NCBI RefSeq assembly: GCF_024741795.1
Contig: NZ_CP102950.1
Span: forward strand, 1,612,001 to 1,676,000
DNA: 64,000 nt
Source of the DNA: Arthrobacter sp. CJ23
GTDB taxonomy: Bacteria; Actinomycetota; Actinomycetes; Actinomycetales; Micrococcaceae
Reading direction: 5' to 3'
Part shown: positions 1 to 64,000 of the stretch, one piece after another
Numbering within the stretch: position 1 is the first letter of the stretch
How the letters are laid out: each line of letters opens with the position of its first letter
Translations under genes and position numbers: made by a program
Notes under the pieces: model-generated
What the model saw: the letters and a program-made list of their open reading frames with translations, nothing else
Database searches by the model: none
What the model was told of the DNA's origin: nothing

Positions 1-2669
1 ACATGGTGGGGGCCGGGATCCGCCGCATCGGCTACGACGTCAGCGACCTCGACCCGGCGGACCGACGCGACGGCGCCGCCTTGTTCAACCTGGTGCTGGG
101 CATCTTCATCGCCACGTTCGCGTGGTGGGGTTTCACCGGCTGGCTCCCGGATGCCGTGTACAGCATCGTCAACGGAACCTTCGGCTGGATGTCGCTGCTG
201 CTTCCGCTCATGCTCTTCGTCTGCGCCTTCCGGCTCTTCCGGCAGCCGCAGGACGGCCGCGGCAACAACCGGGTGGGCATCGGCTTCCTGATCATGACGA
301 TTGCCGGCAGCGGCCTGGCACACATCATCGGCGGACAGCCCACGGTCGCCGAAGGCTTCGACGGGCTCCGGCGTGCCGGCGGCATGCTCGGATTCCTGGC
401 GGCCTCGCCCCTGGCCGCCATCCATGCGGCCGTCCCGGTCATCGCCTACGGGGTCCTGGCCGTTGTCTCGCTCCTGATCGTCACCGCAACGCCGTTCACG
501 GCCATCCCCGGCCGGATCCGCGGCGCCTACGAGCACCTCATGGGCCTGGACCTCGCCGACCGGGCGCCCGAGGACGACGGACACGACCGCAGCTACCTCT
601 ACGAAAGCGATGCCGCCAAGCCGAAGCGGAAGAAACGCATGCGCTTCTTCGGCAAGGACCACGACGACGACGCCGGCCTCGAGGGCTATGTGGGGGACGA
701 GCCGTTCGAGCACGCCATCGTCGACGACGACGAGAAGGAGGCCCCGCGGGCATCGGCGCCCCGTGTGCCGCCCGGTGTCCGCCGCCCCACTCCGGCCGAG
801 ATCGCCGTCGAGAAGATCAAGGCGGCCCAGGGCCTGGGCGCCGGCACCGCCGGCCACTCCTCCCCGGACCACTCCATGGAGCACCCCACCGAGGCCATCC
901 CCCTGGTCATTCCCGGGCAGGCCGCCCCCGTCCCCGCCAGGCCGGCGGCCCCGCCGATGCCGCCCACGCCCATCCCGCAGCGCACCGAACAGCTCTCGCT
1001 CGCCGGTGACATCACCTACACGCTCCCGGCGTCCGAATTCCTGACGCCCGGGTCCATCCCCAAGGAGCGCACGGAGGCGAACGACGCCATCGTGGCGGCA
1101 CTGACGGACACCCTGGTCCAGTTCAACGTTGACGCCGCCGTCACGGGCTTCAGCCGCGGCCCCACCGTCACGCGCTACGAGATCGAGCTGTCCCCGGGCA
1201 CCAAGGTGGAGCGCGTCACGGCGCTGTCCAAGAACATCTCCTACGCGGTCGCCTCCAGTGATGTCCGCATCCTCAGCCCCATCCCCGGCAAGTCGGCCAT
1301 CGGCATCGAGATCCCCAACACGGACCGCGAAACCGTCTCGCTGGGCGATGTCCTGCGCAGCCAGAACGCCCGGCGGACCGACCACCCCATGGTCATGGGC
1401 GTGGGCAAGGACGTGGAGGGCGGCTACGTGGTGGCCAACCTGGCCAAGATGCCGCACCTGCTCGTGGCCGGTGCCACCGGCGCGGGCAAGTCGTCCTTCG
1501 TGAACTCCATGATCACCTCCATCCTGATGCGCGCCACCCCGGACGAGGTCCGCATGGTCATGGTGGACCCCAAGCGCGTGGAACTCACCGCGTACGAGGG
1601 CGTCCCGCACCTCATCACGCCCATCATCACCAACCCCAAGAAAGCCGCCGAGGCCCTGCAGTGGGTGGTCCGTGAAATGGACGCCCGCTACGACGACCTC
1701 GCCAACTACGGCTACAAGCACATCGACGACTTCAACAAGGCCGTCCGTGCGGGCAAAGTCACGCCCCCCGTCGATTCCAAGCGCGTCATCAGGCCGTACC
1801 CGTACCTTCTGGTGATCGTGGACGAGCTCGCCGACCTCATGATGGTGGCCCCACGCGACGTCGAAGACTCCATCGTGCGCATCACCCAGCTGGCCCGTGC
1901 CGCCGGCATCCACCTGGTGCTGGCCACGCAGCGCCCGTCCGTGGACGTCGTCACCGGCCTCATCAAGGCCAATGTGCCCTCCCGCATGGCGTTCGCCACA
2001 TCCTCCGTGACGGACTCCCGCGTGGTCCTGGACCAGCCGGGCGCCGAAAAGCTCATCGGCCAGGGCGACGCCCTCTTCCTGCCCATGGGCGCCTCCAAGG
2101 CCATGCGCGTGCAGGGTGCCTGGGTCACCGAATCCGAAATCCACCGCGTAGTGGAACACGTCAAGGGCCAGCTGCAGGCCGTCTACCGCGAGGACGTCGC
2201 CCCCGAGGCGCAGAAGAAGCAGATCGACGACGACATCGGGGACGACCTCGAGGTCCTGCTGCAGGCCACCGAACTCGTGGTCACCACGCAGTTCGGCTCC
2301 ACCTCGATGCTGCAGCGCAAGCTGCGGGTCGGTTTCGCGAAGGCCGGCCGGCTCATGGACCTGCTTGAGTCCCGCGGCGTGGTGGGTCCCTCCGAAGGCT
2401 CCAAGGCCCGCGATGTCCTGGTGAAGCCGGACGACCTCGCCCCGGTCCTTGCCGCCATGAAGGGCCAGGACGCCCCGGCAACACCTGACGCCCACACTGC
2501 GGCGCTGAGCGACAACGCCAATGCGAACATCGCCGTCGGGGGCTATGCGGAAGACCTCGTCGCCAACGACCTCGAGGCCCGGAAGCAGGCCGTGGAATAC
2601 TACGACGGCGCGGACGGCACCGACGAGGACGACGACGGCGAGGACGCCTGGTCGCTCACCGGGAGGTAG
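1..2669 (+). CDS. ftsK: DNA translocase FtsK (5' end outside window)
   Basis: FtsK/SpoIIIE-type DNA pump acting at the division septum, where it moves the chromosome terminus and supports dimer resolution. About four hydrophobic segments lie in the first 170 visible residues. A long acidic, Pro-rich linker follows (about 190-330), then the RecA-like motor with Walker A GATGAGKS (visible residues 490-497) and a Walker B in [12 protein letters not shown] (near 600). The last 130 residues contain the winged-helix gamma domain and an acidic tail. The frame is open to the left edge, so the ATG at position 3 is probably internal and the true start is outside the window. Family assignment is certain; the missing length is not known. 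Confidence 0.97.
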
Positions 2670-2724
2670 CGCAGGGGACCGCCGTCCCCGGTAACGGGCG
2701 CCCGGGTAACGGGCGCTGGGGCGG

Positions 2725-2730
2725 TAGCCT
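2725..2730 (+). promoter_or_regulatory. -10 box of a leaderless pgsA promoter
   Basis: TAGCCT ends exactly 6 bases before the GTG start of pgsA, and no Shine-Dalgarno sequence lies between them. A transcript would begin at or next to the start codon. The same hexamer and spacing precede dapF. Confidence 0.6.
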
Positions 2731-2736
2731 AGAGGG

Positions 2737-3339
2737 GTGACTAAAACCGAGGGTGACAACGCCCGTTCCAGCAGCTCCGACGTCTGGAACCTGCCCAATA
2801 TCCTCACGATGCTCCGCATCGCCTTGGTCCCCTTCTTCGTCTGGTTCCTGCTCGCCGACGACGGCCGGCACGGGCTGTGGCGCTGGGCCGCGGTGCTTGC
2901 CTTCGCGGTGGCCATCTACACCGACAAACTCGATGGCGACATCGCCCGCAGCCGCGGACTGGTCACCAACTTCGGCAAGATCGCCGACCCCATCGCCGAC
3001 AAACTGCTGATCGGCTCGGCCCTGGTGATGCTGTCCGTGCTCGGCGAACTGCCGTGGTGGATCACCATCGTCATCCTGGTCCGCGAATGGGGCATCACGG
3101 CGCTGCGCTTCGTGGTCATCCGCTACGGGGTCATGCCGGCCTCGCGCGGCGGCAAGCTCAAGACCGTGGTGCAGACCATTGCCATCTTCCTCTACATCCT
3201 GCCCGTGAAATCCTTCGCCCCCTGGCTGGGCGACATCGCGTTCTGGGTCATGATCGTGGCACTGGCCATCACCGTCTGGACCGGCGTCGAATACGTCGTC
3301 CAGGCACTCCGGCTCCGGGCTGCGGGCCGGCGCGCATGA
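2737..3339 (+). CDS. pgsA: CDP-diacylglycerol--glycerol-3-phosphate 3-phosphatidyltransferase
   Basis: Membrane enzyme that joins CDP-diacylglycerol and glycerol-3-phosphate, the committed step to phosphatidylglycerol and cardiolipin. The full CDP-alcohol phosphatidyltransferase signature DxxDGxxARx8Gx3Dx3D is present, starting at DKLDGDIAR (about residue 68), with all three conserved Asp positions. Several hydrophobic helices surround it and the 200-aa length is normal. The GTG start at 2737 is chosen because a TAGCCT -10 box sits 6 bases upstream. The stop overlaps the cinA start by four bases (ATGA), so the two are translationally coupled. Confidence 0.95.
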   Translation: MTKTEGDNARSSSSDVWNLPNILTMLRIALVPFFVWFLLADDGRHGLWRWAAVLAFAVAIYTDKLDGDIARSRGLVTNFGKIADPIADKLLIGSALVMLSVLGELPWWITIVILVREWGITALRFVVIRYGVMPASRGGKLKTVVQTIAIFLYILPVKSFAPWLGDIAFWVMIVALAITVWTGVEYVVQALRLRAAGRRA

Positions 3340-3833
3340 GCCGCACCACCGCCGAAACGGCGGCCTCCGCCGTCGCGCTGGCCATTTCCCGGGGCTTGAC
3401 CGTGGCCACCGCCGAATCGCTGACCGCGGGCCTCGTCGCAGCGACCCTCGCCGATACGCCGGGGGCGTCCGGCATGCTGCAGGGTGGCGTGGTGGCCTAC
3501 CAGAATTCAGTCAAGGCCAGCGTCCTCGGGGTTTCGGCCGAACTGCTCGACGCCGCGGGCTCGGTGGACGGCGACGTTGCCGCCGCGATGGCCGACGGCG
3601 CCCGGCGCGCCTGCGGGGCCGACGTCGGGGTGTCCACCACCGGGGTCGCCGGACCCGAGCCGCACGACGGCAAAGCGGTCGGCACCGTTTTCATCGGGAT
3701 TGCGACGGAACAGGGCTCGACGTCGTTCGGCTACAGCCTCGCGGGGGAGCGGCCCGCCATCCGGGAACAGGCCTGCACAGCCGCCCTTGAACGGCTGCTC
3801 GAGGCGCTGGAAAGGCCCAGTTACCACTCGTAA
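3336..3833 (+). CDS. cinA: CinA-family nicotinamide-nucleotide amidohydrolase (PncC-type)
   Basis: 165-residue protein matching the stand-alone C-terminal CinA domain, which deamidates nicotinamide mononucleotide in pyridine nucleotide salvage. Recognisable family stretches are TAESLTAGLVAA near the N-terminus, GGVVAYQNSVK, and TTGVAGPEPHDGKAVGTVFIG. The N-terminal molybdopterin-binding-like domain of long CinA proteins is absent, as in many actinobacteria. The ATG overlaps the pgsA stop. Competence or SOS roles attributed to CinA in other phyla should not be assumed here. Confidence 0.92.
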   Translation: MSRTTAETAASAVALAISRGLTVATAESLTAGLVAATLADTPGASGMLQGGVVAYQNSVKASVLGVSAELLDAAGSVDGDVAAAMADGARRACGADVGVSTTGVAGPEPHDGKAVGTVFIGIATEQGSTSFGYSLAGERPAIREQACTAALERLLEALERPSYHS

Positions 3834-3966
3834 AGTTGCCGGGGAACAAAAACTGATTCCCAATAGTTGTGTCATTGTGTCGCTTCGGAATGTCCGGGGC
3901 GCCTAGGATGTAGAAAACCAAGCGGTCCTTCCCGGGACCGGATGAATGAGGAGCAAGGCGATACAG

Positions 3967-4401
3967 ATGGTTAAGCAGCCCGTATCCGTGAACGGCGTTG
4001 TCCGCTGGAAGGATGTGGGCTTGGCCGAAAAGGCACAGAGCGAACAGAAGGAGCGCAAAATGGTTGTACTACGCCACGAAATCGGTGATGTACTGCGCGA
4101 TGTCCGCCAGCGTCAAGGCCGTACACTCCGCGAAGTCTCGCACAGCGCACGCGTCTCCCTTGGCTACCTGAGCGAAGTTGAACGCGGCCAGAAGGAAGCC
4201 TCCTCGGAGCTCCTGTCCTCGATCTGCTCCGCACTGGACGTCCCGTTGTCCAGCATGCTCCGCGAAGTCAGCGACCGCGTTGCGGTGGCTGAGGGCGTGG
4301 CGGTTCCGGACACTGTCCCGCAGGAATTCGCGCAGCGCTACGGCCGCGACATGGACCTGAGCGAGGATTTCACGCAGGGCATGCTCTCCGGCGCCCGGTA
4401 A
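3967..4401 (+). CDS. clgR: XRE-family regulator, ClgR
   Basis: Single helix-turn-helix activator of the ClgR type, which in actinobacteria controls clpP/clpC proteolysis and envelope-stress genes. The HTH runs through [24 protein letters not shown], with the family hallmark [20 protein letters not shown]. Its place just after pgsA and cinA matches clgR synteny (in Mycobacterium tuberculosis pgsA3 and clgR are neighbours). Two starts are possible. ATG 3967 has GAGGAG 13 bases upstream and gives a 31-residue N-terminal extension. ATG 4060 has AGAAGGAG 7 bases upstream and gives the usual short ClgR beginning [13 protein letters not shown]. The second ribosome binding site is the better one, so a short form may be the main product. 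A TAGGAT -10-like hexamer lies at 3904-3909. Confidence 0.88.
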
Positions 4402-4426
4402 GCAGACTCCACCAAACTTCACACAA

Positions 4427-4456
4427 GGAAAGCCCCGGCCGATGGCCGGGGCTTCC
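4427..4456. terminator. Hairpin between convergent clgR and marR genes
   Basis: GGAAaGCCCCGGCC, loop GAT, then GGCCGGGGCTTCC. This is a 13-bp GC-rich stem with one bulged A. It lies between the 3' ends of clgR (plus strand) and the MarR gene (minus strand) and can serve both. Confidence 0.75.
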
Positions 4457-4491
4457 TGCGTTTCGGGGGAGCGTCTGCGTGTGCGGGGCGC

Positions 4492-4989
4492 TCAGTCCTT
4501 GGCGGTCGGTTCGCCGTACGTGGCGTTGAGCCGGCGCATGTACTCGGCCAGGGTCTGGATGTCATCCACGGGCCACTCGCCGAGGCGCTCCCGGAAGACC
4601 TGCCGCCGGGCGTCCTGAACCTGGTGCATCTTTTCCTCGCCCTTGGCCGTCAGCCGGATGGACTGGGCGCGGCCGTCCTGAGGATCGGCCTCCTTGGAGA
4701 CCATGCCGATGCTTTCCAGGAAAGCGATCTGGCGGCTCACCGAGGGCTTCCCGACGCCGATGCACGTGGCGAGGTCTGTCAGCCTGATAGTGCCTTCGCG
4801 GCGGATGATGGTGAGCAGGCCGTAGGCAGCCGGTTCCATGTCCGGGTGCACCTGGCGCGAGAGCTGGTGCGACAGGGAACGGGCGCGGCGCCAGAGCAGG
4901 CTCAGCTGGTGTTCCACCTGCTGCAGGGCGTCATCCACTGAGTCGCCTGCTGCAGCCGGTTCAGGCGTGCTCTGGAGAGGATTGCTCAT
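4492..4989 (-). CDS. MarR-family transcriptional regulator
   Basis: 165-residue winged-helix DNA-binding protein that probably represses a nearby or unlinked gene. The MarR core is clear: a helical N-terminal dimer region (LSLLWRRARSLSHQL), a recognition region (LATCIGVGKPSVSRQIAFLESIGMV) and the beta-wing (ADPQDGRAQSIRLTAKG). ATG 4989 (MSNPLQ) is preferred over the ATG at 4998 because TAGAAT on the minus strand (4997-5002) sits 7 bases before it, fitting a leaderless start. It is divergent from DUF3046 with only 41 bases between them, so it may control both. The ligand and targets cannot be told from sequence. Confidence 0.9.
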   Translation of the reverse strand: MSNPLQSTPEPAAAGDSVDDALQQVEHQLSLLWRRARSLSHQLSRQVHPDMEPAAYGLLTIIRREGTIRLTDLATCIGVGKPSVSRQIAFLESIGMVSKEADPQDGRAQSIRLTAKGEEKMHQVQDARRQVFRERLGEWPVDDIQTLAEYMRRLNATYGEPTAKD

Positions 4990-4996
4990 GGCAACC

Positions 4997-5002
4997 ATTC
5001 TA
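4997..5002 (-). promoter_or_regulatory. -10 box of leaderless marR promoter
   Basis: TAGAAT on the minus strand, 7 bases before the ATG at 4989. It overlaps the alternative upstream ATG, which argues against that longer start. Confidence 0.5.
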
Positions 5003-5030
5003 GAGTCCGGGGCCGTGAGAGACTCTATTG

Positions 5031-5255
5031 GTGCGGATTAGTGACTTCTGGCGGCTGATGGACGACGAGTTCGGGGCGGGGTATTCCCGGGTCCTGGGCA
5101 GCTCGCTCGTCTTGGCCGGTGTGGGCGGCAAGACCGCCGTGGAGGCCCTGGCCTCGGGCCGCGGCCCCCGCGAGGTCTGGCTGGCCATCTGTGATGTCCA
5201 GGACGTGCCGCCGGAGCGCAGGCTGGGCCGCGACGTCAAACCGTCCGCAGGCTGA
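5031..5255 (+). CDS. DUF3046 family protein
   Basis: 74-residue protein of unknown function, conserved directly upstream of recA in actinobacteria. It begins MRISDFWRLMDDEFG, the family's typical N-terminus, and contains VLGSSLVLAGVGGKTAVEAL and REVWLAICDVQDVP. The GTG at 5031 gives the conserved beginning; an in-frame TTG one codon upstream is less likely. GAGACT at 5019-5024 is a weak -10 match 6 bases before the start. Synteny ties it to recA, but a separate SOS-type promoter precedes recA. Confidence 0.9.
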   Translation: MRISDFWRLMDDEFGAGYSRVLGSSLVLAGVGGKTAVEALASGRGPREVWLAICDVQDVPPERRLGRDVKPSAG

Positions 5256-5297
5256 CCCGGGTACCCTTCGGGCGGCTGTGACACGCCGTCCACTTGT

Positions 5298-5313
5298 TCG
5301 AATATGTATTCGG
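5298..5313 (+). promoter_or_regulatory. LexA binding site (SOS box) upstream of recA
   Basis: TCGAATATGTATTCGG contains the perfect inverted repeat CGAAT-ATGT-ATTCG, fitting the Gram-positive SOS box (cGAACNNNNGTTCg) with one substitution in each half. It is 189 bases before the recA start. TATGCT at 5321-5326 just downstream may be the -10 element, so LexA would block this promoter. Confidence 0.8.
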
Positions 5314-5383
5314 ATAGGGTTATGCTCTTTTCAGAGGAAAATTGATCCTGATGGACCGTTCCCCGGCCACTCAGCAGCCACGG

Positions 5384-5392
5384 TTATCCACA
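5384..5392 (+). promoter_or_regulatory. Perfect DnaA box in the recA leader
   Basis: TTATCCACA is an exact match to the consensus DnaA box, 110 bases before recA and downstream of the SOS box. A single copy does not make an origin. It may be chance, or a DnaA-responsive site. Confidence 0.45.
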
Positions 5393-5501
5393 TAGCCGAA
5401 ACCGCCGCCAAAAATGTCAGAGGGCGGCGCTAGCGTTTGAGATGACAGGAAAGCGGCCGATCAGGCCACTCCACAGCGAGAAAGCATCAGAGGTGTGAAC
5501 C

Positions 5502-6548
5502 ATGGCGGCAGCCCCGGATCGTGAAAAGGCGCTCGAAGCAGCGCTTGCCCAGATTGACAAGCAGTTCGGCAAAGGCTCCGTCATGCGCCTTGGCGACGAA
5601 GTCCGCGCACCCATCGAGGTCATCCCGACCGGTTCGATCGCCCTGGACGTAGCCCTGGGAATTGGTGGCCTGCCCCGCGGCCGCGTCGTGGAGATCTACG
5701 GTCCCGAATCCTCAGGTAAGACCACCGTGGCCCTGCACGCTGTCGCAAATGCGCAGAAGGCGGGCGGGATCGCCGCGTTCATCGACGCCGAACACGCCTT
5801 GGACCCTGACTACGCCGCCAAGCTCGGTGTGGACACGGATGCCCTCTTGGTCTCGCAGCCGGACACCGGTGAGCAGGCCCTGGAAATCATGGACATGCTG
5901 ATCGGTTCCGGTTCCTTGGACATCATCGTCATTGACTCCGTGGCCGCACTGGTTCCCCGCGCTGAAATCGAAGGCGAAATGGGCGACTCCCATGTCGGCC
6001 TCCAGGCCCGTCTCATGAGCCAGGCGCTCCGGAAGATCACCGGCCGCCTGAGCCAGACCAAGACCACGGCCATCTTCATCAACCAGCTGCGCGAGAAGAT
6101 CGGCGTGTTCTTTGGATCGCCGGAAACCACCACCGGTGGCAAGGCCTTGAAGTTCTACGCCTCCGTGCGCATCGACGTCCGCCGTATCCAGACCCTCAAG
6201 GAGGGCGCGGACTCGGTCGGTAACCGCACCAAGGCCAAGATCGTCAAGAACAAGATGGCACCGCCCTTCAAGATCGCCGAGTTCGACATCATCTACGGCC
6301 AGGGCATTTCCCGCGAGGGCGGCATCATCGACATGGGTGTGGAACACGGCATCATCAAGAAGTCGGGTTCCTGGTTCACCTACGACGGCGACCAGCTGGG
6401 CCAGGGCATGGAAAACTCCCGGCGTTTCCTGCGGGACAACCCCGAGCTCGCCCAGGAACTGGAGCGCCTGATCAAGGAAAAGCTCGGCGTCGGCGTCAAG
6501 CCGGCAGAGACCGAGACCTCCCCGAAGCTGAAGGCCGTTGACGGCTAG
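5502..6548 (+). CDS. recA: Recombinase RecA
   Basis: Strand-exchange recombinase and co-protease that triggers LexA self-cleavage. Length is 348 aa, normal for the family. Walker A GPESSGKT is at residues 67-74. [13 protein letters not shown], the Walker B stretch [21 protein letters not shown], the L2 loop [22 protein letters not shown] and the C-terminal domain are all present. No intein interrupts it, unlike some mycobacterial RecA. The ATG at 5502 follows AGAGGTG. The gene ends inside the recX start. Control is by the SOS box at 5298. Confidence 0.99.
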
Positions 6549-7146
6549 AGGCGGGGCGTACCGACGCGGCGGACGCGGGGAAACTTGGCGCAAGCCGGCG
6601 GATGATTCGCCCGCCGTGGACTCGGCGGTGGCGGCCGACCCGGAGCCCGATCCGGCCTCCGTCGCCCGGGCGATCGTGCTGCGCCAGCTGACCAACTCGC
6701 CCAAGAGCAGGCTTCAGCTGGCCCGGAAACTTGCCGAGCGCAATGTTCCCGAGGACGTTGCTGAGGCCGTGCTGGATCGCTTCGAAGAGGTCCGGCTGAT
6801 CGATGACGCCGAGTTCGCCCAGATGTGGGTCCGCAGCCGCTCCCGGAGCCGGAAGCTGGCCAAGGGCGCCATCCGGCGCGAACTTGCCGACAAGGGCATC
6901 GACCAGGACACCGCCGAGGACGCCCTGGGGCAATTGAGCGAGCAGGCCGAAGAGCAGGCCGCACGGGATCTGGTGGCACGCAAGCTGCCGGCCGGCGTCG
7001 ACCTTTCCGATCGTGCTGAACGTGACAAGCACACGCGACGGCTGGCCTCCATGCTCGCGCGCAAGGGTTACCAGCCGTCCATGGCATTCCGGATCGTGGC
7101 CGAGGTCCTGGCCCAGGCCCGTACCGAAGCCGGTACCCTTGACTAG
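6538..7146 (+). CDS. recX: Regulatory protein RecX
   Basis: Small all-helical modulator that binds RecA filaments and limits their activity. The three-repeat RecX fold is recognisable: [21 protein letters not shown], then [35 protein letters not shown], and the C-terminal [21 protein letters not shown]. About 40 residues of Arg/Gly- and Ala/Asp-rich sequence precede the fold. The TTG start at 6538 overlaps the recA stop by 11 bases, implying translational coupling that keeps RecX low relative to RecA. Confidence 0.94.
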
Positions 7147-8681
7147 TGAGTTTGACCATTCCTTCCCCAGCAGCAGACACCACGCCCTCTGACGCGCCGC
7201 AGCAGCGGACATACCAGGTCAGGACCTTCGGGTGCCAGATGAACGTCCATGACTCCGAGCGCATGGCCGGCCTTCTTGAAGCCGCCGGATACGTGCCGGC
7301 GGAGGGTGCCCTGGCCGATGTCGTGGTGTTCAACACCTGCGCTGTCCGGGAGAACGCGGACAACAAGCTCTACGGGAACCTCGGTGAACTCAAGCAGGTC
7401 AAGGCCGCCAACCCGGGCATGCAGATCGCCGTCGGCGGCTGCCTGGCGCAAAAGGACCGCGACACCATCGTGAGCAAGGCTCCCTGGGTGGACGCCGTCT
7501 TCGGCACCCACAACGTCGGCGCACTGCCGGCTTTGCTTGACCGGGCCCGCCACAACAACGAGGCCCAGCTGGAGATCCTGGAATCCCTGGACGTCTTCCC
7601 GTCAACGCTGCCCACCAAGCGCGATTCGGTCTACTCGGGCTGGGTGTCCATCTCCGTGGGCTGCAACAACACCTGCACGTTCTGCATCGTGCCCTCGCTG
7701 CGCGGCAAGGAAAAAGACCGGCGCCCCGGCGAGATCCTGGCCGAGATCCAGGCCCTCGTGGACGACGGCGCCGTCGAGGTCACCCTCCTGGGGCAGAACG
7801 TGAACTCCTACGGCGTGGAATTCGGAGACCGCGAGGCCTTCTCCAAGCTGCTGCGCGCCTGCGGCCAGATCGAAGGCCTGGAACGCGTCCGCTTCACCAG
7901 CCCGCACCCGGCCGCTTTCACCGACGACGTCATCGACGCCATGGCCGAAACCCCCAACGTCATGCCCCAGCTGCACATGCCGCTGCAGTCCGGCTCGGAC
8001 AAGGTCCTCAAGGACATGCGCCGCTCCTACCGCTCCACCAGGTTCTTGGGCATCCTGGACAAGGTCCGCGAGAAGATCCCCAACGCGGCCATTTCCACCG
8101 ACATCATCGTGGGCTTCCCCGGCGAGACCGAGGAGGACTTCCAGGGAACCCTCGACGTCGTCGCGAAGTCCCGTTTCGCCTCGGCCTTCACCTTCCAGTA
8201 CTCCAAGCGTCCCGGGACTCCCGCGGCCGAGCTCCCGGAGCAGCTGCCCAAGTCCGTGGTGCAGGAACGCTATGAACGCCTCACCGCCCTGCAGGACCGC
8301 ATCGCGGCCGAGGAAAACGCCAAGCAGCTTGGCCGCCGGGTCGAGGTCCTCGTGACTGCCCAGTCCGGCCGCAAGGCCGGGGAGACCCACCGCCTGTCCG
8401 GGCGAGCGCAGGACCAGAGGCTGGTGCACTTCTCCGTCCCGGAAGGCGCCGAGACCCCGCGCCCCGGCGACTTTGTCACCGTGACCATCACCGAGGCCGC
8501 AGCGTTCCACCTGGTGGCCGACCCCGCCACGGTGGCCGAGTACTCCCTGCGCCGCTCCCGCGCCGGTGACGCCTGGGACCGCTCGCAGGCCGACTCCTGC
8601 GGCGCCCCGGCACCAGGCTCCGCCAGCGGCAAGGCCGGCGTGTCCCTGGGCATGCCCTCGCTGCCCGTCCGCCGCGGCTAG
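7146..8681 (+). CDS. miaB: tRNA-2-methylthio-N6-dimethylallyladenosine synthase
   Basis: Radical-SAM methylthiotransferase that adds a 2-methylthio group to i6A37 of tRNAs reading UNN codons, acting after MiaA. The N-terminal UPF0004 domain starts at [11 protein letters not shown] with cluster cysteines in FGC, NTC and GGC. The radical SAM motif is [10 protein letters not shown]-terminal TRAM region follows ([13 protein letters not shown] to FVTVTITEA). The last 60 residues form a low-complexity extension beyond the usual family end. The GTG start shares one base with the recX stop; miaA follows 4 bases after the stop. Confidence 0.97.
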
Positions 8682-8685
8682 GACC

Positions 8686-9606
8686 GTGGCAACTGCACCC
8701 GCGCGGCCCGGGGCCGCCCGGCCCCCGGTGATCGCCGTCGTCGGGCCCACAGGCTCGGGGAAGTCCGATCTCGGCGTTGAACTGGCACTTGCCCTCGACG
8801 GCGAGGTCATCAACGCCGATGCCATGCAGTTCTACCGCGGCATGGACATCGGCACGGCCAAGATCAGCCTCGCCGAGCGCAAGGGTGTGCCGCACCATCT
8901 GCTGGACACCCTGGACGTCACCGAGGAAGCCAGCGTTTCGGATTTCCAGGCCGGGTGCCGGGCCGTGATCGCCAGCATCCACGCCCGCGGCAAGCGCGCC
9001 ATCCTGGTCGGCGGCTCTGGCCTGTACGTCCGGGCCGCCCTGGACGTGCTCGAATTTCCCGGGACAGACGCCGCCGTCCGGAAACGCCTCGAGGACGAAT
9101 GCGAAGCGGCCGGCCTGGCCGTGCTGCAGCGGCGCCTCCAGGACGTTGACCCCGTCTCGGCAGGACGCGTCAATGACGCCCGCCGCATCATCAGGGCCCT
9201 GGAGGTCTTCGAAATCACCGGGCGTCCGTTCAGCTCCTACATGCCAAGCCGCGAATACTTCCAGCCCGCCGTGCAGATCGGCCTTGAGGTGGACCGGGAG
9301 CTCCTGCGCGAACGGCTCGCCACACGTGTCCACCGGATGGTCGACGCCGGGCTCCTCGCCGAGGTCGAACGGCTCGACGCCGCGGGCCTGCGCCAGGGCA
9401 AGACGGCCTCGCGGGCCCTGGGCTACTCGCAGTTCCTGCGCGTGCTCGACGGCGGCTTGGATGCCGCGGCGGCCGCCGAGGAAACCATCGTGGCCACCCG
9501 GCAATTCGCCCGGCGGCAACTGACCTGGTTCCGGGCGGATCCGCGCATCCACTGGCTCGACTGGCGGGACCCCGGACTGCTCGCCAAAGCGACGGCTCTC
9601 GTCTGA
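8686..9606 (+). CDS. miaA: tRNA dimethylallyltransferase
   Basis: Transfers dimethylallyl from DMAPP to adenosine 37 of tRNA, making the substrate for MiaB directly upstream. P-loop GPTGSGKS is followed by the family motif [38 protein letters not shown] and [13 protein letters not shown] complete the signature. The GTG at 8686 is chosen because it lies just after the miaB stop and gives a 306-aa protein of normal size. The frame continues upstream into miaB but without family sequence. Confidence 0.96.
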
Positions 9607-9673
9607 CGTTAGTCAGTTGACCGAACCATCCGCAGGGGCCGTCGGCAATTTCGGGCGGATCCCGCACGGCGGG

Positions 9674-9679
9674 TAGCCT
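9674..9679 (+). promoter_or_regulatory. -10 box of leaderless dapF promoter
   Basis: TAGCCT, then six bases, then the dapF ATG; no Shine-Dalgarno sequence is present. It matches the pgsA promoter in both hexamer and spacing. Confidence 0.6.
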
Positions 9680-9685
9680 AGAACC

Positions 9686-10654
9686 ATGGATGAAACGCTT
9701 GCAGTTCCCGCCCCGCAGCCCCCGGCTGACGGTTCCGCCACGCCCGCCTCGACGCTCAGCGGGCTGGCGTTCTCCAAGGGCCATGGAACGGGCAATGATT
9801 TCGTCCTGATCGCCGATTCCGAGGACTCCCACGTGATCTCCCCGGCGCAGGTGGCGCAGCTGTGCGACCGGCACCTGGGCATTGGCGGCGACGGCCTCAT
9901 CCGTGCCGTACCCTCCCGTTTCCTGCCTGAGGGCCGGGAGCTCCTCGCCACTGACCCCGCCGCCGAATGGTTCATGGACTACCGCAACGGCGACGGCTCA
10001 CTCTCGGAAATGTGCGGCAACGGCGTGCGCGTCTTCGTCCACTTCCTGATCGCCCAGGGACTCGTCCAGCTCGGCGCAGGCGATAGCCTCACCATCGGCA
10101 CACGCGGCGGCCTCAAGAAGATCGTCCGCACGGACAGCGGCTACGCCGTGGACATGGGCCCTTGGGAATTCATCTTCCCGGAGGAGGCCACCAGCAAGGC
10201 CATGGACGCGCTCGTCAGCGCCGAAGGCCTCGAAGTCGCCCGTCCCGGGCTCTCTGTCAGCATGGGCAACCCGCACACCGTGGTGGCCCTCGCCGAACTT
10301 GGGGAACTCGCCGCAACCCAGCTTTTCAAGGCCCCCGTGGTGGACCCGAAGCCCGTGAACGGCACCAACGTCGAATTCGTCGTTCCGGCCGAACCCCTGG
10401 TCCACGACGGCGTCGGCACCATCACCATGCGCGTCCATGAACGCGGTGTGGGCGAGACCCAGTCCTGCGGCACCGGTGCCTGCGCCGCGGCCGTCGCGAT
10501 CCGGCACTGGGCCGGGGACGGCGCTCCGGACGCTTGGCACGTAAACGTTCCGGGCGGCGTCGTCGATGTGAAGTTCTTCCCGGGCGACAGCGGCCGCGAG
10601 CATGTGGAGCTCAGCGGTCCCGCCGTCATCGTCGCTAGTGGGACGCTTTCCTGA
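9686..10654 (+). CDS. dapF: Diaminopimelate epimerase
   Basis: Interconverts LL- and meso-diaminopimelate for lysine synthesis. The two catalytic cysteines are visible: Cys110 in SEMCGNGVRVF and Cys261 in QSCGTGACA. FSKGHGTGNDFVLI is the typical start of the fold, preceded by about 27 extra residues. Length is 322 aa. The start is supported by the TAGCCT box 6 bases upstream. The last 20 bases overlap the convergent methyltransferase gene. Lysine made here could feed the Pls-type synthetase at 44.8-48.7 kb; that link is inference. Confidence 0.97.
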   Translation: MDETLAVPAPQPPADGSATPASTLSGLAFSKGHGTGNDFVLIADSEDSHVISPAQVAQLCDRHLGIGGDGLIRAVPSRFLPEGRELLATDPAAEWFMDYRNGDGSLSEMCGNGVRVFVHFLIAQGLVQLGAGDSLTIGTRGGLKKIVRTDSGYAVDMGPWEFIFPEEATSKAMDALVSAEGLEVARPGLSVSMGNPHTVVALAELGELAATQLFKAPVVDPKPVNGTNVEFVVPAEPLVHDGVGTITMRVHERGVGETQSCGTGACAAAVAIRHWAGDGAPDAWHVNVPGGVVDVKFFPGDSGREHVELSGPAVIVASGTLS

Positions 10655-11249
10655 CCCGCAGAATCCTGAAGGACTTGGAGGTGCTTTCACGGGACACCGT
10701 GAAGGTGCTGTCCAGCTGCTCGCCAAGCCAGCGTTGCAGCGAGTCCGAGCCGAGGTTCTTCTGGACCACGAGCCAGGCGTTGCCGCCCGGTGCCAGGCGC
10801 GGAAGCCACTTCAACAGCAGCGAGTGCAGTTCGTCCTTGCCGATACGGATGGGCGGGTTGGACCAGATGGTGTCGAACATCAGGGCAGGGTCGACGTCGT
10901 CGGGCAGGCTCGCGGTGACATTCCCCAGCTTCAGCGCGGCAGCGTTCTCGTTCGTCAGCGTGATGCAGCGCTCGTTGACGTCGACGGCGTAGACGCTCGC
11001 GTGCGGGGCCATAAGGCCCATGGTCAGCGCGATCGGTCCCCAGCCGCAGCCGATGTCCAGCAGATTTCCTTGCGGCGAGGGCGCCGGAACCTCGGCCAGG
11101 AGCACCGTGGTGCCCTTGTCCACGCCGTCCGGGCTGAAGATGCCGGAGGAGGTCTGCAGCCGGCGCTGGGCGCCGGCGAGTTCCACCGTGAGGGGCTTGC
11201 GGGTGAACGGTCCGGCCGGCTGGGCGCTGAAATAGTGTGCAGACTCCAT
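10635..11249 (-). CDS. Class I SAM-dependent methyltransferase, RsmC-like
   Basis: 204-residue methyltransferase of the MTS/RsmC type, which usually methylates guanine in 16S rRNA. The SAM-binding motif I is LLDIGCGWGPIAL, followed by the acidic motif VYAVDVNERC, and the substrate-binding NPP motif is in IWSNPPIRIGK. The ATG at 11249 (MESAHYF) is used because the family begins near HYFSAQPAG; upstream in-frame codons give no conserved sequence. It lacks the N-terminal half of E. coli RsmC, so the exact target base is uncertain. It converges on dapF with a 20-base overlap. Confidence 0.88.
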   Translation of the reverse strand: MESAHYFSAQPAGPFTRKPLTVELAGAQRRLQTSSGIFSPDGVDKGTTVLLAEVPAPSPQGNLLDIGCGWGPIALTMGLMAPHASVYAVDVNERCITLTNENAAALKLGNVTASLPDDVDPALMFDTIWSNPPIRIGKDELHSLLLKWLPRLAPGGNAWLVVQKNLGSDSLQRWLGEQLDSTFTVSRESTSKSFRILRVRKASH

Positions 11250-11677
11250 AATTTGCCAGATTAGTTGCCTGCGGGCGGCTTGGGAAACTGCCCGCCTCCG
11301 GCAGGCGGTTGACACGCGCTGCTAGGGTTGAAGACATGTTCTTGATCTTCGAGTAGCCGGCACCGCCCGCGACGCACGCCAGCGCACCAGCGCTGCGCCA
11401 TTCCGCACGGCAGGTCCCACCGGTACAGACTGTCCGCCATCCTCACGTTGGCGCCTGCAGTTGACCGGGCACTCAGAAGATCAATCCTCCCGCCACCAGG
11501 CCGCAGCCTCGGACCGGCGGCTTTCCCTGCAGCACCGTCCGCGGCCCAGACGCCGCAGCTGCCACGAAGCACACCCTGGAGGCCCGGATGACCCGAGACC
11601 GTCAGCCCAGCGCGAATACCGCACCGCTGGACGCCAAAGAGCACTATTCTGGATATGCCGAACACCATAAGGAGACC
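11250..11677 (+). promoter_or_regulatory. 428-base leader/intergenic region before hflX
   Basis: This gap carries no long gene. It holds a TAGGGT -10 box at 11323-11328, a 6-codon open frame starting 7 bases later, about 300 bases without other supported features, and an 8-codon open frame (11655-11681) whose stop overlaps the hflX ATG. No convincing intrinsic terminator could be picked by eye. The arrangement suggests translation-dependent control of hflX. Confidence 0.45.
11336..11356 (+). CDS. Possible leaderless 6-aa upstream peptide (MFLIFE)
   Basis: ATG TTC TTG ATC TTC GAG TAG begins 7 bases after TAGGGT, the spacing seen at other leaderless starts in this window. It encodes a very hydrophobic hexapeptide. 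It lies 322 bases before hflX. It may be a regulatory uORF or chance; no conservation data are available here. Confidence 0.35.
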   Translation: MFLIFE

Positions 11678-11681
11678 ATGA
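11655..11681 (+). CDS. Possible 8-aa peptide coupled to hflX
   Basis: Encodes MPNTIRRP. Its TGA overlaps the hflX ATG as ATGA, and the ribosome binding site of hflX (AAGGAG, 11668-11673) lies inside it. TATTCT at 11645-11650 precedes it by four bases and could be a -10 element. Translation of this frame would pass over and then reinitiate at hflX. Confidence 0.3.
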   Translation: MPNTIRRP

Positions 11682-13240
11682 CCACCCAGCAGCACTCCGG
11701 ATCCGAATCCGACGCCCAGAACATGGGGCCTGAAGAGATCCAGGCTGTCATCGACCGGATTTTGTCCAAGGAAGCCCCTTCCGCGGCTCCGGAGGACCAG
11801 GAGGCCAGGGGAGTGTTCGGCAAGGCCCAGGCGATCTCCAGCCTGGACCAAGAGCACAGCATCTATGACGGCGACCAGGAAGATCTTGCCGAGCGCCGCG
11901 CACTGCGCCGCACGGCCGGGCTGTCCACCGAACTCGAGGACGTCACCGAGGTCGAATACCGGCAGCTGCGCCTAGAGCGCGTGGTGCTGGCCGGGCTCTG
12001 GACCGAAGGCACCCTGGCGGACGCCGAGAATTCCCTGCGTGAACTGGCCGCACTGGCCGAAACCGCGGGCTCGGAGGTGCTGGACGGCATCGTCCAGCGC
12101 CGCACCAAGCCGGACCCGGGCACTTTCCTTGGCTCCGGCAAGGCGCAGGAACTGAAGGACATCGTGTCCGCCACCGGCGCCGACACCGTGGTGGTGGACA
12201 CTGAATTGGCCCCGTCGCAGCGGCGCGGACTGGAAGACATCGTCAAGGTCAAGGTGGTCGACCGGACCACCTTGATCCTGGACATCTTCGCGCAGCATGC
12301 CAAGAGCCGCGAAGGCAAGGCCCAGGTTGAACTGGCCCAGCTCGAATACCTGCTGCCGCGCCTGCGCGGCTGGGGTGACTCGATGTCACGCCAGGCCGGT
12401 GGCCAGGTGGGCGGTGCCGGCGCCGGCATGGGCTCGCGTGGCCCTGGTGAGACGAAGATCGAACTGGACCGCCGCCGCATCCGCACCCGGATGGCCAAGC
12501 TGCGGCGCGAGATCGCCGCCATGAAGCCGGCACGCGAGACCAAACGGGCCAACCGCCGTCGCAATGCCGTGCCCTCTGTGGCGATCGCCGGCTACACCAA
12601 CGCCGGGAAGTCCTCCCTGCTCAACAGGCTCACGGACGCGGGTGTCCTGGTCGAGAACGCCCTGTTCGCCACACTTGACCCCACAGTCCGCAAGGCACAG
12701 ACCCCGGATGGCATCGGGTACACCCTGGCGGACACGGTCGGCTTCGTGCGTTCGCTGCCCACCCAGCTTGTGGAAGCCTTCCGCTCCACCTTGGAGGAAG
12801 TGGCCGACGCCGATCTCATCCTGCACGTCGTGGACGCCTCCCACCCGGACCCCGAGGGCCAGATTGCCGCCGTGCGGGCCGTGTTCACCGAGGTGGACGC
12901 CCGCAAGGTCCAGGAGATCATCGTGCTCAACAAGGTGGACGTGGCGGATCCTTTCGTCGTCGAGCGCCTGAAGCAGAAGGAACCGCGGCACGCGGTGGTG
13001 TCCACCCGCACCGGCCAGGGCATCCGCGAACTCCTGCAGATGATCAGCGAGGCCATTCCGCGCCCCGGCGTTCGCCTGGAAGTGCTCATTCCCTACAACC
13101 GCGGGGAAATGATCAACAAGCTGCATACCTCCGACGTCGAGATCCTGAGCCTCGAACATGAGGAGGACGGCACGCGCGTGGTGGTCATGGTCCGCGAGGG
13201 CCTGGCCGCCGAACTGGAGTCGTTCGTCACCAATGGTTGA
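11678..13240 (+). CDS. hflX: Ribosome-associated GTPase HflX
   Basis: GTPase that binds the 50S subunit and splits or rescues stalled ribosomes after heat or antibiotic stress. The HflX N-terminal nucleotide-binding domain is present (GTFLGSGKAQELKDIV, DTELAPSQRRGLEDI), then the conserved GRGxGExxxE-type stretch SRGPGETKIELDRRRIRTR. The G domain has G1 GYTNAGKS, G3 DTVGF and G4 NKVD. Length is 520 aa, with about 75 extra N-terminal residues. The ATG at 11678 follows TAAGGAG at short spacing. The stop overlaps the helicase start by 8 bases. Confidence 0.96.
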   Translation: MTTQQHSGSESDAQNMGPEEIQAVIDRILSKEAPSAAPEDQEARGVFGKAQAISSLDQEHSIYDGDQEDLAERRALRRTAGLSTELEDVTEVEYRQLRLERVVLAGLWTEGTLADAENSLRELAALAETAGSEVLDGIVQRRTKPDPGTFLGSGKAQELKDIVSATGADTVVVDTELAPSQRRGLEDIVKVKVVDRTTLILDIFAQHAKSREGKAQVELAQLEYLLPRLRGWGDSMSRQAGGQVGGAGAGMGSRGPGETKIELDRRRIRTRMAKLRREIAAMKPARETKRANRRRNAVPSVAIAGYTNAGKSSLLNRLTDAGVLVENALFATLDPTVRKAQTPDGIGYTLADTVGFVRSLPTQLVEAFRSTLEEVADADLILHVVDASHPDPEGQIAAVRAVFTEVDARKVQEIIVLNKVDVADPFVVERLKQKEPRHAVVSTRTGQGIRELLQMISEAIPRPGVRLEVLIPYNRGEMINKLHTSDVEILSLEHEEDGTRVVVMVREGLAAELESFVTNG

Positions 13241-15290
13241 GAAGGTGGCGGCGGACGCAAAGGCATCGCCGGGGGAGCAGTTCACGCTTGATCTCCTGGA
13301 CAAGGCCGTGGACGGAATGGGCGGCCAGAGCCGTGAGGGCCAGCACGAGATGGCCCGGCACGTCGCCCGGGCCATCGATACCGGGGAACATCTGCTGGTC
13401 CAGGCCGGGACAGGCACGGGAAAGTCCTTGGCGTACCTGATTCCCCTGATCGCCCACGCCATGGACAGCAACAAGCCGACCCTCGTGTCCACCGCCACCC
13501 TCGCACTGCAGACCCAGATTGTGGGCCGCGACCTGCCGCGGCTGCTCAAGACGATCGATTCCGTCCTGGAACGCCCCGTCAACGTGGCGCTCGTGAAGGG
13601 GCGGGCCAACTACGTGTGCCTGCAGAAGCTTGAGGGCGGCTTCCCCAGCGAGGAGCCGGCCGAGGGCCAGCTGTTCTCGCTCGGCGAGGACACCAGCGTG
13701 CCGCACTTTGCCGCCGCAGTGGGCGGCCCGTCATCGCAACTGGGCAAGGAAGTGGTCCGGCTGCGCGAGTGGGCCGAAAAGACAGCCACCGGTGACCGCG
13801 ACGAGCTCATGCCCGGCGTCACCGACCGTGCCTGGCGGCAGGTCTCCGTGACGTCCATGGAATGCCTCGGCGCGCAGAAGTGCCCCATGGCCGAGGACTG
13901 CTTCAGCGAGCTGGCCCGGGCCCGGGCCGCCGAGGCCGACGTCGTGGTGACCAACCATGCGATGCTCGCCGTCAGTGCCTTCGAGGGCCTGGCCGTGCTG
14001 CCCGAGTACGACGTGGTGGTGGTGGACGAGGCCCACGAACTGCAGGACCGGGTCACCGGCGCTGTGTCCGGGCAGCTGTCCGTGGCCATGGTCCACGCCG
14101 CCGCGTCCAGCGCGCGCAAGCACACCGCCATCACCGTGGACGCACTGTACGCGGCCGCGGAACGCCTGGAGCATGCGGTGGCGGGCGCGCCGAGCGGCCT
14201 GCTGCCCAATGGGCTGAACAGTGAGCAGCTCGATTGCGTCGACCAGCTGCGTGACGCCTCGCGCGCCGCCCTGTCCGACTCGAAGTCGGACTCGGCCAAC
14301 GCCGTTGACGGCGGCCGGCAGCTGGCCCGCTCGCGGCTCATGCTCATCCTCGAGTTGTGCGAGCGACTGCTGGCAGCCAACGAAAACCGCGAGGTGGTCT
14401 GGTTCTCGCGCAACAGCACCTTCGACCCCCAGCAGGGCTACGCGCAGCCCGACGAGACCTCGCCCGTGCTGATCAACGTTGCCCCGCTGAGCGTGGCCGG
14501 CCGCCTGCGGGAAGGCCTTTTCGCCGGGCACACGGTGGTGCTGACCTCGGCCACCTTGGCGATCGGTTCCGCATTCGAACCGGCTGCCGCCGGGCTGGGC
14601 CTGATTGGCGACGGCGCCCCCGGTTGGACCGGGATCGACGTCGGTTCCCCGTTCGACTATCCCAGGCAGGGCGTGCTCTATGTGGCCAGGCACCTGCCCA
14701 AACCGGGCCGCGGCACGTCCCCCGAGGCGCTGGACGAGCTCGAGGACCTCATCCGGGCTTCCGGCGGCGGCGCCCTGTGCCTCTTCTCCTCACGGAGGGC
14801 GGCTGAGGAAGCTGCCGAGGCCATGCGGGCCAGGCTCGACGTCGACATTCTCTGCCAGGGTGAATCGACCATGGCGGCGCTGGTGCGCCAATTCGCTGAG
14901 GAACCGGATACCTGCCTGTTCGGCACGATGTCCCTGTGGCAGGGCGTGGACGTGCCGGGCGGCTCCTGCCGGCTGGTGGTCATCGACCGCATTCCGTTCC
15001 CGCGCCCCGACGATCCGCTGATGACGGCCCGCTCACGGGCCGTGGCACAGTCCGGCGGCAACGGCTTCATGGCCGTCTCGGCAACGCATGCGGCCATCCG
15101 CCTGGCCCAGGGGGCCGGGCGCCTGATCCGTTCCACCGGCGACAAGGGCGTGGTGGCCGTGTTGGATTCCCGGCTCTCCACAGAGCGCTACGGCGGGTTC
15201 CTGCGCGCCGCCCTGCCGCCGTTCTGGGCCACCACGGACCGGACAGTGGTGCGGGGCGTGCTGGAACGGCTGCACGCAGCAGACTCCTAA
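13233..15290 (+). CDS. DinG-type ATP-dependent DNA helicase
   Basis: 685-residue superfamily 2 helicase of the XPD/DinG class, which unwinds 5'-tailed DNA, R-loops or damaged forks. Walker A is AGTGTGKSLAYLIPL and the DEAH box is VVVDEAHELQD. Four cysteines between them (YVCLQ, then MECLGAQKCPMAEDC) fit the iron-sulfur cluster of this class. Motif VI appears as QGAGRLIRS. The ATG at 13233 lies inside the end of hflX, so both are probably co-transcribed. Downstream the locus is interrupted by two insertion sequences. Confidence 0.93.
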   Translation: MVEKVAADAKASPGEQFTLDLLDKAVDGMGGQSREGQHEMARHVARAIDTGEHLLVQAGTGTGKSLAYLIPLIAHAMDSNKPTLVSTATLALQTQIVGRDLPRLLKTIDSVLERPVNVALVKGRANYVCLQKLEGGFPSEEPAEGQLFSLGEDTSVPHFAAAVGGPSSQLGKEVVRLREWAEKTATGDRDELMPGVTDRAWRQVSVTSMECLGAQKCPMAEDCFSELARARAAEADVVVTNHAMLAVSAFEGLAVLPEYDVVVVDEAHELQDRVTGAVSGQLSVAMVHAAASSARKHTAITVDALYAAAERLEHAVAGAPSGLLPNGLNSEQLDCVDQLRDASRAALSDSKSDSANAVDGGRQLARSRLMLILELCERLLAANENREVVWFSRNSTFDPQQGYAQPDETSPVLINVAPLSVAGRLREGLFAGHTVVLTSATLAIGSAFEPAAAGLGLIGDGAPGWTGIDVGSPFDYPRQGVLYVARHLPKPGRGTSPEALDELEDLIRASGGGALCLFSSRRAAEEAAEAMRARLDVDILCQGESTMAALVRQFAEEPDTCLFGTMSLWQGVDVPGGSCRLVVIDRIPFPRPDDPLMTARSRAVAQSGGNGFMAVSATHAAIRLAQGAGRLIRSTGDKGVVAVLDSRLSTERYGGFLRAALPPFWATTDRTVVRGVLERLHAADS

Positions 15291-15398
15291 TATGTAGTCG
15301 TTTCTGTCAAGAGGCAGGACGAAGCGGTCCCGGGTGTGTGAACTGCTCCCCGGAAGTTGGACTGAGAAATTCAGTTCCGACTCCCGGGGAGCAGTTTT

Positions 15399-15887
15399 AT
15401 GTATGCGAGCAGTTCGTTATCAGAGGATCAGCGCGAGGCCGCGGTAGCGTGGTTTGAGAAGGGCATCGCGGATAAGGCGACGGCCAGGGCGCTGGCTGTG
15501 TCTCGGGCGCCGGTCAAGCGTCTCTATCGGCGGTGGAGGATCCATGGTCGAGGAGCGCTGGTGACCAAGCCGACGAAGCAGAAGTACTCTTTCGAATCTA
15601 AGCTCGCGTTGGTCGAACGGTTCATCGCTGGCGAGACTGCCCCGGATCTGGCGGTGGAGGCCGGTTTGTCCTCGCCTCGCCTACTGGAAGCCTGGATCAG
15701 GGCGTATCGGCTGGAGGGCGAGGACGGGTTGCGGCCCAAGCCCAAAGGCAGGCCCCGGAAGCCAGATTCCCCGCCGCCTGCGGAGCTGCCCGAGTTGGAG
15801 AGGTTGCGGCGGGAGAACGAGCGGTTGCGCTCCGAGGTGGCGTACCTGGGAAAATTGCGGGCCTTGAGGGCGCAAAAACAACGGTGA
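15399..15887 (+). CDS. IS3-family OrfA (helix-turn-helix protein)
   Basis: 162-residue DNA-binding protein of the element. Two helix-turn-helix units are visible (EKGIADKATARALAVSRAPVKRLY and AGETAPDLAVEAGLSSPRLLEAW), then a basic Pro-rich linker (KPKGRPRKP). The C-terminal leucine zipper is LERLRRENERLRSEVAYLGKL, used for oligomerisation. This two-HTH layout is that of the IS150-like subgroup. The frame ends CAA AAA CAA CGG TGA; the run of five A at 15874-15878 is a possible -1 slip site for an OrfAB fusion. Confidence 0.92.
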   Translation: MYASSSLSEDQREAAVAWFEKGIADKATARALAVSRAPVKRLYRRWRIHGRGALVTKPTKQKYSFESKLALVERFIAGETAPDLAVEAGLSSPRLLEAWIRAYRLEGEDGLRPKPKGRPRKPDSPPPAELPELERLRRENERLRSEVAYLGKLRALRAQKQR

Positions 15888-16738
15888 AGGTCCAGGCCCT
15901 CATCGCCCTCAAGGCTGACTTCCCCCTGCCCGTTCTGCTGGATGTCTCAGGGCTTGCCCGGTCGACGTTCTTCTATCACCAGGCCCGTCTCCAGGCACCC
16001 GATCCGAAGGAAGCACTCAAGGCTGCAGTCACGGAGATCTTCGAGAAGAACCACGGCCGGTACGGGCACCGCCGCATCCACACCGAGCTGGTCAAGCAAG
16101 GCTGGACGGTCGCGAAGAAGACCGTGCTGAAGCTGATGCGCTTACTGCAACTGCTCTGCAAGGTCCGGCGGAAGAAGCGCTACAACTCCTACCGAGGCGA
16201 ACAGGGCGCCATTGCCCCGAACCTGCTGAACCGGGAGTTCGACGCTGATGCCCCGAACCAGAAGTGGGTTACCGACGTGACGGAGTTCCGCGTCGGGGAC
16301 CGGAAGCTCTATCTCTCACCGGTCATGGACCTCTTCGACCGGCAGATCATCTCCTACACCATCGGTTCGTCCCCGAACCTGGAGCTGACCAACACCTCAC
16401 TGCGCGAGGCCCTGGCGACGCTCGAGTCCGGCCAGCAGCCGCTCGTGCATTCGGACCAGGGCTTCCAGTACCAGCACGCCTCCTGGCGGAACCTCCTGCA
16501 AGGTGCCGGCGCGGCCCAATCGATGTCCCGCAAGGGCAACTGCTACGACAACGCCGTCATGGAGAACTACTTCGGACACCTCAAGGAAGAACTCTTCCAC
16601 TACGTCCGGTTCCTCAACACCGAAGCACTGGCAACGGCTTTGCACGAGTACATCCGCTGGTACAACACCGAACGGATCTCCACAAAGCTCAAGGGCCTGA
16701 GCCCGGTGCAATACCGTGCCCAGACCCTTGCAGCCTAG
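15884..16738 (+). CDS. IS3-family transposase OrfB
   Basis: 284-residue DDE transposase, also supplied as the C-terminal part of an OrfAB fusion. After an HTH_21-like region (HGRYGHRRIHTEL), the rve integrase core carries the triad Asp131 (WVTDVTEF), Asp191 (LVHSDQGFQY) and Glu227 (AVMENYFGHLKEE), followed by YNTERISTKLKGLSPVQYR. GTG at 15884 overlaps the OrfA stop as GTGA, in the -1 frame relative to OrfA, so both reinitiation and frameshifting are possible. No inactivating change is seen. Confidence 0.94.
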   Translation: MKVQALIALKADFPLPVLLDVSGLARSTFFYHQARLQAPDPKEALKAAVTEIFEKNHGRYGHRRIHTELVKQGWTVAKKTVLKLMRLLQLLCKVRRKKRYNSYRGEQGAIAPNLLNREFDADAPNQKWVTDVTEFRVGDRKLYLSPVMDLFDRQIISYTIGSSPNLELTNTSLREALATLESGQQPLVHSDQGFQYQHASWRNLLQGAGAAQSMSRKGNCYDNAVMENYFGHLKEELFHYVRFLNTEALATALHEYIRWYNTERISTKLKGLSPVQYRAQTLAA

Positions 16739-16777
16739 AATCCCATTTAGCCAGTCCAACATTCGGGGACCAGTTCA

Positions 16778-17018
16778 GTGTGGAGCTGGGGCCGCTTCTT
16801 TGATGGTGGGCCGGGGCGTCTGTTTGGTGTTCAGCGTGTCGTTGGCGACGGCGTGGTCAGACTAATATGCGCGGGTTGGTTACCGCAGGGCGAAGGTGTT
16901 CGGCTGGAGGGTATCGCTTCTCTAGGGTCGGGCGTGGCCCCGTTGGGGGCTGCCCATAGGAGTGACGCGAGTTCACTCCACGCGCTGCGAGACACCGACG
17001 CAGAGGCCCCGGGGGTTT
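16778..17018. other. Non-coding gap between the two insertion sequences
   Basis: 241 bases with no supported gene. It starts with the target duplication of the IS3 element and must also hold the 3' end of the IS110 element. A small hairpin, GGAGTGA (16959-16965) with TCACTCC (16973-16979), lies in it. The exact IS110 boundary cannot be fixed without comparison to an empty site. Confidence 0.4.
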
Positions 17019-18125
17019 TCAGGGCCGCTGCTGTGTGGCGGCGGTTTGAGCTTCGCTGGCCAGAGACCAGCACCAGCCGGCCAGTTCCCGGGCGATCGCG
17101 ACGTTCGCGACCACGGGCCGTTTCCGGTGTTCGAGGTAGACGAGCCAGCGCTCATGGAGGCGCCGGTTGCCGGCCTGCCCGCGGGCCCGTGCCGCGGGGG
17201 TGGCGGCTTCCCACCGCGAACGCATAAGCGTTGAGGGGTGGGTGTAGGGCCGGCGATGGTGCCAGGCGGCCTCGATGAGCAGCCGGCGGGCGTGGGTGTT
17301 GCCGGTCTTGGTGATGCCGCCCTGGGCGCGGCGCTGGCCGGAGGAGTTCTCCGACGGCACCAGGCCCAGGTAGGCGCCGATCGTGGATCCGGTGAACCGG
17401 TTCCAGTCCCCGATCTCGACGGCCAGGCCGAACGCGGTCAGCGTCGAGACCCCGCGCAGGCATTCCAGCGCCCGCACCACCGGGGTGTATTCGCTGTCAT
17501 AGGCGATTTTCGTGATGGCCGCATCCAGGCGGTCCCGCCGGGCCAGAGCCTGCGTGACAGCCTCAAGGGCAAGATCGTAGGCCAGCTGCAGGGGCGCGGA
17601 GTCGAAGCGTTGCCGGTAGAGCCAGCCCATGTGGGTCTGGGTCCAGGTGTCCCCGCCGCTGTAGTGGATGCCCTGGCGCAGCAGCAGTTTCGAGACCCGG
17701 TGCCGGGCCCGCATCAGGTCCCCGCGGGTATCTTCCCGGGCCCGGACCAGGTCCCTGGCCGCTTCCTGCCCGGGGCCCGGGACGGTGACCTCGGTGATCT
17801 GGTCCAGCTTCAAGAGCCGGGCCAGATGCAGGGCATCGTTGCGGTCCGTTTTTACCCGGTCCCCGGGCGGGCGTTGGAGCTTGGACTGGGCCGCGACCAC
17901 ACAATCAACACCGGCCGCCCGCAACACCCGGGCCAGGACGAAACCGGTCGGGCCGGCTTCGTAAACGACCCGGGACGGGCCAGGCAGCCCCTGGACCCAG
18001 GCCAGGATCTCCCCATGGTCCGGGGTCAGCCGGGCCCGGAGAACCTCACCGGTCTGCCCGTCGATCGCGCAGGCAACAACCGACAGGGCGTGGACATCCA
18101 GGCCCACGTGAGTACGCTCGAACAT
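17019..18125 (-). CDS. IS110-family transposase (DEDD recombinase)
   Basis: 368-residue recombinase with a RuvC-like DEDD domain at the N-terminus: Asp10 (GLDVH), Glu56 (YEAGP), Asp94 and Asp97 (KTDRNDA). The C-terminal Transposase_20 domain (LRGVSTLTAFGLAVEIGDW to YLGLVPSENSSG) includes the serine region used in cleavage and continues through KTGNTHARRLLIEAAW. The ATG at 18125 is preceded by GGAGGT at 7 bases spacing; a TTG further upstream would overlap that ribosome binding site. The frame is intact, so the element may be active. Confidence 0.94.
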   Translation of the reverse strand: MFERTHVGLDVHALSVVACAIDGQTGEVLRARLTPDHGEILAWVQGLPGPSRVVYEAGPTGFVLARVLRAAGVDCVVAAQSKLQRPPGDRVKTDRNDALHLARLLKLDQITEVTVPGPGQEAARDLVRAREDTRGDLMRARHRVSKLLLRQGIHYSGGDTWTQTHMGWLYRQRFDSAPLQLAYDLALEAVTQALARRDRLDAAITKIAYDSEYTPVVRALECLRGVSTLTAFGLAVEIGDWNRFTGSTIGAYLGLVPSENSSGQRRAQGGITKTGNTHARRLLIEAAWHHRRPYTHPSTLMRSRWEAATPAARARGQAGNRRLHERWLVYLEHRKRPVVANVAIARELAGWCWSLASEAQTAATQQRP

Positions 18126-18392
18126 AGCTGGAACCTCCAACCTTCAAATGTGGCTCTGCCCCAACGGATTAAGTCTGGGGACAACCCACGGGAACTTGAA
18201 GAGAAGGTTCCAGCCCACCAGTTTCCCGGTCCTTCCGATAAAGGCCATTCACGCCGGGGACCAGGCCCCGGACAGCGCGGCCCCGGGACCCGGGCACACC
18301 CCACAGCCCGCGGTCCGGAGCCGTCCCGGCGACAATGGACGATCAGAAGGACCAGAACCCACCCCGGGCCGCAGCCCCCTCACACATATCGT
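18126..18392 (-). ncRNA. Candidate IS110 bridge RNA / structured leader region
   Basis: Non-coding 267-base stretch upstream of the recombinase. A perfect 10-bp inverted repeat, GCTGGAACCT (18127-18136) with AGGTTCCAGC (18205-18214), encloses a nested CCCCA/TGGGG pair (18159-18163 and 18176-18180). On the minus-strand transcript the inner arm includes part of the GGAGGT ribosome binding site, so the fold would hide it. IS110 elements are known to encode a guide (bridge) RNA in such a flank; identity here is inferred from position and structure only. Confidence 0.4.
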
Positions 18393-19016
18393 CTAGCCCT
18401 CCTGGTCGACGGCCGACATGTCGCCGACGGCAGGCGTGCCATCGACGAGCGCGTAGCGCTGCATCACCGCCCCCATCGGTGAGGCGACCACCGGCTCGAT
18501 GAGTCTGAGGTTCGTCGGAACCACCCCGCCGGCAAAGACCTTCTTTCCATTGCCGAGGAGGATCGGATACACCCAGAGCGTGAGCCGGTCGAAGATCCGC
18601 TCGGCAAACAGGGTCTGCACGAAGTCGAGACTGCCGATGACGTGGATGCTCGCGTGCCGTTCGCGCAGCTCGCGCACTGCGGCGGCAACATCGGGACCGA
18701 GCAGTGTGGAGCCGGCCCAGCCGAGGGCCGGCGTCTGGCGCGAGGCAACGTATTTCGGGAGGCGGTTGAACAGCCGCGCTATGTCCCCGTTCGCATGCGG
18801 CCAATATGAGGCGAAAATGTCGTAGGTCCGGCGCCCCAGCAGCAGCGCGTCCATCCCTTCCATCCCGGAATCGATCTGCGCTCCGACGATCTCGTCGATG
18901 AGGGGTGCCTGCCAGCCGCCAAACTCGAAGCCGTCGGCAGGGTCCTCCCCCGGCCCGCCAGGGGCCTGCGCCACGCCGTCGAGCGTGGTGAACAGGTCTA
19001 TATGGATGAGTCCCAT
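18393..19016 (-). CDS. Dihydrofolate reductase family protein (RibD C-terminal type)
   Basis: 207-residue NADPH-dependent reductase-like protein of the RibD_C/DHFR superfamily, common in actinobacteria and usually of unknown substrate. Family features are MGLIHIDLFTTLDGVAQAPGG, MDALLLGRRTYDIFASYWP, IHVIGSLDFVQTLF and LWVYPILLGNGKKVF. The ATG at 19016 gives the conserved beginning and follows a purine-rich GAAGGAG-like stretch on the minus strand. It lies between the IS110 element and lexA. It should not be read as a trimethoprim-resistance gene; it is not a canonical FolA. Confidence 0.88.
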   Translation of the reverse strand: MGLIHIDLFTTLDGVAQAPGGPGEDPADGFEFGGWQAPLIDEIVGAQIDSGMEGMDALLLGRRTYDIFASYWPHANGDIARLFNRLPKYVASRQTPALGWAGSTLLGPDVAAAVRELRERHASIHVIGSLDFVQTLFAERIFDRLTLWVYPILLGNGKKVFAGGVVPTNLRLIEPVVASPMGAVMQRYALVDGTPAVGDMSAVDQEG

Positions 19017-19165
19017 GCCGTGCTCCTTCGCTGCGCCCGCCGCCGGCCCGGCGACGGGATCACTTCGAGGCTGCCACAGCCTCCTGCCGTGGGGCAACGG
19101 CCTTCGGCCCGGCATGGACCGCAGGCGGAAGGCCGGTTGCGACCGTGTACCCCCGGCGCGGCGGC

Positions 19166-19912
19166 CTAGAGGGAGCGCAGCACGGACACGACCTTGCCCA
19201 TGATGGTTGCTTGGTCGCCCAGGATCGGCTCGTACTGCGTGTTCTGCGGCAGCAGCCAGGTGTGGCCGTCACGCTGGCGGAACGTCTTCACCGTGGCTTC
19301 GTCATCCAGCAGGGCCGCGACGATGTCCCCGTTGATGGCATCATTCTGGCGCCGGACCACTACCCAGTCGCCGTCGCAGATGGCGGCATCGATCATGGAA
19401 TCACCGGCCACCTTCAACATGAAGAGCTCGCCGTGGCCCACCAGCTGGCGCGGGAGCGAAAGGACGTCTTCAACAGTCTGGTCGGCCAGGATGGGACCGC
19501 CGGCGGCAATGCGTCCTACGAGGGGCACCATGGCCATGTCGCTGGCGCTGGCCAGTTCCGTGACGGCCAGGCCGGCCGTGCTGCGGAGCTTCGCCGGGGT
19601 TTCGACGCCCGGGATTTTCGCGCCGCCATCAAGGGTCAGCGGCATGAGGACTTCCATGGCCCGGGGGCGCTTGGGGTCCCGCCGGAGATAGCCGAGCTTC
19701 TCCAGCTGCGACAGCTGGTGGGTGACGCTGGACAGGCTGGCGAGCCCCACGGTGTCGCCGATTTCTCGCATGGACGGCGGGTAGCCGTTGTCATTGACCG
19801 AACGCTGGATGGTTTCCAGGATTTTCTTCTGCCGGACGGTCAGGCTCTTGGGGCTCTTCTGCGGCTGCTGGCTACGCAGGCTTGCCCTGCCGTCCGTGGC
19901 TTTCGCTGCCAT
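19166..19912 (-). CDS. lexA: SOS repressor LexA
   Basis: 248-residue repressor of the DNA-damage response. The N-terminal winged helix is [29 protein letters not shown] followed by [21 protein letters not shown]. The self-cleavage site is Ala137-Gly138 (GRIAAGGPI), and the catalytic dyad is Ser172 (AGDSMIDA) with Lys209 (EATVKTF). The ATG at 19912 is chosen over a TTG three codons upstream. An SOS box at 20053-20068 lies about 140 bases upstream, indicating autoregulation. A divergent LysM gene shares the control region. Confidence 0.97.
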
Positions 19913-20052
19913 GTTCGCCAACGCCCTTCCGTTCCGCCCGGCCGCGATGTTCCGCGGTTTCCGGGACTGTTCGGTCTGAATGTCAGACCCTGCTGATCCA
20001 CTGAAACAGTGCCTGTTTCTTCACTCAAACGTAGGGCAGGCGCGGGCGTTTA

Positions 20053-20068
20053 TCAAACATTTGTTCTA
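20053..20068 (-). promoter_or_regulatory. LexA box for lexA
   Basis: TCAAACATTTGTTCTA. The core AAAC-ATTT-GTTC keeps the four-base spacing of the GAAC-N4-GTTC consensus with one mismatch in the core. It lies on the lexA side of the divergent region. Confidence 0.7.
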
Positions 20069-20119
20069 GCGAGTCTCGACACCGTTCGTTGATAAGTGCT
20101 AAAAATGTCGTAGCAAGGT

Positions 20120-20135
20120 TCGAATATGTGTTCTA
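20120..20135 (+). promoter_or_regulatory. LexA box for the LysM gene
   Basis: TCGAATATGTGTTCTA. The left half is identical to the recA box and the right half GTTC is perfect, with four-base spacing. It is 138 bases before the LysM start, overlapping a likely promoter (TATTAA follows at 20134). Confidence 0.7.
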
Positions 20136-20154
20136 TTAAGGCTTCGATCCGGGT

Positions 20155-20185
20155 CCGGTGTTCGAATGATTCGTTCGAACACCGG
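20155..20185 (+). repeat. Perfect 12-bp inverted repeat in the LysM leader
   Basis: CCGGTGTTCGAA (20155-20166), 7-base spacer, TTCGAACACCGG (20174-20185). It contains GTTCGAA/TTCGAAC half-sites like LexA boxes but with the wrong spacing for a standard site. In RNA it would be a strong hairpin about 90 bases before the LysM start. Confidence 0.75.
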
Positions 20186-20272
20186 GCCGCGAAGGGGCCA
20201 ACGGACACAGAAAACGGCAGCCGCCCACCGGGATTCACGGGGCGGAGGCGATCGCTCAGGAGGGCTCAGCTC

Positions 20273-20632
20273 ATGTCTGCAAACACCACGCTCCACGGTT
20301 CCCACTACACGCCGGCACCGGGCCGGCTTCGGCTCACCCGCCGCGGCCGCATCGTGTTCTTCGGCTTCCCCATGTTCCTGCTCGTGGCTGTGCTGCTCAG
20401 CCTGGCCGGATTCTTCAATTCCCCGGCCAAGGCCTCCGATGCCGCGTCCGAGCTGCACCCGCCCGTAGCGGTCACGGTCACGGTCCAGCCGGGACAGTCC
20501 CTGTGGGGGATTGCCGGTGCGGCTGCGCCGGAGCGCGACCCCCGCGACGTCATTGCCGAAATCATCCAGCTGAACAACCTCCGCGGCGGCAAGATCGTGC
20601 CAGGGCAATCCCTGTTCGTTCCCGCAAACTAG
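20273..20632 (+). CDS. SOS-associated LysM membrane protein (YneA/ChiZ-like)
   Basis: 119-residue single-pass membrane protein. It has a basic N-terminal tail, a hydrophobic segment at about 27-48, and one extracellular LysM domain at about 68-117 (TVTVQPGQSLWGIAG to LRGGKIVPGQSLFVPAN). The ATG at 20273 has AGGAGG 9 bases upstream. Genes of this design sit divergent to lexA in other Gram-positives: yneA in Bacillus, and Rv2719c (chiZ) in Mycobacterium, with divS in Corynebacterium playing the same role. They halt septation during SOS. The SOS box at 20120 supports the same job here, but the sequence itself shows only membrane anchoring and peptidoglycan binding. Confidence 0.85.
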   Translation: MSANTTLHGSHYTPAPGRLRLTRRGRIVFFGFPMFLLVAVLLSLAGFFNSPAKASDAASELHPPVAVTVTVQPGQSLWGIAGAAAPERDPRDVIAEIIQLNNLRGGKIVPGQSLFVPAN

Positions 20633-20689
20633 GCCGGGCTGGCCATGGTCGCGGCCCGTCACAGTTACGGGGCGGGCGTCCTTGCACCT

Positions 20690-20695
20690 TAAACT
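20690..20695 (+). promoter_or_regulatory. -10 box of leaderless hisC promoter
   Basis: TAAACT ends exactly 6 bases before the GTG at 20702. This spacing favours the GTG as the hisC start over the ATG one codon upstream. Confidence 0.5.
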
Positions 20696-20701
20696 GTCAT
20701 G

Positions 20702-21820
20702 GTGAGTGACCAGCTTGAGCGACTTGACCGACTTCCCCTCCGGACCAACCTGCGTGGACTGAGCCCCTATGGCGCACCGCAGCTTGACGTCCCCATCCTG
20801 CTCAACGTCAACGAGAATACCCATGGCGTGCCGGCGGATGTGCAGGCCGCCATCACCGAGGCCGTCGCGGCGGCCGCCACCGGGCTGAACCGCTACCCGG
20901 ACCGCGAGTTCACCGAGCTCCGTGAAGCACTCGCCGAATACCTCGGCCATGGCCTGTCCGCGGACAACATCTGGGCTGCCAACGGCTCCAATGAGGTCCT
21001 CCAGCAGATCCTCCAGGCTTTCGGCGGCCCGGGCCGCAAAGCCCTCGGCTTCCCTCCCACGTACTCCATGTACCCGCTGCTGGCCAGCGGCACCGACACC
21101 GAATATGTCCGGGGCGTCCGTGCGGAGGGCTACGGCCTGGACGCTGCTTCCGCCGCCGCGCAGGTCGGCGAATCCGGTGCGAACATCGTCTTCCTCTGTT
21201 CGCCGAACAACCCCACGGGAACGGGGCTGGGCCTGGACGTCGTCGAGGCCGTCTACGAAGCCGGTGAGGCCAGCCAGGCGATCGTGATCGTCGATGAGGC
21301 CTACCACGAGTTCGCGCACGACAACACGCCCAGCGCACTCACCCTGCTGCCGGGCCGTGAGCGGCTCATCGTCTCGCGCACCATGAGCAAGGCCTTCGCG
21401 CTGGCGGGGGCGCGGCTGGGCTACATGGCCGCGGCCCCGGAGGTCACTGACGCCATCCGGCTGGTCCGCCTGCCCTACCACCTCTCGGCCGTCACCCAGG
21501 CCACGGCACTCGCCGCCCTCCGGCACCGCGAGGCACTCATGGCCGACGTCGAGGACATCAAGGTCCAGCGCGACCGCATTGTCAGCGAACTGCGCCGCCT
21601 GGGCCTCAAGCCCGCCGCCTCCGACTCGAACTACGTCTTCTTCGGCGGCCTCGAGAACCCGCACGCCGTCTGGCAGGGCCTGCTCGACGCCGGCGTCCTG
21701 ATCCGCGACGTTGGAATCCCCGGACACCTGAGGGTCACCGCCGGTACTGAGACGGAAACCACAGCCTTCCTCAAGGCGCTGCAATCCCTTCTGGGCGGCC
21801 AGACGCCCTTGCCCGCCTAA
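20702..21820 (+). CDS. hisC: Histidinol-phosphate aminotransferase
   Basis: PLP enzyme that aminates imidazole acetol-phosphate in histidine synthesis. It is a fold-type I aminotransferase with [12 protein letters not shown] near the start, the substrate-pocket stretch [21 protein letters not shown], and the PLP-binding lysine in [17 protein letters not shown]. Length is 372 aa from GTG 20702 or one residue more from ATG 20699; the leaderless -10 spacing supports the GTG. It opens the his operon, followed by hisB after 46 bases. Confidence 0.96.
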
Positions 21821-21866
21821 ACTGGTAGCTAGACCCAGCCAATCCTTCGTACATAAGGACATATCA

Positions 21867-22493
21867 ATGAGCGAATCCGGCGCCATGCCGTCCGCCGCCC
21901 GCACCGCACGCATGGAGCGTGCCACGAGTGAATCCTCCGTCCTGGTTGAAATCAACCTCGACGGCACGGGCGTCTCGGACATCAGCACCACGGTCCCGTT
22001 CTACGACCACATGCTGACGGCGCTGTGCAAGCATTCCCTCATCGACATGACCGTCAAAGCGACGGGCGACACCCACATCGATGCCCACCACACTGTGGAA
22101 GACGTGGCAATCACCTTCGGCGAGGTACTGCGCACGGCTCTGGGGAACAAGGCCGGCATCCGCCGCTTCGGCGAGGCCACCGTTCCGCTGGACGAGGCAC
22201 TGGCCCACGCCGTCGTCGACGTCTCCGGGCGTCCCTACCTGGTGCACGGCGGCGAGCCCGCAGGCCAGGAATACCACCTGATCGGCGGCCATTTCACGGG
22301 CTCCCTGACCCGTCACGTCTTCGAAGCCATCACCCTGCACGCCGGCATCTGCCTGCACATGAACGTCCTCGCCGGCCGGGATCCGCACCACATCGTCGAA
22401 GCACAGTTCAAGGCCTTCGCCCGTGCCCTGCGCGCGGCAGTGGAACCGGACCCGCGCGTCGAGGGCATCCCGTCCACCAAGGGTGCCCTGTGA
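21867..22493 (+). CDS. hisB: Imidazoleglycerol-phosphate dehydratase
   Basis: Manganese enzyme that converts imidazoleglycerol-phosphate to imidazole acetol-phosphate. The metal-binding His-rich repeats are visible: [32 protein letters not shown], then [15 protein letters not shown] and the later [18 protein letters not shown]. It is the monofunctional form (208 aa) without the phosphatase domain of enteric HisB. AAGGAC precedes the ATG. The stop overlaps the hisH GTG by four bases. Confidence 0.97.
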
Positions 22494-23272
22494 GCGCCCA
22501 GATCCTGAAGGACGGCGCTGTCACCGACGCCATCGCTACCGCCAAGCCCGTGTCCGCCGAGGGCAAGCCCACGGTCACGGTGCTCGACTACGGTTCCGGC
22601 AACGTCCGTTCGGCCGTGCGTGCGCTGGAACGGGCCGGCGCCGAGGTCATCCTCAGTGCCAAGCCCGAGGACGTGCTCAATGCCGACGGCCTGCTGGTCC
22701 CCGGCGTGGGGGCCTTCGAAACCGTCATGAAGGAACTCAAGGCCGTTGACGCCATCCGCATGATCGGCCGCCGCGTTGCCGGTGGACGTCCCGTGCTGGG
22801 CATCTGCGTGGGACTGCAGGTCCTCTTCGAAGGCGGCGTCGAACACGGCACCGAGGCCGAGGGCATGGGCGAATGGCCCGGCAAGGTGGAGCTCCTGCCC
22901 GCCAAGGTGGTTCCGCACATGGGCTGGAACACCGTCCAGGTGCCGGAAGGCTCCAAGCTGTTCGCCGGCGTCGAGCAGGAACGCTTCTACTTCGTGCACT
23001 CCTACGGCGTGCAGGAATGGAACTTCGACGTGGTGCAGCCGCGCATGGCCCCGCCGCTGGTGACCTGGTCCGATCACGGTGCCCCGTTCATCGCGGCTGT
23101 CGAAAACGGCCCGCTCTGCGCCACGCAGTTCCACCCCGAAAAGTCCGGCGACGCCGGTGCCCGCCTCCTGCGCAACTGGGTGGACGGGCTCCGCAAACCT
23201 GCCGCCGCCCAGACCGGAAAAGCCCAGGCAGGAACAGCCCAGGCCGGAACCAGCGGAACGGACGCCGCCTAG
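22490..23272 (+). CDS. hisH: Imidazole glycerol phosphate synthase subunit HisH
   Basis: Glutamine amidotransferase that feeds ammonia to HisF, which is not in this window. The class I triad is seen as Cys in [14 protein letters not shown], and His and Glu in [10 protein letters not shown]. The core starts at [14 protein letters not shown] after about 27 N-terminal residues. The last 25 residues are a low-complexity tail with short repeats ([17 protein letters not shown]) that are not part of the catalytic fold. The GTG start overlaps the hisB stop. Confidence 0.96.
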
Positions 23273-23431
23273 ATGTGGTCCGTGGTCCTCATGGGACTCG
23301 CCGGCCTGCTGGTGGGCGGGGGAATCTCCTTCCATCAGCAGAAGAAGCCCCGCTGGGTCTCCATCTCGTTCTATGTGCTGGCAGGCATGTCCCTGCTGGC
23401 CGCCTACCTCCTGACGCTGCCGGGCAACTGA
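23273..23431 (+). CDS. 52-aa two-helix membrane protein in the his operon
   Basis: Not recognised as a named family. The ATG lies directly after the hisH stop with no spacer. Two hydrophobic segments are visible: [20 protein letters not shown] (1-20) and [20 protein letters not shown] (30-49), separated by a short basic loop HQQKKPRW. This predicts a small inner-membrane hairpin. It sits between hisH and hisA with 32 bases to the latter, so it is co-transcribed with them. Its role, if any, in histidine synthesis is unknown. Confidence 0.75.
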
Positions 23432-23463
23432 GCCCCGCGTCCCCAACTACCTCAGGGACCCTC

Positions 23464-24207
23464 ATGACCACCTCCGAAACGTCCATCCTGGAACTCCTGC
23501 CCGCCGTCGACATCGTGGACGGCCAGGCCGTCCGCCTCCTTCAAGGCGAGGCCGGCAGCGAGACCAGCTACGGCACGCCGCTCGAAGCAGCCCTGAACTG
23601 GCAGAACGCCGGCGCCGAATGGGTGCACATGGTGGACCTCGACGCCGCCTTCGGCCGCGGCAACAACGCGGACCTCATCAGCGAGGTGGTGTCCCAGCTC
23701 AGCGTCAAGGTGGAACTCTCCGGCGGCCTGCGCGACGACGAATCGCTCGAACGCGCCCTGGACCTGGGCGTCGCGCGGGTGAACCTCGGCACCGCGGCCC
23801 TGGAAAATCCGGAGTGGACCCGCCGCGCCATCGACCGCTTCGGTGACAAGATCGCCGTCGGGCTCGACGTCCGCGGCACCACCCTGGCCGGCCGCGGCTG
23901 GACCAAGGAAGGCGGCGACCTCTGGGAGGTGCTCGCCCGCCTCGAGGACGCCGGCTGTGCCCGCTACGTGGTCACCGACGTCACCAAGGACGGCACACTG
24001 CAGGGCCCCAACGTCGAACTGCTCCGCCAGATGGTCGAGAAGACCGGCAAGCCCGTGGTGGCCTCGGGCGGCATCTCCAGCCTGGAGGACCTGCGCGTGC
24101 TCCGTGAACTCGTTCCGCTCGGCGTTGAGGGCGCGATTGTCGGCAAGGCCCTGTACGCCGGCGCCTTCACCCTGCCCGAGGCCCTGGACGTGGCCGGCCG
24201 CCGCTGA
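23464..24207 (+). CDS. priA: Phosphoribosyl isomerase A (HisA/TrpF)
   Basis: Beta/alpha-barrel isomerase acting on ProFAR; the actinobacterial PriA form also performs the TrpF step of tryptophan synthesis. The 247-aa protein starts with [21 protein letters not shown] and keeps the two phosphate-binding halves ([13 protein letters not shown] and [13 protein letters not shown]), the catalytic Asp in PAVDIVDG and the Asp of [13 protein letters not shown]. Assignment as bifunctional PriA rests on lineage and similarity. The stop shares one base with the next ATG. Confidence 0.94.
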
Positions 24208-25115
24208 TGCGGGAGCCCCAAGCACAGCAACCCCCGGCAGGCCCGCCCAAGCGCGAGCTGCCGGGCCACATCGCCGCGGCCCTGGCCGGAGCCGGGGGAG
24301 CGGGCGACTCCGCCGGCCAGCCCTGGGCCGGGCGCAGCCTTGCCGGCGACGACGCCAAGATCCACAACTTCGAGGACGACGACGGTTCCGCGGATGCCGG
24401 ATACCTCGCCGCGGTTGCCGGGCTTCTCGCCGGAACCGGCGGCGAAGCCGCAGTGGTGCAGGCCCTGGCCACGGCGCGGGTCTTCGTGCCCGTGGTGGCC
24501 CAGCTGGCCGAGGAAGCCGAGGGCGTGGACGGCCTGCATGCCGACAAGCAGGCCGACATGGCCTTGGTCACGCTGAAGGCCCCGGACGGACGGACCGCCA
24601 TGCCGGTCTTCACGTCCGCCGCCGCGCTGGAAGCCTGGCATTCCGAGGCGAGGCCCGTGGCTGTCTACGCTGCCAGGGCGGCGCTCTCAGCCGTGTCCGA
24701 GGGCGCACAGCTCCTGGTGCTGGACCCGGGCTCCGACTTCGCGTTCGTGGTCCGCCGTCCCGCGATGTGGGCCCTGGCGCAGCAGCAGGATTGGACGCCG
24801 TCGTACCTTGATGATCAACTGGAGTCTGCTCTCGGTTCCGCCGCAGCGGCCTTTCCGGCCGTCCGCCGCCTGGAGACGCATCCCGGCGCCGGCGTCGCTT
24901 CGCGTACGGCAGGCGGCCTGCCGGTTGCCGGCGGTGGTGCGGGACCGGAACTGCGCGTGGTGCTCTTCCTCGAAGACGGGCTCGACGCCGCAGCCGTCCA
25001 GGCCCTCGTTGCGGGGCTCAATGAATCGTGGGCACGGCTTGATGCCTTTGCGGAAGGGGTCGACTCGATCGAAGTCAAGCTGCAGCGTGCGGCGCAGGAG
25101 CCTGCGCCGCGGTAA
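24207..25115 (+). CDS. SseB-family protein
   Basis: 302-residue soluble protein with an SseB-type N-terminal domain (about 70-200: ARVFVPVVAQLAEE, then MALVTLKAPDGRTAMPVFTSAAALEAWH and the Asp-rich LLVLDPGSDFAFVVRRPAMWAL). The C-terminal half resembles the SseB_C region, ending in VKLQRAAQEPAPR. SseB was named for enhanced serine sensitivity in E. coli, but the biochemical role is unknown. It overlaps priA by one base and is at the end of the his operon, a position it also occupies in other Micrococcaceae as far as I recall. Confidence 0.85.
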   Translation: MREPQAQQPPAGPPKRELPGHIAAALAGAGGAGDSAGQPWAGRSLAGDDAKIHNFEDDDGSADAGYLAAVAGLLAGTGGEAAVVQALATARVFVPVVAQLAEEAEGVDGLHADKQADMALVTLKAPDGRTAMPVFTSAAALEAWHSEARPVAVYAARAALSAVSEGAQLLVLDPGSDFAFVVRRPAMWALAQQQDWTPSYLDDQLESALGSAAAAFPAVRRLETHPGAGVASRTAGGLPVAGGGAGPELRVVLFLEDGLDAAAVQALVAGLNESWARLDAFAEGVDSIEVKLQRAAQEPAPR

Positions 25116-25167
25116 CGGCGGCACCGGTTTCCCCGGGGCTGCCCCGGGGGAACAAAGGATGTAGCTT

Positions 25168-26472
25168 GTGAATTTCGCTCTCTACAAAGAGATGCTGTCC
25201 GTGGCGCCTGTCAGGCGGCTCCTGCTCGTGGGCATGATCGCCCGCATTCCGCACTCCGCGGCCGGAGTGCTGCTGACGCTGCATATCGTCCTGACGCTCG
25301 GCCTGGGCTACGCTGCCGCCGGCGCCGCGGCCGCAGTCATGACCATCGGCATTGCCGTGGGCGCGCCCTGGCGCGGGCGCCGCGTGGACACCGCCGGGCT
25401 GCGGAAGGCCCTGATCCCCTCGGTGATCTCCGAAACCGTCATCTGGTCCATCGTTCCGCACGTGAGCTACGAATGGATCCTTCCGCTCGTGTTCGTGGGC
25501 GGGCTCTTCACGCTGCCGATCTTCAGCGTGGTCCGGCAGTCCCTGGGGGTAATGGTGGACGGCGAACAACGCCGCTCGGCCTTCGCCCTTGATTCGATAG
25601 CCACCGAACTGGTCTTCATGATCGGGCCGGCCGTGGGCGCCATTGTGGCAACGGCCGGCTTCACCGTCGCGGGCCTCACCGCAGTGGGCGTCTCCGTCTC
25701 CGTGGCCGGGCTGTTCCTCATCTGGTTCAACCCGCCCACGCGCAGCGAGGATGTCTGCACTCCGGAAGAAGCCGCGGACCGTGCCGCGGACGATCTTGCC
25801 GCCGCTGAAGCCGCAGTGGTGGCCTCCGCCCCGGCCCACGTCCAGGAAGCAGCCTCCGAAATGGCGTCGGCCCGTGGAACCCGCGGCGGGGCCCTCCGGG
25901 GCAGGCTGGCGCGTAACTTCACCTGGTTCACGGCCTCCGTGGCGGCCCTGTTCGCCGTGGCGGGCGGCGCCGGCATGGTGCTCAGCGGAACCGACGTCGG
26001 CATTGTGGCACTCCTGGAACGCGGGGGCCACGAGACCGAAATCGGCATCGTTTTCTTCTTCTGGTGCGCCGCGTCTGTGGTCGGCGGACTCATCTACGGG
26101 GCCATGCACCGGCCTGTCTCGCCGATGCTGCTCCTGCTCGGGATGGCGGCCCTGACCATCCCGATGGGCTTCGCCCGGGACACCTGGACGCTGGCCCTGC
26201 TCTCCTTGCTGCCCGGCCTGCTGTGTGCGCCCGTGCTCTCCGCTGCGTCCGAGAAGGTCGCAGACCTCGTGGACGAGGACCGCCGGGGCGAGGCCATGGG
26301 CTGGTACGGCTCCGCCCTCACAGCCGGCGTGGCGCTCGGGGCGCCGCTGGCCGGCGTGTTCATCGACGGGATCGGCCCCTCGGGCGGCTTTGTGGCCGTG
26401 GGGACGGCCGGCGTCGTGTTGTGCGTAGCAGGCCTGGCGCTCATGAAGCGCCGGCGTGCGGCGCGCGTCTGA
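25168..26472 (+). CDS. MFS transporter
   Basis: 434-residue major facilitator with about 12 hydrophobic segments and a charged central loop (about 190-250, ending HVQEAASEMASARG). The loop-2/3 motif appears as GAPWRGRRVDTAGLRKAL. GTG at 25168 has AAAGGA 8 bases upstream. The substrate cannot be told; the overall pattern resembles drug/metabolite efflux-like actinobacterial MFS proteins. A strong hairpin terminator follows. Confidence 0.85.
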   Translation: MNFALYKEMLSVAPVRRLLLVGMIARIPHSAAGVLLTLHIVLTLGLGYAAAGAAAAVMTIGIAVGAPWRGRRVDTAGLRKALIPSVISETVIWSIVPHVSYEWILPLVFVGGLFTLPIFSVVRQSLGVMVDGEQRRSAFALDSIATELVFMIGPAVGAIVATAGFTVAGLTAVGVSVSVAGLFLIWFNPPTRSEDVCTPEEAADRAADDLAAAEAAVVASAPAHVQEAASEMASARGTRGGALRGRLARNFTWFTASVAALFAVAGGAGMVLSGTDVGIVALLERGGHETEIGIVFFFWCAASVVGGLIYGAMHRPVSPMLLLLGMAALTIPMGFARDTWTLALLSLLPGLLCAPVLSAASEKVADLVDEDRRGEAMGWYGSALTAGVALGAPLAGVFIDGIGPSGGFVAVGTAGVVLCVAGLALMKRRRAARV

Positions 26473-26506
26473 ACAGCGCGAACTGAGGAGCAGCAGCACA
26501 CTTAAA

Positions 26507-26558
26507 CAGACGACGACGGCGGGCCGACCTTCAAAGGTCAGCCCGCCGTCGTCGTCTG
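26507..26558. terminator. Long bidirectional terminator hairpin
   Basis: Two 24-base arms (26507-26530 and 26535-26558) pair with one mismatch around a TCAA loop. It separates the convergent MFS and DUF1844 genes. Confidence 0.85.
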
Positions 26559-26589
26559 CTTGCTTTGCCGAGCCTTGGCTGCTCGAGCC

Positions 26590-26982
26590 TCAGTTAACCG
26601 GGCCGGTGAACTTCTCACCGGGACCCTTGCCGGGCTCATCGGGGATGAGGGAGGCTTCGCGGAAGGCGAGCTGGAGGGAGCGCAGGCCGTCGCGCAAGGG
26701 CCCGGCGTGCTGGGAACCGATCTCCGGCGCGGCTGCGGTCACGAGGCCGGCGAGGGCCGTGATGAGCTTGCGGGCTTCGTCGAGGTCCTTGAGTTCTTCA
26801 GCGTTGGCGTCGTCGGCCAGGCCGACCTTGACGGCTGCGGCGCTCATGAGGTGGACGGCGCCCGTGGTGATGACCTCCACGGCCGCAACTTCCGAGATGT
26901 CACGGATCTGCTGGGCCACACCGGCGTCGGCGGCGGGTGCCTCGCTGTAGGAATTGTGTGAATTGCTGTCTGAAGTGCTCAT
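26590..26982 (-). CDS. DUF1844 domain-containing protein
   Basis: 130-residue protein of unknown function found in many actinobacteria, often near infC. The DUF1844 core runs through ISEVAAVEVITTGAVHLMSAAAVKVGL and LDEARKLITALAGLVTAAAPEIG. The ends are Ser/Asn-rich (N-terminus) and Gly/Pro-rich (C-terminus). The ATG at 26982 gives the expected beginning; upstream in-frame sequence is not family-like. It is divergent from infC. Confidence 0.88.
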   Translation of the reverse strand: MSTSDSNSHNSYSEAPAADAGVAQQIRDISEVAAVEVITTGAVHLMSAAAVKVGLADDANAEELKDLDEARKLITALAGLVTAAAPEIGSQHAGPLRDGLRSLQLAFREASLIPDEPGKGPGEKFTGPVN

Positions 26983-27310
26983 GCTGCTAAGCTTGTCACA
27001 GACCGACTGGAAGTCGTTATTTTGCTGTGTTGAATCCCGCCGCGCTTGATGTGCGCTTGGCGGGGTATTTCTGTAGAATTGGTTTTCAGTTTGCAAGCGG
27101 AGTTCTCTCCCACCCGCGTCAGCCGTATTCCCTCAGGGGATGGAAGTTGCCGGGTACCTGGTCGGACATTGCTCACGGGCCCAGCCCATAAGCAGTGCGC
27201 ACTGCCCCATGGGCAGCCTGCTCCGATCTTCGAGGCCTTCGATTGCGCCAGCAATTGGGGGCCTTCTCTATTTTGCCGGTGACACTCACCACAACCACAG
27301 GAGCTTTAAC
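26983..27310 (+). promoter_or_regulatory. infC leader and promoter region
   Basis: 328-base gap with a TAGAAT -10-like box at 27074-27079, giving a leader of about 230 bases before infC. Two hairpins lie in it. One is CTGCCC (27202-27207) with GGGCAG (27211-27216). The other is AGGCC (27233-27237) with GGCCT (27260-27264), enclosing ATTGC/GCAAT and followed by TCTCTATTTT, which looks like an attenuator. Such a leader fits feedback control by IF3 or L20. Confidence 0.5.
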
Positions 27311-28366
27311 ATTAGCGAGCCAAGAATCAATGAGCGTATCCGCGTCCCCGAGGTGCGGTTGGTCGGCCCTGCCGGCGAACAGGTAGGAATCGTCCGCATT
27401 GAGGATGCACTGCGCCTTGCTGCCGAGTCCGATCTCGATCTCGTTGAAGTTGCCCCGCAGGCCAAGCCTCCTGTTTGCAAGCTGATGGACTTCGGCAAGT
27501 ACAAGTACGAAGCCGCCGTCAAGGCCCGCGAAGCCCGCAAGAACCAGACCAACACGGTTCTGAAGGAAATCCGCTTCCGCCTGAAGATCGACAAGCACGA
27601 CTACGAGACCAAGCGCGGCCACGCCCTGCGCTTCCTCGGTGCCGGTGACAAGGTCAAGGCCATGATCCAGTTCCGTGGCCGTGAGCAGCAGCGTCCGGAG
27701 ATGGGCATCCGCCTGCTCCAGAAGTTCGCCGAAGACGTCGCCGAGGTTGGCATCGTCGAATCCAGCCCGCGCATCGATGGCCGCAACATGGTCATGGTCA
27801 TCGGTCCGCTGAAGAACAAGGCTGAAGCCAAGGCCGAAGCCCGCCGCGCCGCCCAGCGTGCCGAGGCCAAGGCCCAGAACGAAGCCAAGGCAGCCGGCCG
27901 CGTGGACCTCACCGGCGAAGACACGCCGATGACCCAGTCCCTGGCAGATCTGCTGCCTGCAGGACTGCTCGCAGCAGTTGAAGAGCCCGCTGAGGAAACC
28001 GCAGCAGAGGCCGTGGAGGTTCCCGCAGCGGAAGCTCCCGTGGCCGAAGAAGCCCCGGTTGTCGAAGAGGCTCCGGTAGTCGAGGAAGCTCCGGTTGTTG
28101 AAGAAGCTCCCGTGGCCGAAGAGGCCCCGGTTGTTGAAGAAGCACCCGTGGCCGTAGAAGCCCCGGTGGTCGAGGAAGCACCCGCAGCTGTCGAAGCTCC
28201 GGTTGTTGAAGCGGCACCGGCCGAGGCAGCCCCGAAGCCCGTGGTTCCGAAGCCCGCCGTTCCGGCAGCTCCGAAGCCCGTCGCCAAGCCGGCAGCCCCG
28301 AAGCCTGCAGCCCGGCCTGCGGCCCCCAAGGCCGCGCCGAAGCCCGCGGCACGCAAGACAAACTAG
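27311..28366 (+). CDS. infC: Translation initiation factor IF-3, AUU start
   Basis: IF3 checks codon-anticodon pairing at initiation and keeps 30S subunits free. The N-domain starts [18 protein letters not shown], the linker contains [16 protein letters not shown], and the C-domain ends [14 protein letters not shown] near residue 170. No ATG, GTG or TTG fits the conserved beginning. ATT at 27311 is in frame, exactly at the conserved N-terminus, and has CAGGAG 7 bases upstream. AUU starts are the classic self-regulation device of infC. Residues 170-351 are a long extension: Ala/Lys-rich, then acidic repeats of the APVVEE type (about 235-305), then Lys/Pro/Ala-rich. Confidence 0.94.
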
Positions 28367-28484
28367 TTCAACGCCGCAGGAGGCCAGCCTCCACACGGCA
28401 AGCAACCAGCACGCCGCCCCATGAGGTCGGCTGCACGAAAGAACTGCGGACCACGTCCGCGGATACGTAAGGAGATCGGTTCCC

Positions 28485-28679
28485 ATGCCGAAGATGAAGA
28501 CCCACAGCGGTGCTAAGAAGCGCTTCAAGCTGACCGGTACCGGCAAGCTGCGCCGCCAGCAGGCCAACCGCCGTCACTACCTGGAGCACAAGTCCTCCAG
28601 GCTGACCCGCCGCCTTGCCGGCGACAAGATCGTCTTCAAGGGCGACGCCAAGGTCATCCGGAAGATGCTCGGCATCTAA
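28485..28679 (+). CDS. rpmI: 50S ribosomal protein L35
   Basis: 64-residue basic ribosomal protein, starting [20 protein letters not shown] and ending RKMLGI, of normal length. GGAGAT precedes the ATG by about 10 bases. It sits between infC and rplT as in nearly all bacteria. Confidence 0.98.
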
Positions 28680-28798
28680 GTTCCAAGTTCTCTGGTTTCT
28701 GCCAACCGGCAGCAACCGACTACACCAAAAGCCTTCTCAGGCCGGCCGGGTTTCCGGCAGTAGCAGCTTGGGATAAAGATTTCTGAAGGAGTACGCAC

Positions 28799-29455
28799 GT
28801 GGCACGTGTGAAGCGGGCGGTAAACGCCCACAAGAAGCGCCGGGTTGTCCTTGAACGCGCAAAGGGTTACCGCGGTCAGCGGTCTCGCCTGTACCGCAAG
28901 GCCAAAGAGCAGCTGCTGCACTCGTTTGTGTACAGCTACGGCGACCGCCGCAAGAAGAAGGGTGACTTCCGTCGCCTCTGGATCCAGCGTATCAACGCTG
29001 CATCCCGCGCCAACGGCCTCACCTACAACCGTCTGATCCAGGGCCTGAAGGCCGCTGAGGTCGAGGTTGACCGTCGCATGCTGGCCGAACTGGCCGTCTC
29101 CGACGCCAACGCTTTCGCTGCCCTGGTGAACATCGCCAAGGCTGCACTGCCGGCCGACACTTCCGCTCCGGCCGCCAAGGTTGAAGCTGCTGCTCCGAAG
29201 GCTGCCGCCAAGGCTGCTCCGGCCGCTGCCGCTGCCAAGTCGGACATCGATGGCGCCGTTGCTGCCGTTGAAGGCGAAGACGCTCCGGAAGGCTACGCCA
29301 TCAAGGGCAACGCCGAGTCCAAGAAGTACCACGTTCCGGGTTCCACCTGGTACGACGCCACCGCTGCTGAATACTGGTTCGCCACTGTTGAAGCTGCAAA
29401 GGCAGCCGGCTTCGAGCCGGCCGGCGGCGAAGCCCGCCAGCAGATCAAGAACTAG
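28799..29455 (+). CDS. rplT: 50S ribosomal protein L20 with C-terminal sunset-like domain
   Basis: Residues 1-118 are standard L20, needed for early 50S assembly: [43 protein letters not shown]. The frame continues without a stop through an Ala/Lys/Pro linker (119-148) into a folded-looking unit at about 165-206, with [23 protein letters not shown] and [16 protein letters not shown]. That pattern matches the small sunset domain of actinobacterial proteins. Total length is 218 aa against about 120-130 usual. GTG at 28799 has GAAGGAG 8 bases upstream. Codon use stays like a highly expressed gene throughout. Confidence 0.93.
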
Positions 29456-29468
29456 TCGCAACAGCCAC

Positions 29469-29474
29469 TAAAGT
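29469..29474 (+). promoter_or_regulatory. -10 box of leaderless trmH-family promoter
   Basis: TAAAGT, then TCTTAT, then the ATG at 29481. The gap is exactly 6 bases and no ribosome binding site is present. Confidence 0.5.
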
Positions 29475-29480
29475 TCTTAT

Positions 29481-30377
29481 ATGAACGAAACCGGGCGCCT
29501 GCAAGATTTTCCGATGACCAACCCCCGAGCTGATCGGGTGAGGGATGTCGCAAAGCTTGCCGGGCGCCCGGCGCGTTTAAAGCGCGGACGCTTCCTGGCC
29601 GAGGGGCCGCAGGCCGTCCGCGAGGCCCTGTCCCTGCACCGTGAGCGGATCGCGGCGGGGGAGCCCGGCGTCGTGCACGAGGTGTACGCGAGCGAGGCCT
29701 GCCTCGACCGTCTCCCCGAACTCGCCGACCTGGCTGAGGGCACCGCCTTGAGGCTTGCCAGCGACGAGGTGCTGTCCGCCATGGCGGACACCGTCAATCC
29801 GCAGGGAATCGTGGCCGTCTGCAGTTTTGTGGATGTGAGCCTGGACTCAGTGCTCGACGCCGGTCCCCGCCTTATCGCCGTTATGTGCCAGGTGCGGGAC
29901 CCCGGCAATGCCGGCACGGTCCTGCGCGCTGCGGATGCCGCCGGAGCCGACGCCGTGGTGCTGACCTCCTCCAGCGTGGACATCTACAACCCCAAAGCCG
30001 TCCGGTCCACCGCAGGCTCCCTGTTCCACCTTCCGGTGGTTCTGGGCGCCGAGGTGGACGAACTCGTGGCCCGCTGCAAGGAACTCGGCATCGGCGTCCT
30101 GGCCGCCGATGGCTACGGCACCCTCAACCTGGACAAACTCCAGGACGAAAACGCTGCCCGGCGGCTCGGTGCGGCAGATGTTTCCTCGGACTATGCGCTG
30201 GAAGCCCCCACGGCGTGGTTGTTCGGCAACGAGGCCCAGGGCCTCTCCGACGCCGAACTCGCGCTGGCCGACCACCGAGTGGCCGTGCCGGTCTACGGCT
30301 TCGCTGAGAGCCTCAACCTGGGAACAGCCGCCACAGTGTGCCTCTACGCCAGCGCGCGGTCCCAGCAGGGCTCCTGA
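29481..30377 (+). CDS. TrmH/SpoU-family RNA 2'-O-methyltransferase
   Basis: 298-residue knotted methyltransferase acting on rRNA or tRNA ribose. The N-terminal substrate-binding domain contains RFLAEGPQAVREAL. The three SpoU motifs are RDPGNAGTVLRAADAAG, TAWLFGNEAQGL and VPVYGFAESLNLGTAATVC. Position after rplT and before pheS is conserved in actinobacteria. The nearest named relatives are TsnR- and RlmB-like enzymes, but the target nucleotide cannot be assigned. The start is supported by a leaderless -10 box. Confidence 0.92.
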   Translation: MNETGRLQDFPMTNPRADRVRDVAKLAGRPARLKRGRFLAEGPQAVREALSLHRERIAAGEPGVVHEVYASEACLDRLPELADLAEGTALRLASDEVLSAMADTVNPQGIVAVCSFVDVSLDSVLDAGPRLIAVMCQVRDPGNAGTVLRAADAAGADAVVLTSSSVDIYNPKAVRSTAGSLFHLPVVLGAEVDELVARCKELGIGVLAADGYGTLNLDKLQDENAARRLGAADVSSDYALEAPTAWLFGNEAQGLSDAELALADHRVAVPVYGFAESLNLGTAATVCLYASARSQQGS

Positions 30378-30402
30378 GCCTGCCCAGCACCCTCGCAAAG
30401 CA

Positions 30403-30434
30403 AACGCCCGCCCACGGGAATGTGGGCGGGCGTT
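30403..30434. terminator. Bidirectional terminator hairpin
   Basis: AACGCCCGCCCAC, loop GGGAAT, GTGGGCGGGCGTT: a perfect 13-bp stem between the convergent methyltransferase and GlsB-type genes. Confidence 0.85.
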
Positions 30435-30456
30435 GCGCTTGCTTCCGATGGTCCCG

Positions 30457-30726
30457 TCAGGTGGTGGACTTGTTGCGTCCGGTGATGGCGCCGTAGACGC
30501 CGGCCACGGCCAGGCCGCCGACGATGGCAAGGACCCAGGAACCGAGGTTCCAGAACTCCATCTTGCCGGAACCGAAGACCAGGTCGCCGATCCAGCCACC
30601 GACGATCGCGCCGACCACGCCCAGCACCAGGCTGGTCAGCCAGCCGCCGCCGACCTTGCCGGGCATGATTGCCTTGACGATCGCTCCGACAATGAGTCCA
30701 AGAATGATCCATCCGAGAATACCCAT
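30457..30726 (-). CDS. GlsB/YeaQ/YmgE family stress membrane protein
   Basis: 89-residue very hydrophobic protein with three membrane segments: ILGWIILGLIVGAIVKAIM, WLTSLVLGVVGAIVGGWIGDLV, and SWVLAIVGGLAVAGVYGAITG. The Gly-rich repeats and the KAIMPGKVGGGWL loop are typical of this transglycosylase-associated, stress-induced family. The function is not known in molecular terms. The ATG has GAAGGAGGAG directly upstream, a strong ribosome binding site. Confidence 0.92.
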   Translation of the reverse strand: MGILGWIILGLIVGAIVKAIMPGKVGGGWLTSLVLGVVGAIVGGWIGDLVFGSGKMEFWNLGSWVLAIVGGLAVAGVYGAITGRNKSTT

Positions 30727-30934
30727 GACTCCTCCTTCGGTTCAGGGCCGTTGTGCGGCCCGGTTCACGGCCCCAAACTAACACGCGGCTCTCGAATAGT
30801 CAGTAGCCTTGGTGATTTGATTGTGCATGGGCGGGGGCCGGAACGGTACGGTATTCCTTGCAGGGGAGCGCACCGAGGTCCCTCGACCTGTCGGTTCTCC
30901 CAATTTCCCTGAATCCTGAAGAGGTGAAGCTTTC

Positions 30935-31852
30935 GTGGCTGCAAGTGGCGGTACCAAAGCGATCGTGGCGGCCCTTGCCGCCAACCTGACGATCGCCGTA
31001 CTCAAGTTCATTGCATTCATCCTGACGTTGTCGTCGTCCATGCTTGCAGAGGCCATCCACTCGGTGGCCGACTCCGGCAACCAGGTCCTCCTGCTGGTGG
31101 GCGGCAAGCGCGCCAAGCGGGCGGCGAGCCCGGAGCACCCGTTCGGCTACGGACGCGAGCGGTACATCTACGCCTTCATCGTCTCGATTGTGCTGTTCAG
31201 CGTCGGCGGCCTGTTTGCCCTCTACGAGGCATGGGACAAGTTCCAGCACCCGCACGCCATCGAGGGCGACTTCTGGTGGGTGCCGCTGGCCGTGCTCATC
31301 GGCGCCATCGTTGCCGAGTCCTTCTCCTTCCGGACCGCCATTCTGGAGTCGAACCACATCCGCGGGCAGCAGAGCTGGGTCAAGTTCGTCCGCAACGCCA
31401 AGCAGCCCGAATTGCCCGTGATCCTGCTCGAAGACCTCGGCGCACTGCTTGGCCTGGTGTTCGCCCTGTTCGGCGTCAGCCTCACCCTGGTCACCGGCAA
31501 CGGGATCTGGGACGCTGCCGGCACAGGCATGATCGGCCTGCTGCTCGTCGCCATCGCCGTGATCCTTGCCGTGGAAACCAAGTCGCTCCTGCTGGGCGAA
31601 TCCGCCACCAAGGATGACGCAGCCGGGATCGCGCGGGCCATCGAGGCCAACGGCACCCGGATCATCCACCTCAAGACCATGCACCTGGGACCGGAAGAGC
31701 TCCTGGTTGCGGCCAAGATCAGCGTCGGGGCAGCCGACACCGGACAGGAGATCGCGAAGGTGATCGACGACGCCGAGGAACGGATCCGCGCGGCGGTTCC
31801 GATCGCCCGGGTCATCTACCTTGAGCCCGACGTGGAGCGCGTCCAGGCATAG
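30935..31852 (+). CDS. Cation diffusion facilitator transporter
   Basis: 305-residue CDF-family metal/proton antiporter, probably exporting Zn, Fe or Mn. About five or six membrane segments are visible. The characteristic signature is SSMLAEAIHSVADSGNQVLLL, followed by PEHPFGYGRERYIY. A cytosolic C-terminal domain (about 215-305) ends VARVIYLEPDVERVQA. The usual DxxxD or HxxxD metal sites are partly changed: HSVAD keeps His and Asp in membrane segment 2, while membrane segment 5 reads EDLGALLGL. GTG at 30935 follows GAGGTGAAG. Confidence 0.9.
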   Translation: MAASGGTKAIVAALAANLTIAVLKFIAFILTLSSSMLAEAIHSVADSGNQVLLLVGGKRAKRAASPEHPFGYGRERYIYAFIVSIVLFSVGGLFALYEAWDKFQHPHAIEGDFWWVPLAVLIGAIVAESFSFRTAILESNHIRGQQSWVKFVRNAKQPELPVILLEDLGALLGLVFALFGVSLTLVTGNGIWDAAGTGMIGLLLVAIAVILAVETKSLLLGESATKDDAAGIARAIEANGTRIIHLKTMHLGPEELLVAAKISVGAADTGQEIAKVIDDAEERIRAAVPIARVIYLEPDVERVQA

Positions 31853-31867
31853 CTGTCTGTCAGATTC

Positions 31868-31911
31868 AACGCAGAAGGGCTCCCGCGAAACCGCGGGAGC
31901 CCTTCTGCGTT
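31868..31911. terminator. Bidirectional terminator hairpin
   Basis: A perfect 20-bp stem (31868-31887 with 31892-31911) closed by AAAC, between the convergent CDF and MFS genes. Confidence 0.9.
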
Positions 31912-31933
31912 GATCTCCTTGTCCCGGATGCCG

Positions 31934-33142
31934 CTAGGCGGCGAGCGGGCGCCTGCGTTCCAGGAGTCCGCTCAGGAGCGCGATGCCAAGGCCAAGCATC
32001 GCCAGGCCCGCGCCGACGTAGGCAGGGGCCACATAGCCCCAGCCCCACGCGATGACGGTGCCGCCCAGGAACGCCCCCAGGGCATTGGCGACGTTCAGGG
32101 CGGAATGGTTGAGCGAGGAGGCCAGCGACGGGGCATCCGGGGAAGCGTCCAGCAGGCGCGTCTGCAGCGGCGGGACCAGCATGGAGCCGATGGCCCCCAC
32201 CACGAAGGCCATGATGAATGCGGACCACGCCCAGTGGGCAGCGATGCCGTAGACAACAAGCGCCAGGGCGATGCCGGGCAGGACCAAGTAGATGGTCCCC
32301 ATGACGGACTTGTCGGCAATCCGCCCTCCGATGATGTTGCCGACCACCATGCCGAGCCCGTACAGGGCCACCACGGCGGGAATGAGGAACTCGGGAATGC
32401 CGGCCACGGAGGTCATGGTGTGGGCGATGTAGGTATAGACGGCAAAGAAGCCGCCGAAGCCGATGACGCCGATCAGCAGGGCAAGCCAGACCTGGATGCG
32501 CTTGAGGGCGCCCAGCTCACGGCGGATGCTGGCCTCCGGGTGGGCCGGCTCGAAGGGTACGAATTTCCACAACAGCACCACGGTGGCCAGGCCGATGGCG
32601 CCCACCACCACAAAGAGCAGCCGCCAGCCAAAAGTCTGTCCAAGCCAGGTGGCCAGCGGGACGCCGATCACGTTCGCCACTGTCAGCCCGCCCATGACCA
32701 TCGAGATGGCCCACCCCCGCTTGCTCGGGGCCACCAGGCTCGCTGCGATGACGGCGGCCACTCCAAAGAACGCTCCATGCGGCAGGCCCGAGGCGAAGCG
32801 GGTGACCAGCATGGTGGCGTAGTCGGGGGCAATGAATGACGTCAGGTTGGCAAGGCTCAGGAACAACATGAGGCCCAGTGCCAGGTGTTTGCGGGGCAGC
32901 CGGGCGCCGACGGTGGCGAACACCGGGGCACCGACCACCACGCCGAGGGCGTACGCGGAGATCAGGTTGCCGGCCTGCGAGGTGCTGATGTCCAGCCCGG
33001 TCTCGATTTCCTTGAGCAGGCCCATCATGGCAAATTCGGTGGTGCCGATGGCGAAGCCGCCCATGGCCAGCGCCAGGATGGCCAGCGCAAGGTGGCGGTT
33101 CCGGGCCTTGGCGGCGACGGCGGTGGTGGCAGTGGTAGTCAT
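31934..33142 (-). CDS. MFS transporter, DHA1 family (AraJ/YdhP-like)
   Basis: 402-residue 12-helix exporter of the drug:H+ antiporter-1 class. The start after a short Thr/Ala tail reads LALAILALAMGGFAIGTTEF, the signature of AraJ/YdhP/Cml-type exporters. It continues with GAPVFATVGARLPRKHLALGL (loop 2-3 motif), RFASGLPHGAFFGVAAVIAA and PSKRGWAISMVMGG. The substrate is unknown; arabinose-like sugars or drugs such as chloramphenicol are reported for relatives. Confidence 0.88.
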   Translation of the reverse strand: MTTTATTAVAAKARNRHLALAILALAMGGFAIGTTEFAMMGLLKEIETGLDISTSQAGNLISAYALGVVVGAPVFATVGARLPRKHLALGLMLFLSLANLTSFIAPDYATMLVTRFASGLPHGAFFGVAAVIAASLVAPSKRGWAISMVMGGLTVANVIGVPLATWLGQTFGWRLLFVVVGAIGLATVVLLWKFVPFEPAHPEASIRRELGALKRIQVWLALLIGVIGFGGFFAVYTYIAHTMTSVAGIPEFLIPAVVALYGLGMVVGNIIGGRIADKSVMGTIYLVLPGIALALVVYGIAAHWAWSAFIMAFVVGAIGSMLVPPLQTRLLDASPDAPSLASSLNHSALNVANALGAFLGGTVIAWGWGYVAPAYVGAGLAMLGLGIALLSGLLERRRPLAA

Positions 33143-33256
33143 AGGCCTGTTCTTGTGCTTGCCTCGGGGGCGATCAGAGTAAATCTGATTTCAATTCTAC
33201 GGGGGACCGCGGGCCTTGGCCTTTGAGTGTGACGGCTTCCACGCAGGCTCCGCCCA

Positions 33257-33262
33257 TAGACT
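33257..33262 (+). promoter_or_regulatory. -10 box of leaderless Nudix gene promoter
   Basis: TAGACT lies exactly 6 bases before the GTG at 33269, with no ribosome binding site. Confidence 0.5.
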
Positions 33263-33268
33263 GTTGCG

Positions 33269-33703
33269 GTGACTGGACTGATACACGTGGTGGGCGCCGC
33301 CGTCGTCGACTCGCTGGAAAACCCAAGCCGCCTCCTTGCCGCCCGGCGGACCGCTCCGCCGCAGTTCGAGGGGATGTGGGAGTTCCCCGGCGGGAAAGTG
33401 GAGCCGGGGGAGGCCCCGGAGGCTGCACTGCACCGTGAACTGGCAGAAGAACTGGGCGTCACCGTGCGGCTGGGGGATGAACTTGAGTCCGGCGCGCCCG
33501 CAGGATGGCCGCTGAATGGGCGGGCCGCCATGCGGGTGTGGTTTGCCGAGGTGAGCAGCGGGGAGCCGCGCCCGCTCGAGGACCACGACCAGCTGCGCTG
33601 GGTCACACTGGATGATTGTGGCAAAGCTCTCAGCCTGCCGTGGATCCCGGCCGATCTCCCGATTGTCCGGGCGTTGCTGGCCCGGGTAACCGCAGCCGCG
33701 TGA
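33269..33703 (+). CDS. Nudix hydrolase, MutT-like (8-oxo-dGTP diphosphatase)
   Basis: 144-residue pyrophosphohydrolase that probably cleans 8-oxo-dGTP from the nucleotide pool. The Nudix box is complete (Gx5Ex7REUxEExGU) in GGKVEPGEAPEAALHREL-AEELGV. WEFPGGK before it and LRWVTLDD after it are typical of MutT. The start is supported by a leaderless -10 box. It converges on the radical SAM gene. Confidence 0.9.
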   Translation: MTGLIHVVGAAVVDSLENPSRLLAARRTAPPQFEGMWEFPGGKVEPGEAPEAALHRELAEELGVTVRLGDELESGAPAGWPLNGRAAMRVWFAEVSSGEPRPLEDHDQLRWVTLDDCGKALSLPWIPADLPIVRALLARVTAAA

Positions 33704-33770
33704 TGGAGGCCCCCCTTCTGCAGCGTGCTCGCCGTGAAGGCTGAAATGAAGGACGATCCCCGCGTGCAGA

Positions 33771-34877
33771 TCAGAACAGCGTGGGCTGGCCGGGGGCAGT
33801 TTGGGCAGGGCCACTCTGTGCGGCCCTCCGTGCCGGATCAATCCGTGGCCCCGGGCCCTTGGCGTTGTGGTGGCTGAAGCCCTGTGTCCCGGCAAAGCCG
33901 TGCCTGGCTTTGAGGTTGTTGACCTTGGCGCTGAGCCAGCTGCTGTATTCCTTGGAAACATAGGAGCCCCGGCCGTAGAGGCGCCGGTAGCGTCCGACAA
34001 GTTCCGGGTGGTTGGCCGCAAGCCACTTCATGAACCATTCCCGTGTCCCGGGCTTAAGGTACAGGGCGCCGGCGGTCACGCCCGTGGCTCCCGCTGCCGC
34101 GAGGGATCCGAACAGATTGTCCAGGGCTTCGTCTGTGTCCGTCAGCCACGGCAGGACAGGCATCGCCATGACGCCGCAGGCCAGCCCGGCGTCGCGGAGG
34201 CGGCCGATCAGCTTCAGCCGTGCCCGGGGTGAGGGTGTGCCGGGCTCGATGAGGCCCGCCAGGTGTTCGTCCGTCATGGCCAAGGAGATACCAAGGTCGA
34301 CGCGGACCTGCGTGGCCGCGTGCTTCAGCAGGGGAATGTCCCGTGCCAGGAGAGTCCCCTTTGTGAGGATGGAGAAGGGCGTGCCGGAATCCGCGAGGGC
34401 CCTGATGATGCCGGGCATCAGTTCGTACCGGCCCTCGGCCCGCTGATAGGGATCGGTGTTGGTGCCAAGGGCCACCTGGTGGTGGGCCCACGACGGCTTG
34501 GCAAGTTCCCTGGCCAGGACCTCAGCCGCGTTGATCTTCACCACCACCTGGGAGTCGAAGTCCCGGCCGGCGTCGAACTCCAGATAAGTGTGGCTCTGGC
34601 GGGCGAAACAGTAGACACAGGCATGGCTGCAGCCGCGGTAGGGATTGACGGTCCATTCGAAGGGCATCCGGGAACCGGCAGCCACCTTGTTGAGCACTGA
34701 CTTTGCGGTGACCTCATGAAAGGTGACTCCGGAGAACTCGGGGGTGGAGACGGACCGGACCAGCCCGGCCAGCGGCAGCAAGGCCTCGGGGAACGCCGCC
34801 ACGGAAGGACCTCCAGCGGCGTCGTTGTCCGATGCCGGTACAGCGGCCGCGGAGAGTGCTTGTGCGTCCCATCTCAT
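33771..34877 (-). CDS. Rv2578c-family radical SAM protein (SOS-boxed)
   Basis: 368-residue radical SAM enzyme of the Rv2578c type, distantly like the SplB photoproduct lyase. It starts MRWDAQAL; the cluster motif is CSHACVYC (Cys83, Cys87, Cys90) within NPYRGCSHACVYCFARQSH. GTNTDPYQRAEGRYELM and SILTKGTLLARDI belong to the barrel. The ATG at 34877 is the family beginning; upstream in-frame codons lie inside the SOS box. The LexA box at 34887-34902 places it in the damage regulon. Substrate unknown. Confidence 0.9.
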   Translation of the reverse strand: MRWDAQALSAAAVPASDNDAAGGPSVAAFPEALLPLAGLVRSVSTPEFSGVTFHEVTAKSVLNKVAAGSRMPFEWTVNPYRGCSHACVYCFARQSHTYLEFDAGRDFDSQVVVKINAAEVLARELAKPSWAHHQVALGTNTDPYQRAEGRYELMPGIIRALADSGTPFSILTKGTLLARDIPLLKHAATQVRVDLGISLAMTDEHLAGLIEPGTPSPRARLKLIGRLRDAGLACGVMAMPVLPWLTDTDEALDNLFGSLAAAGATGVTAGALYLKPGTREWFMKWLAANHPELVGRYRRLYGRGSYVSKEYSSWLSAKVNNLKARHGFAGTQGFSHHNAKGPGPRIDPARRAAQSGPAQTAPGQPTLF

Positions 34878-34886
34878 GAAGACCAT

Positions 34887-34902
34887 TCGAATGTATGTTC
34901 GA
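34887..34902 (-). promoter_or_regulatory. LexA box upstream of the radical SAM gene
   Basis: TCGAATGTATGTTCGA: consensus TCGAAC-N4-GTTCGA with a single substitution. It lies 10 bases before the radical SAM ATG and about 40 bases before the -10 box of the divergent pcp gene. Confidence 0.85.
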
Positions 34903-34941
34903 GTCAAAGTCAAGGTCTTCGAAAGTGGGCGCGGGCATTGC

Positions 34942-34947
34942 TAGGGT
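34942..34947 (+). promoter_or_regulatory. -10 box of leaderless pcp promoter
   Basis: TAGGGT, six bases, then ATG at 34954. No ribosome binding site is present. Confidence 0.55.
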
Positions 34948-34953
34948 TGGTCC

Positions 34954-35595
34954 ATGATTCTGCTGACCGGGTTCGAACCCTTCGGAGGCGACGCCACCAA
35001 CCCGTCCTGGGCGGCCGCAACACTGGCCCGCGACATCCTGCGGGGCGAGGGGCACGAGGTGGAGGCGCTTGAGCTTCCCTGCGTCTTCGGCGATGCGGCC
35101 GCCAGGCTCCTCGAGGCCGTTGATCGCCTTAATCCGGCCCTCGTGGTCAGCCTTGGACTGGCGGGCGGCCGTGACAGGATCTCGCTGGAACGCGTCGCCA
35201 TCAACTGCGACGACGCGAGGATCCCGGACAATGCCGGCCGGCGCCCCGTTGACGCGGAGGTTGTACCCGGCGGGCCCGCCGCCTACTTCAGTACGCTTCC
35301 AATAAAGGCCGCACTGCGGGCACTGCAAATAGCAGGCATCAGGGCCGAAGTGTCACAGACGGCCGGGACCTATGTCTGCAATCACGTTTTCTACGCACTC
35401 ATGCACGCCCTGGCGTCGCGGCCGCAGACCCGCGGCGGCTTCGTCCATGTTCCCTACGATGCTTCGGGATTACCCCTCGGCAGCGCCGTTCCGGCCATGC
35501 CAGCCGGGACCATGGCCGAGGGCATCGCTGTCGTAGTCCGCACGGCCTTGGTAACGGACACGGATCCCGCCTTGTCCGCGGGAGCCATCCACTAG
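34954..35595 (+). CDS. pcp: Pyroglutamyl-peptidase I
   Basis: Cysteine peptidase (family C15) that removes N-terminal pyroglutamate from peptides. The catalytic triad is visible: Glu in SLERVAIN, Cys in TAGTYVCNHVFY and His in GGFVHVPYD. It starts directly with ILLTGFEPFGGDATNPSW, the family N-terminus. Length is 213 aa. The gene ends with a 4-base overlap with the convergent SIMPL gene. Confidence 0.95.
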   Translation: MILLTGFEPFGGDATNPSWAAATLARDILRGEGHEVEALELPCVFGDAAARLLEAVDRLNPALVVSLGLAGGRDRISLERVAINCDDARIPDNAGRRPVDAEVVPGGPAAYFSTLPIKAALRALQIAGIRAEVSQTAGTYVCNHVFYALMHALASRPQTRGGFVHVPYDASGLPLGSAVPAMPAGTMAEGIAVVVRTALVTDTDPALSAGAIH

Positions 35596-36245
35596 CCAGG
35601 CTGCGGGGCGGACAAAGGCTCAAGCAGTTCCCATTCCACCGTCACGCTGGCCGAGACCGAGTATTCGCCGCCCTCGATGGCAACGCTTTCGGCCAGGGAT
35701 GCGCGCACCAGTCCACCGAGGGGGACCGGACCGTGACCGGCCGGGGGCTGGCTGATGGTCAGCACGCTTCCGAGGCGCGCGGACGCCCTGGACGCATACT
35801 GCCCGGCACGCTCCACAGCGTCCTGCCATGCGGCGTCCTGCGCCAGTGCCGTCACTGCCGCGGGATCGGCAAACCCCTGCTCAAGGCAGCTGATGCGGAT
35901 GCCGTCCCCTCCTGCCGCAACGGCGGCGGCGATCGCGGCCGGGGCAGACCCGGGCGCCCGGAGCCGGACAACCAGAGTCGTTGAGGCGACATAACCGGTC
36001 ACCTTCTGGCCCTGGCCCTCGACCCATACGAGGTCCGCCCGAAGATTGAGGCCGCTCGTCCGCAGATCCCGGTCCGCCACGCCGTTCCGGCGAAGGGCAT
36101 CAACAGCGGCGGCGGCCGTGCTGCCGGCGTCCTGGTACGCCTGGGCGGCGGTGTCGCGGCGCGTTTCCACGCCGAGGGACAGTGTGACAAGGTCAGGGGC
36201 TGCCTCGGCAGTGCCGGTGCCGGTCACTGTGATGGTGCGTGTCAT
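35592..36245 (-). CDS. SIMPL domain-containing protein
   Basis: 217-residue protein of the SIMPL/DUF541 family, whose founding members interact with signalling kinases in mammals or occur as periplasmic proteins in bacteria. Typical opening is ITVTGTGTAEAAPDLVTLSLGVE, then GSTAAAAVDALRRNGVADRDLRTSGLNL and VTGYVASTTLVVRLR. No signal peptide is evident, so it appears cytosolic. The following gene (36248-36694) ends 2 bases before its ATG, so the two form an operon. Function unknown. Confidence 0.88.
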   Translation of the reverse strand: MTRTITVTGTGTAEAAPDLVTLSLGVETRRDTAAQAYQDAGSTAAAAVDALRRNGVADRDLRTSGLNLRADLVWVEGQGQKVTGYVASTTLVVRLRAPGSAPAAIAAAVAAGGDGIRISCLEQGFADPAAVTALAQDAAWQDAVERAGQYASRASARLGSVLTISQPPAGHGPVPLGGLVRASLAESVAIEGGEYSVSASVTVEWELLEPLSAPQPG

Positions 36246-36247
36246 GC

Positions 36248-36694
36248 CTATGCCTCGTTTCGCTTGTGGGAGCGGAAGTCCGGGATCCGGCCTCCACGGT
36301 CAATGTAGCCGCCCGCAGCCAGTCCGGCCTGGCGTTCGAAGAAATTGCGTGATGCCGGGTTGCCGCTGCGCAGCATCGACCAGCCGGCACAGAGCGCGTA
36401 CAGCAGCAGGAACGGCAAGCCCAGGCAGTACGCGTATTGCGAGCAGTGCCTTTCCTCATGGCCCAGCAGGCCTGGGTCGTGGCCCGCTGTTCCCTGCGGG
36501 GCCCGGAACAGCACAACGTTGCCCACGGTGAACGCCCCGGCATGGGGCAGGCTCCAGCCGTAGCCGGCTGCGATGATGAGGCCCCTCGGCCCGCGGGACA
36601 GCCTGGAACCCGAGGCCCGCGCGATGAGCAGGCCAAGGGGCGTCGCCAGGTCCAGGACGTTGACGATCTGTCGCAGGCGGTGCCCCCATTTCAT
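36248..36694 (-). CDS. Small membrane protein with HEERH motif
   Basis: 148-residue protein, not a family I can name with certainty. It has a hydrophobic segment near the middle (GLPFLLLYALCAGWSML) and a stretch GLLGHEERHCSQYAYCLG, in which HEERH fits the HExxH zinc-metallopeptidase pattern. The C-terminal NFFERQAGLAAGGYIDRG resembles the NxxExxA tail found in similar small HExxH-like membrane proteins. ATG 36694 gives MKWGHRLRQI. It is transcribed with the SIMPL gene 2 bases downstream. Enzymatic activity is not established. Confidence 0.7.
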   Translation of the reverse strand: MKWGHRLRQIVNVLDLATPLGLLIARASGSRLSRGPRGLIIAAGYGWSLPHAGAFTVGNVVLFRAPQGTAGHDPGLLGHEERHCSQYAYCLGLPFLLLYALCAGWSMLRSGNPASRNFFERQAGLAAGGYIDRGGRIPDFRSHKRNEA

Positions 36695-36797
36695 GAGGCC
36701 ATGGTAGCCCCGGGGCCTCTGGCACGGTCCCTGTGCCGGGGATAGTCTGATCAGGGACCACCGGGGCAGGCCTGGTGCCTGATCGTTCGGGGGGAAG

Positions 36798-37670
36798 ATG
36801 AACGCGAAACGGGCCATCGGCATGGCCGGCGTGATGATCGCACTGGTGCTTGCTTTGACCGGCTGTGTCAAGATCAACATGGACGTCAAGGTCAACAACG
36901 AAAACAGCGTCGACTACGACGTGGTCTACGCCATCCAGAAGGCCGTCCTGGGAGACAAGTCCTTCGACGAATTCATGCAGTCCAACGGAAGTTCCAGCGA
37001 TCAGATGGATGTTCCCGAAGGCGCCACGGTAGTGGATTACGAGGATGGCAAGTACAAAGGCAAACGGGTCACGGCAAAAGGTCTGGAACCAGCCAAGATC
37101 TCGGCCGCGTCCACCTCCAAGTCCCCGTTCGAGCTTCGGAAGGACGGCGATTTCTACCTGCTGACCATGGGCGGCATCACCGGATCGGGCAGCAGCGACC
37201 CCGCGACGGCAGGGCTGGCAAAATCGATCTTCGACGAGGCCACCGTCAAGATCAGCTTCCCGGGCAAGGTCGTGGAAGCCAAGGGCGCCAAGGTTGACGG
37301 AAACTCCGCCACCTTCGACATGCTTGCCATGACCGAAGAAACCGTCCAGGTGAAGGCCGAAGTCAACCCGGGCTTTGCCTTCCCGATGTGGCTGCTGTGG
37401 GTGCTCATTGCCGTCCTGGTGGTTGCCGCCGCACTCATCCTGCTCTTCGTCCTGCTGCGCAGGCGGCAGTCCGCGCAGCCCTCCCCGGCGCTCGCAGGCG
37501 CCGGCATTGCCCACGGCCAGCCACAGCAGCCCGGCTACCCCCAGCAGCCCGGCTACCCGCAGCAGGGCTACCCACAGCAGCCCGTCCAGCCGCCAGCGAC
37601 GGGCGCCGGTCCCGGCCAAAGCGGCCAGACACCGCCGCTTCCACCCATGCCGGGCCACCCGCCCGCGTAG
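36798..37670 (+). CDS. LppM-like lipoprotein with C-terminal membrane anchor
   Basis: 290-residue exported protein. The signal peptide ends in a lipobox, ALTGCVKINMDVKVN, so Cys22 would be lipidated. The ectodomain resembles the LppM/DUF3153 family (KGKRVTAKGLEP, VKISFPGKVVEAKGAKVDGNSATF). A membrane segment (about residues 193-217, WLLWVLIAVLVVAAALILLFVLL) is followed by a cytosolic Pro/Gln tail with PQQPGY-type repeats. In Mycobacterium LppM influences envelope lipids and host interaction; here only the fold similarity is claimed. GGGGGGAAG lies directly before the ATG. Confidence 0.85.
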   Translation: MNAKRAIGMAGVMIALVLALTGCVKINMDVKVNNENSVDYDVVYAIQKAVLGDKSFDEFMQSNGSSSDQMDVPEGATVVDYEDGKYKGKRVTAKGLEPAKISAASTSKSPFELRKDGDFYLLTMGGITGSGSSDPATAGLAKSIFDEATVKISFPGKVVEAKGAKVDGNSATFDMLAMTEETVQVKAEVNPGFAFPMWLLWVLIAVLVVAAALILLFVLLRRRQSAQPSPALAGAGIAHGQPQQPGYPQQPGYPQQGYPQQPVQPPATGAGPGQSGQTPPLPPMPGHPPA

Positions 37671-37757
37671 GCGGGCTCCGCCGTCGTACGCCCGCGGCTC
37701 CGGTGCGGCTGTCACAGGTTAAATCGCAGCGGAACCGTTCAACTAGACTGAGGGGTA

Positions 37758-37799
37758 ATGCCCGCCGGAATCCCGGCGAGCATTGCCCTTTCGTTTTGA
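37758..37799 (+). CDS. Possible pheS leader peptide (13 aa)
   Basis: Encodes MPAGIPASIALSF followed by TGA, 47 bases before pheS. TAGACT at 37744-37749 is 8 bases upstream, near the leaderless spacing. The last codon before the stop is Phe, and GCCGG/CCGGC (37764-37768 and 37773-37777) can pair inside it. One Phe codon is little for classical attenuation, so this is tentative. Confidence 0.28.
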   Translation: MPAGIPASIALSF

Positions 37800-37845
37800 C
37801 GGCCTTTATTGGGGCCATTTCCCGACTCGTAGCTAAGAACAGTAG

Positions 37846-38907
37846 ATGACTGACACTTTGCCAGGCGCTGCCATCCCGAATCCCCTGGATGAGGCCGCCA
37901 TCACCGCAGCCGTTGAGGATGCCGTTGCCGCGATTGCCGCGGCTTCCTCCCTCGAAGAACTCAAGGCCGTCCGCCTCGCCCACACGGGCGAGAAGTCGCC
38001 GCTGAGCCTTGCCAACCGTGAAATCGGCGGGCTGGCCAAGGAGCACAAGGCTGCGGCCGGCAAGATCATGGGGTCCTCCCGTGGCCGCGTGAACCAGGCG
38101 CTCGCCGCCCGGACCAGCGTGCTTGAGGCTGAAAACGATGCACGGATCCTGGTCGAGGAAACTGTGGACGTCACGGCAGCGCCGCGCCGCCGCCGTGCAG
38201 GAGCACGCCACCCGCTCTCCACCCTGCAGGACCGCGTTGCGGACATCTTCGTGGGCATGGGCTGGGAAATCGCGGAAGGCCCCGAGGTCGAATCCGAGTG
38301 GTTCAACTTCGACGCCCTGAACTTCAAGCCGGACCACCCGGCCCGCGAAATGCAGGACACGTTCTTCGTGGAGCCCCCTGAAGCCCACCTGCTCATGCGC
38401 ACGCACACCTCGCCGGTGCAGGTCCGTTCCATGCTGGAACGCGAAGTGCCGATCTATGTGCTGTGCCCCGGCAAGGTGTTCCGCACCGATGAGCTCGACG
38501 CCACCCACACGCCGGTGTTCCACCAGTTCGAAGGCCTGGCCATCGACAAGAAACTGAGCATGGCGGACCTGCGCGGCACGCTGGAGCACTTCGCCCGGCA
38601 GATGTTCGGTGACGAAGCCTCAATCCGGCTGCGCCCGAACTACTTCCCCTTCACGGAGCCTTCCGCGGAACTGGACATCTGGCACCCCGGCGCCAAGGGC
38701 GGTCCGCGCTGGATCGAATGGGGCGGCTGCGGCATGGTCAACCCCAACGTCCTGCGGGCGGCCGGCATCGACCCGGACGTCTACTCAGGTTTTGCCTTCG
38801 GCATGGGCATTGAGCGCACGCTCATGTTCCGCAACGAGGTCGGCGACATGCGCGACATGATCGAAGGCGATGTACGTTTCAGCGAGCACTTCGGGATGGA
38901 GATCTAA
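37846..38907 (+). CDS. pheS: Phenylalanine--tRNA ligase alpha subunit
   Basis: Catalytic subunit of the (alpha-beta)2 enzyme that charges tRNA-Phe. After an N-terminal coiled-coil region, the class II core begins HPLSTLQDRVADIFVGMGWEIAEGPEVE. Motif 2 lies around VFRTDELDATHTPVFHQFEGL and motif 3 at GFAFGMGIERTLM. Length is 353 aa. pheT starts 2 bases after the stop. Confidence 0.98.
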   Translation: MTDTLPGAAIPNPLDEAAITAAVEDAVAAIAAASSLEELKAVRLAHTGEKSPLSLANREIGGLAKEHKAAAGKIMGSSRGRVNQALAARTSVLEAENDARILVEETVDVTAAPRRRRAGARHPLSTLQDRVADIFVGMGWEIAEGPEVESEWFNFDALNFKPDHPAREMQDTFFVEPPEAHLLMRTHTSPVQVRSMLEREVPIYVLCPGKVFRTDELDATHTPVFHQFEGLAIDKKLSMADLRGTLEHFARQMFGDEASIRLRPNYFPFTEPSAELDIWHPGAKGGPRWIEWGGCGMVNPNVLRAAGIDPDVYSGFAFGMGIERTLMFRNEVGDMRDMIEGDVRFSEHFGMEI

Positions 38908-38909
38908 CA

Positions 38910-41453
38910 GTGCGTATCCCACTTTCCTGGCTGCGCGAATTCGCGCAGGTTCCGGCCGATGCAACGGCCGAAGACGTCATGGCGGAGCTCGTCAAGGTCG
39001 GTTTTGAAGAAGAAGCGGTCCACCGCCCCACGGACGCCCTCAAGGGTCCCATCGTGGTGGGCCAGGTCCTGAGCCTGGTCAAGGAGCCGCAGTCCAACGG
39101 CAAGACCATCAACTGGTGCCAGGTCCGCGTTGTCCCCGAAGGGCAGGAGCAGACGCTCACCGGCAAGGGCATCGACCCTTCCGGCGTGCAGGGCATCATC
39201 TGTGGCGCCCACAACTTCGCGGAAGGCGACAAGGTGGTTGTCACCCTTCCCGGTGCCGTGCTGCCCGGTGACTTCCACATCTCGGCCCGGAAGACCTATG
39301 GCCACCTCTCCGCCGGCATGATCGCCTCCGTGCGCGAACTGGGCATCGGTGATGACCACGACGGCATCCTGGTGCTCTCGCGCATCGGCCTGGACCCGGA
39401 AATCGGCTCCGACGCCATGGCCCTGCTGGGCCTGTACGACGAAGCCGCCGAAATCAACGTCACCCCGGACCGCAGCTACGGCTTCTCGATCCGCGGCGCG
39501 GCCCGTGAATACGCCCACGCCACCGGCACGGCTTTCGTTGACCCCGCCTCCAAGGTGCAGGCTCCGGCCGAACTGTCCGGTGGCTACGGCGTCAAGCTCA
39601 ACGACGACGCCCCGATCTACGGTAAGCCCGGCTGTGACCGCTTCGTGGCCCGCACCGTCCGCGGGGTGGACGCCACCCGTCCCACGCCGCCGTGGATGTC
39701 CTCGCGCCTGCGCCTGGCCGGCGTCCGCTCGATTTCGCTGCCCGTGGACATCTCCAACTACGTGATGCTCGAGCTCGGCCAGCCGAACCACTGCTACGAC
39801 CTGGACAAGCTCTCGGGCGACATCGTGGTCCGCCGTGCCGTGGCGGGGGAGAAGATCACCACCCTGGACGAAAAGGTGCGCACGCTCGACGTCGAAGACC
39901 TGCTCATCACCGATGACTCCGGTGCGATCGGCATCGCAGGCGTCATGGGCGGAGCCGCCACCGAGGTCTCCGACGCCACCACGAACATCCTGGTGGAGGC
40001 CGCGCACTTCGACGAGGTCTCCATCGCCCGCGCCCGCCGCCGCCACAAGCTGCCCTCCGAGGCGTCCAAGCGCTTCGAGCGTGGCGTGGACTGGCAGCTC
40101 GCCGGCGTTGCGGCACAGCGCGTCGTGGACCTGCTCGTCGAGCTCGCCGGCGGCACTGAGGACGAAGCCGGCACCGACGTCGGGACCGCTCCCGAGCCCG
40201 TCACGATCGAACTGCCGGCGGGCTACGCCGCAGCCCGGATCGGGATCGACTTCACCGAAGAGCAGATCACCCGCTCCCTGGAGGACCTCGGCGGCACCGT
40301 CGAAAAGACCGGCACCGGCTACCTTGTCACGGCTCCGAGCTGGCGCAACGACCTGGAAACCAAGGAAGACCTCTCCGAGGAAATCGCGCGGCTGGTCGGC
40401 TACGACAACATCCCCGCCACCCTGCCCGTGGCTCCTCCCGGCCGCGGCCTGAGCCGTGCACAGCAGCAGAAGCGCCGCTTGGTGCAGGCCCTGGCCGATG
40501 CGGGCCTGACCGAGGTCCTGGCCTACCCGTTTGTTTCCAAGGCCGCCAACGACACCTTCGGTGTGGCCGAGGAAGGCGCGGCACGTCCGGCCCTCAAGCT
40601 GGCCAACCCGATCAGCGAGGAGCACGGCTACCTGCGTACGTCCGTGCTGCCCGGCCTGATCGAAGTGGCCCGCCGCAACCACTCCCGGGGCTTCCGCGAC
40701 CTGGCCATCTACGAAGCCGGGCTGGTCTTCCTCCCGGGCGAGCAGCTCGGCACGGAGTCGATCCCGCCGCTGGGCGTCAAGCCGTCCGATGAGGTCCTGG
40801 ACGGACTGTACGACGGCGTCCCGGCCCAGCCGCTGCACCTCGCCGCCATCCTGACCGGGCATGATTCACCGGCCGCCGCCAGCCACAAGCCGCGGCTCTG
40901 GGACTGGGCCGACGCCCTGGATGTTGCCCGGCTCATGGGCGATGTCCTTGGCGTGGAGCTCGTGGCCAGCCAGGGCAGCCACCAGGCCTTCCACCCCGGC
41001 CGCGCCGCCCAGCTCGCGCTGCGCTCCGGCGAAGTGGTCGGCTACGCCGGCGAGCTTCACCCGAAGCTGCTGGCAGCCCACGACATGCCGGCCCGCTCGG
41101 TGGCCCTTGAGATCAACGCGGACGCGCTCTTCGAAGCCGCCGCGGACGTCATCGTGGCCAAGCACATCTCCGGTTTCCCCGTGGCCACCCAGGATGTCGC
41201 CCTCGTGGTGCCCCAGGATGTCCCCGCGGACGCCGTACTTGAGGCCCTGCGCGAAGGCGCCGGGGACCTCCTCGAAGATGTCGCATTGTTCGATGTCTAC
41301 GTGGGGACCGGCATCGAGGACGGCAAGAAGTCGCTGGCCTTTGGCCTGCGCTTCCGTGCCGCGGACCGCACCCTGACGGCCGACGAAGCATCGGAGGCCC
41401 GCGAGGCCGCCGTCGCTGTCGCCGCAGAGCGCTTCGGGGCAGTCCAGCGCTGA
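38910..41453 (+). CDS. pheT: Phenylalanine--tRNA ligase beta subunit
   Basis: Editing and tRNA-binding subunit, 847 aa. Domains in order: a start (MRIPLSWLREFAQVP), an EMAP-like tRNA-binding domain (about 45-150), the B3/B4 editing domain (about 215-390, with LGQPNHCYDLDKL and RRRHKLPSEASKRFERGVD), B5 (about 420-490), the catalytic-like core, and the C-terminal anticodon-binding FDX-ACB domain (about 750-847, HISGFPVATQDVALVVP). GTG at 38910. A strong intrinsic terminator follows. Confidence 0.98.
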   Translation: MRIPLSWLREFAQVPADATAEDVMAELVKVGFEEEAVHRPTDALKGPIVVGQVLSLVKEPQSNGKTINWCQVRVVPEGQEQTLTGKGIDPSGVQGIICGAHNFAEGDKVVVTLPGAVLPGDFHISARKTYGHLSAGMIASVRELGIGDDHDGILVLSRIGLDPEIGSDAMALLGLYDEAAEINVTPDRSYGFSIRGAAREYAHATGTAFVDPASKVQAPAELSGGYGVKLNDDAPIYGKPGCDRFVARTVRGVDATRPTPPWMSSRLRLAGVRSISLPVDISNYVMLELGQPNHCYDLDKLSGDIVVRRAVAGEKITTLDEKVRTLDVEDLLITDDSGAIGIAGVMGGAATEVSDATTNILVEAAHFDEVSIARARRRHKLPSEASKRFERGVDWQLAGVAAQRVVDLLVELAGGTEDEAGTDVGTAPEPVTIELPAGYAAARIGIDFTEEQITRSLEDLGGTVEKTGTGYLVTAPSWRNDLETKEDLSEEIARLVGYDNIPATLPVAPPGRGLSRAQQQKRRLVQALADAGLTEVLAYPFVSKAANDTFGVAEEGAARPALKLANPISEEHGYLRTSVLPGLIEVARRNHSRGFRDLAIYEAGLVFLPGEQLGTESIPPLGVKPSDEVLDGLYDGVPAQPLHLAAILTGHDSPAAASHKPRLWDWADALDVARLMGDVLGVELVASQGSHQAFHPGRAAQLALRSGEVVGYAGELHPKLLAAHDMPARSVALEINADALFEAAADVIVAKHISGFPVATQDVALVVPQDVPADAVLEALREGAGDLLEDVALFDVYVGTGIEDGKKSLAFGLRFRAADRTLTADEASEAREAAVAVAAERFGAVQR

Positions 41454-41466
41454 TCCTTTCTGTTGC

Positions 41467-41507
41467 GAAGAATCCCCGGAACCTGAGGTTCCGGGGATTC
41501 TTCTTTT
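41467..41507 (+). terminator. Rho-independent terminator of pheST
   Basis: GAAGAATCCCCGGAACC, loop TGA, GGTTCCGGGGATTCTTC, then TTTT: a perfect 17-bp stem with a U-tract. Confidence 0.95.
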
Positions 41508-41542
41508 CCGGAAGCAGGTTTACTGGGACCAAGCTACCAAAT

Positions 41543-41555
41543 CTATTGACAATAG
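41543..41555 (+). promoter_or_regulatory. CTATTG-A-CAATAG palindrome over a -35 box
   Basis: A perfect 13-base palindrome containing TTGACA (41546-41551), a consensus -35. It sits 3 bases before the 36-base palindrome, upstream of the secreted protease gene. It could be an operator half or simply part of the promoter. Confidence 0.5.
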
Positions 41556-41557
41556 AG

Positions 41558-41593
41558 TCACATGTGCATGACAGTTCTGTCATGCACATGTGA
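41558..41593 (+). repeat. 36-bp perfect palindrome upstream of the protease gene
   Basis: Arms of 17 bases, TCACATGTGCATGACAG (41558-41574) and CTGTCATGCACATGTGA (41577-41593), are exact reverse complements around a central TT. It covers the expected -10/+1 region behind the TTGACA at 41546. It is AT-balanced and lacks a U-tract, so it looks like a repressor operator or an RNA hairpin in the leader rather than a terminator. Confidence 0.9.
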
Positions 41594-41652
41594 AGCATGT
41601 GTATCACAACTCCTGTGCGGCTTCACGAGAGCCGCCTTTGCGAAAGGTACCC

Positions 41653-42516
41653 ATGAAAAGGCACAACGTCGGCTTGCTTGTCGGAGCTGCAGTACTGGCA
41701 CTCGCGTCCTCGATCGGTGGAACGGCCACGGCGTCGGACACCGCCACAGCGGCGTCGAGCGACATCCAGCCTGCATCACATACCGTGGATCCCTTCCAGA
41801 CCTCGGGGTCGGCCGCGTCTCCACTGGCCGACAAGTACTCGTTCGTCAGGACAGGAAAAAGCGGTGGCTTCTCCACGGATTCGGTCATCGGTGCGGATGG
41901 CCGGACGCAGGTCAGCAACACCACGGCGGCCCCCAACCGCTCCATTGTGCAGATTGAGTTCAACGGCGGCTACATCTGCTCGGGTGCCTTGATCTCGGAC
42001 GACACCGTCCTGACCGCCGGCCACTGCGTCCATGAAGGCGGCACGGGCTCCACTGCGGACTACTCCTGGGGAGTCCGCGTAGCCCCCGGCCGCAATGGCC
42101 TCACCGACCCCTACGGCACGTGCGGCGCCACCCAGCTCTACACGGACCAGCGGTGGATCGACTCGGCCAACACCAACGCGGACTGGGGTGTCATCAAGCT
42201 GGACTGCACGGTAGGCAACACCACCGGATGGCTCAACTACACCGGCACCACCGCAAGCCTGACGGGAACCACGGCAACCGTGCGGGGATATCCGGGGGAC
42301 AAGCCGCGGGGCACCATGTGGACCATGACCGGCTCGATCTCCTCGACGCAGGCCGAGAAGGTCTTCTACAAGATGGACACCTACGGAGGCCAGAGCGGGG
42401 CGCCGGTCTACAACAGCTCCACATCGATTGTGGCCATCCACACCAACGGCGGAACCACGAACTCGGGCACCCGCATCACGCCCACGCTGGCGTCCTACCT
42501 GGACACCGTTAAGTAG
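41653..42516 (+). CDS. Secreted trypsin-like serine protease (glutamyl endopeptidase type)
   Basis: 287-residue exported S1B-like protease. The signal peptide (KRHNVGLLVGAAVLALASS, cleavage likely near Ala26-Ala28) is followed by a propeptide up to about residue 75. The catalytic triad is His124 (LTAGHCVHEGG), Asp177 (NADWGVIKLD) and Ser248 (YGGQSGAPVY). The late His in VAIHTNGG is the residue that recognises Glu at P1 in V8-type enzymes. Cysteines pair around the active site (ICSG/GHC, YGTCG/LDC). AAAGG lies 6 bases before the ATG. Control by the palindrome upstream is likely. Confidence 0.92.
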   Translation: MKRHNVGLLVGAAVLALASSIGGTATASDTATAASSDIQPASHTVDPFQTSGSAASPLADKYSFVRTGKSGGFSTDSVIGADGRTQVSNTTAAPNRSIVQIEFNGGYICSGALISDDTVLTAGHCVHEGGTGSTADYSWGVRVAPGRNGLTDPYGTCGATQLYTDQRWIDSANTNADWGVIKLDCTVGNTTGWLNYTGTTASLTGTTATVRGYPGDKPRGTMWTMTGSISSTQAEKVFYKMDTYGGQSGAPVYNSSTSIVAIHTNGGTTNSGTRITPTLASYLDTVK

Positions 42517-42632
42517 CACGGATCTTTGCAGCACTGGTCCCCGCGGCACGCGTTGCGGGGACCAGCTGCGTCCTCTCCAAGCCACCCGGCTACGATGGCC
42601 GGGTAAGAATGAGACCGGAAGGAGGCGCAACA

Positions 42633-43319
42633 GTGGACGGCATTTCCCTGCGCCTCGAGCCTCTCGACCAAGTCCTCATCGAGAGCCCGCTTGACCACCC
42701 GGCCCAGGCCAGGGCCCGCCGCTTCGCGAATGAGCGGGACCGCGCCGAGTTTGTGGCCGGTCGTCAGGCACTGCGGCGCTTTGCCGCCGGTCTCCTCGCG
42801 GTTGGGCCGGAGCGGCTCGTCCCGGTCTACGTTTGCCCCCAGTGCGGCCCCGGCCAGGACCACGGGCGGCCCGGGTTCATGCTCGACGGAGGTCCGGCAC
42901 CGCTGCTGCTCAGCGCCTCCCGCGCGGCCGGCTGGGTGCTGCTCGCCGCCGTCGTGCATCCTGACCCGGGCGAGAGACTGGGCGTCGACCTTGAGGACAC
43001 CGCGAAGACCGGCTTCGAAGGCTTCGACGACGTGGCGCTGACGCCTGCGGAGAAGGACCATCTGGGCTCGCTGCCGGTCAGGGCACAGGCTGCCGGGCGC
43101 GCCCGGCTCTGGGCCCGCAAGGAGGCCTGGCTCAAGATGACCAGCGAGGGGCTCCGGACAGACCCGTCGGGCCTGGACGTCCTGGACCGGCCCGGACTCA
43201 CGGACCTTGACCTGGCAGGATTTCCAGTGCCTGGCCATGCCGTGCCCAGCCCCGGAGCCGCCCTGCGCATCGAGGGACGGCCGCCGTCCGGACTCGTGGC
43301 GGCGCTGGCCCTGGGCTGA
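42633..43319 (+). CDS. 4'-phosphopantetheinyl transferase
   Basis: 228-residue Sfp/AcpT-like enzyme that moves the phosphopantetheine arm of CoA to a serine on carrier domains. The magnesium-binding motif is GVDLED and the second motif is WARKEAWLKMTSEGL. The start uses GTG 42633 with AAGGAGG 7 bases upstream; a more distal ATG at 42609 is possible but adds 8 non-conserved residues. TACGAT at 42591-42596 may be the -10. It lies 1.45 kb from the Pls-type synthetase on the other strand, whose carrier Ser would be a natural substrate. Confidence 0.9.
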   Translation: MDGISLRLEPLDQVLIESPLDHPAQARARRFANERDRAEFVAGRQALRRFAAGLLAVGPERLVPVYVCPQCGPGQDHGRPGFMLDGGPAPLLLSASRAAGWVLLAAVVHPDPGERLGVDLEDTAKTGFEGFDDVALTPAEKDHLGSLPVRAQAAGRARLWARKEAWLKMTSEGLRTDPSGLDVLDRPGLTDLDLAGFPVPGHAVPSPGAALRIEGRPPSGLVAALALG

Positions 43320-43353
43320 GCCGAAACTGGGCTGAGCCGAAAGCGGGCTGACC
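43313..43353 (+). repeat. Short tandem repeat at the PPTase stop
   Basis: A 16-base unit (GGGCTGAGCCGAAAct/gc) is present twice, plus a partial third copy. The first copy holds the stop codon, so the duplication does not alter the protein. Confidence 0.8.
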
Positions 43354-43366
43354 GGCACCGTGCTGG

Positions 43367-44761
43367 CTAGCAGCCCCGGACAGGCAGCGGCGGCAGGGCC
43401 CCCTCGTACAACCACGGCCCCAGGACCGCGGCAGAGTCGAGGCCCGGCACGGCGGCATCCGCGGCGGCGATGAACTCCGGGGTGGACACCGAACCGTGCC
43501 GCTTGGCGGTGGTCCACTGCTGCAGGAAGTCGAAGAACGCGGCATCGCCGGCGGCGCACCGGACGGCATGCACGGCCAGGGCGCCGCGCTTGTAGACCCG
43601 GTCATCGAACATCAGGTCCGGCCCAGGGTCTCCGACCATCAGGTCCTGCGGCGAGGAGTTGAGCTTCTTCCAGGCTGCCCGGGCGCGCTCGGCCACGGGC
43701 AGGGTGCCGGATTCTTCCGACCACAGCCACTCGGCATAGCAGGCGAAGCCTTCGTGCAGCCAGATATCCTTCCAGTTGCTCACTGTGAGCGAATTTCCGA
43801 ACCATTGGTGCGACAGTTCGTGCGCGATCAGCCGCTGGGCCTCCCATTCGTCGCGCATGTGGTTCCGGCCGAAAATCGACAGCGTCTGCGCCTCGAGCGG
43901 GATCTCCAGCTCGTCCTCGGTCACCACGGCCGTGTACTCGGTGAAGGGGTAGGGTCCGAAGCATTCTTCGAAGGTGCGCATCATGTCCGGCTGGCGGCGC
44001 AGTCCTTCACGCGCCTCCTCTTCCAGCTGCCTGGGCACTGCCACGAACTGGCGGACCCTGTGGTGCGGGTTCTCGGGATTCAGCGCCACCAGCTCGTAGC
44101 GGCCGATCTGCACGGTGGCCAAGTACGTGGACATGGGCTCGGCGTGTTCGTAGGTCCAGGTTTCGCGGCTGGACTTGCGCGTCCTCGAGACAAGGCTGCC
44201 ATTGCACACGGCCCGGTAGTTGTCGTCGGTGGTCACCGCGATCCGGAAGCTCGACTTGTGCCGCGGGTGGTCGTTGCACGGGAACCAGGACGCGGCGCCG
44301 TTCGGCTGCCCGGCCACCAGCACGCCGTCGTTGAGCTCCTCCCAGCCGACATCGCCCCACAGCCCCCTGCGCGGCTGCGGGTTGCCCTCGTAGCGGATGT
44401 CAAGGCTGAATTCGTGGCCGGGTTCCAGCACCGAGGGGAGGGACACCACCAGGTGCTCGGCGCGCTGGTTGAACTTCTGGATCTTCCTTCCATCCAGCTG
44501 GACCTTGGACGCCTTCAGCCCCACGAGGTCGAGAACCAGCTGCGAGGTGGACTTCAGCACCACACAGCGCAGCACGGCCCGGCCGATCAGCTTGTTGCTG
44601 CCCAGCCGGCAGTCCAGCTCCAGCTCGTAGCGGTCCACGCGGTACACGGTGCTGCCATGGTCGAGCGTATAGGGATCCGCGTTCGCGGCGTGTGCATGGA
44701 GTGCGTAGGAAACCGGAGGTTTAGCGGCGGTCCCGGTGCTGGATTGGTCCCTCGGTGTCAT
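43367..44761 (-). CDS. M1-family zinc metallopeptidase
   Basis: 464-residue gluzincin aminopeptidase. The zinc site HExxHx18E is complete: His314, Glu315, His318 in AHELSHQWFGNS and Glu337 in WLHEGFACYAEW. The substrate-side motif before it reads EDELEIPLEAQT instead of the usual GAMEN, so exopeptidase specificity may differ. It lacks the C-terminal helical domain of large M1 enzymes and has no signal peptide. ATG 44761 lies 10 bases after the stop of the Pls-type synthetase, so both are one transcription unit. It is a candidate depolymerase for the synthetase product. Confidence 0.9.
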   Translation of the reverse strand: MTPRDQSSTGTAAKPPVSYALHAHAANADPYTLDHGSTVYRVDRYELELDCRLGSNKLIGRAVLRCVVLKSTSQLVLDLVGLKASKVQLDGRKIQKFNQRAEHLVVSLPSVLEPGHEFSLDIRYEGNPQPRRGLWGDVGWEELNDGVLVAGQPNGAASWFPCNDHPRHKSSFRIAVTTDDNYRAVCNGSLVSRTRKSSRETWTYEHAEPMSTYLATVQIGRYELVALNPENPHHRVRQFVAVPRQLEEEAREGLRRQPDMMRTFEECFGPYPFTEYTAVVTEDELEIPLEAQTLSIFGRNHMRDEWEAQRLIAHELSHQWFGNSLTVSNWKDIWLHEGFACYAEWLWSEESGTLPVAERARAAWKKLNSSPQDLMVGDPGPDLMFDDRVYKRGALAVHAVRCAAGDAAFFDFLQQWTTAKRHGSVSTPEFIAAADAAVPGLDSAAVLGPWLYEGALPPLPVRGC

Positions 44762-44771
44762 GAAATTCAAT

Positions 44772-47700
44772 CTACTTGGCACCGGCCGACGCTGGGGCCG
44801 GACCCTCCCATGGACTCACGGGATTTCCCATCCAATACGTCCCCGCCGGGACGGTTTCGCCGCGCATGACCAACGACGCCGGACCAACCGTGCCGCCCGC
44901 GCCGATGCTGGCAGCGGGGAGAATGACGCCGTGCGGGCCCATCGTGGCACCATTGCCCAGCGTCACGGTGTCGATGCTCATGATGCGATCGTGGAAGAGG
45001 TGCGTCTGGACGACGCAGCCGCGGTTGACGGTGGAGTTTTCCCCGAGGGTGACGAGGTCGGCCTCGGGCAACCAGTAGCTTTCGCACCACGTGCCTCGCC
45101 CGATTTTGGCGCCCAGGCCCCGCAGCCACCAGACCAGCGCGGGGGTTCCTGCTGCCGAACGGGCAAACCAGGGGGCGCTGACCATTTCAATGAAGGTGTC
45201 CACTACCTCGTTGCGCCAGATGAATGAGCTCCACAGCGGATGTTGGCCGGCCCTGATGGTCCCCACGAGGAGCCACTTCGCCGCAACGGAGCTGAGCGCC
45301 GCCACCGCACCGGCCGCCATCACCGCGGCCCCGCACAGCAGCGCCGCCACCCAGTATGCGGACACGGTGGCGATCCAGTCGAGGGCAAGCATGACCCCCA
45401 CCGCTATGCCTGCCGTCAGGATGACGGGCAGCAGGCGGCACAGTTCCCAGACGGCGCGGGCCACCTTGAGCCGCAGGGGCGGCTGGAACGTGAGGCTCTG
45501 GTCGGCATCGACGGCGGTGCGGCGCAGCCTGACGGGCGGGCTGCCCAGCCAGGACGTGCCGGACTTGGCCTTGGCCGGGGTGGCTGACAGCACGGCCACG
45601 AGCGAGTTCTTGGGCACGTTGCGCCCGGCCGCCGTCATTCCCGAGTTGCCCAGGAAGGAGCGCTTGCCGATCTTGGCGGGGGCGATCTTCATCCAGCCGC
45701 CACCGAGTTCGTAGGAGGCCACCATGGTGTCGTCGGCCAGGAACGCGCCGTCGCCGATGGTGGTCATGCGGGGGAGCAGCAGAACCGTGGAGGCTTCCAC
45801 GTTGCGGCCCACCTTGGCGCCAAGGAGCCGCAGCCACACGGGGGTGAAGAGGCTGGCGTAGATGGGGAAGAGCAGGTCTCGGGCCAGGTCCAGGAGGCGT
45901 TCGGTGGCCCAGACCTGCCAGCCGACACGGCTCCGGACGCGGTAATGGCCCTCCTTCAGGCCGAGTCCCAGCAGCCGTGCGACGGCCAGGATCAGCAGCA
46001 TGTTGCCGAAGAACCAGGCAAGCGCAGCGAACGGAACGGCCAACACGAGCTGCGGCAGGGCCTCCTGGAGCGATTCGCGGCCCTGGATGAAAGTGAGGAC
46101 CACCAGGGCGCCGGCAAGGGCGGACACATAGGGGATGAGGGCCAGCAGGGCGGACGCCGTGGCGAACAAGCCAAACCAGAGACGGTTCACCAGCGGACGG
46201 CTGGCGGGCTGTTCGGGCCAGTCGCGCTTGGCCTTGCCTCGGCGTTCGGCGGGGGAGCCGGCCACGAAGTGCCCGGCCTTGACCTTGCCGAGCACGGCGG
46301 AGCCGGCCTCGACGTGGGCGCCGGCACCGATGCTCGCGCCCGGCATCAGGGTGCTCCGGGCGCCGACGACGGCCCCGGCCCCCACATGGATACTGCCGAT
46401 GTGGACGAGGTCGCCGTCGATCCACCAGCCGGAGAGGTCAACTTCCGGCTCCACGCTGGAGCCACTGCCGAGGGACAGGAATCCGGTGACCGGGGGCAGG
46501 GAATGCAGGTGCACGTCCCGGCCGATTTTTGCCCCCAAGGCCCTGGCATAGTAGGGAACGAAGGGGGCGCTGGCCAGGCCGATGGCGCCAGACAGAGCCT
46601 GGACCTGCTCGGCGAGCCACAGCCTCAGGTGGGTCTTGCCGGAGCGCGGATACGTTCCGGGCTGGACGCGACGCAACAGGAAGCGGGCTGCCGCGACAGA
46701 GATGGCCATGCGGCCCAACGGACTGACGAACACCAGCCACGACGCGCCAATCCACCACCAGGAAACGGCCGGGGCTGCAGAGAATCCGGCAAAGTCTGCC
46801 AACAGGCGGTTGGCCGCCATCAGGTAGGTGAGCCAGCGCATGCCCACCAGGATGTGCAGCGGAACCCCCATGAGGATCTGGAAGAGCTGGGATTTCAGGG
46901 CGGTCGGACGCACGGTGCGTTCGGCCGCAGGGCCGGGGATCCCGCCGTCGGGCAGCGACTGCCGGGCCGTGTCCACGAGGGCTCCCACGCGCGGGGTCGC
47001 GTAGATGTCCGCCACCGTCACAGTGGGGTAGCGGATGCGCAGGGCCGAGACGAGCTGCGCCGCGGCCAGGGATCCGCCGCCATAGGCGAAGAAGTCGGCG
47101 TCGAGGGAGGTGACCGGGCTGCCGAGGACGGCTTCCCACTGCTCCACGATCCAGCGGGCGTCGTCGGGGAGGTTGAGCGGGGCCTCGCCGGCCGCAGCGG
47201 CGGCGGCGCCGGCCAAGGGCCAGTGCAGGGCATGGCGGTCCACCTTGCCGCTGGTCTTGGTGGGCAGGGACTCCACCACCGTGAGCAGCGGGATCAGCGC
47301 CGCCGGCAGGCTCCCGCCCAAGAGTTCGCGCGCGGCGGCCAGGTCAATCGCGGCACCGTCGGCCGGGGCTAGGTAGCCCACCAGGATCTGGTTGCCCGCC
47401 GCCGTGGTCTGCACGGCGGCTGCGGCGCCCGCAACGCCGGGCAGGGCCTGGAGTGCGGCATCGACTTCACCGAGTTCGATGCGGCGGCCGCCCAGCTTGA
47501 CCTGTTCGTCCGCGCGGCCCATGAACACCAGCCCGGCGCTCTCATACCGCACCAGGTCGCCGGAGCGGTAGGCCCGCTCCCAGCCCAGGGATTCCATGGG
47601 GGCGTACTTCTCGGCGTCTTTCGCGGGGTCCAGGTAGCGGGCCAGGCCGACGCCGCCGATGATCAGTTCGCCGGTCTCACCCTCGGCGACCGGGACGCCG

Positions 47701-48728
47701 TCGGAATCGACGACGGCGAGATCCCAGCCGTCCAGCGGCAGCCCGATCCGCACGGGGCCGGGTCCGCCAAGGGGCGCCGCACAGGCGACCACGGTGGCCT
47801 CGGTGGGTCCGTAGGTGTTCCAGACTTCCCGGCCCTCGACGGCGAGCCGCTCCGCGAGCTCGGATGGGCAGGCTTCGCCGCCGAAGATGAGCAGGCGCAC
47901 GTTTTCGAGCGATTCGGCCGGCCACAGGGCAGCAAGGGTGGGAACGGTGGAGACCACCGTGATGCCGTGGCTGATGAGCCAGGGGCCAAGGTCCATGCCG
48001 GTCCGGACCAGGGCTCGGGGCGCGGGCACCAGGCACGCGCCGTGGCGCCAGGCCAGCCACATCTCTTCGCAGGAGGCGTCGAAGGCAACGGACAGCCCGG
48101 CCAGGACGCGGTCATGCGGACCCATCGGCTCGGACTGGAGGAACAGCCGGGCCTCCGCGTCAACGAAGGCGGCAGCCGAGCGGTGCCGCACCGCGACGCC
48201 TTTCGGCGTTCCGGTGGATCCGGAGGTGAAGATGATCCAGGAATCGTCGTCCAGACGTGGCTTCCGCGCTTCCGCAAGCGGCCCGCGGGGCTCTCCGGCG
48301 GCGTCGAGCCGCAGCCCGGCCCGCACGATCCCGGCAACCTGGGCTTCGCCGAACACAAGACGGGCACGCTCCTCGGGGTCGTCCGCGTCAACAGGCACAT
48401 ACGCGGCGCCGGCCATGAGGATGCCCAGGATGGCGATGTAGAGCTCATTGGTGCCTGAGGGGATGCGCACGCCGATCTTGTCGCCGCTCCCCAACCCCGC
48501 TGCATGGAGTGTCCGCGCAAAGCCGTGGACTGCCTTGAGCAGGTCCGCATAGCTCAGGGACTTGCGGCCGTCGTCCAGCGCGGAGGCCTCGGGAAACGTG
48601 CTTGCGGTTTCCTCAAGGATGCCGATCAGGGTTCGTTCAGCCGGGGCTGCTGCAGCTCCCGGCAGTTGGGGCAGATGCAGGGTCTGTACATCCGCTTGAT
48701 CGGCCTGTTCCCGTTGTTCGTTGCTCAC
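44772..48728 (-). CDS. Pls/PosA-type single-module peptide synthetase
   Basis: 1318-residue membrane synthetase for homo-polyamino acids. The adenylation domain (about 30-500) carries FTSGSTGTPKGVAVRH, YGPTEAT, YRSGDLVR and Lys495 in TKTSGKVDR. The carrier domain has Ser553 in AYGGGSLAAAQ. There is no condensation or thioesterase domain. Instead there are six hydrophobic segments that alternate with three left-handed beta-helix domains (IGAGAHVEAGSAVLG, GRNVEASTVLLLP, VTLGNGATMGPHGV). That is the layout of Streptomyces Pls, which makes epsilon-poly-lysine. The pocket residues read D217 A218 E221 S260 I281 G283 T305 V313 V314 K495, close to lysine-type codes. GTG 48728 gives MSNEQREQ; a GTG at 48776 would add 16 residues. 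Confidence 0.9.
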   Translation of the reverse strand: MSNEQREQADQADVQTLHLPQLPGAAAAPAERTLIGILEETASTFPEASALDDGRKSLSYADLLKAVHGFARTLHAAGLGSGDKIGVRIPSGTNELYIAILGILMAGAAYVPVDADDPEERARLVFGEAQVAGIVRAGLRLDAAGEPRGPLAEARKPRLDDDSWIIFTSGSTGTPKGVAVRHRSAAAFVDAEARLFLQSEPMGPHDRVLAGLSVAFDASCEEMWLAWRHGACLVPAPRALVRTGMDLGPWLISHGITVVSTVPTLAALWPAESLENVRLLIFGGEACPSELAERLAVEGREVWNTYGPTEATVVACAAPLGGPGPVRIGLPLDGWDLAVVDSDGVPVAEGETGELIIGGVGLARYLDPAKDAEKYAPMESLGWERAYRSGDLVRYESAGLVFMGRADEQVKLGGRRIELGEVDAALQALPGVAGAAAAVQTTAAGNQILVGYLAPADGAAIDLAAARELLGGSLPAALIPLLTVVESLPTKTSGKVDRHALHWPLAGAAAAAAGEAPLNLPDDARWIVEQWEAVLGSPVTSLDADFFAYGGGSLAAAQLVSALRIRYPTVTVADIYATPRVGALVDTARQSLPDGGIPGPAAERTVRPTALKSQLFQILMGVPLHILVGMRWLTYLMAANRLLADFAGFSAAPAVSWWWIGASWLVFVSPLGRMAISVAAARFLLRRVQPGTYPRSGKTHLRLWLAEQVQALSGAIGLASAPFVPYYARALGAKIGRDVHLHSLPPVTGFLSLGSGSSVEPEVDLSGWWIDGDLVHIGSIHVGAGAVVGARSTLMPGASIGAGAHVEAGSAVLGKVKAGHFVAGSPAERRGKAKRDWPEQPASRPLVNRLWFGLFATASALLALIPYVSALAGALVVLTFIQGRESLQEALPQLVLAVPFAALAWFFGNMLLILAVARLLGLGLKEGHYRVRSRVGWQVWATERLLDLARDLLFPIYASLFTPVWLRLLGAKVGRNVEASTVLLLPRMTTIGDGAFLADDTMVASYELGGGWMKIAPAKIGKRSFLGNSGMTAAGRNVPKNSLVAVLSATPAKAKSGTSWLGSPPVRLRRTAVDADQSLTFQPPLRLKVARAVWELCRLLPVILTAGIAVGVMLALDWIATVSAYWVAALLCGAAVMAAGAVAALSSVAAKWLLVGTIRAGQHPLWSSFIWRNEVVDTFIEMVSAPWFARSAAGTPALVWWLRGLGAKIGRGTWCESYWLPEADLVTLGENSTVNRGCVVQTHLFHDRIMSIDTVTLGNGATMGPHGVILPAASIGAGGTVGPASLVMRGETVPAGTYWMGNPVSPWEGPAPASAGAK

Positions 48729-48816
48729 GTCGCCAGCATGGCCTTTCAAGGTGAACAAAAGGTGTCTTGTGTTCACCGGAGTTCATGTTGTGTTCGCCTG
48801 CGCGTCCACTTAAGGA

Positions 48817-48874
48817 CATCCGGCGTTGGGCTTCACGGCGTTGGAACTGCACGTCGTGGGCCCAACGCCGGATG
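48817..48874 (-). terminator. 15-bp inverted repeat after the oxidoreductase gene
   Basis: CATCCGGCGTTGGGC (48817-48831) pairs perfectly with GCCCAACGCCGGATG (48860-48874) around a 28-base loop. It sits between the qor-like gene and the synthetase, both on the minus strand. It lacks a U-tract, so it may be a terminator or a transcript-stability element. Confidence 0.6.
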
Positions 48875-48909
48875 GGCATTGCAGCGGAGCTGACCCGCCG
48901 TGAATCACG

Positions 48910-49875
48910 TCAGGGCAGCAGGAGGACCTTGCCGGTGGTCTGCCTGCCCTCGAGGTCGCGGTGGGCCTGGGCTGCCTCGGCCAGGGGGTAGGTGGCGCCG
49001 ACCCGTACCTTGAGCGTGCCGTTGGCGGCGGCGTCGAAGATCTCCGTCGCGCGCCAGCGACGTTCCTGGGCGTTCTGCAGGAAGTGCGCCATGGTGGGGC
49101 GGGTGACGGACAGCGAGCCGCCGGAATTGAGCCGCTGCGGATCGAACGGCGGTACCGGGCCGGAGGCGGCCCCGAACAGGACCAGCGAGCCGCGGATGCG
49201 CAGGCACTTGAGCGAGTCGTCAAAGGTGTCCTTGCCGACGCCGTCGTACACCACGTGCACGCCCTCGCCATGGGTGAGTTCGCGGACCTTGTCGGCGAAG
49301 CCGTCGTAGCGCAGCACCTCATCGGCCCCGGCTTCCCGGGCGAGGGCTTCCTTCTGGTCCGAGGAGACCGTGGTGATGACGCGGGCCCCGCGGGACTTCA
49401 GGAGCTGGATCAGGAGCAGCCCGACGCCGCCGGCGCCTGCGTGGGTGAGTACGGTGTGGCCGGGCTCCACACGGAAGGAGGAATTCATCAGGTAGTGCGC
49501 GGTGATGCCCTGCAGCGGCAGTGCGGCCGCGGTGTGGTCGTCGACGCCGTCGGGCACCGGAAGCGCCTTGTGGGCGTCCACCAGCGTGTACCCGGCGTAG
49601 CAGTTGTCGCCTTCCGCTGTGGCGACCCGGTCGTCGACAGCGAAGTCGAGCACGCCGTCGCCGATGGCCTCTACGGTGCCCGCCGCCTCCGCGCCGGGAA
49701 TGAACGGGTACCCGACTTTGTAGATGCCGCCGCGCTTGTAGGTGTCGATGAAGTTGACGCCGGCGGCGGCCACCTTGACCAGCAGCTGACCGGGGCCGGG
49801 CGCCGGGATCTCCGTCTCCGTGAGTTCGAGGACTTCAGGCCCTCCGGACTGCCGGGCAACGATGGCATGCATCAT
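48910..49875 (-). CDS. qor: Quinone oxidoreductase (zeta-crystallin-like)
   Basis: 321-residue NADPH-dependent medium-chain reductase without catalytic zinc. The start MHAIVARQSGGPEVLEL is typical of QOR1. The fold continues with AAGVNFIDTYKRGG, PFIPGAEAAGTVEAIG and the dinucleotide motif THAGAGGVGLLLIQL, then the QOR-specific VVYDGVGKDTFDDSL. It probably protects against quinone or aldehyde stress. ATG 49875 or 49872 (Met-Met) are equivalent. Confidence 0.93.
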   Translation of the reverse strand: MMHAIVARQSGGPEVLELTETEIPAPGPGQLLVKVAAAGVNFIDTYKRGGIYKVGYPFIPGAEAAGTVEAIGDGVLDFAVDDRVATAEGDNCYAGYTLVDAHKALPVPDGVDDHTAAALPLQGITAHYLMNSSFRVEPGHTVLTHAGAGGVGLLLIQLLKSRGARVITTVSSDQKEALAREAGADEVLRYDGFADKVRELTHGEGVHVVYDGVGKDTFDDSLKCLRIRGSLVLFGAASGPVPPFDPQRLNSGGSLSVTRPTMAHFLQNAQERRWRATEIFDAAANGTLKVRVGATYPLAEAAQAHRDLEGRQTTGKVLLLP

Positions 49876-49962
49876 GGGATCTCCTTCTCCGGGACGGTCT
49901 TTCCGGAGCCCGGGTCACCCACCATCCTAGGGAGCAGGCGGCCCGGGTTGTCCAACCAGGAG

Positions 49963-51051
49963 TCAGCGGCGCCCGTGCGTGGAGGCCACGGGGCAGTCGA
50001 AGCCGCGGCCCGCGGAGAGCCCCACCTCGTTGAGGTACCGGACCACGATCCCGTACGACTGCATCAGCGTGGTTTCGGTGTAGGGGATGGAGTGCGTGGC
50101 GCAGAACTCGCGCACAATGCGGGCGGCGCGGTGCAGCTGCGGGCGGGCCATGTCCGGGAAGAGGTGGTGCTCCACCTGCCGGTTCAGGCCGCCGAGCAGG
50201 AAGTCCATGAAGCGTCCGCCGGAGATGTTGCGGGAGGTGAGGACCTGGCGGCTCAGGAAGTCAACGCGGCTGTCGGCCGGCAGCACAGGCATGCCCTTGT
50301 GGTTGGGGGCAAACGAGGCGCCCATGTAGAAGCCGTACACCGTGATCTGCACGCCGAGGAAGGCGAAGGCCATGCCGATGGGGAGGAAGGTGAACGCGAG
50401 CACCGGCAAGGCCGTGAGCCTGGCCAGCAGGATGGGCGCTTCCACCCAGCGGTGGCGGACCTTTTCGCGGCCCAGGATGAAGCGGAGGGAATCGAACTGG
50501 AGGCTGATGCCAAGGAGCGTCAGCAGGGGGAAGAAGAACCAGCCCTGCCTGCGCGTCAGGAAGGCCAGGCGTCCCTGCCGGGCTTCGGCAGCCTCGGTGT
50601 GGAACACCAGGGCGTTCGTCCGGATGTCCGGGTCCTTGTTGATGACATTGGGGTGGTTGTGGTGGGCGCCGTGCTTCTGCTCCCACCAGGAGTAGCTGAT
50701 GCCGGCGATTCCTGTGGCCAGGAGCCTGGCGGACCAGTCGTTGGCGCGGCGGGACGCGAAGATCTGCTTGTGTCCGGCCTCGTGGGCCAGGAAGCTGAGC
50801 TGGGTGCAGAAAATGCCCACCGCGGCCGCGATGAGCAACTGGTACCAGGAGTCGCCCAGCAGGGCGAAACCGAGCCAGGTTGCGGCCATGAGCAGCATGA
50901 GGGCGACGAAGACCCAGATGTAGAAGCCGCTGCGACGCTCCAACAGGCCTTCAGAGCGGACCTTCTTGAGCAGTTCGGAATAGCTGTGGACAACCGGGTT
51001 CGGCTGAATGGCGCGGATTTTCGGGCGCTCAGCGGTGGAAGTGGGTGCCAT
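49963..51051 (-). CDS. Membrane fatty acid desaturase
   Basis: 362-residue di-iron acyl desaturase of the front-end/delta-9-like actinobacterial type. The three histidine boxes are HEAGH (90-94), HGAHHNHP (127-134) and QVEHHLFP near residue 300. Hydrophobic segments flank the first box (FYIWVFVALMLLMAATWLG, QLLIAAAVGIFCTQLSF) and lie in the middle. It would introduce double bases into membrane lipids, typically for cold adaptation. The gene is divergent from argC with 190 bases between, where only the argC promoter and ArgR-like sites are seen. Confidence 0.92.
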   Translation of the reverse strand: MAPTSTAERPKIRAIQPNPVVHSYSELLKKVRSEGLLERRSGFYIWVFVALMLLMAATWLGFALLGDSWYQLLIAAAVGIFCTQLSFLAHEAGHKQIFASRRANDWSARLLATGIAGISYSWWEQKHGAHHNHPNVINKDPDIRTNALVFHTEAAEARQGRLAFLTRRQGWFFFPLLTLLGISLQFDSLRFILGREKVRHRWVEAPILLARLTALPVLAFTFLPIGMAFAFLGVQITVYGFYMGASFAPNHKGMPVLPADSRVDFLSRQVLTSRNISGGRFMDFLLGGLNRQVEHHLFPDMARPQLHRAARIVREFCATHSIPYTETTLMQSYGIVVRYLNEVGLSAGRGFDCPVASTHGRR

Positions 51052-51194
51052 ATATGGTTGTGCCCCGTATCGCTAACGGGCAACGCTGCAGCCGACGTTC
51101 GGACTGCACGGTCTGGATCACCCTTTACCAAGCATACGCCGCTGATCGAAATGGCTTGACCAACCCCGACCGAGCAGCATCCGGGCGGCAGGCA

Positions 51195-53436
<2,242 letters not shown>

Positions 53437-53442
53437 GCGGGG

Positions 53443-54408
53443 ATGACCATGAACGCGCGCACACGGGAAACCACGTCCATGAGCGATGCCCAGAGCAAGG
53501 CCGGCACGCTGATCGAGGCACTGCCCTGGATCCAGCGCTTCGCCGGGACCACCATGGTGATCAAGTACGGCGGCAACGCCATGGTCAACGAGGAACTCCG
53601 CCGCGCCTTCGCCGAGGACATCGTCTTCCTGCACCACGTGGGCATCCACCCCGTGGTGGTTCATGGCGGCGGCCCGCAGATCAACTCCATGCTCGGACGG
53701 CTCGGCATCGAATCCGAGTTCAAGGGCGGGCTGCGCGTCACCACGCCAGAGGCCATGGACGTTGTCCGCATGGTACTCACCGGCCAGGTGGGCCGCGAAC
53801 TCGTGGGCCTGATCAACTCGCACGGACCCTACGCCGTGGGCATGTCCGGTGAAGACGGCGGCCTCCTGCGCGCCGTCCGCACCGGCACCATGGTGGACGG
53901 CGAGGAAGTGGACCTTGGCCTGGTGGGCGAGGTAGTGGGCGTGGATCCCACGGGCATTGAAGACATCCTCGACGCCGGCCGCATCCCCGTGATTTCCACG
54001 GTCGCCCCGGAAATCATCGACGCCGGCGAAGGCGAGGAAGGCGCCAAACGGTTCCAGACTACGGGCCAGGTGCTCAACGTCAACGCCGATACCGCCGCGG
54101 CCGCCGTCGCCTCCGCGCTGGGGGCGTCCAAGCTGGTCATCCTGACCGACGTTGAGGGCCTGTACGCCAACTGGCCGGACAAGTCCTCGCTCATTTCATC
54201 CCTGACGGCCTCCGAACTGCGCGAAATGCTGCCGCGGCTCGAGTCCGGCATGATCCCGAAGATGGCGGCCTGCCTGAAGGCCATCGACGAGGGCGTGGAA
54301 CGCGCACACATCGTGGACGGCCGGCTGCCGCACTCGATGCTCCTGGAAACCTTCACAGCCGCGGGCATTGGAACCCAGGTTGTCCCCGATGAGGAAGTGA
54401 ACGCATGA
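53443..54408 (+). CDS. argB: Acetylglutamate kinase
   Basis: Phosphorylates N-acetylglutamate, usually the arginine feedback-inhibited step. The amino acid kinase fold is shown by [47 protein letters not shown] and [15 protein letters not shown]. About 27 residues precede the core; internal ATGs at 53449 and 53479 are alternative starts. The end overlaps argD (ATGA). Confidence 0.97.
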
Positions 54409-55670
54409 CCGCCAAAGAAGCTGAACTGGTCGAAACCCCGGCCGCCGCAATTGCAGGCCACAGCACCGGAGCCGACTGGCTTGCCCGCTACTCCTCCTCC
54501 CTCATGGGCGTATTCGGCACGCCGCAGCGGGTCCTGGTCCGCGGCGCCGGCTCCCTCGTGTGGGACGCCGACGGCAAGGAGTACCTGGACCTCCTGGGCG
54601 GCATCGCCGTCAACGCCCTGGGCCACGCCCACCCCTTCGTCACCTCGGTGATCTCCAGCCAGCTGGCCACCCTGGGCCACGTCTCCAACTTCTTCACCAG
54701 CCCCACCCAGATCGCCCTGGCCGAAAAGCTGCTGGCACTCAGCAACGCTCCCGCCGGGTCCAAGGTGTTTTTCGCCAACTCCGGCACGGAAGCGAACGAG
54801 GCCGCGTTCAAGCTCGCACGGCGCAACAGCGGAGGCGGGAAGCGCACCAAGATCATCGCCCTCGAAGGCGCCTTCCATGGCCGCACCATGGGCGCCCTGG
54901 CGCTCACGGCCAAAGAGGCCTACCGCGCGCCCTTCGAGCCGCTGCCCGGCGGCGTGGTCCACATCCCGTTCGGCGACATCGCAGCCCTGCGTGCCGCCGT
55001 CGACGACACCACCGCAGCAGTCTTCCTGGAACCGATCCAGGGCGAAGCGGGCGTCCGGCCGCTCAGCGCCGAATACCTGCAGGCAGCCCGCGAGGCCACT
55101 ACTGCTGCGGGCGCGCTGTTGATCCTTGACGAGGTCCAGACCGGCATCGGACGTACCGGTAAATGGCTGGCCAGCGAAGACGCGGGCATCGTCCCCGACG
55201 CCGTGACCCTCGCCAAGGGCCTGGGCGGCGGCTTCCCGGTAGGTGCCTTGATCACTTTCGGAAGTACGACGTCGGCCCTGCTCACCGCAGGACAGCACGG
55301 CACCACTTTCGGTGGGAACCCGGTGGCCACGGCCGCCGCGCTGGCCACCCTGCACGCGATCGAAAGCCAGGGTGTCTTGAAGAACGTGCTGACAGTCGGA
55401 GCGTACCTGCGCGAGGGCCTGGCCGCCGTCGACGGCGTCACGGAAGTCCGCGGCGAAGGCCTGCTGATCGGCTTCGACGTCGACGCCGAGATCGCAGCGG
55501 CGATGGTGACGGCCGCCCTGGAGGCGGGCTTCATCATCAACGGCCCCGGTCCCCGGACCATCCGCCTGGCCCCGCCGCTCATCCTGACCACCGAACAGGC
55601 CGACCGCTTCCTGGCCGCCCTGCCCGCCATCATCGAGGCAGCAGCCCAGACCGCAAAGGACGCACAGTGA
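54405..55670 (+). CDS. argD: Acetylornithine aminotransferase
   Basis: PLP-dependent class III aminotransferase, 421 aa. [64 protein letters not shown] and the PLP lysine in [15 protein letters not shown] are all typical. It may also act on succinyl-diaminopimelate in lysine synthesis, as in other bacteria. It overlaps argB and argF by four bases each. Confidence 0.97.
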
Positions 55671-56656
55671 ACACCACCATCCGTCACTTCCTCAAGGACA
55701 CGGACCTGAGCCCTGCCGAGCAGGCCGAGGTCCTCGACCTCGCCGTCCGCATGAAGGCTGCGCCGTACAGCGTCCAGCCCTTCGCCGGGGAGGGCAACGG
55801 CCGCAAGACCGTGGCCGTCATCTTCGACAAGACCTCCACCCGCACCCGTGTCTCCTTCGCCGCGGGCGTGGCGGATATGGGCGGCAACGCGCTGATCATC
55901 AACCCGGGCGAGGCCCAGATCGGCCACAAGGAATCCGTGGAGGACACCGCCAAGGTCCTGGAGCGCATGGTCTCCACCATCGTGTGGCGGACAGGTGCCC
56001 ACTCGGGCCTCGTGGCCATGGCCGAAAACTCCAAGGTGCCCGTGATCAACGCACTGTGCGATGACTACCACCCGTGCCAGCTGCTGGCCGACCTCCTGGC
56101 CGTCAAGGAACACAAGGGCGAACTCAAGGGCCTCACCATGGCCTACCTGGGCGACGCCGCGAACAACATGGCGAACTCATACCTTCTTGCGGGCGTAACA
56201 GCCGGAATGCACGTCCGTATCTCCGGTCCCGAAGGCTACCTGCCGGCCGCGGAGATCGTGGCCGCCGCGGAAGAACGCGCCGCCGAGACCGGCGGCTCCG
56301 TGCTGATCACCAGCGACGCAGGCAGTGCACTCAAGGGTGCCGACGTCGTGGCCACGGACACCTGGGTGTCCATGGGCCAGGAGGCCGAAAAGGAAGCCCG
56401 CCTGCACCTGTTCCGCGACTACTCCGTGGACGAGGCCGCCATGGCCCAGGCCGCACCGGACGCCGTGGTGCTCCACTGCCTCCCGGCCTACCGCGGCTAC
56501 GAGATCTCCGCCGGCGTCATCGACGGCCCGCAGTCGATTGTCTGGGACGAGGCCGAAAACCGCCTCCACGCCCAGAAGGCGCTCATGGCCTGGCTCATGC
56601 ACCAGTCCGGGCTCGCCGTCGTCGAGGGCCTTGCGCCGGTGGCGGAGCGCGCCTAA
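55667..56656 (+). CDS. argF: Ornithine carbamoyltransferase
   Basis: Forms citrulline from ornithine and carbamoyl phosphate. 329 aa. Carbamoyl-phosphate site FDKTSTRTRVSFA, then NALCDDYHPCQLLADLL and the ornithine-site loop LHCLPAYRGYEI are present. The GTG start overlaps the argD stop (GTGA); the stop is directly followed by the argR GTG. Confidence 0.97.
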   Translation: MNTTIRHFLKDTDLSPAEQAEVLDLAVRMKAAPYSVQPFAGEGNGRKTVAVIFDKTSTRTRVSFAAGVADMGGNALIINPGEAQIGHKESVEDTAKVLERMVSTIVWRTGAHSGLVAMAENSKVPVINALCDDYHPCQLLADLLAVKEHKGELKGLTMAYLGDAANNMANSYLLAGVTAGMHVRISGPEGYLPAAEIVAAAEERAAETGGSVLITSDAGSALKGADVVATDTWVSMGQEAEKEARLHLFRDYSVDEAAMAQAAPDAVVLHCLPAYRGYEISAGVIDGPQSIVWDEAENRLHAQKALMAWLMHQSGLAVVEGLAPVAERA

Positions 56657-57193
56657 GTGTCCACCCACCCGCCGTCGCAGGGCGCAAGCCCGGCCACCAA
56701 GACCGCCCGCCAGGCGCGCATCACCGCGATCCTGACGGGGGAGTCCGTGAGGTCCCAGGCAGAGCTTGCAGCCCTGCTGGCGGACGACGGCGTCCAGGTC
56801 ACCCAGGCGACCCTGTCCCGGGATCTGGTCGAACTGGGCGCAGTACGCGTCCGCGGCAAGGACGGGGCCCTCGTGTACGCGGTCCCCGGCGAAGGCGGGG
56901 AACGCGCGGCCAAGAGCGGCGTCACCCAGGAAATCCTGGATGCCCGGCTCAGCCGGCTGTGCGGGGAACTCCTGGTCACCGCGGAGGCCTCCGGCAACAT
57001 CGTGGTGCTCCGGACCCCGCCCGGGGCGGCCAATTTCCTGGCACTGGCCATCGACCACTCGGTGATGCCGTCCGTATTGGGTACGATCGCAGGCGACGAC
57101 ACCTTGCTTTTGGTCGCGCGCGATCCCGACGGCGGGGCCGCTCTGGCAGCCCGGTTCCTCCAGCTGGCTGAGGAAGCCGGGCCCGGCAACTGA
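56657..57193 (+). CDS. argR: Arginine repressor ArgR
   Basis: 178-residue winged-helix repressor activated by arginine. The DNA-binding motif is [19 protein letters not shown]; the C-terminal trimerisation and arginine-binding part contains [13 protein letters not shown]. The GTG directly follows the argF stop, and ArgR thus represses its own operon. Candidate operators lie upstream of argC. Confidence 0.96.
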
Positions 57194-57204
57194 GCCCGGC
57201 ACGT

Positions 57205-57246
57205 CCGGCCTTGCGGCCGGCACAGCATTGACCCGCAAGCATTGAC
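57205..57246 (+). promoter_or_regulatory. Hairpin and direct repeat between argR and argG
   Basis: CCGGCC (57205-57210) can pair with GGCCGG (57215-57220). After it AGCATTGAC occurs twice (57224-57232 and 57238-57246). The hairpin may weaken read-through from argR, and the repeats could be part of a promoter or operator for argGH. Confidence 0.4.
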
Positions 57247-57281
57247 TCAACAGAACCAAGCAACAACAAAGGAGCACTCTC

Positions 57282-59956
<2,675 letters not shown>

Positions 59957-59963
59957 CACCCAA

Positions 59964-60009
59964 ACGCTCTCTCAGCTTTGTCCTCAGCCGGGCAAAGCTG
60001 GGAGGGCGT
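59964..60009 (+). terminator. Hairpin after argH
   Basis: ACGCTCTCTCAGCTTTG (59964-59980) pairs with CAAAGCTGGGAGGGCGT (59993-60009) over 17 positions, allowing three G-U pairs. It ends the arg cluster. Confidence 0.7.
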
Positions 60010-60037
60010 CGTGCGTTAAGCGCCATTAACCCTCGGA

Positions 60038-60043
60038 TATCAT
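60038..60043 (+). promoter_or_regulatory. -10 box of leaderless DinB-like gene promoter
   Basis: TATCAT, GGCCGC, then ATG at 60050: exactly 6 bases. Confidence 0.5.
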
Positions 60044-60049
60044 GGCCGC

Positions 60050-60787
60050 ATGACCGAGATCACACCTCTTGCGCTGCTCGCCGAACTTCACACAGCCGCC
60101 GGCGTCGTCACCCGTCTTGTTGCCAAGCTGGACGACGCAGCCGTCACCGCTCCCTCCGAGCTGCCTGGCTGGACCCGCGGCCACGTCCTGGCCCACATTG
60201 CGGGCATCTCGCGCGCCATGGGCCGCCAGATCGAGTTCGCCTTGCGTGGCGAAACCGTGGAACTGTACGACGGCGGCATGGAAGGCCGCACCAAGGCCAT
60301 TGAACTCGCCGCTGGACACAGCCTGGCCCAACACCGCGAAGCCGTGGAATCCTCGCTTACGGCGGCCATCGCCGCGTTCGACAGTCTCGGTGATGGCGGC
60401 TGGACGGCTCCCATCAGCTACCGCAACGGAACAGCGTTCGACGGCGGTCTGGCGCTGTGGCGCGAACTCGTGATCCACGCTTCCGATCTGGCCACCGGAC
60501 GCGGCCCAGAGACTTGGAGCCGCCCGTTCTGCGAACACCTCATCGGCTTCCTTGCCGCCCGGGTGCCGGAGGAGTACCGCTTCGTGCTGCAGCCCACCGG
60601 ACTGCCGCGGGTCACCATCGGCACGGGCACCACATCGATCGCCATCAACGGCATGCTCACCGACATCGCGGCCTGGCTGGCCGGCAGGACGGCCACCCTC
60701 GGGAGCCTGCGCGCCACCGCTGCCGCCGACGGCGTGGACCTGCCCGGCCTGCTGCCGTGGCCGTCCGCGGCGCCTGCCGCCAAGTAG
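60050..60787 (+). CDS. Maleylpyruvate isomerase family mycothiol-dependent enzyme (DinB fold)
   Basis: 245-residue four-helix DinB-like metalloenzyme of the actinobacterial TIGR03083 type, often mycothiol-dependent. The metal site is recognisable in LPGWTRGHVLAHIAGISRAMG and ALWRELVIHASDL (three His). The C-terminal part resembles the MDMPI-type SCP-like domain. The reaction is not known; maleylpyruvate isomerisation is only the founding activity. The start is supported by a leaderless -10 box. Confidence 0.85.
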   Translation: MTEITPLALLAELHTAAGVVTRLVAKLDDAAVTAPSELPGWTRGHVLAHIAGISRAMGRQIEFALRGETVELYDGGMEGRTKAIELAAGHSLAQHREAVESSLTAAIAAFDSLGDGGWTAPISYRNGTAFDGGLALWRELVIHASDLATGRGPETWSRPFCEHLIGFLAARVPEEYRFVLQPTGLPRVTIGTGTTSIAINGMLTDIAAWLAGRTATLGSLRATAAADGVDLPGLLPWPSAAPAAK

Positions 60788-60791
60788 CGTC

Positions 60792-62273
60792 TCAGGCCCG
60801 GCTTTTCGGAGCGGCCGCTGCCCGCCACAGGTGCATCGTGGCGTAGGAACGCCAGGGACTGGCCTCGCGGAAATCCGCCGAGAGTCCGGCCCTGGGCGGC
60901 AGGGCCTTGAGCCCGTTCCGGACGGCGGCATCGTTGCCCAGGAACACGTCCGGGGCGCCGATGACGCGCATGGCCACGTACCCCACAGTCCAGGGGCCGA
61001 TCCCCGGCAGGGGCAGCAGCTTGTCCTCCAGCTCTTGGAGCCCGTCGCCGTAGCCGACATCCAGGCTGCCGCCGGCCATGGCCTCGACGGCGGCGAGCAC
61101 GGAATCGATGCGGCGCTGCGGACCCCGGAGCAGTTCCCGCCCCGATTCGGCGAGCTGGGTCGCCGTCGGGAACAAGCGCTCCAGCCCCGGGGCCGGGTTA
61201 CCTGCGGGCGATCCAGCCGCGGACAACTGCGTCAGCGCGGTCCGCGCAGCCGCCACGGTGATCTGCTGCCCGATCATCGCCCGGACCAGCAGCTCGTGTG
61301 GGTCCACCGCCCCCGGGACCCGGATCCCGGGAATGGCACGGACACTGGCCTTGAGCCGCGGATCCGCCGCCAGCACCTCGTCGATGGCCACCGGATCGGC
61401 GTCGAGGTCGAACAGCCTGCGGACCCGGCTCAACAGCGCGGGCAGATCGTGGAGGTCCAATGAGGCGACGGCGAGCCGCAGGGGTTTGCCGGGCGCGGCC
61501 GCGTCGTAGTCCACGGTGAACGCCGCATCGCCGCGGGGGAGGCGCAGGGTCCTTGAATAGCGGTGCGGGCCGGCGGCCTCGATGCCCGGCACGGCGCGCG
61601 CGGCAAGGAAATCGAAGATGCCTGGGTCGAACGGCTCCCGGTAGGGGAGTTTGAGCGTCAGGGCCGACGGCGTGACCGCCTGCCCCCTTGTAGTGGCGGT
61701 TCTGGCCATGCCGGCCTTGCCGGCCGTGGCGCGCAGGGCACTCGGCGTCAGCGCGAAGACCTCGGCGATGGTGTCGTTGAACTGCCGCACACTGTTGAAC
61801 CCCGAGGCGAAGGCGACGTCCGCCAGCAGCATGTCCGTGGACACCAGCAGGGTCCTGGCAGTCTGGGCGCGGCTGGCCCGGGCCAGTGACAAGGGCCCGG
61901 CGCCGAGTTCGTGGCGCAGGATCCGGTTGAGCTGGCGTGAGGAATAGCCCAAACGGCTGGACAGCCCGTCCACGCCTTCCCGGCCCAGGACGCCGTCGTT
62001 GATGAGCCGCATGGCGCGGCCGGCGACGTCGGAGCGCACATTCCACGCGGGCGTCCCCGGGACTGCCTCGGGCAGGCAGCGCTTGCAGGCACGGTATCCG
62101 GCCTCGTGCGCCGCCGCCGAGGTCTCGTAGAAGGTGACGTTCTCTGCCTTCGGGGTGCGGGCCGGGCAGGACGGCCGGCAGTAGATCCCCGTGGAGCGCA
62201 CGGCCGTGAAGAACTGTCCGTCGAAGCGGGTGTCCCGCGCGTCGATGGCCCGGTAGCGTTGCCAGAAGTCCAT
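60792..62273 (-). CDS. Ada-like N-terminus fused to AlkA-type DNA glycosylase
   Basis: 493-residue DNA repair protein. Residues 1-80 are the Ada zinc domain with Cys32, Cys36, Cys63 and Cys66 (YCRPSC and CKRC); Cys32 corresponds to the methyl-accepting residue. An AraC-type HTH follows (about 85-190, ADVAFASGFNSVRQFNDTI), then AlkA (about 200-493) with the helix-hairpin-helix LPGIGPWTVGYVAM and a catalytic Asp region GAPDVFLGNDAAV. It both senses alkylation and removes 3-methyladenine. ATG 62273 is the family start. Divergent from mpg. Confidence 0.92.
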   Translation of the reverse strand: MDFWQRYRAIDARDTRFDGQFFTAVRSTGIYCRPSCPARTPKAENVTFYETSAAAHEAGYRACKRCLPEAVPGTPAWNVRSDVAGRAMRLINDGVLGREGVDGLSSRLGYSSRQLNRILRHELGAGPLSLARASRAQTARTLLVSTDMLLADVAFASGFNSVRQFNDTIAEVFALTPSALRATAGKAGMARTATTRGQAVTPSALTLKLPYREPFDPGIFDFLAARAVPGIEAAGPHRYSRTLRLPRGDAAFTVDYDAAAPGKPLRLAVASLDLHDLPALLSRVRRLFDLDADPVAIDEVLAADPRLKASVRAIPGIRVPGAVDPHELLVRAMIGQQITVAAARTALTQLSAAGSPAGNPAPGLERLFPTATQLAESGRELLRGPQRRIDSVLAAVEAMAGGSLDVGYGDGLQELEDKLLPLPGIGPWTVGYVAMRVIGAPDVFLGNDAAVRNGLKALPPRAGLSADFREASPWRSYATMHLWRAAAAPKSRA

Positions 62274-62341
62274 GCCCCCATCCTGCCAGCCGCCCGGTGC
62301 CGCGGCTAGCGGAAATCGGACATCACCGTTGGCGGCTTTGC

Positions 62342-62347
62342 TAAGGT
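62342..62347 (+). promoter_or_regulatory. -10 box of leaderless mpg promoter
   Basis: TAAGGT followed after 7 bases by the ATG at 62355; no ribosome binding site. Confidence 0.45.
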
Positions 62348-62354
62348 CTGGGGC

Positions 62355-63017
62355 ATGAGCGAGACAGCCGGGCACCCGGGCCCGGAAGCTTCCGCGCTCC
62401 GGCAATTCCTGTCCGGCGATCCGCGCGACATTGCGCCGTTGCTGCTCGGGGCCGTGCTCACGCACCAAACGGACGAAGGCGCGGTCTCGGTCCGGCTCAC
62501 CGAGGTGGAGGCCTACCTGGGCCCGCACGATTCACCGCGTCCCGACCCTGGTTCCCACACATTCAGGGGGCTGACCGCCCGCAATGCGCCCATGTTCGGC
62601 CCCGCGGGACACCTGTATGTGTATTTCACGTACGGAATGCATTACTGCGCCAACATTGTCTGCGGTCCCGACGGCGTGCCGTCCGCGCTGCTGTTGCGTG
62701 CGGGCGAGGTGGTGGCCGGGCAGGGGATCGCGGCGTCACGGCGGCCGGCGTCGAAGTCGCCGAGGGACCTCGCGAGCGGGCCGGCGCGGCTGGCGACCGT
62801 GCTGGGGCTGACGACGGCGGACAGCGGGCGCGACGCCCTCGCCCCGCCGTTCGGGCTGGTCCTGCCGGGCGCGGCGGCCTCCGCCGTCGGGAGCGGGCCG
62901 CGCGTGGGCGTGGCCGGCGACGGCGGCAGCGGACTCTATCCCTGGCGCTTCTGGATCCAGGATGATCCCACAGTCTCGCGCTACAAGGCCGCCAAGGCCA
63001 GGACGCCCAAACAGTAG
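62355..63017 (+). CDS. 3-methyladenine DNA glycosylase (Mpg/AAG family)
   Basis: 220-residue alkyladenine glycosylase that excises 3-methyladenine, hypoxanthine and similar bases. Family signatures are LLGAVLTHQ, LTEVEAYLGPHDSPRPD with the catalytic Glu, MFGPAGHLYVYFTYGMHYCAN and LASGPARLATVLG. The fold is unrelated to AlkA, so this organism has two enzyme types for the same lesions side by side. It is divergent from the Ada-AlkA gene with 81 bases between. Confidence 0.94.
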   Translation: MSETAGHPGPEASALRQFLSGDPRDIAPLLLGAVLTHQTDEGAVSVRLTEVEAYLGPHDSPRPDPGSHTFRGLTARNAPMFGPAGHLYVYFTYGMHYCANIVCGPDGVPSALLLRAGEVVAGQGIAASRRPASKSPRDLASGPARLATVLGLTTADSGRDALAPPFGLVLPGAAASAVGSGPRVGVAGDGGSGLYPWRFWIQDDPTVSRYKAAKARTPKQ

Positions 63018-63021
63018 CGCT

Positions 63022-63621
63022 TCAGGCGGCTGTTTCCAGCGCCACGCTGAACGGCGCCAAGCGGTCAAGCAGCGCCCCGCGAACCTCGGGCCACTCCGGC
63101 TGGAGGATCGAGAACACGGCGGTGTCAGTGCGGCTGCCGTCGGGCGCCAGGCGGTGGCCGCGGAGCGTTCCCTCGTACTGTGCCCCGAGCCGGGCAATGG
63201 CGTTGGCACTGCGGGTGTTGCGCGTATCGCAGCGGAACGCCACGCGGTGCACGTCCAGCACCTCGAAGGCATAGGACAGCAGGAGGTGCTTGCTGGCCGT
63301 GTTGACGTGGCTTCCCCAGTAGGGCCGGCCGAAGAAGGTGCCGCCGATTTCGGCGCGTTCCTGCCGCGGGCTGTATTCGGTCAAGGAGGTGGTTCCCAGC
63401 AGTTCCCCGGAGTTCTGGCCGGTCACGGCGAACGGCACCATGTCCGGATTCTCCAGGCGGGTCGCGAAGAGGGCCGCCAGCTCCTCGGTGCTGTGCGGCT
63501 GGCTGGCGGCCATCCCGGCCCACATTTCGGAATCCACGAATCCGAACAGGGAGCCGGCGTGCCAGGGCAACAACGGGACCAGGCTGATGCCGTGTCCGGA
63601 AAGGGCAACGTCGTGCTGCAT
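63022..63621 (-). CDS. GNAT family N-acetyltransferase (RimJ/RimL-like)
   Basis: 199-residue acetyltransferase with the GNAT fold: LVPLLPWHAGSLFGFVDSEMW at the start, GTTSLTEYSPRQERAEIGGTFFGRPYWGS in the core, and RVAFRCDTRNTRSANAIARLGAQYEGTLRGH as the acetyl-CoA/RimJ motif. It may act on protein N-termini or small amines. ATG 63621 (MQHDVALSGHG) is the likely start. It converges on mpg, with the stops 4 bases apart. Confidence 0.88.
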   Translation of the reverse strand: MQHDVALSGHGISLVPLLPWHAGSLFGFVDSEMWAGMAASQPHSTEELAALFATRLENPDMVPFAVTGQNSGELLGTTSLTEYSPRQERAEIGGTFFGRPYWGSHVNTASKHLLLSYAFEVLDVHRVAFRCDTRNTRSANAIARLGAQYEGTLRGHRLAPDGSRTDTAVFSILQPEWPEVRGALLDRLAPFSVALETAA

Positions 63622-63782
63622 TGCAGCATTTAAGCACCCCGGGCTGTGCCGTCGCACGCCCGAATGGTTAGCGGAGTGTGAACTTTGGATGACGTGGTCC
63701 GGAATATGGCCTGTTCCTGCCGCATTAACGAAAACCGCTGTAGAATGGACGGTCTGTCTTTTGCGATAGGGGTTACGGTTCA

Positions 63783-64000
63783 ATGCACGACGCTGATTTG
63801 GTCCACGAGCAGGAATATGTTGCCGGGCTCTACGCCCGGCTCGATGAGCTGCGCGTGGAGAAGCGCGCACAGTTGGCCCAGGTCCGGCGGGCCGGGGCAG
63901 TGGGAACCATGCAGAACGTCTCCGAGCGCGACGCCTTCGCGGCGTTGTACGAGGACCGCCTCGCCCAGCTCGACGCCGTCGACGACCGCCTGGTGTTCGG
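63783..64000 (+). CDS. HelD/HelR-like ATPase (3' end outside window)
   Basis: The first 72 residues of a gene cut by the window edge. The start MHDADLVHEQEYVAGLYARLDELR, followed by a coiled-coil-like region and AALYEDRLAQLDAVDDRLVFG, matches the N-terminal arm of actinobacterial HelD/HelR proteins. These SF1-like motors remove stalled or rifampicin-bound RNA polymerase from DNA. TAGAAT at 63741-63746 is a likely -10. The motor domain is not visible, so the assignment rests on the N-terminus. Confidence 0.75.
   Translation, partial: MHDADLVHEQEYVAGLYARLDELRVEKRAQLAQVRRAGAVGTMQNVSERDAFAALYEDRLAQLDAVDDRLVF

Follow-up and report, generated by a model that had tools for sequence, protein, structure and literature searches.

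Two adjoining genes, for a synthetase of the Pls/PosA family and for a short M1 metallopeptidase, raise the question of which polymer is made at this locus, and whether, and where, the peptidase breaks it down. Both genes lie on the minus strand of the window (that is, the whole 64,000-nucleotide stretch of Arthrobacter sp. CJ23 DNA analysed here; Table 1). The results presented below indicate that the locus is very probably a pls-pldII-type pair, in which epsilon-poly-L-lysine would be made by Pls and hydrolysed by the M1 peptidase.

Table 1. Features of the pls-M1 locus (window coordinates)
Feature	Position	Strand	Basis
Sfp-sized phosphopantetheinyl transferase, convergent to pair	42609..43319	+	PF01648
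PldII-like short M1 metallopeptidase, 464 aa, ATG start, without signal-like N-terminus	43367..44761	-	PF01433, PF17900; 40% identity to L183 M1
pls, epsilon-poly-L-lysine synthetase-like NRPS, 1318 aa, GTG start	44772..48728	-	TIGR02353 710 bits; 7wew 651 bits; conserved upstream block for start
C-terminal repeat 3: two membrane helices + beta-helix	44829..45476	-	AlphaFold2 model md99d2088ec54, residues 485-700
C-terminal repeat 2: two membrane helices + beta-helix	45522..46196	-	AlphaFold2 model md99d2088ec54, residues 245-469
C-terminal repeat 1: two membrane helices + beta-helix	46233..46898	-	AlphaFold2 model md99d2088ec54, residues 11-232
Carrier (thiolation) domain, motif GGGS	46971..47156	-	PF00550, residues 541-602 of P0001
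Adenylation domain, code DAESIGTVVK	47208..48659	-	phmmer to 7wew, residues 40-523 of P0001
Conserved upstream block GACACCTTTTGTTCACCT, fixed distance to GTG 48728; likely promoter region of a leaderless mRNA	48749..48766	-	GTTC part in 28/28 loci

The synthetase gene, its start and a neighbouring transferase

The synthetase exceeds the cut-off of the Pls/PosA family model TIGR02353 (423 bits) and matches the Pfam families AMP-binding, PP-binding and Hexapep above cut-off and Hexapep_2 slightly below; neither a condensation nor a thioesterase domain is among these four families. The C-terminal half, modelled with AlphaFold2 (pLDDT 89), contains six long helical stretches, grouped in pairs, and three beta-helices; a unit of two membrane helices and one beta-helix recurs three times, and among PDB structures this modelled half matches hexapeptide acyltransferases. 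TIGR02353, Pfam and the three-repeat model together bear out the complete Pls layout that a preliminary description had assigned to this gene: adenylation domain, thiolation domain and a C-terminal part of three tandem domains that carry six membrane segments, with no condensation or thioesterase domain.

The open frame of pls extends further upstream than the GTG start (48776-44772; 1334 codons). The GTG proposed earlier as the start is backed by the upstream block, the GTTC part of which precedes an in-frame GTG by a constant distance in all 28 distinct loci at least 80% identical, window included; the pattern was drawn up after the alignment had been viewed and only exact duplicates were removed, and the count is accordingly descriptive and does not amount to a blind test. 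The presence of this conserved block at fixed spacing ahead of the GTG suggests that the pls message may be leaderless. No sigma-70 consensus promoter was found upstream of pls. Two further proposals for this region were rejected. A shared regulon was rejected because genome matches to the block (one exact copy and one with two mismatches) are not above those of the reversed control (three), and a 28-base palindrome (48750-48777) was dropped as an operator, being present in one locus of 52, that of the window. One other of the 52 loci has a different pair of half-sites.

PF01648 matches two places in the genome, the second a frame of 118 aa, and the neighbouring transferase is therefore the sole Sfp-sized one; it is likely to be the enzyme that activates the Pls carrier domain. 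Only 59 of 152 loci have such a transferase in convergent orientation within 3 kb, which weakens the case for it as a constant component of the pair.

The M1 peptidase and its pairing with pls

Read from its ATG (44761), the M1 frame starts 10 bases past the pls stop, as had been described; a GTG at 44782 is also possible and would give an 11-base overlap with pls. From the 10-base gap and the shared strand, we infer that pls and the M1 gene are co-transcribed. The HEXXH-18-E zinc motif is intact, and the protein is 40% identical over 462 aa to the M1 that follows the S. albulus-type pls of locus L183. A GAMEN motif and a long C-terminal domain are marks of full-length aminopeptidase N. Among 169 M1 relatives examined, GAMEN was found in none and PxExQ in 147, and the median distance from HEXXH to the C-terminal end was 150 residues; two of the three entries without the zinc motif in this survey (L045 and L133) had yielded the pls frame, not the M1. 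Neither GAMEN nor the long C-terminal domain of aminopeptidase N is thus seen in this M1 group, and the NCBIfam aminopeptidase N model gives the window's M1 86 bits, against a cut-off of 591.

The best 15-residue mean hydropathy at the N-terminus of the window's M1 is 0.21, that is, no signal-like stretch is present as judged by hydropathy only, and for this reason the M1 probably works inside the cell, in the cytoplasm. With four of 176 M1 proteins removed as fragments shorter than 300 aa (L091, L148, L149 and L150), N-terminal hydropathy was below 1.0 in 160 of the remaining 172, 1.0-1.1 in three and at least 1.3 in nine, all nine S. albulus-type. Both signal-bearing and signal-less pairs occur in three Streptomyces-like genomes (G809, G751 and G681). 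The M1 shares the protein family and operon position of PldII, and it might be exported without a classical signal, or held outside by Pls, and guard the envelope, the role supposed for S. albulus PldII; we regard this as unlikely, given that only the nine S. albulus-type proteins reach a hydropathy of 1.3. A broader proposal, which we offer tentatively and with somewhat less than even confidence, is that Pls-M1 pairs other than those of the S. albulus clade act inside the cell, with a cytoplasmic peptidase that recycles or detoxifies polymer at the inner side of the membrane. If this proposal is true, epsilon-polylysine may be a cell-associated or stored polymer, beyond a secreted antimicrobial, and the export signal would be a later gain by strong secretors.

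A same-strand M1 lies within 700 bases after pls in 134 of the 152 loci for which the sequence extends 3 kb downstream, across the class (a count not collapsed by species, in which near-copies recur), and M1 stands beside pls in 37 of 38 loci with less than 3 kb downstream. In the S. albulus-type locus L183 the two genes overlap by 4 bases. M1 is absent beside another S. albulus-type pls (L196), beside L201 and L202, the two relatives with different pocket codes, in all nine other Corynebacterium-type loci fetched (183 genomes have a match), and within 700 bases of all ten DAESIGTVIK loci (L149 has one 3.8 kb further on). Pls does not depend on having an M1 beside it. A general cytoplasmic peptidase that lies downstream by chance, with no action on the polymer, would likewise lack a signal-like N-terminus and would fit the several clades in which Pls has no neighbouring M1, but it is hard to reconcile with same-strand adjacency on this scale, including a pldII-like overlap in the S. 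albulus-type locus, or with the genome's remaining two M1 matches, which lie in frames of 873-875 aa and are just 28-29% identical to the window's M1; we consider such a bystander improbable.

In S. albulus, PldII degrades epsilon-polylysine and its gene overlaps pls by 4 bases, according to PMC4361855, and CRISPRi repression of pldII led to chains of more than 40 residues, according to PMC9223678. A passage of a review states that inactivation of Pld and PldII left yield and chain length unchanged (PMC8506220), which runs against the chain-length result. We conclude that the proposed pairing of synthesis with turnover is supported, the M1 corresponding to PldII in both position and sequence.

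The pocket, the relatives and the polymer

The pocket residues (D217, A218, E221, S260, I281, G283, T305, V313, V314 and K495 in the 1318-residue form) confirm the lysine-type code read earlier by eye, D-A-E-S-I-G-T-V-V-K, which agrees at 10 of 10 positions with the epsilon-poly-L-lysine synthase domain of PDB 7wew and is identical in the pocket of locus L241. By phmmer, 7wew is the best PDB match of the synthetase, and its adenylation domain is 66.2% identical to that of the window over 477 aa.

L241, which holds both primer-defined ends of the published Corynebacterium variabile pls gene, is the nearest verified enzyme recovered, and is 62.1% identical to the window's Pls over 1281 aa. Epsilon-poly-lysine was demonstrated as the product of C. 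variabile pls, a gene that is functional in S. coelicolor, although cultures of C. variabile itself yielded no polymer (Jiang 2021, PMC8117764). L241 (genome G1372) was located through a Corynebacterium search instead of the primer pattern; an exact search with that pattern, which has ATG against the GTG of L241, gave no match in 401 genomes, a set outside which G1372 lies. Of the 592 places that one search gave, the best 80 were carried forward, and several sets of regions were hand-picked from longer lists. In a tree of 34 hand-chosen rows, the window and L241 share one 7-row clade (support 99/96) and the window synthetase groups with verified Pls, as set against two outgroup rows only (L201 and L202, differently coded, uncharacterised and on long branches) and without characterised DAP, DAB or Orn synthetases. 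This careful tree was preferred because a quick-method tree of 75 rows has long branches (L219, L201 and L202).

On the strength of the code shared with 7wew, the three-repeat model, and the 62% identity and common clade with L241, the polymer made here is most likely epsilon-poly-L-lysine. A close lysine analogue as substrate is still compatible with the ten-residue code. A different cationic homopolymer (poly-ornithine, poly-diaminobutyrate, poly-diaminopropionate or a beta-lysine polymer) is very improbable: although several polymers come from the Pls/PosA family, with differently coded relatives in L201 (DFECLSAVTK) and L202 (DGESVSVVNK), the window pocket is identical to those of 7wew and L241, L201 and L202 branch outside the Pls clade, albeit on long branches, and the window has Ala at the position of Met218 in PosA, in which a Met218Ala exchange raised lysine use nearly 10-fold (PMC10522769).

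According to the mechanism that we propose for the pls-pldII-type pair, the membrane enzyme Pls would activate L-lysine with ATP and then load its own carrier domain, probably primed by the adjoining transferase, and the three membrane-anchored beta-helix domains would, as the Pls literature has it, link lysines via the epsilon-amine into epsilon-poly-L-lysine. The M1, probably made from the pls transcript, would hydrolyse the polymer, clearing from the cytoplasm what is retained in or returns to the cell, with recovery of lysine.

Comparison with known systems

The pls-peptidase operon has already been published, with Pls homologues listed for Arthrobacter (Jiang 2021, PMC8117764), and the pair in the window is a further case of that pairing. 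Regions of the antiSMASH class NAPAA in Pseudarthrobacter indicate that such loci are routinely flagged as epsilon-polylysine-like, in an account of which the available part leaves peptidase, start and transferase unmentioned (PMC12025171). A limited literature search did not find in print the lack of a signal-like N-terminus in the window's M1, the pls upstream block or the convergent sole Sfp-sized transferase.

PosA, the delta-poly-L-ornithine synthetase of Acinetobacter baumannii, resembles the window's enzyme in family, layout and the pocket Glu assigned to the side-chain amine, but has the pocket DMEHNGTVSK in place of DAESIGTVVK. The C. variabile operon, as represented by L241, is alike in synthetase identity, code and clade, and its M1 is also without a signal-like N-terminus (best 15-residue mean, 0.05); species and neighbours are different. 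The window adds a soil Micrococcaceae genome for testing epsilon-polylysine synthesis, with a near verified enzyme named.

The pls-pldII operon of S. albulus has the same order of a synthetase and a same-strand short M1-type peptidase, an identical code and the same domain layout, and Pls of the S. albulus-type locus L183 is 54.9% identical to that of the window over 1267 aa. The M1 of L183 is taken here as the probable PldII on the basis of position, 4-base overlap and a 94% adenylation-domain match, rather than a named PldII sequence. The window differs in having a 10-base gap (or the longer overlap from GTG 44782) in place of the 4-base overlap, and in its M1, which lacks the arginine pair and hydrophobic stretch at the N-terminus of the S. 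albulus-type M1. The comparison sharpens the question to why a widespread pair seemingly keeps its peptidase inside, whereas that of the industrial producer is described as outside.

Domain layout and adenylation pocket

The pls frame scores 710 bits with TIGR02353, the Pls/PosA family model, whose curated cut-off is 423, and contains AMP-binding and PP-binding domains, confirming the family and the adenylation and carrier layout proposed in the preliminary description. The spacing that it gave between pls and the M1 metallopeptidase gene, 10 bases from stop to start, is borne out with the ATG start; an alternative start, GTG 44782, gives an 11-base overlap with pls.

Features of the pls-M1 region (window positions)
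Feature	Position	Strand	Remarks
pls	48776-44772	minus	open frame; GTG 48728 start gives 1318 residues
M1 gene	44761-43367	minus	ATG start
Sfp-sized phosphopantetheinyl transferase gene	42609-43319		PF01648; convergent with pls-M1
Trypsin-like protease	41590-42516		between pheT and the transferase gene
Near-perfect palindrome	48750-48777		28 bases; upstream of pls
Perfect inverted repeat	48817-48874		15 bases; between alcohol dehydrogenase-like gene and pls

The closest solved structure by sequence is 7wew, an epsilon-poly-L-lysine synthase adenylation domain (651 bits; 66.2% identity over 477 aa), which we take to be the S. albulus enzyme. The ten pocket positions, assigned by motif with GrsA numbering rather than by GrsA alignment, read D-A-E-S-I-G-T-V-V-K in the window protein and in 7wew alike, which supports the lysine-type pocket claimed earlier. 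Structural support for D217, position 218, E221, T304, and S313 is given for a homologue in the PosA paper (PMC10522769). The same code occurs in 140 of the first 150 Pls loci, the other ten reading D-A-E-S-I-G-T-V-I-K, and in 36 of 40 further loci, two of which read D-A-E-S-V-G-T-V-V-K. The last two are distant Pls-like synthetases, 35% identical, with D-F-E-C-L-S-A-V-T-K (L201) and D-G-E-S-V-S-V-V-N-K (L202); a pocket differing from that of L202 at one position is tabulated with unknown substrate (PMC10522769, in part).

The C-terminal half (residues 601-1318), modelled from an alignment of 51 sequences, gives a confident model (mean pLDDT 89.3, pTM 0.90) in which one unit, two long helical stretches and then a beta-helix, occurs three times. 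The top Foldseek matches come from the hexapeptide acyltransferases, serine acetyltransferase among them, with low TM-scores because each match spans only part of the model. The repeats fit the Pls layout described in PMC8117764: three acetyltransferase-related domains with six membrane segments between. Of the six segments and three beta-helices described earlier, the model supports the repeats, whereas hydropathy alone flags segments of this half only in helix pairs 2 and 3; pair 1 probably spans the membrane too, as judged from the model together with the published layout.

Upstream region and neighbouring genes

An eight-base GTTC-type block lies upstream of an in-frame GTG (window GTG 48728) in all 28 distinct loci at at least 80% identity. 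The spacing is 20 bases in 27 of them and 21 in the remaining one; 28/28 share T at -7, and 27/28 share A at -11. The block decays with distance (30/49 loci at at least 74%, 5/39 at 66-74%, 0/58 below), against a chance expectation of 0.016 matches per kb. No sigma-70 consensus was found in the block, which we read as the putative promoter region of a leaderless pls message; our literature search found no such start or upstream block for pls. Of 52 loci compared, the window alone has the complete upstream palindrome. The inverted repeat, which has no terminator-like T-run, perhaps marks the transcription end of the preceding gene.

The genome has two PF01648 places, and the phosphopantetheinyl transferase gene is the only Sfp-sized one. 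A relative of the trypsin-like protease adjoins pheT in five fetched loci (Paenarthrobacter L037, L039, L040, L066; Arthrobacter L067).

Distribution and relation to verified enzymes

Whole-protein matches (E <= 1e-150) occur in 79/149 genomes of the window's family, 65/296 of its class, and 183/242 of a genus inferred to be Corynebacterium; matches to the 7wew domain (E <= 1e-120) occur in 167/392 genomes of a genus inferred to be Streptomyces. Named relatives at 82-85% to the window gene, among the best 80 of 592 places, are Paenarthrobacter and Arthrobacter. The same family holds a second Pls clade, 45-53% identical to the window Pls, with the code DAESIGTVIK (L144, L146, L147, L149, L151-L156) and no M1 within 700 bases; L145, L148, and L150 are members bearing the usual code.

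Locus L241 carries both ends of Corynebacterium variabile pls as given by printed primers: it agrees in the 27 bases that follow the start codon and in the last residues before the stop, and is assigned here to C. variabile or a very close relative. L241 is 52.9% identical to the S. albulus-type L183, consistent with 51% in print, and 62.1% identical to the window Pls over 1281 aa, with an identical pocket code. Expression of C. variabile pls in S. coelicolor is reported to yield epsilon-poly-L-lysine (Jiang 2021, PMC8117764, in part). In a tree of 34 rows, chosen by hand, the window Pls shares a clade with L241 and five other rows (support 99/96); the S. albulus-type enzymes lie outside this clade, and the two relatives with different codes are more distant still, so that the window Pls stands between proven enzymes. 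"S. albulus-type", a label coined here, denotes ten loci with adenylation domains 75-94% identical to 7wew.

The probable M1 partner and its N-terminus

Among 190 Pls loci, a same-strand M1 gene follows pls within 700 bases in 134 of the 152 with at least 3 kb of downstream sequence; of the 38 loci with a shorter downstream stretch, 37 show the same. The 18 of the 152 without it are 13 of the second, paralogue clade, L096, L196, L220, and the differently coded L201 and L202; M1 lies further off at L096 (2.2 kb), L145, L148, and L150 (3.4 kb), and L149 (3.8 kb). L241 has a downstream M1, unlike the nine other Corynebacterium-type loci (L235-L239, L242-L245; fetched from 183 matching genomes), where it is absent. 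Of 172 M1 proteins, 169 have the zinc motif HEXXH-18-E; of the three that do not, two are extraction errors. GAMEN, the motif of aminopeptidase N, occurs in 0 of these 169, and P-x-E-x-Q precedes the zinc motif in 147. The M1 of L183, whose adenylation domain is 94% identical to 7wew, is 40% identical to the window M1 over 462 aa. This identity and the adjacency at 134/152 loci support M1 as the partner of Pls. The L183 M1 start overlaps pls by 4 bases, the same overlap that is reported for S. albulus pldII, which encodes an epsilon-polylysine-degrading enzyme (PMC4361855, in part).

The suggested synthesis/turnover pair is thus supported, but not as a novelty: the pls-peptidase operon (Streptomyces, C. 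variabile), the pocket, and Arthrobacter Pls homologues are in print (Jiang 2021, PMC8117764; review PMC8506220; both in part), and a genome-mining paper reports a region of the same sort in Pseudarthrobacter (PMC12025171). We conclude that the window pls-M1 is a further instance of this published operon.

In the nine S. albulus-type M1 proteins the N-terminus consists of two arginines and a hydrophobic segment, with a best 15-residue mean hydropathy of 1.36-2.47, the measure by which, rather than by a signal-peptide predictor, we call an N-terminus signal-like; the tenth locus, L196, is without M1. The other 163 M1 proteins are all below 1.3 (highest 1.09; window 0.21); the M1 of L241, scored separately, gives 0.05. 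The nine loci group together (SH-aLRT 93) in a larger Pls tree of 75 rows, and both M1 kinds occur together in three Streptomyces-like genomes. This N-terminal difference was not found in the literature covered, which took in few subscription papers and not the primary 2010 PldII paper. The window peptidase is, from its sequence, likely cytoplasmic, and this is the part of the locus worth following: S. albulus PldII is described as outside the membrane (PMC9223678, in part), whereas the window M1 is without the hydrophobic N-terminus of the S. albulus type.
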